A stretch of 40,759 bases of DNA, from the NCBI GenBank assembly GCA_016926185.1, contig JAFGPD010000027.1, positions 1 to 40,759 on the forward strand, in the 5' to 3' direction. Of this stretch, positions 1-40,759 are shown piece by piece. Every line of letters begins with the position of its first letter. The first letter of the stretch is position 1. Source of the DNA: Candidatus Woesebacteria bacterium. Its GTDB lineage: Bacteria > Patescibacteriota > Microgenomatia > UBA8517. The position numbers and the translations under genes are program-made. The notes beneath the pieces are model-generated. The model saw only the letters and a list, made by a program, of their open reading frames with translations. It was not told the DNA's origin and did not search any database.

Positions 1-72
1 CACAATTCACTTTTGAACAAAGAAGATAGTCTCTATAAGTATCTTTGGGATCTTCAAACAGCACAGATCTGA
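1..72 (+). CDS. C-terminal end of an unidentified upstream gene (partial)
   Basis: Frame 1 is open from the window edge to a TGA at 70-72 and would encode the last 23 residues of a protein ending in DLQTAQI. The other two + frames are closed. The gene end lies just before the promoter at 87-115, as expected for an upstream gene. It does not look like the C-terminus of ribosomal protein S10, which usually precedes rplC. A minus-strand frame is also open through 1-137, but it has no ATG and only one late GTG start, so I prefer the + reading. The product cannot be identified. Confidence 0.3.
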   Translation, partial: HNSLLNKEDSLYKYLWDLQTAQI

Positions 73-86
73 CATCATTTGTTTTC

Positions 87-115
87 TTGCCTCTGAAAGC
101 TTCATTTGGTATAAT
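87..115 (+). promoter_or_regulatory. Promoter of the ribosomal-protein operon
   Basis: A -35 box TTGCCT (87-92) and a perfect -10 box TATAAT (110-115) are separated by 17 nt, the ideal sigma-70-type spacing. Transcription should start near 122, giving a leader of about 220 nt before rplC. It is the best promoter seen ahead of the ribosomal block. Confidence 0.7.
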
Positions 116-121
116 TACGTC

Positions 122-177
122 CGTGGAGGTGGTTCGTCAAACATAGCCTCGAAAAGTACTTTTCTGGAAGGGTTATT
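122..177 (+). promoter_or_regulatory. Structured 5' leader upstream of rplC
   Basis: The leader RNA can form two hairpins before the terminator. The first pairs GAGG (126-129) with CCTC (147-150) around a 17-nt loop ending in AACATAG. The second is the 14-nt palindrome GAAAAGTACTTTTC at 151-164. Together with the terminator at 178-201 this resembles an attenuation leader, such as those that control ribosomal-protein operons. The ligand is unknown. The rest of the leader (202-344) shows no gene or clear structure. Confidence 0.45.
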
Positions 178-201
178 GGTGCCTTCTGGCACCTTTTTTT
201 T
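178..201 (+). terminator. Intrinsic terminator or attenuator before rplC
   Basis: The perfect 6-bp stem GGTGCC (178-183) and GGCACC (188-193) has the loop TTCT and is followed directly by eight T residues (194-201). It lies downstream of the promoter at 87-115 and 143 nt before the rplC start, so it would stop the operon transcript unless read through or remodelled. Confidence 0.8.
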
Positions 202-344
202 GGTCTCTTTTTAGTTTTTTAAATAAATGACCAAACCCTGCAAATAACGCTCCTTGAGCCGTGTATGAATAATACAAAAAAGGCGAAAGGTAAGTTGAAG
301 AGGGTGATGGATTAAAACTGCCTTGATGAAAATACAAAATAAAA

Positions 345-1106
345 ATGATCGATACAATTTTGGGTACGAAAAAGAAAATGAGCCAGACATTTGTCGGCGA
401 AACAAGAATACCTGTTACTTTAGTGCAGGCTGGGCCTTGTGTTGTAACTTCAATAAAGGATAAAGACCGCGATGGTTATTGGGCCGTGCAAATTGCGTAC
501 GGACAAAAGAAGCTGAAAAATATTAACAAGCCTCTTATGGGTCATTTAAAAGGTGCCATAGAAAAATCAAAAATCATAGATCAAAAATCAAAAGTGGCGC
601 CTAGCTTTATACGGGAGGTAAGACTTGAAGAAAAACCTGAGTTAAAGGTTGGCGATATAGTAAAAATATCAGATATTTTTACTCCTGGCGATGTTGTTCA
701 AGTTACCGGGATTGGAAAAGGGAAAGGTTTTCAAGGTGTTGTGAAGCGATGGGGTTTTGCCACCAGTGGACGAAGTCATGGTGAACACAGAAGAAGAAGG
801 GCTCCAGGATCGATCGGTCAGGGAACGGATCCGGGGAGGGTCCATAAAGGTAAAAAAATGCCAGGGCGAATGGGAGGATCGAAAATAACGATAAAAAATC
901 TTAAAATTGTCAAAGTTGATGAAGAAAATAATTTGCTTATGATCTCTGGATCGATTCCGGGATCTGTTAATAGTTTTATAGTTATAGCAAAAACAGCTGA
1001 AGGAAAAAGATCGGATCTTGAGAAAGAGGTAGAAGTAGCACCTGAGAAAGGAACTGATGCCCCCAATGAAGAAACAGAAAACACTGAAACCCAAAAGCAA
1101 GAATAA
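345..1106 (+). CDS. rplC: 50S ribosomal protein L3 (uL3)
   Basis: L3 is an early-assembly protein that binds 23S rRNA near the peptidyl-transferase centre. The N-terminus has the L3 pattern (ILGTKKKMSQTF, then PVTLVQAGPCVV). The central signature is at about residues 125-185, with GKGKGFQGVVKRWGF, a basic loop and PGRMGG. At 253 residues it is longer than the usual 205-220, because of an acidic Glu/Thr-rich tail after about residue 220. The ATG at 345 has no Shine-Dalgarno sequence; it gives the conserved L3 start and no better start is available. It opens the operon, 9 nt before rplD. Confidence 0.97.
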   Translation: MIDTILGTKKKMSQTFVGETRIPVTLVQAGPCVVTSIKDKDRDGYWAVQIAYGQKKLKNINKPLMGHLKGAIEKSKIIDQKSKVAPSFIREVRLEEKPELKVGDIVKISDIFTPGDVVQVTGIGKGKGFQGVVKRWGFATSGRSHGEHRRRRAPGSIGQGTDPGRVHKGKKMPGRMGGSKITIKNLKIVKVDEENNLLMISGSIPGSVNSFIVIAKTAEGKRSDLEKEVEVAPEKGTDAPNEETENTETQKQE

Positions 1107-1115
1107 AAAAGTAAA

Positions 1116-1781
1116 ATGACTAAACTTAGTGTATATACAGTTAAAGGAACAAAGATAAAAGAGGGTATTAATTTACCTGAAAAATATATTGAGCAAAAAA
1201 ATATTTTTTTGTTAGCCCAAGCAATCAGGGTATATGAAAACAGACTACATGCTAAAAATGCAAGAACGAAAAGAAGGGGGGAAGTAAAGGCGTCGACCAG
1301 AAAGATCTATGCCCAAAAGGGTACAGGCCAAGCAAGACATGGTGCCCTTTCTGCACCGATATTTGTCGGTGGCGGTAAAGCTCATGGGCCTGATGGTAAG
1401 AGCAGGTCTTTACAGTTGTCAAAAAAAATGTCACAAAAAGCTCTTGCGGTATCATTATCACTTAAGGTTAAGGACGATCTTTTGCTGGTGGTTGACGGTC
1501 TGGAAAGTTTAAAAAAGACAAAGGAAGCGGCGGATCTTTTGAAGAAGTTGCTAAAAACAATTAATAAAAATAAGTGTGAAAATGTTTGCATTGCTGTTTC
1601 TGATGCAAACAAAAAAGTCTCAATGTATTTGATAAATATTAAGGGACTAAAAGTTGAACGTTTTTCTGACCTGAATGCCTATAAGGTATTTCAGGCTGAT
1701 GTTCTTATTGTAGACAAACAAGCTTTTTCGGAAAAACAAAATAAAAATATTGACGAAAAGAAAAAGGTTCAAAAAAAATAA
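1116..1781 (+). CDS. rplD: 50S ribosomal protein L4 (uL4)
   Basis: L4 lines the nascent-peptide exit tunnel with its extended loop. That loop is visible at about residues 45-95: ARTKRRGEVKAS, then QKGTGQARHGALSAPIFVGGGKAHGP. The globular part follows. The last 25 or so residues form a Lys/Asn-rich tail beyond the usual fold. The order after rplC and before rplW is the classic S10-operon order. In some bacteria L4 also autoregulates this operon through its leader, which is relevant to the structured leader upstream, though no L4 site can be shown here. Confidence 0.96.
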   Translation: MTKLSVYTVKGTKIKEGINLPEKYIEQKNIFLLAQAIRVYENRLHAKNARTKRRGEVKASTRKIYAQKGTGQARHGALSAPIFVGGGKAHGPDGKSRSLQLSKKMSQKALAVSLSLKVKDDLLLVVDGLESLKKTKEAADLLKKLLKTINKNKCENVCIAVSDANKKVSMYLINIKGLKVERFSDLNAYKVFQADVLIVDKQAFSEKQNKNIDEKKKVQKK

Positions 1782-1784
1782 TCA

Positions 1785-2063
1785 ATGAAAAAGATAATAC
1801 CAATTTTAACTGAGAAAACTTTAAACGAAGCAAAAGAGGGAAGATATGCCTTCTGGGTGGATAACTCATGGAATAAGTACAAAATTTCAGAGGCGATCTC
1901 TAAACTTTACAGTGTCGACATTAAAAGTGTTAGAACAGTTAATTACAAAAAGTTGCAAAAAAGAAATTACATGGGACGATATAAAAAAATTCCCTCAAGA
2001 AAAAAAGCTTTAGTTACCCTTAAAGGAAAAGGGAAGATAGATATTTTTGAATCAAAAAGTTAA
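1785..2063 (+). CDS. rplW: 50S ribosomal protein L23 (uL23)
   Basis: L23 sits at the tunnel exit and docks trigger factor and the signal recognition particle. The N-terminal [20 protein letters not shown] matches the family start (P-x-x-T-E-K, then Y-x-F-x-V). [13 protein letters not shown] and the basic [14 protein letters not shown] loop follow. Its 92 residues are normal for bacteria. It starts 3 nt after the rplD stop and ends 2 nt before rplB, so translation is probably coupled. Confidence 0.95.
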
Positions 2064-2065
2064 AC

Positions 2066-2830
2066 ATGTCAAAACTTAAAAGGATATTACCAAAAAAATC
2101 AGGAAGATCACATGGTACAATTAGTGTCCGTCATCAGGGTGGAAGGAAGAAACGATTTATTAGAGAAGTTGACTTTAAAAGGGATAAAAGAGGTATATGG
2201 GCAATTGTTGAGTCTATAGAATATGATCCCAACAGGAATGCTAATATAGCACTTCTAGTTTACAAGGATGGGGAAAGAAGGTATATTCTTTCAACAGAAA
2301 AACTAAAAGAAGGAGACAAAGTTATTTCGTCTGAGACAGCACCGCTTAATTCAGGAAATGCCCTTCCTTTGAATAAGATTCCTGCTGGAACACAGATACA
2401 CAACGTTGAGATAACACCTGGCAAAGGAGGTCAGATAGTGAAATCTGCGGGATCAGTTGCATTGACCCAGGGGAAGGAAGATGACTTCGTTTTAGTTAAG
2501 CTTCCCTCGGGAGAGATAAGAAGAGTAAAAGGTGAGTGTTATGCAACGATCGGTCAGGTTGGGAATGCTGAACTAGCCTCAGAAAGGATTGGAAGTGCAG
2601 GAAGAAAAAGGAGAATGGGGATAAGGCCATCGGTTAGGGGTACAGCACAGCATCCGGGGTCCCATCCTCACGGAGGAGGAGAGGGAAGAAGCGGGGTTGG
2701 TCTTAAGTATCCAAAGACCCCCTACGGAAAACCTGCTGTAGGTAAAACCAGGAAAAAGAAAAAGTACTCAGATAAATATATTGTGAAGGGTCGAAAGAAA
2801 GGCTCTCACGCAAGAAATAAGTATAATTAA
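2066..2830 (+). CDS. rplB: 50S ribosomal protein L2 (uL2)
   Basis: L2 is a core 23S rRNA-binding protein needed for subunit joining and peptidyl transfer. The protein carries [20 protein letters not shown] near the N-terminus and the highly conserved C-terminal segment with [20 protein letters not shown] (a variant of the usual [14 protein letters not shown]). The usual VMNPVDHPHGG appears here as [12 protein letters not shown], a noticeable departure around the essential His, which is kept. At 254 residues it is slightly shorter than the typical 275 because the N-terminus is short. It is flanked by 2-nt gaps. Confidence 0.96.
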
Positions 2831-2832
2831 AC

Positions 2833-3114
2833 ATGTCAAGATCAAGTAAAAAAGGACCATATGTAGATGAGAGGCTTTTAAAGAGAGCCAAAGAAGGTAA
2901 AGGGGAAAAGGGAAAAGCTATAAAAACATGGGCAAGAGAAAGTCAGATCGCCCCTGAATTTGTAGGTAAGTATTTTAAGGTTCATAACGGTAAGAACTTT
3001 ATTGAGGTCTTTGTGACCGAGGATATGGTGGGTCACAGGTTAGGAGAGTTTGCACCGACGAGAACTTTCAGAGGTCATGGTCAGGTTGTGAAGAGAATCA
3101 TAGAAAAGACTTAA
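2833..3114 (+). CDS. rpsS: 30S ribosomal protein S19 (uS19)
   Basis: S19 is in the 30S head and contacts the A-site finger and S13. Visible hallmarks are [15 protein letters not shown] at the N-terminus, then [30 protein letters not shown] with the typical I-x-P and V-x-N-G motifs, and the C-terminal [16 protein letters not shown]. Its 93 residues are standard. It sits between rplB and rplV as in nearly all bacteria. Confidence 0.97.
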
Positions 3115-3131
3115 AAAGTAAAAATATACTT

Positions 3132-3680
3132 ATGAAAATTATAGCAACACAGAAATATTTTAGAATGACACCTCGAAAGCTGAGGTTGGTTGCGTCTATT
3201 GCAAAAAAGATGGAACCTGAGGAGGCTATTGCGAAATTACCTTTTCTCAAAAAAAGAGCAAAGGAACCAATAATAAAAGTTATCAAAACAGCTCTTGCCA
3301 ACGGAAAAGTTAAGGGTTTTACTCCAGACCAGTTGGAATTTGATGAGATCCAAATTTGTGAAGGACCAAGACTTAAAAGAGGAAGAGCAGTTTCCAGAGG
3401 ACGCTGGCATCCTTACCAAAGAAAGATGAGTCATATAAGAATTGTTTTAAAAACAAAAGAAGGTTCGGATAAAAAGACTGGAAAGCAGAAAAAAACAGTT
3501 GGTACTGAAAAAGTTGTTAAAGAGAAAACAAAAAAGATTAGTTTAGATCAGATCAGCAAACTGCGTTCAAATAAAGGTGAAGGCAAACAAAAAGCTGATA
3601 AAGAAATCGCAAAAGGTCAACAGAAAACAGCCAGAGAAACTATAAAAGACAGAAAGTCTGTTAGGACAACACATAAATAA
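3132..3680 (+). CDS. rplV: 50S ribosomal protein L22 (uL22) with a long basic C-terminal extension
   Basis: L22 spans the 50S subunit and contributes to the exit-tunnel constriction. The conserved fold covers about residues 1-110: RMTPRKLRLVA at the start and LKRGRAVSRGRWHPYQRKMSHIRIVL for the tunnel hairpin and C-terminal strand. Beyond that a tail of about 70 residues rich in Lys, Gln, Thr and Glu brings the length to 182, against about 110 in most bacteria. The tail is low-complexity and probably disordered. The gene stops 1 nt before rpsC. Confidence 0.95.
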   Translation: MKIIATQKYFRMTPRKLRLVASIAKKMEPEEAIAKLPFLKKRAKEPIIKVIKTALANGKVKGFTPDQLEFDEIQICEGPRLKRGRAVSRGRWHPYQRKMSHIRIVLKTKEGSDKKTGKQKKTVGTEKVVKEKTKKISLDQISKLRSNKGEGKQKADKEIAKGQQKTARETIKDRKSVRTTHK

Positions 3681-3681
3681 T

Positions 3682-4338
3682 ATGGGACAAAAAGTAAACC
3701 CGACAGGTTTTAGAGTGGGTACATATAAACCTTGGAAATCAAGGTGGTTTGCTGATGATAAAAAATATGAAGATTATCTGATAGAAGATATCAAGATCAG
3801 GGATTTTCTAAAAGAGAAACTTAAAATTGCTGGAATTACTAAGGTAGAGATCGAAAGGTTGCCCAAAAGTATTGTGATCATTATGACAGTTTCCAGGCCT
3901 GGCGTGGTCATAGGAAGGGGCGGTTCAGGAATTGAGCAGATAAAAGAAGATATTTTAGGTATTATTAAAAAAATCCGAGGCGGAGATGTTGATAATGTAC
4001 AAATAGACCCTAGAGTGGTAGAATTAAAAAACCCCGAACTATCGGCAAAATTAGTAGCTGATAGGATTGTGAACAATCTTGAGCGAAGAATGCCTCACAG
4101 GAGAGTGATAACAAGAGCAATAGACAGGGTTATGCAGTCAGGAGCAAAGGGTGTAAAGATAATCCTTTCGGGCAGGATCGCTGGTGCAGATATTGCAAGA
4201 AAAGAAAAATACCATCAGGGTTCGATACCTATTCAGACGTTGAGAAAGAACGTTGATTATGCTCAAGTCCCTGCTCTTTTAAAAAGAGGTTATGTGGGCG
4301 TGAAGGTTTTTATTCATAAGGATTATGAGGAGGAATAA
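3682..4338 (+). CDS. rpsC: 30S ribosomal protein S3 (uS3)
   Basis: S3 forms part of the mRNA entry channel. The N-terminus GQKVNPTGFRVG is diagnostic. The type-II KH domain lies at about residues 60-100, with the nucleic-acid loop VIGRGGSGIEQIK. The C-terminal domain has RRVITRAIDRVMQSGAKGVKI and the SGRIAGADIARKE motif. Its 218 residues are normal. The end of the gene contains GAGGAGGA, which serves as the Shine-Dalgarno sequence of rplP and starts 1 nt later. Confidence 0.97.
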   Translation: MGQKVNPTGFRVGTYKPWKSRWFADDKKYEDYLIEDIKIRDFLKEKLKIAGITKVEIERLPKSIVIIMTVSRPGVVIGRGGSGIEQIKEDILGIIKKIRGGDVDNVQIDPRVVELKNPELSAKLVADRIVNNLERRMPHRRVITRAIDRVMQSGAKGVKIILSGRIAGADIARKEKYHQGSIPIQTLRKNVDYAQVPALLKRGYVGVKVFIHKDYEEE

Positions 4339-4749
4339 ATGTTAGAACCTAAAAGAAAAAAGTACAGAAAAAGCTTTCGAGGTAGAATGAAAGGTAAGGC
4401 TTATCGGGGAAGTGATCTTGCCTTTGGTGATTATGGAATAAAATCTATAGGCAGAGGTTGGCTTTCCGGCAGACAAATTGAGGCAGCAAGAAGAGCAATA
4501 ACACACGCTATAAAAAGGGGCGGTAAAGTATGGATCAGAGTTTTTCCAAGCAAGCCTGTCACTGCCAGACCGGCAGGACAAAGGATGGGTAGCGGTAAGG
4601 GTGATATTAGTCATCATGTGGCTGTGGTGAAACCCGGATTGGTTCTTTTTGAGGTTGCAGGAGTTGAGGAAGATGTAGTTGACAACGCTTTTAGCAGAGC
4701 AATGGCAAAGTTACCATTTAAGTCAAAGATAGTAAAAAGAGAAGCATAA
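4339..4749 (+). CDS. rplP: 50S ribosomal protein L16 (uL16)
   Basis: L16 organises the A-site tRNA elbow region of the 50S subunit. The sequence starts [24 protein letters not shown], broken here by the usual basic residues, then [39 protein letters not shown] and [11 protein letters not shown], all family signatures. Its 136 residues are standard. It has one of the few clear Shine-Dalgarno sequences in this block (GAGGAGGA at the end of rpsC), which supports the ATG at 4339. Confidence 0.97.
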
Positions 4750-4750
4750 A

Positions 4751-4972
4751 ATGAAGAGAAAAGAATTAAAAAATCTAAACGATAAGACGGCAAGTCAATT
4801 GAAGGAAAAAGCTGGCAAAGATAAACAAAAACTTAGAGAATTGATGGCGGAGTTTTATGGGAAAGGTGATAAGAATCCTGAAAATATAAGACAGCTTAAA
4901 AAAGATATTGCCCAGACATTGACAATACTTAGACAAAAAGAGATCCAGGAAAAATATAATCAAGCAAAATAA
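4751..4972 (+). CDS. rpmC: 50S ribosomal protein L29 (uL29)
   Basis: This is a 73-residue two-helix protein rich in Lys, Glu and Gln, lying between rplP and rpsQ, where L29 is found in almost all bacteria. The N-terminal MKRKELKNLNDKTASQLKEK and C-terminal LKKDIAQTLTILRQKEIQ fit the L29 helical hairpin. In E. coli, L29 is at the tunnel exit beside L23. Sequence identity alone is weak, so gene order carries much of the call. Confidence 0.88.
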   Translation: MKRKELKNLNDKTASQLKEKAGKDKQKLRELMAEFYGKGDKNPENIRQLKKDIAQTLTILRQKEIQEKYNQAK

Positions 4973-4984
4973 ATCAAAAAATAA

Positions 4985-5293
4985 ATGAAAATACACGAAG
5001 GAAAAGTTGTAGGAAAAAAGATGGAAAAAACGGCAACGGTTGAGGTTGTGAGAGTAGTCATGCATCCTGTATACAAAAAAAGGTATAAAAGAAGAAAAAT
5101 ATATCATGTTCATGATGAATTAGGTTCACAGATCGGTCAGAAAGTGATATTTGTTGACTGTAAACCAGTCAGCAAACTTAAAAGATGGAAGGTGATAGAA
5201 ATTGTAGGAAAGGATAAAGCTGATTCTAATGAAAAATCAAAAGTTGCTAAAGGTAATAAAAAGACAACAAAAACAAAGGGTTCAAAGAAATGA
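4985..5293 (+). CDS. rpsQ: 30S ribosomal protein S17 (uS17)
   Basis: S17 is a primary 16S rRNA binder with an OB-fold. GKVVGKKMEKTATVEVVR at the start and HPVYKKRYKRRKIYHVHDE in the middle match the family (G-x-V-x-S-x-K-M-x-K-T, then the Y-K-K basic strand). Its 102 residues include a Lys/Thr-rich tail of about 25 residues after the usual VIEIV end. Its last four bases overlap the start of rplN (ATGA), so translation is coupled. Confidence 0.94.
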   Translation: MKIHEGKVVGKKMEKTATVEVVRVVMHPVYKKRYKRRKIYHVHDELGSQIGQKVIFVDCKPVSKLKRWKVIEIVGKDKADSNEKSKVAKGNKKTTKTKGSKK

Positions 5294-5655
5294 TACAACT
5301 GAGAAGTATATTAAAACCTGCTGATAATTCGGGTGCCAAAAAACTCGCTGTGATTGGAGTGCCGGGGAGACTTGGTAAAAAAGCGACTGTCGGAGACGTC
5401 ATTAATTGTGTGGTTCATGGTGCTGATCCTAATGGTAGCGTTAAAAACAGGGAAAAAGTTAAAGTGTTGGTTGTACGAACCAGAAAGGAAGTTAAAAGAA
5501 ACGATGGCAGTTATGTACGTTTTGATGACAATGCTGGAGTTATTATCGATAAATATGGTTTACCTGTAGGAACGAGGATACTTGGACCGATAGCCAGAGA
5601 GGTAAGAGATAAAGGTTATACGAAGATCGCGTCACTTGCGCGCGAGGTTATATAA
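5290..5655 (+). CDS. rplN: 50S ribosomal protein L14 (uL14)
   Basis: L14 bridges the subunits through 16S rRNA helix 14. The signature MIQLRSILKPADNSGAKKLAVIGV matches the near-universal L14 start (with ADNSGA), and FDDNAGVIID plus GTRILGPIAREVRDKGYTKIASLAREVI closes the protein as expected. It has the standard length of 121 residues. The start overlaps the rpsQ stop by 4 nt. Confidence 0.97.
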   Translation: MIQLRSILKPADNSGAKKLAVIGVPGRLGKKATVGDVINCVVHGADPNGSVKNREKVKVLVVRTRKEVKRNDGSYVRFDDNAGVIIDKYGLPVGTRILGPIAREVRDKGYTKIASLAREVI

Positions 5656-5657
5656 AT

Positions 5658-5981
5658 ATGCTGAAATTTAAAAAAGGAGACAAGATACAGGTTACACAGG
5701 GTAAAGATAGAGGACGTAAGGGTACTATTGAGGCTGTTTTAACGAAAAAGAATGCTGTTTTAGTGCAGGGTTTAAACATGTACAAAAAGCATGTAAAGGG
5801 TTATCAGGGGCAAAAGGGTGGTGTATATGATGTTCCAAGACCTTTGGCTTTTTCAAAAGTTGCCCTGATTTGCCCAAACTGTAAAAAGATTACAAGGATA
5901 GGTTTTGAAAAAGCCGGTGAGGAAAAGGTAAGAATATGCAGAAAATGCAACCGGGAGATCAAGAAAGTTAAAGAAAAGTAA
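5658..5981 (+). CDS. rplX: 50S ribosomal protein L24 (uL24), zinc-ribbon form
   Basis: L24 starts 50S assembly. The N-terminal KOW motif is clear (KKGDKIQVTQGKDRGRKGTI), followed by GLNMYKKHVK. The C-terminal half has two Cys pairs, CPNC and CRKC, spaced like a zinc ribbon, which occurs in many bacterial L24 proteins. Its 107 residues are normal. The gene is 2 nt after rplN and 1 nt before rplE. Confidence 0.96.
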   Translation: MLKFKKGDKIQVTQGKDRGRKGTIEAVLTKKNAVLVQGLNMYKKHVKGYQGQKGGVYDVPRPLAFSKVALICPNCKKITRIGFEKAGEEKVRICRKCNREIKKVKEK

Positions 5982-5982
5982 A

Positions 5983-6537
5983 ATGAGCAGATTGCAAGAA
6001 AAATACTACAGCGAGGTCACCAAAAAACTTTCAAAAAGTTTTGGTATTAAAAATATGTTAGCCTTGCCAAAGATAGAGAAAGTGGTAGTCAATATGGGAA
6101 TAGGTGAAGCGACCAAGAACAAAGAGCTTTTAGAGGAAGCAAGGACTGATATGGCAAAATTCACAGGACAACTTCCGAGTATAAGACTAGCAAGAGTATC
6201 CGTTGCAAGCTTTGGTTTAAGGAAGGGATCTCCGGTTGGTCTGAAAGTAACATTAAGAGGAAAAAGAATGTATGAATTTTTGGATAAACTATTTTCAATA
6301 GTATTGCCGAGACTCCGTGACTTTCGAGGTTTAAATAGAGACAGTTTTGATAAATACGGAAATTATACCTTAGGATTGACCGAACACACACTTTTTCCTG
6401 AGGTGCAATTAGGCAAGATCGGAAGCAGGGGTTTGGAAATAACGATCGTCACTAATACTGAGAATAAAAAACAGGCAGAAGATCTACTTGAGAACATGGG
6501 AATGCCTTTTAAAAAAAATGATCAGGAATCTAAATAA
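5983..6537 (+). CDS. rplE: 50S ribosomal protein L5 (uL5)
   Basis: L5 binds 5S rRNA and contacts the P-site tRNA. Conserved parts are NMLALPKIEKVVVNMGIGEA near residue 25, the central LRKGSPVGLKVTLRG and RLRDFRGLNRDSFDKYGNYTLGLTEHTLFPE, and EITIVTNTENKKQAEDLLENMGMPF at the end. Its 184 residues are standard. It is in its usual place between L24 and S14. Confidence 0.97.
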   Translation: MSRLQEKYYSEVTKKLSKSFGIKNMLALPKIEKVVVNMGIGEATKNKELLEEARTDMAKFTGQLPSIRLARVSVASFGLRKGSPVGLKVTLRGKRMYEFLDKLFSIVLPRLRDFRGLNRDSFDKYGNYTLGLTEHTLFPEVQLGKIGSRGLEITIVTNTENKKQAEDLLENMGMPFKKNDQESK

Positions 6538-6540
6538 AGT

Positions 6541-6726
6541 ATGGCAAGAACAGCAAAAATTGTAAGAGAGAAGAAAAATCTTAAATATAAGGTAAGATAT
6601 AGAAATCGCTGCAGACTATGCGGTAGACCGAGAGGTTACCTGAGGAAGTTTGGACTTTGCAGGCTGTGTTTTAGAGAGAGAGCTCTTAAGGGAGAGATCC
6701 CTGGAGTTAAAAAATCAAGCTGGTAG
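6541..6726 (+). CDS. rpsN: 30S ribosomal protein S14, zinc-binding short type (uS14)
   Basis: At 61 residues this is the short S14 type, with the zinc ligands C-x2-C (CRLC) and C-x2-C (CRLC) on either side of [12 protein letters not shown]. It binds the 30S head next to S3 and S10. The C-terminal [11 protein letters not shown] is the family end. The start ATG at 6541 lies 3 nt after the rplE stop. Confidence 0.96.
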
Positions 6727-6745
6727 GTGAAATTATTAAAATAAT

Positions 6746-7162
6746 ATGTCAGATACAAGTAAAAAAATCATAAAAAGCTATAAACAGAATAATTATCCAA
6801 TTGGTGACTTTATGATAAAGGTCAAAAATGCAGTTGCCATAAACCAGAAGGAGATAGTATATCAGCAAAATTCATTGGTTTATGAGGTTGCAAAAAAATT
6901 AAAAGACTTAGGTTTTTTCGAAAAAGTCGAGAAAAATGATGATGAAATAAAGGTTAATATAAGTTATCACAAGAAAGAACCTGTAATAATAAGTATTGAC
7001 ATCGTTTCAAGACCTGGTCTTAGGGTTTATAAAAGTGCTCAGGACCTTGCAAAGGAAAAGGGTCCGTCTGTATTCATTGTCACTACTAGCAAAGGGATTT
7101 TGTCCCATAAAGAAGCAATAAAACAGAATGTTGGCGGTGAGGTGTTAGCAGAAATTCTTTAA
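6746..7162 (+). CDS. rpsH: 30S ribosomal protein S8 (uS8)
   Basis: S8 is a primary 16S rRNA binder and in E. coli also the translational repressor of this part of the operon. IGDFMIKVKNAVAINQKEI corresponds to the S8 N-terminal helix. SRPGLRVYKS and the C-terminal VTTSKGILSHKEAIKQNVGGEVLAEI are the diagnostic segments (S-T-S-x-G-x-L and G-G-E-x-L). Its 138 residues are slightly longer than usual at the N-terminus. Confidence 0.95.
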   Translation: MSDTSKKIIKSYKQNNYPIGDFMIKVKNAVAINQKEIVYQQNSLVYEVAKKLKDLGFFEKVEKNDDEIKVNISYHKKEPVIISIDIVSRPGLRVYKSAQDLAKEKGPSVFIVTTSKGILSHKEAIKQNVGGEVLAEIL

Positions 7163-7166
7163 TAAT

Positions 7167-7724
7167 ATGAGTAGAATTGGAAAACAACCAGTAGAAAAGC
7201 CGGATTCGGTAGAGATAAATCTAGATGGTCAGACTTTAACAGTCAAAGGACCTAAAGGTGAGATAAGCAAAAAGATCCCTAGACAAATTCAGCTAAGAAT
7301 TGATGGGGGTGTGGTTGTTGTTGAAAGAAAGTCAAATACAAAACAGAATCGTGCTTTGCATGGAACATATCGTGCCCTTATACAAAATATGGTTTTGGGA
7401 GTAACTGAAGGGTGGAAGAAGGAATTAGAAATAGTCGGTACGGGTTACAGAGCAGAAGGTTCTGATAAAGAAATCATACTGACTATTGGTTTTTCTCACC
7501 CCGTAAAGATAAAGGCACCTGAAGGTGTCAGCTTTAATGTCCAAAAGACTGATATTACAGTTGAGGGTGTTGACAAGGAAAAAGTTGGTCAAACCGCGGC
7601 TAATATTAGAAAAGTCAGACCACCCGAACCATATAAAGGAAAGGGTATCAAATATAAAGATGAAGTTGTTTTGAGAAAGCCTGGGAAAGCGGCAAAAGCA
7701 GCTGGTGCAGCAGGTGCGGCATAA
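7167..7724 (+). CDS. rplF: 50S ribosomal protein L6 (uL6)
   Basis: L6 sits near the sarcin-ricin loop and the factor-binding site. MSRIGKQPVEKPDSVEI is the typical start. GTGYRAEGSDKEIILTIGFSHPV and VGQTAANIRKVRPPEPYKGKGIKY (both broken into family motifs) identify the second domain. Its 185 residues end in an Ala/Gly-rich tail not found in most homologues. Confidence 0.96.
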   Translation: MSRIGKQPVEKPDSVEINLDGQTLTVKGPKGEISKKIPRQIQLRIDGGVVVVERKSNTKQNRALHGTYRALIQNMVLGVTEGWKKELEIVGTGYRAEGSDKEIILTIGFSHPVKIKAPEGVSFNVQKTDITVEGVDKEKVGQTAANIRKVRPPEPYKGKGIKYKDEVVLRKPGKAAKAAGAAGAA

Positions 7725-7729
7725 TCAAT

Positions 7730-8077
7730 ATGAAAAATATGTACAAAAAATCAAGTATTTATGGAACAATGAGCAGACCTAGAGTGTCTATTTCGAAATC
7801 AAATAAATATCTTTCCGCCCAATTGATCGATGATGAAAGAGCGAGAACTATTATTTCCGGTAGTGATAAAGATGTTAAAATTTCGAAAAATGATAAATCT
7901 AAGGAAATAGGTGATGGGAATAAGGTCATTAGGGCTTATAATTTGGGTATTGATTTGGCAAAAAAAGCAAAAAGCAAAAAGATAACAAGTGTTGTTTTTG
8001 ATAGGGGTAGATACAGATATCATGGACGTGTAAGAGCCTTGGCTGAAGGACTTAGAAAAGGAGGAATTAAACTATGA
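7730..8077 (+). CDS. rplR: 50S ribosomal protein L18 (uL18)
   Basis: L18 binds 5S rRNA together with L5 and L25. RPRVSISKSNKYLSAQLIDD and the C-terminal SVVFDRGRYRYHGRVRALAEGLRKGG match the family (F-D-R-G-x-Y-x-Y-H-G-R-V). Its 115 residues are standard. The last codons contain AAAGGAGG (8057-8064), a strong Shine-Dalgarno for rpsE, and the stop overlaps the rpsE start by 4 nt. Confidence 0.96.
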   Translation: MKNMYKKSSIYGTMSRPRVSISKSNKYLSAQLIDDERARTIISGSDKDVKISKNDKSKEIGDGNKVIRAYNLGIDLAKKAKSKKITSVVFDRGRYRYHGRVRALAEGLRKGGIKL

Positions 8078-8628
8078 CAGGATACATACCAAAAGAAGAA
8101 AAAGAATTTGAAGAAACAGTAATTGAGATCAAAAGGGTTAGTAAAAAAACCAAAGGAGGCAATACTATACGATTTACTGCACTTGTTGTTGTAGGAGACA
8201 AAAAGGGCAGGGTTGGAGTAGGATTATCAAAATCTCCTGATGTAAGAGGTGCTATAACAAAGGCTTTTGATCATGCTAAAAGGAGACTTATCACAGTTCC
8301 TCTTAAAGGTGATACTATTCCATATGGGGCGGAAGAAAAGTTTTCGGCTGCAAAAGTTATACTTAAACCAGCACCATCCGGTTCGGGAGTTGTTGCGGGA
8401 GGTCCTATGAGAGCAGTTCTGGAGGCTGCAGGAGTTAGAAATGCTGTGGGAAAGATATTGGGAACAACAAACAAGGCATCAAATGTATATGCGACCATCA
8501 ATGCTCTCAAAAAGATCGGTAAAATTGACAGAAAACTAAATGCAAGAAAAGACATTTTTGCAGCTAAAAAGGACAAAAAAAATGATGATAGAAAAAGTAC
8601 TAAAATCAAAAAAGCTAGTAAAAAATGA
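8074..8628 (+). CDS. rpsE: 30S ribosomal protein S5 (uS5)
   Basis: S5 helps fidelity and mRNA unwinding at the entry site. The double-stranded-RNA-binding-like domain has VVVGDKKGRVGVGLSKSPDV. The second domain carries PAPSGSGVVAGGPMRAVLEAAGVRNAVGKILGT, broken here by normal variation. A Lys/Asp-rich tail of about 30 residues extends it to 184. It has a good Shine-Dalgarno inside rplR. The next gene is rplO, overlapping by 4 nt, so rpmD (L30), usually located between them, is missing. Confidence 0.97.
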   Translation: MTGYIPKEEKEFEETVIEIKRVSKKTKGGNTIRFTALVVVGDKKGRVGVGLSKSPDVRGAITKAFDHAKRRLITVPLKGDTIPYGAEEKFSAAKVILKPAPSGSGVVAGGPMRAVLEAAGVRNAVGKILGTTNKASNVYATINALKKIGKIDRKLNARKDIFAAKKDKKNDDRKSTKIKKASKK

Positions 8629-9158
8629 AAAATAAATTACCAAAAACAGTAAAAAGAAGAAATAAGAGGGTGGGTAGAGGTTATGGCAGCGGTAAGGGTG
8701 GTCATACCACAGGTAGAGGAGTCAAGGGTCAAAGAGCCAGGACAAAGAATAACATTCTTTTTGAAGGTGTAAAGATGAAAAAGTCTTATTTTAAAAGACT
8801 TCCTTTGATGCGTGGAAAAGGGAAATTCAGATCAAAACCTAAACCCATCATTGTCAATCTAGATTATTTGAATTTACTAAGATCTAATACGAAGGTTGAT
8901 ATTAATACACTTATACAAGAGGGGATTGTTAAAAGGGATGATGCTGAAAGATTTGGTGTCAAAATATTGGGTGGCGGTGAGATCAAAAAGAAAATAATCG
9001 TAATGTTGCCAGTTTCCAAATCTGCAGCAAAACAGATAGAAAAAGCAGGAGGCAAGATAGTAGAGGTTTCCGAAAGTATAAACAAAAAAACAGAGAAGGA
9101 AGATAAGACAACTAGAAAGGGATCCAACTCAAAAGCAAAAACTAAAAAAAGTAAATAA
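8625..9158 (+). CDS. rplO: 50S ribosomal protein L15 (uL15)
   Basis: L15 is a late 50S assembly protein. The Gly/Arg/Lys-rich N-terminus (KRVGRGYGSGKGGHTTGRGVKG) is diagnostic when read as its usual R-G-x-G-S-G-x-G-x-T-x-G-R-G motif. The globular C-terminal domain follows, with GVKILGGGEIKKKIIV and SKSAAKQIEKAGGK. A Lys/Ser/Thr tail of about 25 residues extends it to 177, against about 145 in other bacteria. It is the last gene before the 105-nt gap ahead of secY. Confidence 0.95.
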   Translation: MKNKLPKTVKRRNKRVGRGYGSGKGGHTTGRGVKGQRARTKNNILFEGVKMKKSYFKRLPLMRGKGKFRSKPKPIIVNLDYLNLLRSNTKVDINTLIQEGIVKRDDAERFGVKILGGGEIKKKIIVMLPVSKSAAKQIEKAGGKIVEVSESINKKTEKEDKTTRKGSNSKAKTKKSK

Positions 9159-9176
9159 TATTGACCAGAGTAGTCT

Positions 9177-9205
9177 TTGAAATTGAAACCATAGGCTGTT
9201 ATCTT
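9177..9205 (+). promoter_or_regulatory. Possible promoter ahead of secY
   Basis: TTGAAA (9177-9182) and TATCTT (9200-9205) are separated by 17 nt in the 105-nt gap between rplO and secY. Transcription would start near 9212 and give a leader of about 50 nt. No terminator follows rplO, so this would be an internal promoter of the long operon. Confidence 0.4.
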
Positions 9206-9263
9206 AATTTAAGTTGTTGAACTCTTTGTGAATTTATAAAATATTTCTCAACTAAATCCATAA

Positions 9264-10544
9264 ATGCTAAATGATATCAAACAATTTTTTGGGAAAGCAT
9301 TTAAATCTCCTGAGATAAGAAAAAAACTTCTTATAACTGCAGGAATTTTAATTGTTTTTCGTCTGATGGCCCACATTCCTGCTGCTGGGATTGATAGAGT
9401 TTCACTTCAAAGGTTATTTTCTGGTAACGCACTCCTTTCACTTTTAGATGTGTTTTCCGGAGGAACATTAGCGAATTTTTCAATAATGGCCTTAGGTCTC
9501 ACACCTTATATAAACGCGTCAATAATTATCCAACTAATGACCTATGTGATCCCATCCCTGGAGGAACTTTCAAAAGAAGGTGAGTATGGCCAAGAAAAGA
9601 TGAATCAATATACTCGTTATATTACAGTTCCTCTGGCGATACTACAGTCATTCGGCATGTACACACTTTTGAAAAGTCAAGGAATTATCAGTAGTTTATC
9701 TGCTCTTCCTTTAATTGCACTTTTAATTACAATGACAACAGGATCTGTATTGGCAGTATGGTTTGGAGACTTGATAGAAGAATATGGTATAGGAAACGGC
9801 ACATCAACCTTAATATTTGCTGGTATAGTATCACGTCTTCCCGTTACGGTAAGCCAGTCTCTTATTACAATCTCCTCTCAGGATTATCTAAAAATTGCAA
9901 TATTTTTAGCAGTAGCGCTCATGATAATTGGACTTATTGTTTTTATGAATGAAGCGACAAGACAGGTTCCGATCAATTATGCTCGAAGGTTAGGGAGACA
10001 AACTTTAGGTGCTTCTTATCTTCCGCTTAGGCTGAACCAGGCTGGGGTTATTCCTATAATATTTGCAGTATCACTTGTTCTTATGCCTTCTTTGATCAGT
10101 CAGTTTTTGGCAAATGCACCAAACTTAAAAGTAGCCCAAATTGCCACCAAAATTGCTACATCTTTTAATCCACAATCCTTTTCGTATAACTTAGTTTATT
10201 TTCTTTTGGTTTTTGGATTTACATATTTTTATACTTCCGTTGTGTTCAATCCGGAAAAGATCGCGGAAAATCTGCAAAAGTCAGGAGGTTATATTCCCGG
10301 AATAAGGCCGGGAAAACAGACTGAGGAATATCTTACTGCAATATTAAATAGAATTACACTTGCCGGTGCTGCTTTTCTTGGTTTTATTGCGATACTTCCT
10401 TCGTTTTTCCAAAACGCTATCGGAGTGCAAAATCTGGCAATTGGCGGGACCGGAATCTTGATCGTTGTCTCGGTGGTTTTAGAACTTACACGTGACATGG
10501 AAGCACAACTTGTGATGAAAAGATACGACAGGTTTATTAGATAA
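9264..10544 (+). CDS. secY: Preprotein translocase subunit SecY
   Basis: SecY forms the protein-conducting channel of the inner membrane with SecE and SecG. The 426-residue protein has the ten-helix layout. The plug region follows LLDVFSGGTLANFSIMALGL, then PYINASIIIQLM, and the cytosolic loops include GQEKMNQYTRYIT and the basic RRLGRQTLGASYLPLRLNQAGVIPIIFA segment, both strongly conserved. The C-terminal loop has IRPGKQTEEYL. SecY is the only membrane protein in the ribosomal block. adk follows after 4 nt. Confidence 0.97.
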   Translation: MLNDIKQFFGKAFKSPEIRKKLLITAGILIVFRLMAHIPAAGIDRVSLQRLFSGNALLSLLDVFSGGTLANFSIMALGLTPYINASIIIQLMTYVIPSLEELSKEGEYGQEKMNQYTRYITVPLAILQSFGMYTLLKSQGIISSLSALPLIALLITMTTGSVLAVWFGDLIEEYGIGNGTSTLIFAGIVSRLPVTVSQSLITISSQDYLKIAIFLAVALMIIGLIVFMNEATRQVPINYARRLGRQTLGASYLPLRLNQAGVIPIIFAVSLVLMPSLISQFLANAPNLKVAQIATKIATSFNPQSFSYNLVYFLLVFGFTYFYTSVVFNPEKIAENLQKSGGYIPGIRPGKQTEEYLTAILNRITLAGAAFLGFIAILPSFFQNAIGVQNLAIGGTGILIVVSVVLELTRDMEAQLVMKRYDRFIR

Positions 10545-10548
10545 AAAT

Positions 10549-11199
10549 ATGAACTATATAATTATGGGGCCTCAAGGTTCCGGAAAAGGTACACAGGCTA
10601 AAATAATTGCGGAAAAGCTTGGGCTTTTCCATATGGAAAGTGGAAAAATGCTTCGGGTTATGGCAAAAACTGACAAAAGAATAAGGAATATGGTAAAAAA
10701 AGGACTGCTTGTTCCAGACCGGGAGACAATAAATTATATTGAAAAACATTTAACAGATAACAATGCCGGATTTGATAATTTGATATTTGATGGCTACCCA
10801 AGAACCTTAAGTCAATTTGAGCTACTTGTTAAATGGTTGAGATCTAAAGGTAAAGATATTGATTATATTATCTTTCTCAATGTCAGTGAGGATGAGTCTG
10901 TGAAAAGACTTTCCTCAAGAAGAACTTGTAGTAAGTGTGGTGAAGTATACAACTTGATTACTAATCCTCCATCAAAGCAAAATGCCTGTAATTGTGGAGG
11001 AGAGTTATTCCAAAGGGAAGATGACAAGCCAGATACTATAAGAAAGAGGTTAAATATTTTTAATAGTCAAACTAAGCCAATAATTGAAAAAGTAAGGGAA
11101 GATGGTAAGTTGATAGAAGTTGACGGTGAAAGGGATATAGATGTAATTTCTAATGATATTATTGCACGTTTAAAGGAGAAGAATGTCCGGCACAATTAA
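10549..11199 (+). CDS. adk: Adenylate kinase
   Basis: The enzyme makes two ADP from ATP and AMP in the cytosol and sets the adenylate energy charge. The P-loop GPQGSGKGT is at residues 7-15. FDGYPRTLSQ (an F-D-G-F-P-R variant) binds AMP. The LID domain has four Cys (127, 130, 147 and 149), a zinc-type LID as in many Gram-positive bacteria. DKPDTIRKRL is the conserved Arg segment. Its 216 residues are normal. The gene overlaps map by 17 nt, as in the common secY-adk-map cluster. Confidence 0.96.
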   Translation: MNYIIMGPQGSGKGTQAKIIAEKLGLFHMESGKMLRVMAKTDKRIRNMVKKGLLVPDRETINYIEKHLTDNNAGFDNLIFDGYPRTLSQFELLVKWLRSKGKDIDYIIFLNVSEDESVKRLSSRRTCSKCGEVYNLITNPPSKQNACNCGGELFQREDDKPDTIRKRLNIFNSQTKPIIEKVREDGKLIEVDGERDIDVISNDIIARLKEKNVRHN

Positions 11200-11941
11200 A
11201 CCTAAAAATAAGACCGATCAGAAAAAAATGATCGAGAGTGGAAAGAGGCTGTCTTACGTTAAAAATAGACTTAAAGAGGCTGTAAAGATAGGGGTGTCGG
11301 CTAAGCAGATAGAAGACCTGGCTGTTAAGCTGATCAAAAAAGAAGAGGGAAAGGCTTCGTTTAAAATGGTCCCGAACTACGATTGGGCAACCTGTATAAA
11401 CGTTAATGAAGGGATTGTGCATGGCATCCCCAAAAAAGAGATAGTCTTTCAAAAGGGTGATGTAGTTAGTGTTGATGTAGGAATATATTATGATGGTTTT
11501 CATACTGATACATCCTTTACTCTTGGGTTGGAAGTAGATGAAAAGACAGAGAAATTCCTAGAGATTGGGGAAAAGACGTTAAATAGTGCGATTGAGAAAG
11601 CCAAACCTGGAAATAGAATATATGATATATCAAAATCTATTGAGGACATGTTGAAAAAAAGTGGATACACACCTATAAAAGCACTTGTTGGACATGGGAT
11701 AGGCAGGCAGTTGCACGAGGAGCCTCAGATACCTTGTTATACATCGGGTGAATACAAAGATAGTCCGGTAATACCTGACGGAGCCTGTATGGCAATAGAG
11801 GTTATGTATAGTTTTGGAAGTGAAAAGCTAGTATTAGATGAGGATGGGTGGACAATTGTGACCAGTGATGGTAAAATATCAGCACTTTTTGAGGATACTG
11901 TAATTGCTGCCAAAGGAGGCACGAGAGTGTTAACCGCGTGA
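11183..11941 (+). CDS. map: Methionine aminopeptidase, type I
   Basis: This is a metal-dependent protease that removes the initiator Met from nascent proteins. The five metal ligands can be placed: the Asp residues in VDVGIYYDGFHTDT, the His in GHGIGRQLHEEP, the Glu in AIEVMYSF and the Glu in LFEDT. CINVNEGIVHGIP is the substrate-pocket motif of type I enzymes. It has 252 residues. The ATG at 11183 lies inside adk and is preceded by AAGGAGAAG, which decides this start. Confidence 0.96.
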   Translation: MSGTIKPKNKTDQKKMIESGKRLSYVKNRLKEAVKIGVSAKQIEDLAVKLIKKEEGKASFKMVPNYDWATCINVNEGIVHGIPKKEIVFQKGDVVSVDVGIYYDGFHTDTSFTLGLEVDEKTEKFLEIGEKTLNSAIEKAKPGNRIYDISKSIEDMLKKSGYTPIKALVGHGIGRQLHEEPQIPCYTSGEYKDSPVIPDGACMAIEVMYSFGSEKLVLDEDGWTIVTSDGKISALFEDTVIAAKGGTRVLTA

Positions 11942-11971
11942 GAACGTGGGTTTTTTGTGGTTTAAAAAATT

Positions 11972-12205
11972 ATGAAAAAAGAGGATACAAAGATCGTTGA
12001 AGGAGAGGTGCTGGAAGCCCTTCCTAATACAATGTTTAAAGTAAAACTTGACGATCATAGCAATGTCGTTGCAACCCTAAAAGGAAAGCTTCGAAGAAGT
12101 TATGTCAGGATCTTTCCGGGTGATCGAGTAAAGATAGAAATGACAAAGTATGATCGAGAAAGAGGAAGGATAGTTTTTAAGTTCAAATCAAAAAAGAGAA
12201 GATAA
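11972..12205 (+). CDS. infA: Translation initiation factor IF-1
   Basis: IF-1 is a single S1/OB-fold protein that occupies the 30S A site during initiation. [32 protein letters not shown] and [23 protein letters not shown] follow the family consensus closely (with G-K-x-R, then P-G-D-x-V). Its 77 residues are slightly longer than the usual 72. It lies between map and rpmJ, the usual order, with a 1-nt gap to rpmJ. Confidence 0.96.
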
Positions 12206-12206
12206 C

Positions 12207-12320
12207 ATGAAAGTACAAAGTTCAGTTAAAAAAAGATGCAAAGACTGCAAAATCGTAAGGAGAAAAGGTAAGATTTATGTTATTTGCAAAAACCCTCGTC
12301 ACAAGCAGAGACAAGGTTGA
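12207..12320 (+). CDS. rpmJ: 50S ribosomal protein L36 (bL36), zinc-binding
   Basis: This short ORF encodes 37 residues from the ATG at 12207 to the TGA at 12320. The start [15 protein letters not shown] and the zinc ligands C11, C14, C27 and H32 are the L36 hallmark, followed by a basic tail. It lies between infA and rpsM, the standard position. In the 50S subunit it binds 23S rRNA near the factor-binding region. Confidence 0.96.
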
Positions 12321-12365
12321 TCCTTAAGTTTTTTCATGAAAGGGTATTAAAGATATTAATAAAAT

Positions 12366-12779
12366 ATGCCAAGAATAGCAGGAGTAGATCTAAAAGATGA
12401 GTGGAATGTAGACTATGCCTTAACCAACATTAAAGGTATAGGTTGGTCGCGTTCAAAAAAGATATTAAATGAACTTAAAATCGAGAACAAGAAGAAAGTT
12501 GGTAAACTTACTAATGATGACATAAAAAACATTGCATCAAAGTTGGAAGCTGTTCCAACAGAAGGGGAACTGGTCAGACAAGTCAGGGCAGACATTCAAA
12601 GGCTTAAAGTTACAGGAACCTATAGAGGTGTGAGACATTCCAGGAACTTGCCTGTAAGGGGACAAAGGACTAGAAGCAATTCTAGAACAAAAAGAGGTAA
12701 GAGAAAAACTGTAGGAGCATTTAGAAAAGAAGCTTTGACAAAGATGCAGCAACAGACAAAGACAAAGTCTGACGAATAA
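12366..12779 (+). CDS. rpsM: 30S ribosomal protein S13 (uS13)
   Basis: S13 is in the 30S head and contacts tRNA and the inter-subunit bridge with L5. PRIAGVDLKDEWNVDYALTNIKGIG is the usual start, with the helix-two-turn-helix region following. The C-terminal GVRHSRNLPVRGQRTRSNSRTKRG is the highly conserved basic tail. Its 137 residues carry about 15 extra at the C-terminus. It follows rpmJ after 45 nt. Confidence 0.97.
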   Translation: MPRIAGVDLKDEWNVDYALTNIKGIGWSRSKKILNELKIENKKKVGKLTNDDIKNIASKLEAVPTEGELVRQVRADIQRLKVTGTYRGVRHSRNLPVRGQRTRSNSRTKRGKRKTVGAFRKEALTKMQQQTKTKSDE

Positions 12780-12785
12780 AATAAT

Positions 12786-13184
12786 ATGGCAACAAGTGTT
12801 AAAAAAATAAATACGAAAAGTAAAGCAAAAAAGAAGGTTGAAATTGGAAGGATCTATATTTCAGCTTCATTCAATAATACCTTGGTGAATATTACCGATG
12901 AGGAAGGAAATACTTTGGTTTGGGGATCCGCAGGAGCCTCTGGTTTTAAGGGTACGAGAAAATCTACACCTTATGCGGCAACTACTGCAGTGGAAAAAGT
13001 CGTACAGGAGGCCAAGGATAATTTGGGACTTAAAGAAGTGGAAGTATTTGTTAAAGGTCCTGGGCCTGGAAGAGATGCTTCCTTGAGAGCAATAAAGGCA
13101 GGCGGTTTGAAAATATCGGCAATTTCAGACCTTACACCAATGCCACATAACGGACCGAGACCTAAAAAGAAAAGGAGAGTATAA
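12786..13184 (+). CDS. rpsK: 30S ribosomal protein S11 (uS11)
   Basis: S11 forms part of the 30S platform near the E-site mRNA. GRIYISASFNNTLVNITDEEGN, then WGSAGASGFKGTRKSTPYAA, and the C-terminal KGPGPGRDASLRAIKAGGLKISAISDLTPMPHNGPRPKKKRR, each in family order, make the call certain. Its 132 residues are normal. Confidence 0.97.
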   Translation: MATSVKKINTKSKAKKKVEIGRIYISASFNNTLVNITDEEGNTLVWGSAGASGFKGTRKSTPYAATTAVEKVVQEAKDNLGLKEVEVFVKGPGPGRDASLRAIKAGGLKISAISDLTPMPHNGPRPKKKRRV

Positions 13185-13198
13185 ATAGATTTAAAAAA

Positions 13199-13795
13199 AT
13201 GGCAAGACAAGCAGGACCAAAAGATAGATTAAGCAGACGTGAAGGGTTTGACCTATTTGGTAAAGGTGCAAAATTGACACGACTTACTGTGCCACCAGGA
13301 ATGCATGGACCAAAAGGCACAAGAAGGAAGTCTCAATATAACATGCAGTTGAGGGAAAAGCAGAAAGTCAAAAGAATGTATGGAGTTATGGAAAGACAAT
13401 TCAAAAATTATATTGAAAAGGCATTTAAGTCCAAGGGTAACACTGGCGAGAGCCTTTTGTCACTTTTGGAAAGAAGACTTGATAATGTGATATTCAGATT
13501 GGGATTTGCCACAACCAGACCAGCAGCAAGACAGCTCGTGTCACATAAACATGTGTTGATTGATGGTAAGAAAGTAAACATCCCTTCTTATAGCGTAAAA
13601 GTTGGGCAGACAATAACTATTACCAAAAAGGCTCAGGAAATACCTGCAGTTAGAAAACAATTACAGGAAGATGTTAACTTGCCATCTTGGCTTAGGAGAA
13701 AAGCTATCGCAGGAAATATTAAGAAACTACCTACAATAAATGATATTGCAGAACCAATTTCTATTCAGGATATTGTTGAGTTTTATTCTAGATAG
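13199..13795 (+). CDS. rpsD: 30S ribosomal protein S4 (uS4), Cys-free form
   Basis: S4 begins 30S assembly by binding the five-way junction of 16S rRNA. The N-terminal GPKDRLSRREGFDLFGKG is the S4 pattern, but the usual zinc Cys residues are replaced. The S4 RNA-binding domain is at about residues 95-155: LERRLDNVIFRLGFATTRPAARQLVSHKHVLIDGKKVNIPSY. The C-terminus PSWLRRKAIAGNIKKLP and DIVEFYSR are also typical. It has 198 residues. Confidence 0.97.
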   Translation: MARQAGPKDRLSRREGFDLFGKGAKLTRLTVPPGMHGPKGTRRKSQYNMQLREKQKVKRMYGVMERQFKNYIEKAFKSKGNTGESLLSLLERRLDNVIFRLGFATTRPAARQLVSHKHVLIDGKKVNIPSYSVKVGQTITITKKAQEIPAVRKQLQEDVNLPSWLRRKAIAGNIKKLPTINDIAEPISIQDIVEFYSR

Positions 13796-13816
13796 TTTGT
13801 AAGGAGGTGATTTTTT

Positions 13817-14731
13817 ATGGAAGATATTTTATTTGAAACAATAACAGAAAAAGAAAAAGACGGATACGCCAAATTTGTTATTACACCATTACCCCAGGGA
13901 TATGGAGTGACATTGGGAAACTCTCTCAGAAGAGTTCTTTTGTCAAGTTTGCCAGGGGCAGTAATAACCACAGCAAGAATTTCAGGAGTAAAGCACCAAT
14001 TTTCATCTTTGAAGGGCATGAAAGAGGATGTTGTAGAACTTATTTTGAATTTGAAGAAAGTCAGATTTGTTTATGATGGAGACAAGCCAGTTAAAGCGTC
14101 AATTAAAGCGGAAGGTCCTGGAGAAGTACTGGCAAAAGATATTCAAGTAGAGTCTACAGTTAAACTGGTCAATCCTGATCAGCCTATTGCTGTACTTTCA
14201 AAGGATGCAAAACTTTCAGCTAAGTTTGAAATAGAGTCGGGTATTGGATATTCACCAGCAGATGACAGGGCTACCGGTGAGGTCGGTCTTATACCTTTGG
14301 ATGCCTCATTCTCGCCAATAACAAGAGTGAACTATAAAGTTGAGGAAACCCGTGTTGGGAGACTGACAAACTACGATAAGCTGACTTTGGAAGTATGGAC
14401 GGATGGAAGTGTTACACCCAAGGATGCTTTGAAGAAATCTTCTGAAATACTGATATCTTACTTTAAACAGATTGTGAACCCAAAAAAGGTTGAAAAAGAA
14501 GAAAAGGAAAAGGAAGATGGACTAGGTCCAGAGGGAAAACTTTCAGTTGAGGAAATAAGTCTACCTACTCGTGTTGCTAATGCTTTGGTAAAAGCAGGAT
14601 ACGAAACAGTAGAAGATCTCGTTTATGCAAAAAAGGAGGACTTAGTTAAGGTGAGAAATCTAGGTGAAAAATCCGTTAAGATCATTGAAGCTGCACTTGG
14701 AGAGAAAGATCTTGAGTTTAAGGAGGAGTGA
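13817..14731 (+). CDS. rpoA: DNA-directed RNA polymerase alpha subunit
   Basis: Alpha dimerises to nucleate RNA polymerase and contacts promoter UP elements. The N-terminal domain has FVITPLPQGYGVTLGNSLRRVLLSSLPGAVI and the VDRLTNYDKL-like segment VGRLTNYDKLTLEVWTDGS. A charged linker at about residues 225-240 leads to the C-terminal domain with LPTRVANALVKAGYETVEDL and VRNLGEKSVKII. Its 304 residues are normal. The start is fixed by a perfect Shine-Dalgarno sequence, AAGGAGGTGA, at 13801-13810, one of the strongest in the window. Confidence 0.97.
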   Translation: MEDILFETITEKEKDGYAKFVITPLPQGYGVTLGNSLRRVLLSSLPGAVITTARISGVKHQFSSLKGMKEDVVELILNLKKVRFVYDGDKPVKASIKAEGPGEVLAKDIQVESTVKLVNPDQPIAVLSKDAKLSAKFEIESGIGYSPADDRATGEVGLIPLDASFSPITRVNYKVEETRVGRLTNYDKLTLEVWTDGSVTPKDALKKSSEILISYFKQIVNPKKVEKEEKEKEDGLGPEGKLSVEEISLPTRVANALVKAGYETVEDLVYAKKEDLVKVRNLGEKSVKIIEAALGEKDLEFKEE

Positions 14732-14735
14732 ATTT

Positions 14736-15170
14736 ATGAAAAAACGTAAAATTGGAATTAAACTCTCAAGAGGTCAAGCAGCTCGCAAGGCTCTTTTTAG
14801 ATCGCTAATAGGGGCTTTGGTTGAGCGTGGATCTATTGAGACCACTGAAACAAAGGCTAAAGCCATTGAGGGTAAAATTGCCAAATTAGTAATATCAGCA
14901 AAGAACGATAATGTTACCAGTAGAAGGAAGATCTATTCTTTTTTTGGCAATAACAGAAAGATCACCGATGAGCTTTTTGATATTGTCAAGAAAAATTTTT
15001 CCAAAAGAAACGCTGGTTTCACAAGGATCGTGAAGTTGCCGACAAGAAGAGGTGATGGAGCTCGAATGGTAAATATCGAGTGGGTCAAAGATAAAACCAC
15101 TTTGGAAAAAGAGCCAAAAAAAGAAAAACAGGTCAAAAATGTCAGAAAGCAGATTAAAAGTAAAAAATAG
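14736..15170 (+). CDS. rplQ: 50S ribosomal protein L17 (bL17)
   Basis: L17 is near the exit tunnel. KLSRGQAARKALFRSLIGALVERGSIETTETKAKAIEGKIAKLV follows the bacterial L17 consensus (with R-x-x-x-R-x-L-x-x-x-L). RIVKLPTRRGDGARMVNIEWV is the C-terminal signature. I place the start at the ATG at 14736, giving 144 residues, because AAGGAGGAG (14720-14728) is just upstream; a longer frame reaches back into rpoA without family similarity. Confidence 0.95.
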   Translation: MKKRKIGIKLSRGQAARKALFRSLIGALVERGSIETTETKAKAIEGKIAKLVISAKNDNVTSRRKIYSFFGNNRKITDELFDIVKKNFSKRNAGFTRIVKLPTRRGDGARMVNIEWVKDKTTLEKEPKKEKQVKNVRKQIKSKK

Positions 15171-15179
15171 ATCTTAATT

Positions 15180-15617
15180 ATGAAGACTTATCAAACCAAA
15201 TCAAAGGATATTAAAAGATATTGGCATCTTGTGGATGTTGATGGGAAAGTATTGGGCAGAGTTGCAACTCAAATTGCTCAGCTTCTCATGGGTAAATACA
15301 AAAAAGATTATGTTAATAATTATGACATGGGAGATTATGTTGTGGTGATTAACGCCTCAAAGGTCGAAGTTACGGGCAGAAAAAAAGATCAAAAAGTATA
15401 CTACAGACATTCAGGTTATCCCGGAAATCTCAAAGAGATCACATTTAAAAAATATCTAGAGGACGATCCGGGGAAGATCATTGAAATTGCAGTATCGGGT
15501 ATGCTTCCTAAAAACCGTTTGCACAAAAAAAGAATGTCTAGATTGAAAACTTTTTCTGGTAACGACCATATTTATGAAGACAAATTCGTAAAAGCGAAAA
15601 AAAACAAAAAAGAGTAA
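15180..15617 (+). CDS. rplM: 50S ribosomal protein L13 (uL13)
   Basis: L13 is an early 50S assembly protein. The start MKTYQTKSKDIKRYWHLVDVDGKVLGRVATQIAQLLMGK follows the family in parts (W-x-x-x-D-A-x-x-x-x-L-G-R-x-A). NAxKVxVTGRKxxQKxYYRHSGYPG-type residues are at about 58-80, and AVSGMLPKNRLHKKRMSRLKTF is the C-terminal signature. Its 145 residues are normal. It pairs with rpsI as in most genomes. Confidence 0.97.
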   Translation: MKTYQTKSKDIKRYWHLVDVDGKVLGRVATQIAQLLMGKYKKDYVNNYDMGDYVVVINASKVEVTGRKKDQKVYYRHSGYPGNLKEITFKKYLEDDPGKIIEIAVSGMLPKNRLHKKRMSRLKTFSGNDHIYEDKFVKAKKNKKE

Positions 15618-15628
15618 AATAGCATATT

Positions 15629-16042
15629 ATGCCAAAGAAGAAAAACAAAAAAGACTATACATATGCGGTAGGTCGAAGGAGATCTGCTTCCGCCAGGGTA
15701 AGACTTTTTAGAGGAAAAGGAGAGAGCACTGTTAATGGCAAACCTGCAGACAAATATTTTGTTGGTTCAATAATTGAGAATAAATGGAAAAAACCCTTTA
15801 TGGTTATTGATGAAGTAGATAAATATTACTTCACTGCAAAGGTAACAGGTGGTGGTAAACAAGGACAGTTGAATGCGGTTTTGCTGGGAGTCTCCAGAGC
15901 TTTGTCAAAGCTTGAAGAAGAAAAGTATAGAATTCCGCTCAAAAAGGCAGGTCTTTTAACAAGGGATTCCCGTGTTAGGGAACGAAGAAAAGTGGGAACC
16001 GGAGGAAAGGCGAGAAGGAAGAAGCAGTCTCCAAAACGATAA
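15629..16042 (+). CDS. rpsI: 30S ribosomal protein S9 (uS9)
   Basis: The C-terminal tail of S9 reaches the P-site tRNA anticodon loop. YAVGRRRSASARVRLFRGKGE is the usual start; VTGGGKQGQLNAVLLGVSRAL and the basic C-terminal GLLTRDSRVRERRKVGTGGKARRKKQSPKR end in the expected K-R. It has 137 residues. It is the last gene of the ribosomal block, and the next gene is convergent. Confidence 0.97.
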   Translation: MPKKKNKKDYTYAVGRRRSASARVRLFRGKGESTVNGKPADKYFVGSIIENKWKKPFMVIDEVDKYYFTAKVTGGGKQGQLNAVLLGVSRALSKLEEEKYRIPLKKAGLLTRDSRVRERRKVGTGGKARRKKQSPKR

Positions 16043-16060
16043 AATACTTGCACAGTATTT
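16042..16060 (+). terminator. Weak hairpin after rpsI
   Basis: AAATACT (16042-16048) pairs with AGTATTT (16054-16060) around TGCAC directly after the rpsI stop. The stem is AT-rich and lacks a T tract, so termination here is only plausible. The 47-nt gap to the convergent surface-protein gene holds nothing else I can see. Confidence 0.3.
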
Positions 16061-16089
16061 ACTTCAGAAAAATCCAACAATTTTTATAA

Positions 16090-17073
16090 TTAACTTTTTG
16101 CGGAGAAAAATAATACTCCCGAGAGAAGAATTGCCAAGGATCCTGCAAAGAAGTAGATCAATGTATAATTTTCAATTCCGGAATCTGGTAATTGTGCTGT
16201 TGTGGGGATATTGGTAGGTGTTGTCAGATTCTGAGCTATCAATGCAGACGTTGGTGTTGGGGTGGGTGTAGATGTTGGTTCAGTCACGCCCCCAACTCCA
16301 CTTCCAGTAGTAGGTGTAGGACTGCTGGTAGGTGTTTTAGTAGGAGAAGGTGTATTGGTTGGAAGAGTAGTACCTCCTATTCCTGGATCATCAGTGGGAG
16401 TGGCTGAAGGGGTAGGTGTTGCTGATGGGGTGGGTGTTGATGTAGATACTGCTGCAGGTACTTCGTTAGTTGTGGGAGTGGGTGTAAGGGTTGTAATAGG
16501 TTCAGATGATCGTACTGTAATTGTGATTGGAGTAGTGGATGCAAGAACATTAGTTGTATCGGATGCATCGCTGACTAGTGTTTGTGCTTTGTACTTTACG
16601 CCATTCAGAAAATATTCTTGTGATGTGGTATAGGATAATGTTGTAGTACCTTCCTTAAGCGCAGTAAAAGTAATGTTTGCAGCTGTTCCTGAACCCTGAA
16701 CAGGAGTTGATCCAATTGGCAGTGAAATTGCAAAATCAATTAAATTTTCGTTCGGTAATATTTTAGGTTCTGTAAGATTGGAATTAGTACCTAGAAAGTT
16801 ACTTTTAGTAACATTATCTGCCTGCAATATTTCAGGATCGTAAGTAATGGCAAATTGTATTCCTGTGATTTGATTTTCTCCTGAATTTGCCTGTAATGAA
16901 ACCACAAAAGTTTCACCTATATTAACTGTTTGATCTGGTGTCTGAAATGACAGGGTGGTTGCTGGTGCCGCCTTCTCTCTGAATTCAGTAGATTCTCCAA
17001 CCAGATAAATTCCTGCTGCAACACCTCCAACTAAAATTATTAAAGTAATTATAGGTATTATCCATTTTTTCAT
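16090..17073 (-). CDS. Cohesin-like surface protein with Thr/Pro stalk and LPDSG C-terminal anchor
   Basis: The 327-residue protein has a membrane segment or signal anchor at about 4-25. A cohesin-like beta-sandwich domain follows at about 40-195 (QTVNIGETFVVSLQAN near the start, then ITYDPEILQADNV and ITFTALKEGTTTLSY). Next come a Thr/Pro/Ser stalk at about 196-290, the motif LPDSG at 295-299, a hydrophobic segment at 303-323 and a short end with one Lys. The layout resembles a sortase substrate (family motif LPxTG), with Ser replacing Thr. Cohesin domains in cellulosomes bind dockerins, and a dockerin is encoded at 17799-19853. No sortase gene is in the window. It is the last of three minus-strand genes. 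Confidence 0.75.
   Translation of the reverse strand: MKKWIIPIITLIILVGGVAAGIYLVGESTEFREKAAPATTLSFQTPDQTVNIGETFVVSLQANSGENQITGIQFAITYDPEILQADNVTKSNFLGTNSNLTEPKILPNENLIDFAISLPIGSTPVQGSGTAANITFTALKEGTTTLSYTTSQEYFLNGVKYKAQTLVSDASDTTNVLASTTPITITVRSSEPITTLTPTPTTNEVPAAVSTSTPTPSATPTPSATPTDDPGIGGTTLPTNTPSPTKTPTSSPTPTTGSGVGGVTEPTSTPTPTPTSALIAQNLTTPTNIPTTAQLPDSGIENYTLIYFFAGSLAILLSGVLFFSAKS
16204..16488 (-). repeat. Low-complexity Thr/Pro/Ser-coding stalk
   Basis: The codons for residues 196-290 of the surface protein are short degenerate repeats of TPTP, TPSP and SATP type, with GxGG-TxPT-like spacers (GIGGTTLPTN and GVGGVTEPTS). Such stalks often vary in length by slippage. The antisense frames stay open over this stretch only because of the repeat. 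Confidence 0.7.
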
Positions 17074-17092
17074 ATATTACATTATTACATTT

Positions 17093-17125
17093 CTTATATA
17101 AAAACTCCAAACTATTTTGGAGTTT
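17093..17125 (-). terminator. Terminator between two surface-protein genes
   Basis: On the minus strand a 9-bp stem (AAACTCCAA and TTGGAGTTT, + coordinates 17102-17110 and 17117-17125) is followed by TTATATAA. It lies after the 17179-17787 gene. A TTGACA sits at 17155-17160 on the minus strand, but I see no good -10, so this could also act within the leader of the 16090-17073 gene. Confidence 0.5.
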
Positions 17126-17178
17126 ACAGAAAAAATTTCTTAAATTTGTGATAGTGTCAACAACTATTTAAAATAGGT

Positions 17179-17787
17179 TTATTCTACAGAAATTATCAGA
17201 GGTGAACCCTTCATAGATACTCCCACTACGGTTCCATCTTCTTCCGCGAAAGCGTACATTGACTTATTGGAGTCAATTTCTATTTCTGTATCTGTACTAG
17301 ACGATGTAAAGGTGATCTTTGCTATTTGAGATTCTCCTGTTACCTCTTTGTAAAAACCTTGTCCGACAGAGTAATTTACGATTCCATTTTCATTATCAAT
17401 CTCTTTTTGAAGAATATTTTCTCCCGTCCAGAGATTTCCGGGTTCAATGTCATTCACTTGTATACTTGAAGGATCAAATTCCAGAACCAGAGTAAAAGCC
17501 ACTGGTGCAGGGTCAGGTAAAATGTCAAAGGATAGTGTTGAAGTGTGTTGCTGATTTTGATTCAGGTCTAACTCAGTTACTAAAAAGCTTACCTGGACAT
17601 TATCAGGAGTTACATTCTGTGATTTATTATTATTTGTGTTTTGTACAGAATAACCGTTATTTACATCATAATTATTTGTTCTTGGTTGTTCCTGAATTGA
17701 AACCCTATTTCTAAGAAGCAGAAATATCCCTAATGAAAATAAGGCAAGAAAAACTGCTATTAATATAATGTATTTTTTACTCTTCAT
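17179..17787 (-). CDS. Small membrane-anchored cohesin-like protein
   Basis: The protein has 202 residues. A hydrophobic N-terminal anchor (about 5-27) is followed by an Asn/Gln-rich linker (about 35-60) and one extracellular beta domain (about 63-200). That domain has cohesin-like spacing: FTLVLEFDPSSIQVNDI, then NGIVNYSVGQGF and QIAKITFTSSSTDTEI. It has no stalk or C-terminal anchor. It starts 11 nt after the multi-domain gene (17799-19853), so the two are probably co-transcribed. The cohesin assignment rests on pattern only and is less sure than for its neighbours. Confidence 0.6.
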   Translation of the reverse strand: MKSKKYIILIAVFLALFSLGIFLLLRNRVSIQEQPRTNNYDVNNGYSVQNTNNNKSQNVTPDNVQVSFLVTELDLNQNQQHTSTLSFDILPDPAPVAFTLVLEFDPSSIQVNDIEPGNLWTGENILQKEIDNENGIVNYSVGQGFYKEVTGESQIAKITFTSSSTDTEIEIDSNKSMYAFAEEDGTVVGVSMKGSPLIISVE

Positions 17788-17798
17788 TCTTGAGCGTC

Positions 17799-19853
17799 TT
17801 AGATTACTCGGCCAAAGTTCTCGAAGAGATAGACGTAGTCAATAATATTGACAACTCCATCATAATTTATATCCGAATCTGGATCGACTAGATCTGGATC
17901 AGAAGCCAATTTCCCAAAATCTCGGAACAGTATTCCATAATCTATGATATCTACATCACAATCATTATCGATGTCTCCGGGAAGATACTCGTTTCCGCAA
18001 AGTTTTTCTACTACCTCAATGGTAATAGGAGTAGTAGATTCCAAAGCGTTTTGATATACGTTTACGGCTGCCACTAAAGTATCTTGTGCGAAACTGATCG
18101 TTGTGGTTCCTACCGCATCAGCGCGAAAATCTATTGCTGCTAAAGTACCAACTCCTTGCACCCCTTCATTATTAGGGTCAGGAGGAGTAAGTATTGTGTA
18201 GTTGATTGTTCCAGCGCCGTTGTTAATTATTTCGTTGGTATCATCAGGATTTACAAAGAAGCTTTGCGGGTAGATATCCAAAGCTGTAAGTACACTGCGA
18301 TTTGTGCGTGAGATCTCCAATTCAGTTCCAATCACTTCATTAACACCGGTATTTATGTCGATGTAAACTGGAAATTCTGTTCCCAAAGCAACTCTAAGCT
18401 CGTCCGATCTCAGCAACAATGTGGTATCGGGTGGGCGGGAAGTGGCCGGTGTGGAAGTGGGGCGAGGTGTCGCAGTTGGGTTTGGAACTGTTGGTGTTGG
18501 TGTGGAAGTGGATACTGGTGTGTCTGTTAATGTAATAACTATTTGTGGAGAGGTGCCTGATTCTAATGAAGAATACATAAAACCGTTATTGCTTGCAGAC
18601 GATATTGCGAGAACAATTTCTTTATTAGCATAAGTACTCAATCTATATTTGACCCAATTAGTAATGTCAGCTTGTTGATCTGCAGTTCCGTCAGCTGTAA
18701 AACTGGTAAAGGGGTTATAAAGACCGACTCTATTGTTGTATGTCATATTCCCGTCCCAGTTATAGGAATTCGGTACATGAACAGACTGAAGGGAGGATGA
18801 TCCCTCATTAGAAGATACGCCCAATACGATACTGGCATTAGTGATTGTTGCAGGATCTACGTTAGGTAGAATGAATCTAAAGAAACTTATTTGTTCAGGT
18901 GAACCATCTACTCCAAGATTTATACTATCTCCAAAAGACGTGTTTGGCTGCGCTGCATCGACGTATGTGTCCTCAATTGCTTCGATTATCACTGTATTTG
19001 CGGGGACAGGAGTAGCAGTTGGTCTGGGAGTATTTGTCGGTCTAGGGGTAGAGGTGGGAGTAGATGTTATCACAGCTGTCGGGTTAGCAGGGTTAAGAAA
19101 TACTGTTAAAGGATCAAGCTGAGCTGGCAAACTTACTATTGGTTCCACAGCCGTATCAATACTTGTACAGGGTATTGCCGTGTTTTCATTGTCATAGCAT
19201 GTTTCTACAAATGAAATTTGCGTTTGGGTTGTTTCATTACTTATTGCGACAAAATGTAATTTGATTATTCCTGCAATACCACTTATGTGATCTTCGCAAT
19301 CGACGGTATCTCCATTAGGTCTGAAACATTGTTGTGTAGCATTATCATAGTCCCAGCCACCGATCAGTGATATGAAAAATTCACCTGTTGAGTTTGCCTG
19401 ATCAACTGCCGCTTGAGAATCGGGGAGTACTGCGTCTCCGATTCTATGATAAAAGTATGGATTTACCTCTGTAATATTTTCATCAGGGCTTACGATAATT
19501 GGTTGAGCTAAATTTATCAAAGAATTGTCAAAAGATACCATCACTTGGAAAGTTCTAACCTGATTATTTTCACCCGGGGTGGTGTCACTCGTTCCGGTAT
19601 CAAGCATAATATTTAACAAAGGTTCAGCACCTGTCTCATTTATATAATTTAATTCTATATTTGGTCCTTCTGCCCAATAAACTCTGGTACCAGCTGCTCG
19701 GGATGTATATAGCGCAAAACTGACAATCAAAAGAACAGTGACCGGCACACTTATCAAGATTATCAAAAGAGCAAGAAGTTGATATGTCACTGACCATTTC
19801 TTGAAGTCTTTGAAGGACTGAAAAATCTTTGCATTTCTGAGTTTTTTGAACAT
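17799..19853 (-). CDS. Multi-domain surface protein: cohesin-like, DNRLRE-like, cohesin-like and dockerin
   Basis: The 684-residue protein has an N-terminal membrane anchor (about 22-52), a first beta domain of cohesin type (about 57-250, with extra Cys-containing loops) and a Thr/Pro linker (257-287). A DNRLRE/CBM96-like domain follows (288-443; EDTYVDAAQPNTSFGDS is its typical start). After a second Thr/Pro linker (446-475) come a cohesin-like domain (476-615) and a dockerin (624-682). The dockerin has two calcium loops, with Asp/Asn ligands 627, 629, 631, 638 and 661, 663, 665, 672, each followed by a helix. It is the first gene of the minus-strand set. Binding to the cohesin-like neighbours is an inference. 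Confidence 0.8.
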   Translation of the reverse strand: MFKKLRNAKIFQSFKDFKKWSVTYQLLALLIILISVPVTVLLIVSFALYTSRAAGTRVYWAEGPNIELNYINETGAEPLLNIMLDTGTSDTTPGENNQVRTFQVMVSFDNSLINLAQPIIVSPDENITEVNPYFYHRIGDAVLPDSQAAVDQANSTGEFFISLIGGWDYDNATQQCFRPNGDTVDCEDHISGIAGIIKLHFVAISNETTQTQISFVETCYDNENTAIPCTSIDTAVEPIVSLPAQLDPLTVFLNPANPTAVITSTPTSTPRPTNTPRPTATPVPANTVIIEAIEDTYVDAAQPNTSFGDSINLGVDGSPEQISFFRFILPNVDPATITNASIVLGVSSNEGSSSLQSVHVPNSYNWDGNMTYNNRVGLYNPFTSFTADGTADQQADITNWVKYRLSTYANKEIVLAISSASNNGFMYSSLESGTSPQIVITLTDTPVSTSTPTPTVPNPTATPRPTSTPATSRPPDTTLLLRSDELRVALGTEFPVYIDINTGVNEVIGTELEISRTNRSVLTALDIYPQSFFVNPDDTNEIINNGAGTINYTILTPPDPNNEGVQGVGTLAAIDFRADAVGTTTISFAQDTLVAAVNVYQNALESTTPITIEVVEKLCGNEYLPGDIDNDCDVDIIDYGILFRDFGKLASDPDLVDPDSDINYDGVVNIIDYVYLFENFGRVI

Positions 19854-19854
19854 A

Positions 19855-19870
19855 AACTAAGCACTTAGTT
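19855..19870. promoter_or_regulatory. Palindrome between promoter and start of the surface-protein gene
   Basis: AACTAAG (19855-19861) and CTTAGTT (19864-19870) form a perfect 7-bp inverted repeat with a 2-bp centre. It lies between the predicted transcription start (near 19870) and the minus-strand start codon at 19853. It could be an operator or a 5' hairpin covering the start codon. Confidence 0.35.
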
Positions 19871-19876
19871 ACATTA

Positions 19877-19906
19877 ATAGTAAACTTACCGGTAAAGCAT
19901 TGTCAA
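19877..19906 (-). promoter_or_regulatory. Promoter of the surface-protein genes
   Basis: On the minus strand a consensus -35 TTGACA (19906-19901) is 18 nt from TACTAT (19882-19877). It is placed 23 nt before the start codon at 19853. Confidence 0.55.
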
Positions 19907-20007
19907 TATGAAGATATAAAAGAGGCGAAAATTGTGGAAATTCACGTATTATGAATCTACCGAAGGTATTATAGGTATATATGATTTATCTAACTATGAT
20001 ACTCCGT

Positions 20008-20013
20008 TATAAT
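20008..20013 (+). promoter_or_regulatory. -10 element of the IPP isomerase gene
   Basis: A perfect TATAAT lies 17 nt before the ATG at 20031, implying a leader of about 10 nt. No good -35 is seen. No Shine-Dalgarno precedes the start. Confidence 0.5.
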
Positions 20014-20030
20014 AAATAATACTTTTTTGT

Positions 20031-21077
20031 ATGAGTAATTTAAAGAAAATACAAAAACGAAAACTTGACCATCTGCAAATTGCTGCTTCGGCGGAATCGC
20101 AGATTGGAGATACCGGCTTTCTGAATTACAAATTTATTCATAATCCTCTTCCTGAGAGCGATTTTGACAGGATCGATACTTCAACTCAATTTTTAGATAG
20201 GATAGTTAAATATCCAATATTGATATCTTGTATGTCTGGTGGAATAGCCGAAGGCGAGACTCTTAACAGAAATTTGGCTAAAGCTGCACAAAAGTACAAG
20301 ATTGCCATGGGATTTGGGAGTCAGCGAATAGCAATAGAGCATTCTGCCCTTGTACACCTTTTTGAGATGAGAGATGTTGCACCTGACATTCCGCTTCTTG
20401 CAAATATTGGGCTTGTACAGCTTAATTATGGCTTTGGCTTAAAGGAATTTCAAAAATGTGTAGATATGGTAGAAGCCGATGCTTTAGTGGTCCATATTAA
20501 TCCGATCCAAGAGGTTATTCAGCCGGAAGGAAATAGGAATTGGAAGGGGCTTTTAGGTAAACTTTCAAAAATCATTGATAAATTATCAGTTCCGGTGATT
20601 GCGAAAGAGGTGGGCTTTGGTCTTTCTGAAGATGCAGTAAAGAGGTTGTATAAAGTGGGTGTGAGGTATTTTGACACATCAGGATGGGGCGGGACAAATT
20701 GGGCAATGGTAGAGGGGCTAAGAAGTAAGTCAAACAGAGAATTGGGAGAATTATTCAGTGGTTGGGGGATCCCCACAACTGAATCTATAAAGATGTGTGC
20801 AAATTTCAAAGGATCATTACCTGATAGCGAAAGGAGTAAGATAAAAATAATAGGAAGCGGAGGAGTTAGAAATGGTGTTGATATCGCAAAAGCAATTTCA
20901 CTAGGTTCCGATATTGTTGGAATTGCAAGTCCTTTTGCCAAAGCGGCAATGAGATCAGTATCGGAAGTTGAGAAATTAATAGAAAGGTACGCAAAAGAAT
21001 TAAAAATAACGATGTTTGGAGTGGGAGCAGAAAGCATTAAAAAACTGAAAAAAGTTAAGTTAGTTGAACAAAAGTAA
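20031..21077 (+). CDS. fni: Type 2 isopentenyl-diphosphate delta-isomerase (FMN-dependent)
   Basis: This cytosolic flavoenzyme interconverts IPP and DMAPP. The type 2 signatures are present: RKLDHLQIA at the start, SCMSGG, GFGSQR, ANIGLVQLNYG, HINPIQEVIQPEGNRNW, AKEVGFGLS, DTSGWGGTNWAMVE, GWGIPT and IGSGGVRNGVDIAKAISLG for FMN phosphate binding. Its 348 residues are normal. The next + strand gene is undecaprenyl-diphosphate synthase, which uses products of the same pathway. The 3' end overlaps the convergent HAD gene by 18 nt. Confidence 0.93.
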   Translation: MSNLKKIQKRKLDHLQIAASAESQIGDTGFLNYKFIHNPLPESDFDRIDTSTQFLDRIVKYPILISCMSGGIAEGETLNRNLAKAAQKYKIAMGFGSQRIAIEHSALVHLFEMRDVAPDIPLLANIGLVQLNYGFGLKEFQKCVDMVEADALVVHINPIQEVIQPEGNRNWKGLLGKLSKIIDKLSVPVIAKEVGFGLSEDAVKRLYKVGVRYFDTSGWGGTNWAMVEGLRSKSNRELGELFSGWGIPTTESIKMCANFKGSLPDSERSKIKIIGSGGVRNGVDIAKAISLGSDIVGIASPFAKAAMRSVSEVEKLIERYAKELKITMFGVGAESIKKLKKVKLVEQK

Positions 21078-21668
21078 TAATTCTTGCGGTTTTTTGATGA
21101 TGTAAGTTGGAATAGATTTTTTGAGCACACTTTCTGCTTCGTATCCCCAAGTGACTGCGGCCGACCTGACACTGACTCTTTTTGCAGCTTCGACGTCGCT
21201 TGTTTGGTCTCCGATATATATAGTATCTTTCTTTTTAAGCTTTATTTCTTTGATCACTTTTTTTATGGTACTATCTTTGCCGAAAAGTGAGCTAGTTGAG
21301 TAGACAAAATCAAAGCACATGTTTAGATCATTGTTTTTGAGGAAAGTTCTTACATTTTCCTCTGAATTATTGGTTATTATACCCAGCACATTACCTTTTG
21401 AGAGTTTTTTAATTACTTCATTGATCTTGGGGAAGGTCTTTAAACGTGGAATTATTTTTACCATTTCTTTGCTACCTTGTAACATCAGCTTTGGCAGTAA
21501 ATGTTTTGGAAAGTTAGTTTTTTTAATAAGCTTTTTAACACCAATAGAACGCGCATATTCAGGAGTTATATCGTCGCTGAAATATTCGGGAAAATTTTTC
21601 CTGAAGATTTCTATTGCAACATTGAAACTGTCACAGATCGTTCCGTCAAAATCAAAAATAAGGTTCAT
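21060..21668 (-). CDS. HAD-superfamily phosphatase, phosphoglycolate-phosphatase-like
   Basis: The 202-residue protein has the four HAD motifs: FDFDGTICDS (catalytic Asp pair) at residues 5-14, the Thr/Asn of IITNNS in motif II, the Lys of GKDSTIKKVI in motif III and GDQTSDVEAAK in motif IV. The helical cap between motifs I and II is small, as in Gph/PGP-type enzymes. The substrate cannot be told from sequence. Its -10 box ends 7 nt before the ATG. The gene is divergent from uppS and overlaps the end of fni. Confidence 0.85.
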   Translation of the reverse strand: MNLIFDFDGTICDSFNVAIEIFRKNFPEYFSDDITPEYARSIGVKKLIKKTNFPKHLLPKLMLQGSKEMVKIIPRLKTFPKINEVIKKLSKGNVLGIITNNSEENVRTFLKNNDLNMCFDFVYSTSSLFGKDSTIKKVIKEIKLKKKDTIYIGDQTSDVEAAKRVSVRSAAVTWGYEAESVLKKSIPTYIIKKPQELLLLFN

Positions 21669-21675
21669 ATCTTAT

Positions 21676-21681
21676 ATTATA
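21676..21681 (-). promoter_or_regulatory. -10 element of the HAD gene (leaderless)
   Basis: The minus strand reads TATAAT, then seven bases, then the ATG at 21668. Transcription should start at or next to the start codon, and no Shine-Dalgarno is present. Confidence 0.5.
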
Positions 21682-21707
21682 ATTTATTTCATGCTGCTGA
21701 GTCGTCA

Positions 21708-21716
21708 TGATATAAT
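21708..21716 (+). promoter_or_regulatory. Extended -10 promoter of uppS
   Basis: TGATATAAT (TGn plus perfect TATAAT at 21711-21716) lies 20 nt before the ATG at 21737. The 16 nt at 21707-21722 are identical to 35748-35763 in front of the ABC operon. Confidence 0.6.
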
Positions 21717-21736
21717 TGTGCTCTGTAGAATTATCT

Positions 21737-23017
21737 ATGATACGAACAAAGTTATCTCCGCTTCCTAAAGATACTAAGGTTCCAAACCATGTCGCGATAA
21801 TCCCGGACGGTAATCGCAGATGGGCGAGAAGTAAGAATCTACATACTTTAAAAGGCCATAAAGCTGGTTTTGAACGTACAGTTGAACTTGGAAGAGCTAT
21901 GCGTAATTTTGGGATTCACACGACTACTATATGGGGATTTTCTACGGAAAATTGGGATCGAACCGAGGAAGAGATAAATTATTTAATGAAGCTTTATCAT
22001 AAACTTGTTGATGACTATCTGACTGACGCTCATAAAGAAAAAATTAGAATATTTCACTTAGGGAGAAAGGATCGTCTACCAAAATCATTGATTAATAAAC
22101 TAACAGATGCTGAGAAACAGACAGGGCATTATACTAAGTTTATTGTCAATATCGCTCTTGACTATGGGGGACACGATGATATTCTTCGAGCTGTGAAAAA
22201 GATAGTTGATAAAAATATTCCTTCTAGTGAGATTGATGAGGAACTATTTACTAGCTACACCGATCTTCATAACCAGCCTTACCCGTATGTCGATTTAATG
22301 ATTAGAACTTCAGGTGAGCAGAGGACCAGCGGCTTTTTACTTTGGCAATCTCATTATACAGAGTATTATTGGGAAAATAGTCACTTTCCTGATTTTACTC
22401 CTGAAAAGCTGAGAGAAGCTATTTTAGATTACTCAAGAAGGAGAAGGAGATTTGGAGGTAATGATGCAGAAGCACACTTTAAATTTAAACCTGAAGTAAT
22501 TGCCAAACTTGAGCTGAATTGGTGGAGGCTCGAGAGTGTTCCTGAGGGAACAAGGCTAAGAGATTATGCAGTATCTCACCTTGTAGAGCAATTTGGAATG
22601 AGTAAAACCTTAGCAAAAAAGGCTGCAAAATATATGGTTGAGGGCGCTTTGGAAGGTAAGGCAAAAAAATGGGGAAAATCTCTTGAGGCGATGAAACAAT
22701 TCTATCAGCTCGTTAGGGATGAAATAAAATTGGCCTTTGAACCCTCTCTGGCAGCATCTTTGCAAGTGAAGCTCTGGCGGGAGATTGAAAACAAAGATGA
22801 CATTGAAAAAGCAGTTGAGGCTCGGCATACTGCAAGGAATTTATATGCAGAAGTCTATCGCATGAGTGTCTATCAGGCAGCTAAGTTAGCGCATCTGAGA
22901 GTTTTGGCAAATATTGAAAAAAATCTTGCTGAGGCTGGAATGGGGGATCATCATTGGAAAAAGGCCCAAGATTATCTTGAGAAATTCTACTTCGCATTAA
23001 AAGAGAGAATAGCCTAA
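21737..23017 (+). CDS. uppS: Undecaprenyl-diphosphate synthase with a C-terminal helical extension
   Basis: The enzyme condenses IPP units onto farnesyl-PP to make the lipid carrier for peptidoglycan and glycans. Residues 1-242 are a complete cis-prenyltransferase: IIPDGNRRWA with catalytic Asp24, GHKAGFERT, GFSTENWDR, LDYGGHDDI (normally N-Y-G-G-R), and the substrate-binding RTSGEQRTSGFLLWQSHYTEYYW region. Residues 243-426 are an extra, mostly helical segment rich in Lys, Glu and Ala that I do not recognise. I start at the ATG at 21737 because TTG-based extension would overlap the -10 box. The end overlaps the convergent Nudix gene by 4 nt. Confidence 0.93.
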   Translation: MIRTKLSPLPKDTKVPNHVAIIPDGNRRWARSKNLHTLKGHKAGFERTVELGRAMRNFGIHTTTIWGFSTENWDRTEEEINYLMKLYHKLVDDYLTDAHKEKIRIFHLGRKDRLPKSLINKLTDAEKQTGHYTKFIVNIALDYGGHDDILRAVKKIVDKNIPSSEIDEELFTSYTDLHNQPYPYVDLMIRTSGEQRTSGFLLWQSHYTEYYWENSHFPDFTPEKLREAILDYSRRRRRFGGNDAEAHFKFKPEVIAKLELNWWRLESVPEGTRLRDYAVSHLVEQFGMSKTLAKKAAKYMVEGALEGKAKKWGKSLEAMKQFYQLVRDEIKLAFEPSLAASLQVKLWREIENKDDIEKAVEARHTARNLYAEVYRMSVYQAAKLAHLRVLANIEKNLAEAGMGDHHWKKAQDYLEKFYFALKERIA

Positions 23018-23730
23018 AATTTATTTGTGAAGTGATCAATTTCAACAAACTCAGGTTTTCCACTGAAATTTTCCAAAAGTGAGATAAACTTGAAAAAATC
23101 CCTTTTGCTTTCAAAAGGATTTGTTAGATATTTTGGCAATGAGGCTCTTTCCACCCACTCAAGTTTCACCTCTTTGTTCGTTCTTATTTGTCCTTTCGGA
23201 TCATAAACTGCACAAAGATACATAAATTTATCTTCCAGCAATTTGTTTGTTTTAGTTTTGAATACCCGGAAGTGAACGATTGCACAAACATCAACCTTTT
23301 CAGCAGCAAGCCCTGATTCTTCTTTAAGCTCTCTTTTTGCAGCATCGGCAATTGACTCGCCATATTTGACCTTACCTGAGATGAATCCCTGACAGCCATA
23401 AAATGGCTGCTTGAGTCGAGTTCCAATTAAATATTTCTTTTTCTTCCCCCTTTTTTGTATACAGCACACCCACGCGGAAATCTTTGCCTGTTTTTCTACC
23501 TTTGCATTTTTATCATCGATCCTATTGGCGTATTCTTTGCCGATACTAGTTAATTTATATCTTCCGTTGATTTTTCTGATGAATTTGTATTTTTTTATCA
23601 GTTGATCTAGATGAAACTGAAACCGATTGTTTTCTATGAGATTACTGGGTTTCATGTCCGTATATCTCAAACTCTCAGAGAAAAGAAGTCTTTGCAAAAT
23701 ACCCAACTGAATATTGTGGAGTTGTTTCAT
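23014..23730 (-). CDS. Nudix hydrolase with N-terminal winged-helix-like domain
   Basis: The 238-residue protein starts with about 70 residues that look like a winged helix (QLGILQRLLFSESLRYTDM, then FHLDQLIKKYKFI and NGRYKLTSIGKEYA). A Nudix domain follows. The Nudix box GKVKYGESIADAAKRELKEESGL fits G-x5-E-x7-R-E-x2-E-E-x-G with all catalytic residues. Nudix enzymes hydrolyse nucleoside diphosphate-linked compounds; the substrate here is unknown. The winged helix may give DNA binding or just regulate. A TAGACA/TATACT promoter sits directly upstream. Confidence 0.85.
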   Translation of the reverse strand: MKQLHNIQLGILQRLLFSESLRYTDMKPSNLIENNRFQFHLDQLIKKYKFIRKINGRYKLTSIGKEYANRIDDKNAKVEKQAKISAWVCCIQKRGKKKKYLIGTRLKQPFYGCQGFISGKVKYGESIADAAKRELKEESGLAAEKVDVCAIVHFRVFKTKTNKLLEDKFMYLCAVYDPKGQIRTNKEVKLEWVERASLPKYLTNPFESKRDFFKFISLLENFSGKPEFVEIDHFTNKF

Positions 23731-23738
23731 TAATTGGG

Positions 23739-23767
23739 AGTATAAGATTGATACTTCGTTGTGTCTA
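23739..23767 (-). promoter_or_regulatory. Promoter of the Nudix gene (leaderless)
   Basis: On the minus strand TAGACA (23767-23762), a 17-nt spacer and TATACT (23744-23739) end 8 nt before the ATG at 23730. The mRNA would start at the start codon or within 1-2 nt of it. Confidence 0.6.
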
Positions 23768-23806
23768 GTCTAGTGGAGTCGACTTGAAGAATTGTCAAAG
23801 TTTTGA

Positions 23807-24523
23807 TCACTTGCCTTTTGAGTCTTCGGCACGTTTTATTTCTCTTTCGATCTTTTTGTCCTCTTTTTTTATAACTTCTTGAGCCTTCTCTCTTTTAACG
23901 TAAAAGTTCATCAGAGAGAAAGTGATCATACTTGCGAATACTACTCCTATGGTATTGACAATAAAAAGTAAAAGTGAACCATGGACAAGCTGCCAATTGA
24001 ATTCTGCAATTCCTATCCCAACAACCGCAAGAGGAGGAATGAGAGCAACAGAGATCGCAATACCCGGTAATGTTTCGTTTAACTGTGGTTTTACCAAAGC
24101 AAAGCTTCCTGCAAGCCCTGCAATTATTGCAACCATTACTATTGTCAATGAAGGTTCTGCCCTTGAAAGTATTTCGGGAGTTAAGGTTTGAAATTGAGAA
24201 GAGAAAAGCCAAGTGGCTGCAATTGCAGACCCTATCCCGTATGCGATCGATCTTGCCAAGGTAATAACACTTCTTGAGATAAGCCTGTGATCAGACATTG
24301 TTATTCCAAGTGACAAAGAAAGGATAGGATAAAGCATTGGCGCAATAAGCATGCTGCCTATGATAATTGCGGAGTTATTCAGATGAAGTCCAAAAGTTGC
24401 CGTGAGAACTGAAAGGATGATCATCAGAAAAAAATCTTGTCTGGGAGTACTTGCTGAGATCAATCTTTCTACAGCATCGTTTTTATCTTTTGATGTGAGA
24501 TTGTTGAAAAGTATTAACGCCAT
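23807..24523 (-). CDS. DUF389 family membrane protein
   Basis: The 238-residue protein has about six membrane segments. The conserved DUF389 core is LTATFGLHLNNSAIIIGSMLIAPMLYPILSLSLGI, broken by the family's G-S-M-L-I-A-P motif, and PGIAISVALIPPLAVVGIGI further on. The C-terminus (about 205-238) is a charged cytosolic helix rich in Lys and Glu. The function of the family is unknown. There is a good promoter and no Shine-Dalgarno. Nothing suggests an operon with neighbours. Confidence 0.85.
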   Translation of the reverse strand: MALILFNNLTSKDKNDAVERLISASTPRQDFFLMIILSVLTATFGLHLNNSAIIIGSMLIAPMLYPILSLSLGITMSDHRLISRSVITLARSIAYGIGSAIAATWLFSSQFQTLTPEILSRAEPSLTIVMVAIIAGLAGSFALVKPQLNETLPGIAISVALIPPLAVVGIGIAEFNWQLVHGSLLLFIVNTIGVVFASMITFSLMNFYVKREKAQEVIKKEDKKIEREIKRAEDSKGK

Positions 24524-24530
24524 CAGAAAT

Positions 24531-24559
24531 AGTGTAGCTTATTTATACTGCTTGTTCAA
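24531..24559 (-). promoter_or_regulatory. Promoter of the DUF389 gene (leaderless)
   Basis: On the minus strand TTGAAC (24559-24554), a 17-nt spacer and TACACT (24536-24531) end 7 nt before the ATG at 24523. Confidence 0.55.
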
Positions 24560-24627
24560 AGCAGTATTTTTTTATATTTATTACCTAATATTTTTCAATA
24601 TAACTGTAATACCATTTATGGAATGTG

Positions 24628-24720
24628 TTAGTTGCTTAATGGCCGGAGGACTGCGAAGGCGAAAACAATTACAAAAAGGATCAAAAGAAATATGGTGCCT
24701 AGATAGAGATTTTTGTTCAT
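24628..24720 (-). CDS. Possible 30-residue membrane peptide
   Basis: The minus-strand ATG at 24720 opens a 30-codon frame ending in TAA. It encodes a short polar start (MNKNLYLG), one strongly hydrophobic segment of about 18 residues and the end LRPLSN. No Shine-Dalgarno is seen, and a membrane-like peptide this short can arise by chance in AT-rich DNA. The 370-nt gap 24524-24892 otherwise holds only the two promoters listed. Confidence 0.3.
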   Translation of the reverse strand: MNKNLYLGTIFLLILFVIVFAFAVLRPLSN

Positions 24721-24810
24721 ACTACTTAATTAATATATCTTTAAATTGAGTATTGCGCAAGTAAAGTAGGGGATGAGCTAATTTGAAGAATATATTTTTT
24801 AACTTTACAG

Positions 24811-24840
24811 TTTACAAAAACTTAAAAATTATTTTATAAT
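24811..24840 (+). promoter_or_regulatory. Promoter of the NrtR-like gene
   Basis: TTTACA (24811-24816), an 18-nt spacer and a perfect TATAAT (24835-24840). Transcription would start near 24847, leaving a leader of about 46 nt with a Shine-Dalgarno (GGAGGG, 24875-24880). Confidence 0.6.
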
Positions 24841-24892
24841 AAAATATTCATACTTTGTGTAATTTGTACACGAAGGAGGGAAGGAAAGAGAA

Positions 24893-25417
24893 GTGTCATA
24901 TTCAAGAAAAATATTTATCACAGGAATTTTGATTAGTTACTACAGAAAAGTAATTTACATTTGCACTAAGGATCAGATAATAAAAAATAATATCAAAAAA
25001 ACTCTTAGCGGATTATTTATTGATAATGTTTCGGGAAATATTTTCTGGACACCGATTGACATTAAGGAATCTTCAGGTGCCATGTATTTATTCTTTTTAG
25101 GAATAACCGACCATAAGGGGGTAAAAAATGATTACGATTTCAAGACCTTGAATAATAAGCTGACACGCAATGAAATGCTTGCTCTTGATATTATTAAGCA
25201 TAAGCTTTCCAAGTTGCAGCCTGAAGTAGTTGCACATTTTTTCAATAATGGATTTTTGATCAGTGAACTTTTTGATCTATATAGAACGCTAGTAGACAAG
25301 AATAAAGACCGCGCAAACTTTTATAAGCTAGTAAAGAAAAAAGACTATATTGTACCGGTGGGGAGAAGAAAAAGGGAAGTTTATCATCGCCCTCCTCAAT
25401 ACTATGAAATTAAATAG
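24893..25417 (+). CDS. NrtR-like regulator with a degenerate Nudix-like N-terminus
   Basis: The 174-residue protein begins with GTG at 24893, after a clear Shine-Dalgarno (GGAGGG). The C-terminal part resembles the winged helix of NrtR-type Nudix regulators: LISELFDLYRTLVDKNKDRANFYKLVKKK, then a basic turn and the ending HRPPQYYEI (family: N-F-R-R-K, then R-P-A-x-x-Y). The N-terminal part (about 1-75) may be a shrunken Nudix fold, but no Nudix box is present. In known systems NrtR senses ADP-ribose and controls NAD genes; no such target is visible here. The call rests on pattern memory and is tentative. Confidence 0.45.
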   Translation: MSYSRKIFITGILISYYRKVIYICTKDQIIKNNIKKTLSGLFIDNVSGNIFWTPIDIKESSGAMYLFFLGITDHKGVKNDYDFKTLNNKLTRNEMLALDIIKHKLSKLQPEVVAHFFNNGFLISELFDLYRTLVDKNKDRANFYKLVKKKDYIVPVGRRKREVYHRPPQYYEIK

Positions 25418-25420
25418 TAA

Positions 25421-25440
25421 AAGCTGATTTTAGTCAGCTT
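25421..25440 (-). terminator. Hairpin between convergent genes
   Basis: AAGCTGA (25421-25427) pairs with TCAGCTT (25434-25440). Read on the minus strand it is followed by TTTA and overlaps the stop of the HD-like gene. On the + strand no T tract follows, so it mainly serves the minus strand. Confidence 0.45.
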
Positions 25441-26008
25441 GACCCTCTTTAGCTTGTTTTACTAGTTTCATGATAAATTTGTAATCGGATTGTAATTCTG
25501 CTTTTACTTCAGACAGGCTTACTGTTGACCATTTTTCTTTTACTTTGTATTCTGCCAAATCTATCACTTTATTGAAAGACATTCCTTCCTTGCTGAAATC
25601 TGCTATTGAACGCAAAAACCCGGAAATTGTAACAAATCTATAACAGTCTGCATTGGCAACAATCTCTGCTTCTTTCGACTTGTATTCAATAGTGCCATGA
25701 TGGGCTTTAATACAATGTAGAACCTTTTCGATTAGTGGTTTATTATTTGTATGCTTTTCCAAAAAGCTCTTTGCTTCCACTATGCTCATTTTTACATGGT
25801 CTTTCAATTTGTCTTCTTGTAGTGCTTGGCCAATCTTTAGGTCCATTAATATTGTTCCCAGAAGAACTATGTTTTTGTCTGCATTATATTTTTCTGATAG
25901 CATTTGTCCCTTTACGTTCGAGAGTTTGAAGTTGAACATGCTTGGAGCACCGTATTTTTTGATCTCGGAAAAAGCAAGTTCTTTAGCTTTTTTAATCAAT
26001 TGTTTCAT
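25430..26008 (-). CDS. HD-domain-like protein with altered metal motif
   Basis: The 192-residue helical protein has the layout of HD phosphohydrolases, but the His-Asp pair reads Met55-Asp56 (GTILMDLKIG). Later motifs are present: KAHHG with His103-His104, and ANADCYRFV with Asp121. Family HD proteins hydrolyse phosphate esters of nucleotides using these metal ligands, so this one may be inactive or use a changed site. Its start overlaps the stop of the upstream phosphoesterase gene by 4 nt, so both are translated from one mRNA. The specific role is unknown. Confidence 0.5.
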   Translation of the reverse strand: MKQLIKKAKELAFSEIKKYGAPSMFNFKLSNVKGQMLSEKYNADKNIVLLGTILMDLKIGQALQEDKLKDHVKMSIVEAKSFLEKHTNNKPLIEKVLHCIKAHHGTIEYKSKEAEIVANADCYRFVTISGFLRSIADFSKEGMSFNKVIDLAEYKVKEKWSTVSLSEVKAELQSDYKFIMKLVKQAKEGQAD

Positions 26009-26514
26009 TTGATTGATATTATTTTAGCAGAGTTGTTATTCGTATCGTAAATACCATAAGTTGCAGGAACAATTTTGCCTTTTTTGTATCCACAAACGGG
26101 ACCGGGATTAACCAATAATGTGCCACCAACTTTCTCATTTCTTGCCATATGAGTGTGCCCATGAAATACTGCGTCGTAATGAGTGGATTGTGCCAGTCTT
26201 TCTCCGATGTTGTCGTAGTGAATTACAGCTATCCTTCTTTGCTCTATTTCAATTTCACCCAGTTGATCTAGAAGTATCACGTTTCCCGTTTTTTGTTCAT
26301 ACACTTTTTGAGTTATTTTAAACCTGTCTCCATCCACATTCCCCCACACACAATATGCCTTTTGGAAATTACGAGTTGCTATATGAAATGTTTCGGAAGC
26401 ACAATAATCACCACAAAAGATCGCATATTTAATCCCCTCTTTTTTAATTTTTTCGAGGGCTTTATTAAGATTTCCAAGTTGATCATGGATGTCTGATAAT
26501 ACTGCCAATTTCAT
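26005..26514 (-). CDS. YfcE/MJ0936-type metallophosphoesterase
   Basis: The 169-residue protein has the calcineurin-like phosphoesterase metal motifs in order: SDIHDQLGN (Asp8, His10), FCGDYC (Asp36), GNVD (Asn59), a His in AVIHYDN, and HGHTHMA near the C-terminus, followed by VNPGPVCGYKKG (family: N-P-G-S). These small enzymes cleave phosphodiesters; natural substrates are usually unknown. It is the first gene of a two-gene unit with the HD-like protein. Confidence 0.88.
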   Translation of the reverse strand: MKLAVLSDIHDQLGNLNKALEKIKKEGIKYAIFCGDYCASETFHIATRNFQKAYCVWGNVDGDRFKITQKVYEQKTGNVILLDQLGEIEIEQRRIAVIHYDNIGERLAQSTHYDAVFHGHTHMARNEKVGGTLLVNPGPVCGYKKGKIVPATYGIYDTNNNSAKIISIK

Positions 26515-26561
26515 AAATAAGGTTGCTCTTACCCAGAAGTATTTCTACGAGGTATGTAGCA

Positions 26562-26669
26562 TTATCGTAAAAGTAAGGCTGCAATGATGACAATTACTAC
26601 AATGGCTGCTAAAGGCAGTATTGATCTCATTCCTTTCACTTGTTTCTTTTCTTTCTTTTCTTTAGCCAT
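26562..26669 (-). CDS. 35-residue single-span membrane peptide
   Basis: The minus-strand ATG at 26669 is preceded by GAGGAGGTGATC, a near-perfect Shine-Dalgarno 5-6 nt from the start, which strongly supports translation. The peptide has a Lys/Glu-rich start (MAKEKKEKKQVKGMRS) and a hydrophobic segment (about 17-34) ending in a single Arg. The topology suggests an N-in membrane peptide. I do not recognise a family. It lies between the TspO gene and the phosphoesterase gene, all on the minus strand. Confidence 0.6.
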   Translation of the reverse strand: MAKEKKEKKQVKGMRSILPLAAIVVIVIIAALLLR

Positions 26670-26705
26670 TAAAGATCACCTCCTCACACCAAAACCATTC
26701 TTATT

Positions 26706-27176
26706 TCAGTTTAGTATGTAAATGGAAAAATTCAATATAGTGGCAAAGGACACCCACAAAATATATGGAATTAAAAGGTTTGAAGATGTCTTGTCCAGAT
26801 CTTCGAAAAAGAATATCGTTTTAAGTATTAAAAACCAAAGAATGGTAATAACTACAAGTGCAAGACCGACCTCTTTGAACCCAAAAAACACAATAGACCA
26901 TAGAGAATTAAGTATTAATTGTGCCAAGTAGTAAGAAAATGCATTTGATCTGTCTTTTGTTGTTTGTTTGTTCCATATGATATAGAAAGAAATCCCCATG
27001 AGAATATATAAAATTGTCCAAACAGGTCCAAAAAGCCAATTGGGTGGATTAAACTTTGGCTTATTTAGGCTTGCGTACCAAGTAGGTATCGAGGGTGTTG
27101 TAAAGTACGACCCGATAAAACCCGCAAGAAAAGGAAGTGTGAGTGAAACCACAAGCTTTTTGAAATCAATCTTCAT
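26706..27176 (-). CDS. TspO/MBR family membrane protein
   Basis: The 156-residue protein has five membrane helices and the family's Trp/Pro pattern: SIPTWYASLNKPKFNPPNWLFGPVWTILYILMGIS, broken by the P-x-x-x-P-P-x-W-x-F motif, then LILNSLWSIVFFG, and PYILWVSFATILNFSIYILN at the end (family: L-P-Y-x-x-W-V-x-F-A). TspO proteins bind porphyrins and steroid-like ligands and act in stress signalling. A TAATAT -10-like element ends 6 nt before the ATG. Confidence 0.9.
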   Translation of the reverse strand: MKIDFKKLVVSLTLPFLAGFIGSYFTTPSIPTWYASLNKPKFNPPNWLFGPVWTILYILMGISFYIIWNKQTTKDRSNAFSYYLAQLILNSLWSIVFFGFKEVGLALVVITILWFLILKTIFFFEDLDKTSSNLLIPYILWVSFATILNFSIYILN

Positions 27177-27213
27177 AATTTAATATTAGCATTTAGTGTT
27201 GGCGGAGGATAGA

Positions 27214-27870
27214 TTAACTTGTTTGAATGTCGTATTCACGGAGTATTGGTATGAGGCGTGTCACTTCCCCATCGGTGATATCTTCCGGTGATATTTTTGT
27301 GTGATTAAAGATTTGTTGCTCAATTTTTTTCCAACAATCTTTAATTTTAGCTACTCGTTCCATAATTTGTGGACTAGATGTTTTGTTCAAATATTTTCTT
27401 TCTAGTGAACCGTTGATTTTCTCTATAAGTTTTGTGACTCCAAAAGGTGATATTCTATGATCTGAGTATGTAGCGATTTTTAAAGAAAAATCATTTGAGT
27501 GAAATGTATTTTCTCCCTTGGAGAAACCATATCCCTTAATTATTTTAAATGTAGTTTCTTCAATACCGATTTCCCGACATATCTCTTCTGTTGCAAAATG
27601 CTCATCATCACCAAATTTTTTAGTGAATTCTTTTTTAACCTTCTCCCAATATTTTAAGCCCTGCGGCTTAAGGTTTTCTGGAAAGAGTCTTAAGTTAAAC
27701 TTAATTATGTTTCCCATATCGTGAACAAGCGATGCAGTGATAACGGGATCTTTATTGATTTCTTTTTTAAAATTATCACAAATAATTAAAGCAACCCCCG
27801 CAACTCGCAACATATGTAGCTGAAGTTGTGGCATTATTTTGTATTTGTCGTAAATCTTTTGTATTTTCAT
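27214..27870 (-). CDS. HD-domain phosphohydrolase
   Basis: The 218-residue protein carries HD-domain metal ligands: His19 in LHMLRVAGVALII, His50-Asp51 in SLVHDMGN, a His in EHFATEEI and a later Asp in ATYSDHRISPFG. The fold is that of nucleotide or phosphate-ester phosphohydrolases; the substrate is unknown. Its start overlaps the stop of the upstream Nudix gene by 4 nt, so the two are one transcription and translation unit. Confidence 0.8.
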   Translation of the reverse strand: MKIQKIYDKYKIMPQLQLHMLRVAGVALIICDNFKKEINKDPVITASLVHDMGNIIKFNLRLFPENLKPQGLKYWEKVKKEFTKKFGDDEHFATEEICREIGIEETTFKIIKGYGFSKGENTFHSNDFSLKIATYSDHRISPFGVTKLIEKINGSLERKYLNKTSSPQIMERVAKIKDCWKKIEQQIFNHTKISPEDITDGEVTRLIPILREYDIQTS

Positions 27871-28373
27871 TTATTGAACTTGATCTTGACTTTGTTTGGA
27901 TCAGCACCTCTGATAATCTTATCTGCCATAACTATTTCCTCGTAAATTCCCGAAATAAGGTTGTATTCTCCTGCCTCTTTTGCAGTCACCCACTTAAAAT
28001 CTACCGCATCGTCATCAAGTTTTACTTTTCCACTTTTGTAATTTGCGTAGAAACTTAGGACCACAACAGGAACTTTATCTGGTCTGATGAAAGTCATATT
28101 TATTAAGTATCTGAGGTTACTTATTTCCAGGTTAACTTCTTCCTTTATTTCCCTTTTGAGTGAAACCTCTAATGCTTTATACCACGCCGGATCAGTCGTT
28201 CTTGGAGTGTTAATGTAGTCATCTACACTCACTTTCCCTCCCGGAACAGTCCACATGTTGGGGAAAGCTTTTTCACTAGGTGATCTTTTGGTTATCAAAT
28301 ATTTTCCAGCGCGGTGTATAATGCAGGTCAGAGAAACGAAATGAAGGTGTGGATCTGGGTACTTAAGCTTCAT
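27867..28373 (-). CDS. Nudix hydrolase with an insertion in the Nudix box
   Basis: The 168-residue protein starts with a typical Nudix strand (HFVSLTCIIHRAGKYLITKRSPS) and MWTVPGGKV. The box is then interrupted by about 15 extra residues before the catalytic part LKREIKEEVNLEI (R-E-x-x-E-E). The Gly near the end of the box is Asn here. It has the catalytic Glu residues and is probably active; the substrate is unknown. It heads a two-gene unit with the HD protein. Confidence 0.82.
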   Translation of the reverse strand: MKLKYPDPHLHFVSLTCIIHRAGKYLITKRSPSEKAFPNMWTVPGGKVSVDDYINTPRTTDPAWYKALEVSLKREIKEEVNLEISNLRYLINMTFIRPDKVPVVVLSFYANYKSGKVKLDDDAVDFKWVTAKEAGEYNLISGIYEEIVMADKIIRGADPNKVKIKFNK

Positions 28374-28384
28374 GTTTAGCTGAA

Positions 28385-28390
28385 ATTATA
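28385..28390 (-). promoter_or_regulatory. -10 element of the Nudix-HD unit
   Basis: The minus strand reads TATAAT 11 nt before the ATG at 28373, implying a leader of about 4-5 nt. It is back to back with the tRNA promoter at 28400-28408. Confidence 0.45.
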
Positions 28391-28399
28391 ACAGTGCTC

Positions 28400-28408
28400 T
28401 GTTAGAAT
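28400..28408 (+). promoter_or_regulatory. Extended -10 promoter of tRNA-Pro
   Basis: TGTTAGAAT (TGn plus TAGAAT) ends 9 nt before the mature 5' end of the tRNA, so the precursor would have a very short 5' leader. Confidence 0.5.
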
Positions 28409-28417
28409 ACAAAGGTA

Positions 28418-28488
28418 CGGGGTGTGGTTCAGTGGTAGAATGGGCGCATGGGGTGCGTCCGGCCCCAGTTCGATTCTGGGCACCCCGA
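28418..28488 (+). tRNA. tRNA-Pro (anticodon GGG)
   Basis: The cloverleaf is complete. The 7-bp acceptor stem pairs CGGGGTG with CACCCCG. The D arm is GTTC/GAAT with the loop AGTGGTA. The anticodon stem GGCGC/GCGTC has the loop ATGGGGT, giving GGG at 28450-28452. The T arm is CCCAG/CTGGG with the loop TTCGATT. C1-G72 and discriminator A fit tRNA-Pro. CCA is not encoded. A T6 run follows at 28494-28499 and lies within the end of the convergent HD gene. Confidence 0.95.
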
Positions 28489-28489
28489 C

Positions 28490-29089
28490 TCACTTTTTTG
28501 ACTTTGTCGGTTTAACAGTATACTTCTTGTGAGTTTTTTTACGATCACATTGATACCATTGATTTGGTTTAGACTTTATAACCTCTTTCATTACTTTTTT
28601 TCCAATGGATGTATATAGGTGCCCAAAGAATACATCTTCTTTGAGTCGTCTTTGTGCTTCGGCGTTTCCTGTAAGAGCTAATTCTTTTAGGGAAAGTACA
28701 TAATCTATATTGTCGGCATCTTTTGCAAGTTGCGATTCGTAGGTTTTTCTTTCCCTATATTCTTTTATTATTTTTTTTATTTCATCCGACCCTTCTCCTA
28801 TAAGTTTTAGTTGTGCCTCCCATGCTTTTTCTTCGTCTTGTGAAACATATTCCTTTTGATGCCAGTTGGAATCTCCGGTTCTGGATTCGGGTATATCATG
28901 GAATGCAGCCATGATCATAGTTTTGTGTGGATTTGCTTTAGCTTTCTTGGCAAGTAGATATGCAATTATTGTTACTCTTTGAGAATGTTCCGCTACTGAT
29001 TCCACTTTTTGAAGCATGTGCATTTTATGAGATCGCTCCATTTGTCGGAGAGAACCAACTTCGTAGAAAAAATTTATGAGATCTTTCAT
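28490..29089 (-). CDS. YfbR/HDDC2-like HD-domain nucleotidase
   Basis: The 199-residue protein starts with an HDDC2/YfbR-like pattern: QKVESVAEHSQRVTIIAYLLA with His35, AAFHDIPESRTGD with His64-Asp65 and the E-S-R-x-G-D motif, and KDADNIDYVLSLKE with the distal Asp. YfbR-type enzymes are 5'-deoxynucleotidases. The C-terminus is Lys-rich. It is the third gene of a unit with the DHH and Nudix genes, 3 nt after the former. The stop codon is 1 nt from the tRNA 3' end. Confidence 0.85.
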   Translation of the reverse strand: MKDLINFFYEVGSLRQMERSHKMHMLQKVESVAEHSQRVTIIAYLLAKKAKANPHKTMIMAAFHDIPESRTGDSNWHQKEYVSQDEEKAWEAQLKLIGEGSDEIKKIIKEYRERKTYESQLAKDADNIDYVLSLKELALTGNAEAQRRLKEDVFFGHLYTSIGKKVMKEVIKSKPNQWYQCDRKKTHKKYTVKPTKSKK

Positions 29090-29092
29090 TAT

Positions 29093-30013
29093 CTAGTAAT
29101 TGTAAATTATTTTTTTAATTTCTTTTCTTAGAAAGAGTTTTTTTGTTATTCCAAGGTCGCCCGTAAAAGTAACAGGCAGCTTATTCATCAGAAGTTTCTG
29201 TACCTTTTTACTTTTTGTGTAAATATAATTTTTCCCTTCAGATATGCTTGGTGGTGTTAAAAACCAATTCTCTGATCCAAAGCTAATCAAGGCCTCTTCA
29301 ATATCATCCTTGTGATCCTTGACAAAATTGCGACTGTCCCAGAGCTCCAGTTGTCCAATGATTAATTTTTCATCCTTGTTGGGAAAGTTTTCTACATGGG
29401 TATCATTTTTTATCTCTTTAACCGGGTTTTTGTAAACTGCTTTATCCTGTTCTGAGAAATACTTACCGATCCAATCATTTTTCAGATCGGCATACTTTAG
29501 AACCTTATGATATGCATCAATGTCTCTTTTGTTCGTAACAGATGATTTAAAGTTAAGTGTGTTTGAAACTGTTGCATAACAAATAAGTCTGGCACTTAGT
29601 TTTGATATTTTTTTTGACATTTTATTTTTCTCATATTTCTCCCAAATGAGGGTTGTACACGCGCCAACTGGTTCGATGACAATCTTTCCTTTGGTAAGTT
29701 TTTTCCAGACTTTTTCGTAGCCAAAGTGATGGTCGTATAGTTCAATTATTCTTTCAGGAACTACAAATTTTGCCAGATGTTCTGGTTGGGATATATCAAC
29801 AATCACAAAGTCAGCGTTTGGGTATTTAAATTTTGTTTCGTGAGGCAATTCCCAACTTCTTATTGTTGGAGTAACGCTTTTATTCAACTCTCCTGGAAGT
29901 ATGCAGATACTGTTTTTCCCCAATTTTTGTAGCAGTTCATTGTAAGAAATTGCACATGCCAAAACATCAATGTCTGTGAATTTTTCACCTGCAGTAACAA
30001 CAATCCTGCTCAT
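29093..30013 (-). CDS. DHH-family phosphoesterase, family II pyrophosphatase-like
   Basis: The 306-residue protein has the layout of family II pyrophosphatase/exopolyphosphatase: Asp14 and Asp16 in TDIDVLACAISYNELL, VDIS at 72-75, ELYDHHFGYE with Asp94-His95-His96, and EPVGACTTLIWE. The first motif lacks the usual His (G-H-x-x-P-D-x-D), and the second lacks the H-N of V-D-H-N. The C-terminal part corresponds to a DHHA2-like domain, but with weak signal. Activity on pyrophosphate is uncertain. It overlaps the Nudix gene by 4 nt and is followed after 3 nt by the HD nucleotidase. Confidence 0.78.
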   Translation of the reverse strand: MSRIVVTAGEKFTDIDVLACAISYNELLQKLGKNSICILPGELNKSVTPTIRSWELPHETKFKYPNADFVIVDISQPEHLAKFVVPERIIELYDHHFGYEKVWKKLTKGKIVIEPVGACTTLIWEKYEKNKMSKKISKLSARLICYATVSNTLNFKSSVTNKRDIDAYHKVLKYADLKNDWIGKYFSEQDKAVYKNPVKEIKNDTHVENFPNKDEKLIIGQLELWDSRNFVKDHKDDIEEALISFGSENWFLTPPSISEGKNYIYTKSKKVQKLLMNKLPVTFTGDLGITKKLFLRKEIKKIIYNY

Positions 30014-30444
30014 AAATATTTTATTTTAATATACTGTCCGAAGGCGTTTTTAACACTATTTAAAAGTGATTGATATTGTGTGTAATCTTTTGGATCTATC
30101 CATATATAGTTACTGTGATCTTTGCTCAAAATCACCTTGTTATTTTTTGCAAAAACCTCAAAGAAAGTTCCTACGATTTGCCACTGTTGACCTTTTACTT
30201 TTGGTCTCCACTCGTCAACGAAGAATGGTCTACCTAAAGTTACAGATAGTCCGGTTTCTTCCCTGATTTCTCTTAGTAAACTTTTATCAAATCTTTGTCC
30301 CGGTTCAATTCTCCCACCAGGAACGTCAAATTTCCCCTCATTGGAACCCTCCCCATAATTACCGGACTCTTGTAGAAGTAGGATCTTTCCTTTGTAATAA
30401 ACAAAAGCCTTAGTAGCAACGAAAAGCTTATCCACTTTGATCAT
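30010..30444 (-). CDS. Nudix hydrolase
   Basis: The 144-residue protein has FVYYKGKILLLQES, then KFDVPGGRIEPGQRFDKSLLREIREETGL, which is the Nudix box with Gln in place of the first Glu of G-x5-E; the R-E-x-x-E-E-x-G core is intact. I start at the ATG at 30444 (MIKVDKLFVATKAF) and not at the in-frame ATG 18 nt upstream, because the -10 box TACAAT would overlap the longer form. It is the first gene of the Nudix-DHH-HD unit; the substrate is unknown. Confidence 0.85.
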   Translation of the reverse strand: MIKVDKLFVATKAFVYYKGKILLLQESGNYGEGSNEGKFDVPGGRIEPGQRFDKSLLREIREETGLSVTLGRPFFVDEWRPKVKGQQWQIVGTFFEVFAKNNKVILSKDHSNYIWIDPKDYTQYQSLLNSVKNAFGQYIKIKYL

Positions 30445-30450
30445 GCGCAA

Positions 30451-30456
30451 ATTGTA
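30451..30456 (-). promoter_or_regulatory. -10 element of the Nudix-DHH-HD unit (leaderless)
   Basis: The minus strand reads TACAAT, six bases, then the ATG at 30444. No Shine-Dalgarno is present. No clear -35 was identified. Confidence 0.45.
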
Positions 30457-30475
30457 GCACAAAACGTATCAGAAC

Positions 30476-30997
30476 CTATTTGATGACTTTATAGTGGAAT
30501 TGCGTGACTTGAGTGGAGAGTTTTTTTGTATTTAGAAGTTTTAGATCGAGTTTGTTGTTTTTGTAAACAGTGTAAAGTGGAGTACCTTGTGTAAGAACTA
30601 ATGGATGGACATTCAAATATATTTCGTCGATCAGTCCTGCTTCCAGAAAACTTGCATTAAGTCTTCCTCCTCCGCCAATGAGAACTTTTTTATGACCTTT
30701 TTCTTTTAGTAGTTTTAAAGTCTCCTTCGGAGACTTGTTGGTGACAATGATGTTATCTTTTTTTTCTACTAACTGGTCATTTGTTGTTAGAGCTACCACC
30801 TGGATCTTTTTGAAATGTTCTAACTCCCCCGCACTTTGCATCAATCCGTAAGTGACTCGACCTAGTACTAAGTTTCCAGTTTCGTTTGTAAGATTAATAA
30901 AGTCTTCCCAGCTTTCAATAGATGTCCAGGATATGTCATGATTCGGTCCAGCAATATATCCGTCGACACTAATTGCATTTTGCTGTATTACTTTCAT
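30476..30997 (-). CDS. RibD C-terminal / dihydrofolate-reductase-like protein
   Basis: The 173-residue protein fits the YyaP/YwjB-type RibD_C family: NAISVDGYIAGPNHDISWT at the start, then LVLGRVTYGLM, KKVLIGGGGRLNASFLEAGLIDEIYLNVHPLVL, broken by the G-G-G-x-L and G-L-I-D-E motifs. The fold binds NADPH and reduces pterin- or flavin-like substrates; the true substrate is unknown. It lacks the deaminase domain of full RibD. It is divergent from recA. Confidence 0.88.
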   Translation of the reverse strand: MKVIQQNAISVDGYIAGPNHDISWTSIESWEDFINLTNETGNLVLGRVTYGLMQSAGELEHFKKIQVVALTTNDQLVEKKDNIIVTNKSPKETLKLLKEKGHKKVLIGGGGRLNASFLEAGLIDEIYLNVHPLVLTQGTPLYTVYKNNKLDLKLLNTKKLSTQVTQFHYKVIK

Positions 30998-31004
30998 CGT
31001 TGAT

Positions 31005-31010
31005 ATTATA
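31005..31010 (-). promoter_or_regulatory. -10 element of the RibD-like gene (leaderless)
   Basis: The minus strand reads a perfect TATAAT, seven bases, then the ATG at 30997. Confidence 0.5.
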
Positions 31011-31022
31011 ACAAAATCCTAC

Positions 31023-31051
31023 TTGTAATACCTATGGGATTGTGTTAAAAA
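31023..31051 (+). promoter_or_regulatory. Candidate recA promoter
   Basis: TTGTAA (31023-31028) and TAAAAA (31046-31051) are spaced 17 nt apart and end 9 nt before the recA ATG. No clear LexA box was seen, though I could only look by eye. Confidence 0.4.
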
Positions 31052-31060
31052 ATATCCAGC

Positions 31061-32140
31061 ATGGCGAGAAAGAAAAAACCCGAAGTGAAGGCTCCTGAAA
31101 AAAAGACAGATGCCTCTCAAAAACTTCAGGCGATAAAGATCGCGATGGAGCAAATTGAAAAACAATATGGAAAAGGCTCAATTATGCGATTGGGAGAAAG
31201 AGGTAAGGACCTTAAGATCGATGTGATCCCGACTGGCTCGATAGCAGTGGACCTCGCCTTGGGTGTCGGTGGTCTTCCTCGAGGCAGGATTGTAGAGATC
31301 TATGGTCCTGAAGCATCAGGGAAAACGTCACTGACACTTTCCGTTGTAGCTGAAGCACAAAAGGCAGGAGGACAATGTGCCTTTGTTGACGCAGAACACG
31401 CACTGGACCCTGCTTGGGCGGAAAAGATCGGGATAAACTTGGATGATCTTCTTTTATCTCAACCTGATTCAGGGGAGCAGGCATTGGAAATTACTGAAAC
31501 CTTAGTTCGATCGGGCGCATTGGATGTAATTGTTGTTGACTCAGTTGCAGCCCTTGTCCCCCGTGCCGAGCTGGAGGGAGAAATGGGGGATGCTGTAATG
31601 GGAATGCAAGCGAGGCTGATGAGTCAGGCTCTCAGAAAGCTTACGGGCGCGATCAGTAAAAGCAAAACCATTTTGATCTTTACCAACCAGATCCGTCAAA
31701 AGATCGGAGTGATGTTTGGCAATCCTGAGACTACTCCGGGAGGACTGGCACTTAAGTTTTATTCATCAGTTAGACTTGATATTAGAAGAATTGAAGTTTT
31801 GAAGGATGGGGACAATGTGATAGGATCGCGACACCGCGTACGAGTTGTTAAAAACAAGGTTGCACCGCCTCTGAAAACTGCAGAGCTGGATATTATGGGT
31901 GATGAAGGAATATCGAAAATGGGTGGGCTTATTGATGTTGCATCTGAACTTAAGATAATGGACAAAAAAGGAGCATTTTATTATTATGGTGACAAAGTAT
32001 TAGCGCAAGGAAGAGAGGCGGCAAAGATGGAGCTTGCGTCTAACAATAAACTTGCAAAGGAAATCGAGAAAGAGATAAGAAACGTTCTTGCTGAAGGCAA
32101 AAAACTTCCAAAGGAAATTGGTGAAGCTGAGGATAAGTAA
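31061..32140 (+). CDS. recA: Recombinase RecA
   Basis: RecA coats single-stranded DNA and drives strand exchange and the SOS response. The 359-residue protein has a Lys-rich start, then [23 protein letters not shown], Walker A GPEASGKT at 82-89, VDAEHALDP, the Walker B region [14 protein letters not shown], the loop region [17 protein letters not shown], and [21 protein letters not shown] (loop L2). The C-terminus is acidic, as usual. recX lies downstream beyond a structured repeat element. Confidence 0.98.
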
Positions 32141-32234
32141 CTTCAATTAGACTATCAATAATTCATAGTTTGTATGGGTAATGAACAATAACTTATTTAT
32201 TGTGTTTCATCGCTTGATTATGTAATCAAACATT

Positions 32235-32449
32235 TTTACTTTCTTGTTCACCCAAGAAAGTAAACAAAGAAAGGTGCCCGGTGTTTTTCGAGTTGATATC
32301 TCTTCGCTCATGCTTTACAAAAAACGCGTTGCAAACACTTGCAATACTGTTTTTGTATTTTGGTTGTATTCGCTCATCGATATCAAAGCTCAAAACACAA
32401 GGGTATTGTTTTTTAGATTAAGTCAATGGAGATTGAATTTCTGACGGCA
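32235..32449 (+). repeat. Structured repeat element, copy A (between recA and recX)
   Basis: The element opens with a perfect 12-bp hairpin (32235-32246 with 32253-32264, 6-nt loop), then AAAGAAAG. A large imperfect hairpin follows: GTGTTTT (32281) with AAAACAC (32392), GAG with CTC, and TTGATATC (32293) with GATATCAA (32379). Inside it is an apical hairpin (TACAAAAAC region with GTTTTTGTA, then TTGCAA with TTGCAA around ACAC, 32329-32344). It ends near ACGGCA (32444-32449). Copy B at 33200-33371 has the same plan. The 360-nt recA-recX gap holds nothing else except the recX promoter. Confidence 0.75.
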
Positions 32450-32492
32450 TTTTAAGTATATTTCTACAGGATATTCTATTGATTTGGGTAAA

Positions 32493-32501
32493 TGGTAGAA
32501 T
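32493..32501 (+). promoter_or_regulatory. Extended -10 promoter of recX (leaderless)
   Basis: TGGTAGAAT (TGn plus TAGAAT at 32496-32501) ends 6 nt before the ATG at 32508. recX thus seems to have its own promoter separate from recA. Confidence 0.45.
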
Positions 32502-32507
32502 GTGTCT

Positions 32508-33116
32508 ATGCCGGTGATCACGAAGATCGAGCCACAGAAAAATAAAAAGAGAGTTAACGTTCACCTCGATGGTGAGTTTTCCTTTGGACTGGATATTGAA
32601 ACTTACATGAAATCGAGTCTCAAGGTTGGGCAGAACTTAGCTGATGAAGAAGTCAAGCAAATAGTCAAAAAATCTGAATTTAAAAGCGCTTTGGATAAAC
32701 TACTTCACTACTCCACTCTCCGCCCAAGATCTGAAAAGGAAATAAATGACTGGCTGAAGAGAAAAAAAGTTGCAGAGAGTTTGCATAAAGAACTGTTCAA
32801 TAAACTAAAGCACCTGAAACTATTGGATGATGAAAATTTTGCTAAATGGTGGGTTGGGCAAAGGTTGCAGTTTAAAAATCGATCTATCAGAGAACTAGCC
32901 AACGAGCTTTATAAAAAAGGAATAGACAAAAACATCATTGAAGAAGTTTTGAAAGACTCGGAAATTAGTGAGGAAAGCTCAGCTGGGAAACTATTGGAAA
33001 AAAGATCTTTTGCATGGAGAAAATACACAGGCTGGGAAAAAAGAAAGAAAATGAGTGATTATCTGGCTAGGAAAGGGTTTAGCTGGGATGTTATTAAGAA
33101 GGTGGTTAAGGAATAA
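32508..33116 (+). CDS. recX: RecX family regulator of RecA
   Basis: RecX binds RecA filaments and limits their activity. The protein has about 202 residues and three-helix repeats typical of RecX: LLHYSTLRPRSEKEINDWLKRKKV (R-x-R-S-x-x-E-L-x-x-x-L), LKLLDDENFAKWWVGQRLQFKNRSIRELANELYKKGI (D-x-x-F-A-x-x-x-x-x-R) and ARKGFSWDVIKKVV at the end. Location after recA supports it. I prefer the ATG at 32508 to the in-frame GTG 6 nt upstream because the former has a -10 box at the right distance. Confidence 0.93.
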   Translation: MPVITKIEPQKNKKRVNVHLDGEFSFGLDIETYMKSSLKVGQNLADEEVKQIVKKSEFKSALDKLLHYSTLRPRSEKEINDWLKRKKVAESLHKELFNKLKHLKLLDDENFAKWWVGQRLQFKNRSIRELANELYKKGIDKNIIEEVLKDSEISEESSAGKLLEKRSFAWRKYTGWEKRKKMSDYLARKGFSWDVIKKVVKE

Positions 33117-33199
33117 GTTTGTTTTATTAACTTCTATAGAGTTATGCAATTTTTTTAGATATTTTGTTACTAAGTAATTTTCTATAAGATTCAAAGATA

Positions 33200-33371
33200 G
33201 TCCATTTCTTGCTTGTCCAAGAAATGGACGAAAGAAAGACAGCCTGTAATAATTTAATAGCTCCAAGCCTCACTTATATTATGTAAAAAACGCGTTGGAA
33301 ACACTTCCAAGTGCTGTTTTTACTTTTTTATTGTATTCGTTCGTCTTGTCGAAATTAAATTCTTAACGGCA
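33200..33371 (+). repeat. Structured repeat element, copy B (after recX)
   Basis: The plan is that of copy A. A perfect 12-bp hairpin (33200-33211 with 33218-33229, 6-nt loop) is followed by AAAGAAAG. The long-range stem AATTTAAT (33251-33258) pairs with ATTAAATT (33354-33361), with an outer GCC/GGC pair. An apical hairpin has GTAAAAAC pairing with GTTTTTAC and TTGGAA (33295) with TTCCAA (33305) around ACAC. The end is again ACGGCA (33366-33371). Most differences from copy A fall in stems and keep pairing. No coding frame here is credible. Confidence 0.75.
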
Positions 33372-33387
33372 AGAATATTTTCATACG

Positions 33388-33416
33388 TTGATTAATTTTG
33401 CGATAAAAGTTAAAAT
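33388..33416 (+). promoter_or_regulatory. Promoter of rny
   Basis: TTGATT (33388-33393), a 17-nt spacer and TAAAAT (33411-33416). Transcription would start near 33423, giving a leader of about 107 nt before rny. Confidence 0.55.
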
Positions 33417-33422
33417 ATATAC

Positions 33423-33511
33423 GGAGTTTAAGAAAAAGCATATGCGAAGGCTCACTAACATAGTTTCTTCGTTTATACAGGCCTGACTTAGTAGGTCTTT
33501 ACGGCTTTTTT
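33423..33511 (+). promoter_or_regulatory. Structured leader upstream of rny
   Basis: The RNA can pair CGAAG (33445-33449) with CTTCG (33467-33471), with AACATAG in the loop. It can also pair AGGCCT (33479-33484) with AGGTCT (33493-33498) using one G-U pair. Seven bases later is GGC plus six T residues (33506-33511). This looks like a regulatory or attenuating leader, though the hairpin is too far from the T run for a textbook terminator. Confidence 0.4.
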
Positions 33512-33529
33512 GTCTCCAATTAAAAAATT

Positions 33530-34798
33530 ATGGTAAAAAACAAAAAAATTGAAGACGTTAGTGCAAGCGAGCTTAAGGCTTTGGTGAAGGAGCTACGGGA
33601 AGATCGAAAGGTTTTTGAAAAGCGTCAGCAAAAGCTCGAGGAGAGAGAAAAAGAACTCATAAAACTTTTAGAAAAGGCTTCAAATCTAACTGCGAAAGAG
33701 GCTAAAAAGTTGCTTCTTTCTGAACTTGAGAAAGAACTTAAAGAAGAAAAAGCTAAAAAGATAAGAGCCTACGAGGAAAGGGTAAAACAGGAATCTTCCG
33801 AAAGAGCCAGGCAGATATTGGTTGAGGCCATGCGACATGGAGCGACTGAATATGTTGCCGAATACACTCTTTCTTCAGTTAAAGTTCCCAGTGAGGATGT
33901 TAAGGGAAGGATAATCGGCAAGGAAGGCAGAAACATTCGCGCTTTTGAAAAGGCGACAAAGGTTGAGCTTGAGCTAGACGAAACTAACGAGATCAAGTTG
34001 TCCTCTTTTGATTCGATAAGAAGAGAGATTGCAAAAAGAGCTCTTGAAAAACTTATCAAAGACGCAAGGATACAGCCCTCTCGGATAGAGGAAGTTGTCG
34101 AACAGACTGAAAAAAATATGGATGAAGTTCTTTTAGAGGAAGGCAAAAAGATTGCAGAAGAGTGCGGTGTTTATAATCTTCCGACGGAAATAATCTCTCT
34201 GATCGGTCGTTACAAATTCAGGACCTCTTATGGGCAGAACTTGGGAATTCATACTATTGAGGAGACCAAGATGGGTCTATCAATCGCAAAAGAGATCGGT
34301 GCTGATGTTGATATTGTCAGGTTAGGTTGTTTATTGCACGACATCGGCAAGGTGGTTGAAGGAGAAGGAACACATATAGACTTGGGAGTGAGAGTTTTGA
34401 AAAAACATGGGTTACCAAAGGAAGTCGTGAATGCTGTTGCGGAACATCATGAGGATAAGCCTTTCTCTTCTGTCGAGTCAGTGATCGTGTGGACCGCTGA
34501 TGCTATTTCAGGGTCCCGTCCAGGTGCCAGATATGAACCACATGAGGAATATGTTGACAGGATGGAGAAAATCGAAGAGATCGCCCAAGGATTCAAAGGT
34601 GTTGACACAGCTTATGCATTTCAAGCGGGCCGTGATGTCAGGGTCATTGTGAATCCGCAAGAGATCGATGATGACGGATTGACCGTTTTGGTCCATGATA
34701 TTGCGCAAAAACTGGAAAAAGAAGCTGAATATGCAGGACAAGTAAAAGTTACTGCAATACGAGAAATAAGAGCTACTGATACTACTGCAGCGAAATAA
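33530..34798 (+). CDS. rny: Ribonuclease Y lacking the N-terminal membrane anchor
   Basis: RNase Y is an endonuclease that starts mRNA decay. The 422-residue protein has a coiled-coil of charged heptads at about 1-105, a KH domain with GRIIGKEGRNIRAFE (about 125-140), and an HD domain with His241 (LGIHTIE), His270-Asp271 (LLHDIGK) and AEHHEDKPF. The C-terminus has GVDTAYAFQAGRDVRVIV. Family members are usually about 520 residues with an N-terminal membrane helix; here an in-frame TAA 9 nt upstream excludes a longer form, and the N-terminus is hydrophilic. It is probably cytosolic or recruited by a partner. Confidence 0.95.
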   Translation: MVKNKKIEDVSASELKALVKELREDRKVFEKRQQKLEEREKELIKLLEKASNLTAKEAKKLLLSELEKELKEEKAKKIRAYEERVKQESSERARQILVEAMRHGATEYVAEYTLSSVKVPSEDVKGRIIGKEGRNIRAFEKATKVELELDETNEIKLSSFDSIRREIAKRALEKLIKDARIQPSRIEEVVEQTEKNMDEVLLEEGKKIAEECGVYNLPTEIISLIGRYKFRTSYGQNLGIHTIEETKMGLSIAKEIGADVDIVRLGCLLHDIGKVVEGEGTHIDLGVRVLKKHGLPKEVVNAVAEHHEDKPFSSVESVIVWTADAISGSRPGARYEPHEEYVDRMEKIEEIAQGFKGVDTAYAFQAGRDVRVIVNPQEIDDDGLTVLVHDIAQKLEKEAEYAGQVKVTAIREIRATDTTAAK

Positions 34799-34804
34799 TC
34801 CATC

Positions 34805-34833
34805 TTGACATAAAATATTTTTTTTTGTTAATC
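34805..34833 (+). promoter_or_regulatory. Candidate promoter downstream of rny
   Basis: A consensus TTGACA (34805-34810) is followed after 17 nt by TTAATC (34828-34833), a poor -10. It would drive a leader of about 115 nt ahead of the 34953 gene. Confidence 0.4.
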
Positions 34834-34876
34834 TTCCTACTTAGGAAAAGATGAGGTGTTTTCGAATAACTGTAAA

Positions 34877-34897
34877 TGTACATCAACAAGATGTGCA
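34877..34897 (+). promoter_or_regulatory. Leader hairpin before the 34953 gene
   Basis: TGTACATC (34877-34884) pairs with GATGTGCA (34890-34897) over 8 bp with one U-G pair and a 5-nt loop (AACAA). It lies between the promoter and the terminator at 34912-34934, the arrangement of an attenuator or a small RNA. Confidence 0.45.
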
Positions 34898-34911
34898 AAA
34901 TAAAGATTAAA

Positions 34912-34934
34912 AGCCCTTCGGGGCTATTTTTTTT
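34912..34934 (+). terminator. Intrinsic terminator before the 34953 gene
   Basis: AGCCC (34912-34916), the stable tetraloop TTCG and GGGCT (34921-34925) are followed by A and eight T residues. It may end rny transcription, or act as an attenuator for the gene that begins 19 nt later. Confidence 0.8.
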
Positions 34935-34952
34935 GACTGAAAGGGGGTGTTT

Positions 34953-35321
34953 ATGGCAGAAAATATAAAATATGAAAAGATAGAAATAGAAGGTGGACCA
35001 ACCTTTCTAAGGGTTATTAAAAATGGTCGTGATAGTTTGACTTCTGAGGACGATATAAACGCAGCATTGGGTAGAGAAAGCGGTCCTATTAGATATACAT
35101 CAGCTGTATGGACATTTGGTGACAGACAAGCTACGATGCCTATCCAAAGCGATGATGGTAGAAGAACAAACGTTGGCAGCTTTATGGCGATGGGAGATCA
35201 TTTAGAAGTACTTTATCCAGAAGGAAAAGATGGAGATGGTGAGAAAAGTGAGGGAGGGAAAATGGTAGTTATTAATAGATTACCTTATGGTTTTGAACCA
35301 AGAATAAATGGTAAGCAATGA
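34953..35321 (+). CDS. Hypothetical protein behind a leader/terminator
   Basis: The 122-residue soluble protein is not recognised. It has no signal peptide or membrane helix. A Gly/Asp/Glu-rich loop lies near residues 90-103 (EGKDGDGEKSEGGK), and YPEG and RLPYGFEPR stand out. I start at the ATG at 34953 and not the GTG 6 nt upstream because AAGGGGG ends 5 nt before the ATG. It lies between rny and the HU-like gene, in its own transcription unit. Function is unknown. Confidence 0.65.
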   Translation: MAENIKYEKIEIEGGPTFLRVIKNGRDSLTSEDDINAALGRESGPIRYTSAVWTFGDRQATMPIQSDDGRRTNVGSFMAMGDHLEVLYPEGKDGDGEKSEGGKMVVINRLPYGFEPRINGKQ

Positions 35322-35382
35322 GTCAAGAGAATGCGTTGCCACACTTAATTGATACAGTATAAGTTGGTTTTTCCCCAAAAGC

Positions 35383-35411
35383 TTGACAAAAAGTTAACAT
35401 TAAGATATTCT
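35383..35411 (+). promoter_or_regulatory. Promoter of the HU-like gene
   Basis: A consensus TTGACA (35383-35388), a 17-nt spacer and TATTCT (35406-35411). Transcription would start about 5 nt before the ATG at 35424, which argues against an in-frame start 75 nt further upstream. Confidence 0.6.
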
Positions 35412-35423
35412 TCCAAGCAGTAT

Positions 35424-35714
35424 ATGATCAAAAAGACCAAAAAGCAGCTGATCGAGCAGGTTGCCCGAAAAGCACACCTTCCGAAAAATGCCGCAGCAGA
35501 ATGCATCGATAGTTTTTTGGATGAAGTTGGAAGGGTATTGTCCAAGGGTGTCGGCAGTAAAGTGGTTCTTTCCGGATTCGGGACCTTTAAGGTTAAAAGA
35601 ATGGATGGAAAGACGGTAAAGATCCCAAATACAAATAAAGAAGTGAATATAAAATCCCACTTATCTCCCCGATTCACTCCCGGTAAAAAACTCAAAAGAC
35701 AGGTTAAAAGGTAA
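35424..35714 (+). CDS. HU/IHF-family DNA-binding protein
   Basis: The 96-residue protein matches the HU fold: TKKQLIEQVARKAHLPKNAAAECIDSFLDEVGRVLSKG for the N-terminal helices, then KVVLSGFGTFKVKRMDGKT (G-F-G-x-F), and the C-terminal VNIKSHLSPRFTPGKKLKRQVK, where the usual P-A-x-x-x-P-x-F-x-P-G-K is recognisable. It bends and compacts DNA as a dimer. The ATG at 35424 is chosen because the promoter overlaps a longer frame. Confidence 0.93.
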   Translation: MIKKTKKQLIEQVARKAHLPKNAAAECIDSFLDEVGRVLSKGVGSKVVLSGFGTFKVKRMDGKTVKIPNTNKEVNIKSHLSPRFTPGKKLKRQVKR

Positions 35715-35748
35715 GGTCTTCGGTTTATCAATCTTTGGTCTCAGCGGA

Positions 35749-35757
35749 TGATATAAT
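35749..35757 (+). promoter_or_regulatory. Extended -10 promoter of the ABC exporter operon (leaderless)
   Basis: TGATATAAT (TGn plus perfect TATAAT at 35752-35757) ends 8 nt before the ATG at 35766. The surrounding 16 nt are identical to those before uppS. Confidence 0.6.
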
Positions 35758-35765
35758 TGTGCTTG

Positions 35766-36788
35766 ATGGTTGACGGAAAAACTTCTGGTGTTTACAACAC
35801 CAATCAAAATGAAAGAACAGTAATTGTAAAGCAGCTGACAAAAAACTTTGAGGTTATTGAAAAGGAAAAAGGACTGACTGGGAGCATTCGTTCACTCTTC
35901 TCCCCTGCTAAAAAAACTGTCAAAGCTTTAAAAAATATTTCGTTCAATATTGCAAAAGGTGAACTCATTGGATTCATTGGCCCCAACGGGGCTGGAAAGA
36001 CCACTGCTTTGAAAGTGCTCTCCGGTCTTTTATACCCGACTTCCGGATTTGTTCAGGTTATAAATTTTCAGCCATGGGAAAAAAAAAGAGAATACCTCAA
36101 AAAGATATCTATGGTTATGGGCCAAAAAACCCAGCTTTGGTGGGACCTTCCAGCGATAGATACTTTTGAGCTCAATCAGAAAATATACGAAATACCTGAC
36201 ACAGAATATGAGAAAAACCTAAAGGAGCTGATCGATCTATTGGAAGTGGGTAGTATCTTAAAAAGGCAGGTCAGGACACTATCTTTGGGGCAACGAATGA
36301 GATTAGAGCTGGTGGCAGCGCTTTTGCACAGACCGGAAGTTTTGTTTCTGGACGAGCCAACGATAGGTCTTGACGTTGTTGCACAGCAAAGGATGAGGGA
36401 CTTCATTTACGAATACAACCGAAGACACAAAGCAACAATAATTCTTACTTCACATAATATGGATGATGTTGTAAATCTAACAAGAAGGGTAATTGTCATT
36501 GATAATGGGGAGATATTTTTTGATGGGCCATTAAGGAAATTGGTAACCGATTACGTTAAAGAGAAAACGATCACCGTTAATCTTTCAGGACAGACTGATA
36601 TTAAGGATTTTGAAACTATTGGTCAGGTTAAAAAAGTTAAATTCCCAGAAGTTGTCTTAGTGGTTCCAAGAGAGACTGCTGCAGTTGCCTCAGCTGAGAT
36701 CCTTCAAAGCTTTCCTGTGTCTGACCTGACTGTAGAGGAGGAGAAATTAGAATCGATCATTCAGCGAGTATTCAGAAGATCCGAATAA
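35766..36788 (+). CDS. ABC-2 type exporter, ATP-binding protein
   Basis: The 340-residue protein has Walker A GPNGAGKTTALK, a Q-loop region GQKTQLWWDLP, the signature LSLGQRMRLELVAALLHRPEV, Walker B LFLDEPTIGLD and the H-loop TSHNMDDV. The C-terminal 80 residues are the accessory domain found in exporter ATPases. It is followed after 5 nt by two permeases and must power them. I start at the ATG at 35766; the longer TTG frame overlaps the -10 box. The substrate is unknown. Confidence 0.93.
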   Translation: MVDGKTSGVYNTNQNERTVIVKQLTKNFEVIEKEKGLTGSIRSLFSPAKKTVKALKNISFNIAKGELIGFIGPNGAGKTTALKVLSGLLYPTSGFVQVINFQPWEKKREYLKKISMVMGQKTQLWWDLPAIDTFELNQKIYEIPDTEYEKNLKELIDLLEVGSILKRQVRTLSLGQRMRLELVAALLHRPEVLFLDEPTIGLDVVAQQRMRDFIYEYNRRHKATIILTSHNMDDVVNLTRRVIVIDNGEIFFDGPLRKLVTDYVKEKTITVNLSGQTDIKDFETIGQVKKVKFPEVVLVVPRETAAVASAEILQSFPVSDLTVEEEKLESIIQRVFRRSE

Positions 36789-36793
36789 ATACA

Positions 36794-37597
36794 ATGGAGA
36801 AGTTTGTAAAAATCTTCAAAATATCGGCTCAAAAGGAATTGGCTTACAGATCGAATTTTATTATGTGGAGAATTAGGAATATTTTGCAGATATTTTTGAT
36901 ATTCTTCTTGTGGGACAGTGTGTTTTCGGAGCCGCAAAAAACTATTTTTTCCTATGACAGACCAAAGATATTGACCTATGTATTTAGCCTACTTTTTGTT
37001 AGAGCCATTGTTCTTACGAGCCAAGCCACTGAAATCTCAGGACAGGTTGCAAGAGGAGATATAAGCTCCCTGCTTCTAAAACCAGTAGGTTTTTTTAAGT
37101 ATTGGCTCACTCGAGATGTTTCAAAAAAAATTATTAATGTATGTTTTGCTTTTTTCGAAGGACTGATCTTGTATCTGATCTTAAAACCTCAGATCTATAT
37201 TCAGACTAATCCGATCTATTTACTGCTTTTCATGATCTCTTTGATCATGGCTTTTTTTATATTTTATTTTCTGGTTATGGCCAATAACTCTATCCCCTTC
37301 TGGGTTCCCGAGGCTGCTTGGGGAGTCAATTTTATTCTCATCTCAGTATTGGTTGAATTTTTGTCCGGAGCAGTTTTCCCTTTAAATGTATTGCCCGTTT
37401 ATTTTCAAAACCTTCTTTCTTATACTCCTTTTCCATATCTAGTGTTTTTTCCGATACAGATATATCTGGGTAATTTTAGTTACATCTACGCAATAAAGGG
37501 GATAATTGTTTCCGGAGTTTGGCTTTTTCTGATATGTCTTTTGGTAAAGATACTCTGGGACAAGGGTTTGAGAACTTATCAAGCGCAAGGCAGTTAG
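36794..37597 (+). CDS. ABC-2 type permease (DUF990/ABC_2 membrane_6 type), first subunit
   Basis: The 267-residue protein has six membrane segments. The N-terminus KEFKISAQKELAYRSNFIMWR-like pattern and QVARGDISSLLLKPVGFFKYWLTRDVSKK are typical of the DUF990-like permease family, as is the conserved GAVFPLNVLPVYFQNLLSYTPFPYLVFFPIQIYLG end, shortened here. It sits between the ATPase and a second permease with 5- and 1-nt gaps, so the transporter is probably a heterodimeric permease with an ATPase dimer. Confidence 0.85.
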   Translation: MEKFVKIFKISAQKELAYRSNFIMWRIRNILQIFLIFFLWDSVFSEPQKTIFSYDRPKILTYVFSLLFVRAIVLTSQATEISGQVARGDISSLLLKPVGFFKYWLTRDVSKKIINVCFAFFEGLILYLILKPQIYIQTNPIYLLLFMISLIMAFFIFYFLVMANNSIPFWVPEAAWGVNFILISVLVEFLSGAVFPLNVLPVYFQNLLSYTPFPYLVFFPIQIYLGNFSYIYAIKGIIVSGVWLFLICLLVKILWDKGLRTYQAQGS

Positions 37598-37598
37598 T

Positions 37599-38528
37599 AT
37601 GGATAAAAAAAGTTTAAATATTACAATTCCGGACTTTTTTCAAAAGCTGGACCTTTCTAGATTGTCTGTTTTGTTGAAAAGAAGTACTTCGAAGTTTGCT
37701 CAAAAAATTAAATATTTTATTTTTAATTTTTCTTTTATTGTTGCAAGATTTCGTTATTACTTTGAGTTGTGGATGAAAATGACAAGGAACTCATTTATGG
37801 TTTTGCTCGCTCAAAAAAGATTGTTCTTCCTGTTTTTGATAGGGAAGTTATTGAGGTTTATCCTCTTTGGGGTCTTTCTGATATTTTTGGTAAAAGGCAG
37901 CGGCAGTCTTGCGGGATACTCCGTGAATGAATCGATATTTTTCTTTCTTACTTATAATCTAATTGATGTAATATCCCAGTTTTTGTACCGGGAGGTCTAT
38001 CGTTTCCGGCCGCTAGTTGTCTCGGGAGATCTTGATCTTATTATGACAAAGCCGTACAGTACTTTATTTAGGGTGCTTCTGGGGGGAGTCGATCTTATCG
38101 ATTTTGTAACGATCCTGCCTCTTGTGGTTTTATTAATTTATTTTGGGAGCATGCTTGATCCAACGTTCATCGAATTGGTTTATTTTTTGATATTGACACT
38201 TAATGGCTTGGTCATAGCCACCGCATTCCATATCGCTGTTTTGTCTTTGGGGATAATCACTTATGAAACAGATCATGTCATTTGGATCTATAGGGATCTG
38301 ACAAGTTTGGGAAGACTGCCTGTTGATATTTATAAACAACCCTTGAGGGCAATCATCACTTATCTTATTCCAGTGGGGTTAATGATGAGTTTTCCAGTAA
38401 GGTCGCTTTTGGGACTTATGCCATTTTGGGGTGTAGCCGGATCATTGGTTTTTGGATCATTGTTAATTATTTTGTCGATTAAGTTTTGGAACTTTAGTGT
38501 TCTGAGATATAGAAGTGCTGGTAGTTAG
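37599..38528 (+). CDS. ABC-2 type permease (DUF990-like), second subunit
   Basis: The 309-residue protein has an amphipathic N-terminal region of about 55 residues not found in the first subunit, then six membrane segments. EVYRFRPLVVSGDLDLIMTKPYSTLFRVLLGGVD parallels the GDI-type motif of the first permease, and YKQPLRAIITYLIPVGLMMSFPVRSLLGL matches its C-terminal motif. The two permeases are thus paralogues working with one ATPase. The substrate is unknown. The gene starts 1 nt after the first permease. Confidence 0.85.
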   Translation: MDKKSLNITIPDFFQKLDLSRLSVLLKRSTSKFAQKIKYFIFNFSFIVARFRYYFELWMKMTRNSFMVLLAQKRLFFLFLIGKLLRFILFGVFLIFLVKGSGSLAGYSVNESIFFFLTYNLIDVISQFLYREVYRFRPLVVSGDLDLIMTKPYSTLFRVLLGGVDLIDFVTILPLVVLLIYFGSMLDPTFIELVYFLILTLNGLVIATAFHIAVLSLGIITYETDHVIWIYRDLTSLGRLPVDIYKQPLRAIITYLIPVGLMMSFPVRSLLGLMPFWGVAGSLVFGSLLIILSIKFWNFSVLRYRSAGS

Positions 38529-38548
38529 CTGATAGTTTAAAAATACGA

Positions 38549-39520
38549 ATGAATAAACTTCTAGTCATATGCGGACCGACCGCAACAGGAAAGACTTCTC
38601 TTGCATTTGGGCTTGCAGAAAAGTGTGACGGGGAGTTGGTTTCTGCTGACTCCCGGCAGGTATATAAAGGCATGGATATAGGGACAGGTAAAGACTTGCC
38701 GGTTAATGCAAAATTCAAATATCAAAATACAAAATTAGGTGGCTACTATGAAATTGGTGAAGAGAGAGTATGGGGCTATGATCTTGTTGGGCCAACTGAA
38801 TCTTTTAATGTTGCAGATTATATCAAAGCTAGCAGGGCGATCATTGAAAATATATGGGAAAGAGGTAAATTGCCGATTCTGGTGGGCGGGACGGGTTTGT
38901 ATATTAAAGGTGTAGTCGATGGGATCGGCACTTCAGGTATTGGAAAAGATGATAAATTACGCAGAAAATTGTCTGGCAAATCTCCAAAAGAGCTTTACGA
39001 TTTACTGACAAGGTTCGACCTTGTCAGGGCGAGATCGTTAAATGAATCTGACAGAAATAACCCAAGAAGGTTGATTCGCGCAATAGAGATTGCAAAAAGC
39101 AAATCAAAAAAGAAAGATAGGAACATGGCAGTCAGGATAAAGGCAGACACTTTATTCATTGGTTTGAAGGCTTCAAAAGAGACAATTGACAAAAGGATTG
39201 TAAAAAGAGTTAAAGAAAGACTTGAAGAAGGATTTTTGGATGAGGTGAAATCACTTGAAAAGGAGGGTGTTGATTGGAGCAATCCCTCAATGAGCGCGAC
39301 TGGTTACAGGCATATAGAGGGATATTACAAGGGTGAAGAAACGAAGAGCGAGTTTATGCGGAATTGGAGAAAATCAGAAGTTCAGTATGCAAAACGTCAA
39401 ATGACATGGTTTCGCAAGGAAAAAAGAATTCACTGGTTTGACATATCCAATAGAGATTATAGAAAGACAATAGAAAAATATGTCCAGGAATGGTATTTTA
39501 AGAGTAAGCATGTTAGCTAG
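38549..39520 (+). CDS. miaA: tRNA dimethylallyltransferase
   Basis: MiaA adds a dimethylallyl group from DMAPP to A37 of tRNAs that read U-starting codons. The 323-residue protein has the P-loop GPTATGKTSLAFGLA at 9-23, ADSRQVYKGMDIGTGK, ILVGGTGLYIKGVVDG, NNPRRLIRAIEIAKS, SMSATGYRHIEGY and the C-terminal YAKRQMTWFRKEKRIHWFD. The DMAPP it needs would come from the fni product in this window. The 3' end overlaps the next gene by 11 nt. Confidence 0.96.
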   Translation: MNKLLVICGPTATGKTSLAFGLAEKCDGELVSADSRQVYKGMDIGTGKDLPVNAKFKYQNTKLGGYYEIGEERVWGYDLVGPTESFNVADYIKASRAIIENIWERGKLPILVGGTGLYIKGVVDGIGTSGIGKDDKLRRKLSGKSPKELYDLLTRFDLVRARSLNESDRNNPRRLIRAIEIAKSKSKKKDRNMAVRIKADTLFIGLKASKETIDKRIVKRVKERLEEGFLDEVKSLEKEGVDWSNPSMSATGYRHIEGYYKGEETKSEFMRNWRKSEVQYAKRQMTWFRKEKRIHWFDISNRDYRKTIEKYVQEWYFKSKHVS

Positions 39521-40499
39521 AAAAATCGAGATCTCTCACCGTACTGTAATATTCACTGTGGTCTTTTTGATCACGTTATGGTTTTTGTATCTCATTCGGG
39601 ATATCTTGCTTCAGTTTTTTATCTCGATTCTTCTAATGGCAATACTGAACCCCTTTGTCACAAAACTCGCTGAACACAAAATCCCAAGAGCCGTTTCAGT
39701 CCTTGTAGTTTATTTGTTTGTATTATTTATCGTTGTAGTTTCCGTGGCGGCTATAATTCCCTCTCTGGTTGAGCAGTCCACAATATTTGCAGGAAGGATA
39801 CCAACACTGATTGATAAAGTCGGCGCTTTTGGGTCATTCGAAGAAAGAGTGATCAACGAGCTTATCTCTTGGATAGGTAGTCTTCCTGCAAGTATTGCAA
39901 AGTTAAGTTTGTCAGTTTTATCTAACGTGCTTAATGTCTTTTTAGTAATGGTTTTTACCTTTTATCTGTTGATGTCACGAGATCAGCTAAATGAGCAGCT
40001 TGGCAGATATTTCTCCAGCAATAGAAAAGAAAGTATAGAAAGGCTTTTGGATCTAATAGAAAAAAGACTTGGCCGATGGTTGAGAGGTGAGATCGCCTTG
40101 ATGATCATGGTGGGCTCAACAACATATATTGGCCTTTTTATTTTAAATATCCCTTTTGCTTTGCCTTTGGCACTTATTGCAGGACTTTTGGAAGTAATTC
40201 CCAATCTTGGTCCTACACTCTCTGCGGTCCCAGCAGTTTTAATTGGATTAGGGATCTCCCCTCTGGTTGCGCTAGCTGTTGTTGCCTTATATTTTCTTAT
40301 ACAGCAGGTTGAGAACTACTATTTTGTACCAAGGATAATGCACAAAAGTATAGGTGTATCTCCAATCATCACATTGCTGGCCTTGGCGATAGGCTTTAGA
40401 GTTGCCGGAGTTGCGGGAGCGGTAATATCTGTACCTGTGGTGGCAATGATGCAGGTGTTGGCGGACGAATACCTTCTGGATAAAAACAAGATTGCATAA
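39510..40499 (+). CDS. AI-2E family permease
   Basis: The 329-residue protein fits the AI-2E/PerM family: LIRDILLQFFISILLMAILNPFV near the N-terminus, ending in PFVTKLAEHKIPRAVSVLVVYL, then a central soluble stretch, and the conserved GLLEVIPNLGPTLSAVPAVLIGL and VENYYFVPRIMHKSIGVSPIITLLALAIG. About eight membrane helices are expected. The family includes quorum-signal exporters and Na+/H+ antiporters; the function here is unknown. I start at the ATG at 39510, within miaA, because the in-frame ATG 30 nt earlier adds residues of no family similarity. Confidence 0.88.
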   Translation: MLARKIEISHRTVIFTVVFLITLWFLYLIRDILLQFFISILLMAILNPFVTKLAEHKIPRAVSVLVVYLFVLFIVVVSVAAIIPSLVEQSTIFAGRIPTLIDKVGAFGSFEERVINELISWIGSLPASIAKLSLSVLSNVLNVFLVMVFTFYLLMSRDQLNEQLGRYFSSNRKESIERLLDLIEKRLGRWLRGEIALMIMVGSTTYIGLFILNIPFALPLALIAGLLEVIPNLGPTLSAVPAVLIGLGISPLVALAVVALYFLIQQVENYYFVPRIMHKSIGVSPIITLLALAIGFRVAGVAGAVISVPVVAMMQVLADEYLLDKNKIA

Positions 40500-40520
40500 T
40501 CCAAGCAGGCAGTTGAAATA

Positions 40521-40537
40521 CTCCGGAGGATAGTAAG
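40521..40537 (+). repeat. 17-nt direct repeat of the rnpB 3' end
   Basis: CTCCGGAGGATAGTAAG at 40521-40537 matches 40607-40623 at 16 of 17 positions, in the same orientation and 86 nt apart. The second copy is the 3' end of the RNase P RNA gene. The first copy lies beyond the terminator. The 107-nt gap 40500-40606 contains this repeat and the terminator only. Confidence 0.75.
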
Positions 40538-40575
40538 AATGTTTTCGAGAATCTTGTTATCTTTTATTAATATTA

Positions 40576-40600
40576 AAAACCCACTTATTAAGTGGGTTTT
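40576..40600. terminator. Bidirectional terminator between the permease gene and rnpB
   Basis: AACCCACTT (40578-40586) pairs with AAGTGGGTT (40590-40598) around ATT. Five A residues before and five T residues after make it work on both strands, ending the AI-2E gene on the + strand and rnpB on the minus strand. Confidence 0.85.
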
Positions 40601-40606
40601 TAACTT

Positions 40607-40759
40607 CTCTGGAGGATAGTAAGCCAGATTCTGTTTCACGATGATAATCTGTCTCCCCGGTGAGATAGTTAAAAAACATCTCACGGGGCTTTGCTTAAAA
40701 GCAAAATGCCCTCATTTTTTGAACGTATTCGTTTGCACGAATTCAGAAAAGACACTTCA
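40607..40759 (-). ncRNA. rnpB: RNase P RNA, 3' part (truncated by the window edge)
   Basis: Read on the minus strand, the segment contains ACAGAATCTGGCTTA (complement of about 40619-40633), close to the conserved ACAGAAYCCGGCTTA at the 3' end of bacterial RNase P RNA. Before it is a GACAGATTATCATCG segment in the place of conserved region V. Upstream is a long hairpin pairing CCCCGTGAGAT with ATCTCACCGGGG (about 40656-40687). The 3' end TATCCTCC should pair with the 5' end, which is outside the window. RNase P RNA is the ribozyme that matures tRNA 5' ends. The bidirectional terminator follows. Confidence 0.85.

Follow-up and report, generated by a model that had tools for sequence, protein, structure and literature searches.

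Two folded repeats flanking recX in a Candidatus Woesebacteria genome probably belong to a widespread family of small mobile DNA elements

Two repeats flanking recX (copies A and B) in the 40,759-nt stretch of Candidatus Woesebacteria DNA analyzed here (the window) are probably, at about 0.62, solitary members of a widespread, non-autonomous family of small mobile DNA elements that occur as dispersed copies and have a folded 5' end. At that end, selection most likely acts on a single DNA strand folded into a 12-bp hairpin with a 6-nt loop and a pseudoknot between the loop and bases downstream. A purine strand that mirrors the 3' arm of the hairpin may lie along that arm in a triplex-like arrangement, or a protein may read the two together. 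Such elements would enter intergenic DNA in both orientations, as single units in Patescibacteria and as inverted, tail-to-tail double units in Zoogloea, Iodobacter, and Anaerotruncus, with the moving enzyme presumably acting in trans.

Both copies lie on the forward strand, A (32,235–32,449) between recA (31,061–32,140) and recX (32,502–33,116) and B (33,200–33,371) between recX and rny (ribonuclease Y; 33,530–34,798), so that they form direct repeats about 965 bp apart rather than an inverted doublet. The first-pass annotation had described two folded copies of the same plan around recX, and its coordinates and parts were confirmed on re-reading: common to both are the 12-bp hairpin with its 6-nt loop, AAAGAAAG, a long imperfect stem, and a terminal ACGGCA (32,444–32,449 in A; 33,366–33,371 in B). 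In A, the hairpin (TTTACTTTCTTG/TTCACC/CAAGAAAGTAAA; 32,235–32,264) is followed by AAAGAAAG (32,266–32,273) with the purine run AAAGAAA (32,266–32,272), a putative third strand whose first six bases mirror the AAGAAA of the 3' arm, and by GGTG (32,273–32,276), the predicted pseudoknot partner of CACC in the loop (32,249–32,252). Copy B repeats this arrangement with a hairpin at 33,200–33,229 (GTCCATTTCTTG/CTTGTC/CAAGAAATGGAC), AAAGAAAG at 33,231–33,238, a purine run AAAGAAA (33,231–33,237) of which the first six bases again mirror the 3' arm, and GACA (33,238–33,241) opposite TGTC in the loop (33,214–33,217). The remainder of B folds into a long imperfect hairpin (33,242–33,370) that closes with GCC (33,242–33,244) and GGC (33,368–33,370), ends that read ACC/GGT in the related copy on contig C2, and bears the apical hairpin TTGGAA-ACAC-TTCCAA (33,295–33,310); its counterpart in A is TTGCAA-ACAC-TTGCAA (32,329–32,344), and A additionally has an outer stem (GGTGCCC../..GGGTATT), while its 3' tail is longer. 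Predicted folding energies were −60.5 kcal/mol for A (z = −4.27) and −43.0 kcal/mol for B (z = −4.68), with none of 200 dinucleotide shuffles folding as well in either case, and a covariance model of the 5' module (R1) scored the copies at 60.2 and 64.8 bits, respectively. Within the body of A, TTCGCTCAT occurs on the 5' side (32,303–32,311) and again on the 3' side (32,369–32,377) of an internal loop. This motif is also present in related copies from other genera, and a related one (ACTCGC..GCTCAAACA) in Zoogloea and Iodobacter copies; it is possibly a second conserved site in the element body.

The window's genome (1.11 Mb in 57 contigs) contains further copies, whose absence would have spoken against the first-pass reading: R1 detected five, and the genome thus holds at least three besides A and B. 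The apical motif occurs four times (its backwards control, zero times), the two additional occurrences lying in copies on contigs C2 and C37, while the fifth copy, on contig C25, is more diverged. The exchange of TTGCAA/TTGCAA for TTGGAA/TTCCAA recurs among the apical-hairpin copies, and comparison of the copies indicates that the changes in both the first-hairpin arms and the apical hairpin, proposed earlier to be compensatory, truly are. The same cannot be said of the long stem, also put forward as covarying: because A belongs to another subtype than B, its stem TTGATATC/GATATCAA is not column-for-column homologous to AATTTAAT/ATTAAATT of B, and the two are different stems serving one plan. 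B, C2, and C37 can be aligned end to end, with 5 of 56 predicted pairs changed on both sides yet kept, and they form one subtype; A, with its extra outer stems, represents a second. The C2 copy starts 6 nt past a stop codon, which places the 5' boundary of this genome's unit at the hairpin. The exact apical motif had no match in the genome contig or viral contig collections, and the apex therefore seems private to this genome, which the 5' module is not.

Selection on the folded form, proposed in the first-pass annotation from A and B, is supported by covariation in both the stem and a pseudoknot, the latter formed between the hairpin loop and the bases just 3' of AAAGAA. The loop and downstream strands covary strongly (TCGC-GCGA, TGCC-GGCA, TGTC-GACA, and CCGC-GCGG, with CACC-GGTG in copy A). 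In the alignment of 34 diverse copies and 49 columns that underlies R1, 96.7% of hairpin and pseudoknot pairs were standard versus 75.9% after shuffling, and the covariation score of 0.530 (0.144 shuffled) was reached in 0 of 500 shuffles, well away from the chance-level covariation that would have spoken against the fold. Sliding the partners by 1–3 columns abolished the signal (0.04–0.10). Since the search pattern left the lower stem and two loop positions unfixed, these pairing counts were not created by the pattern. Furthermore, with a finder that made no use of the AAAGAA sequence, the pseudoknot was possible in 70 of 99 distinct loop/downstream combinations, compared to 24.8 ± 3.5 when loops were dealt anew.

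The purine run after the hairpin follows the 3' arm in mirror order: arms reading AAGAAA are followed by AAAGAA, AAAGAA by AAGAAA, and GAGAAA by AAAGAG. The mirror was exact in 131 of 144 copies with AAGAAA arms, 11 of 15 with AAAGAA, 10 of 10 with AAGAAG, and 8 of 8 with GAGAAA, while the corresponding counts for a direct repeat were 19, 3, 9, and 0. The exchange from AAAGAA to AAGAAA is seen independently in Patescibacteria (G012, contig C2; G030, contig C24), Zoogloea, and Thioalkalivibrio. GAAAAG arms fit the rule in part (mirror AAAAG). A direct repeat, or an arrangement in which the purine run pairs with the 5' arm, would suit the AAGAAG and GAAAAG arms but fails for GAGAAA (eight mirror copies, no direct ones). 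In purine-motif triplexes, known from DNA third strands, the third strand runs antiparallel to the purine strand and forms A·A-T and G·G-C triplets. Mirror symmetry is a requirement of such triplexes, and we infer a triplex-like reading of the mirror strand. That strand lies only 1–2 nt past the 12-bp stem, a link short enough to strain a simple intramolecular triplex, so a protein that reads both segments, or contacts between two copies, may be involved instead.

The folded motif is kept in dispersed repeats across at least five bacterial phyla. The first-pass annotation had mentioned dispersed TTTCTTG...CAAGAAA sequences in other bacteria, and these were borne out by a pattern search of the genome contig collection, in which the exact pattern occurred in at least 118 stretches. 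The matches listed include Thioalkalivibrio, Zoogloea, Alloalcanivorax, Iodobacter, Janthinobacterium, and Zetaproteobacteria among the Proteobacteria and, elsewhere, Oscillospiraceae, other Clostridiales, Nitrospinota, Nitrospirae, Reichenbachiella (Bacteroidota), and Woesebacteria. Copy numbers by R1, counted among at most 150 scored candidates per genome and hence lower bounds, reached at least 104 in a Janthinobacterium MAG, 99 in Iodobacter, 93 and 76 in two Clostridiales MAGs (the latter G147), 81 in Anaerotruncus massiliensis, 77 in Zoogloea dura, and 34 in a Nitrospirae genome (G156). Closer to the window, the 5' hairpin with AAAGAA is also found in other genera of the same family, and 8 of 33 genomes of that family carry the element. 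Only the module of about 49 nt, not the element bodies, can be aligned across phyla, so the case for common descent rests on the module. A search with one element found it in no phage, and the plasmid carriers among the matches listed were limited to a Variovorax megaplasmid and an Iodobacter plasmid. Many module matches fall at the ends of MAG contigs, where repeats tend to be found, and the family would thereby account for a class of repeats at which metagenome assemblies seem to break.

These copy numbers, together with empty orthologous sites in Zoogloea, agree with the earlier proposal of a non-autonomous mobile element. In Zoogloea dura, two facing modules lie 491–494 bp apart in 14 of 15 loci, the fifteenth being cut by a contig end, and the whole double unit of two inverted modules spans about 640 bp. 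The flanks of one unit are 35–49 bp apart in four other Zoogloea genomes, and at three further loci the flanking sequences likewise adjoin each other in one or two relatives per locus. Absence of the unit at all four orthologous sites checked suggests that the whole double unit inserts; several clean losses would be a less likely alternative. No target-site duplication was visible by eye in two Zoogloea ends, with relatives too distant for exact boundaries. Most Anaerotruncus copies also occur in facing pairs, combining several stem subtypes. In the window's genome, A and B occupy spacers that have almost no length in most relatives: the recA-recX-rny order is conserved, but the recA-recX gap is 365 nt here versus about 0–30 nt in most relatives, and the recX-rny gap is 417 nt. 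None of 29 relatives, all from outside the window's genus, carried the element at this locus, where some have other, longer spacers.

The form in which the module is recognized could be RNA or DNA. A structured RNA, either regulatory or SINE-like and spread via reverse transcription, with the pseudoknot as its functional form, would be consistent with folds that are stable under RNA parameters, and H-type pseudoknots with an A-rich third strand are a common RNA design. Selection on RNA should, however, make G-U the commonest departure from Watson-Crick pairing. Across the lower five pairs of 118 distinct stems, positions unconstrained by the search, 538 of 590 cells were Watson-Crick, 42 were mismatched, and 10 were G·T, which puts G·T at about one-fifth of departures, close to its chance share; with so few G·T against 42 other mismatches, G·T seems to be treated as a mismatch. 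The element also lay on the same strand as the upstream gene in 49 cases and on the opposite strand in 40, and this random orientation, together with the lack of preference for G·T, speaks for selection on DNA that is folded or palindromic and against a cis-regulatory RNA. The RNA explanation is further weakened by the inverted double units and the lack of an Rfam family match in the window; we consider it improbable, and the regulatory RNA offered as one option by the first-pass annotation is disfavored accordingly. A 3'-UTR or terminator RNA, hinted at by the copy positions at recA, at recX, and on C2, was rejected given the random orientation over about 90 copies. We infer that single-stranded DNA, not RNA, is the recognized form.

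As a possible mobilizer, the first-pass annotation had suggested an IS200/IS605- or RAYT-like enzyme, of the Y1 (HUH) transposase type. The inverted doublets of Zoogloea, Iodobacter, and Anaerotruncus resemble REPINs, the window's genome has five Y1 genes, and within its family Y1 is present in 7 of 8 carriers versus 8 of 25 non-carriers (hand count; one-sided exact p ≈ 0.009, uncorrected), all of which could fit a REP/REPIN-like element moved by an unrecognized subgroup of RAYTs (TnpA_REP) through the same single-stranded process. A RAYT gene is normally located in a REPtron alongside its REPs, which carry a GTAG motif (PMC8266576), whereas R1 found no match at 56 Y1 loci out to a distance of about 1.5 kb. 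In the copies read, no constant GTAG stands 5' of the palindrome, where bases vary freely. Moreover, 5 of 20 carriers lack Y1, as does genome G008, and none was found in the high-copy Anaerotruncus, Clostridiales G147, and Nitrospirae G156 genomes. Without GTAG or an adjoining Y1 gene the element is not placed in the REP/RAYT family; mobilization by RAYT/IS200 enzymes is not supported as a general rule, and the RAYT subgroup is an unlikely explanation. Less likely still is a MITE-like element whose outer inverted ends are read by a DDE transposase, with the folded module secondary. The Zoogloea double units do have outer inverted ends of about 24 bp (TGTGCCTTT..CTGGTCGGCTTTCC), about 80 bp outside each hairpin, and their hairpins are 491–494 bp apart. 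Against this, the two ends inspected revealed no target-site duplication, the patescibacterial single units start at the hairpin itself and lack terminal inverted repeats, and the folded module is the only part common across phyla. An all-against-all comparison of 979 ORFs from element loci revealed no shared ORF or transposase.

We rate the element as a new family within a known kind, REPIN/MITE-like non-autonomous mobile DNA, though not REP/RAYT. Like REPs and REPINs, it is a short, intergenic, high-copy, non-autonomous palindrome, often in inverted doublets, and is presumably recognized as a folded single strand; it differs in its 12-bp stem, 6-nt loop, pseudoknot, mirror strand, and unit length of 170–640 bp, and in having neither the constant GTAG nor an adjoining cognate Y1 gene, several carriers having no Y1 at all. 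The ends of IS200/IS605 elements such as IS608 and ISDra2 likewise combine a subterminal single-stranded hairpin with non-canonical pairing of a guide segment, but that guide lies 5' of the hairpin whereas here a 3' segment mirrors the arm, and no tnpA or tnpB was seen with the element. With MITEs, Correia, ERIC/IRU, and RU repeats it shares a non-autonomous, foldable, intergenic nature and insertion polymorphism. To our knowledge, the reported sequences of these groups are genus- or family-bound, while this module is recognizable across phyla with deep structural covariation. The pairing of a hairpin loop with a strand just downstream recalls the Pistol ribozyme and other H-type pseudoknots; here, however, the stem is 12 bp with conserved sequence, G·U is not favored, and there is no pistol match in Rfam. 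The window copies matched no Rfam family at gathering or relaxed thresholds. An Alloalcanivorax copy did match TwoAYGGAY (RF01731) above the gathering score (54.1 bits), but antisense to the element body (L084:578-714, −), and 14 other element loci, window copies included, gave no match at E up to 0.5. Because this antisense match stands alone and the AYGGAY loops are not kept, membership was rejected; the match probably stems from the two-hairpin shape. The open literature, with subscription journals outside the search, did not contain the module as a described bacterial repeat and, as far as could be checked, the end structure has no described equal.

The pseudoknot, mirror rule, inverted double units, and cross-phylum spread had been missed in the first-pass annotation, and a conserved folded motif in which stem, pseudoknot, and mirror strand all covary suggests that an unrecognized enzyme reads folded DNA. 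Several carriers are culturable, with numerous copies that hardly differ from one another (Zoogloea dura, Anaerotruncus massiliensis, Iodobacter, Thioalkalivibrio, and Alloalcanivorax), which makes a search for that enzyme practical. More speculatively, and with doubt clearly outweighing confidence, the family could be a cross-phylum form of mobile DNA with a pseudoknotted, purine-motif-triplex single-stranded end, moved by an unlinked, non-RAYT enzyme and carrying small genes between inverted copies.

Several gene associations were observed near individual copies. All five wide facing pairs in Anaerotruncus massiliensis (G145; L236, L258, L259, L260, and L261) enclose XRE-type genes, each insert encoding one or two different Cro/C1-type (XRE, HTH_3) proteins of 70–134 aa, an arrangement reminiscent of small cassettes of genes bounded by folded ends. 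In the same genus, a unit of about 55 nt (CTTAGATTTGCCGCTC..GAGCGGCGGAG..GTCGG) is repeated in tandem outside the hairpins (L224-L237). On the Variovorax paradoxus megaplasmid (CP063167; L278), a facing element pair about 610 bp apart adjoins a transcriptional regulator/HigB gene pair. In each of two almost identical stretches of Iodobacter fluviatilis plasmid pl1 (NZ_CP025783; L279, L280), an element copy has genes for an HTH regulator, a HipA toxin, and a Y1 transposase nearby. Separately, a Y1-domain protein of 341–453 aa adjoins a conserved small membrane protein in seven genera, often near glycosyltransferases (L060, L061, L062, L063, L064, and L065, besides the window's genome); the version in the window's genome (L056:1622-2893; contig C54) also has SH3 domains, and this protein is apparently a domesticated HUH transposase.
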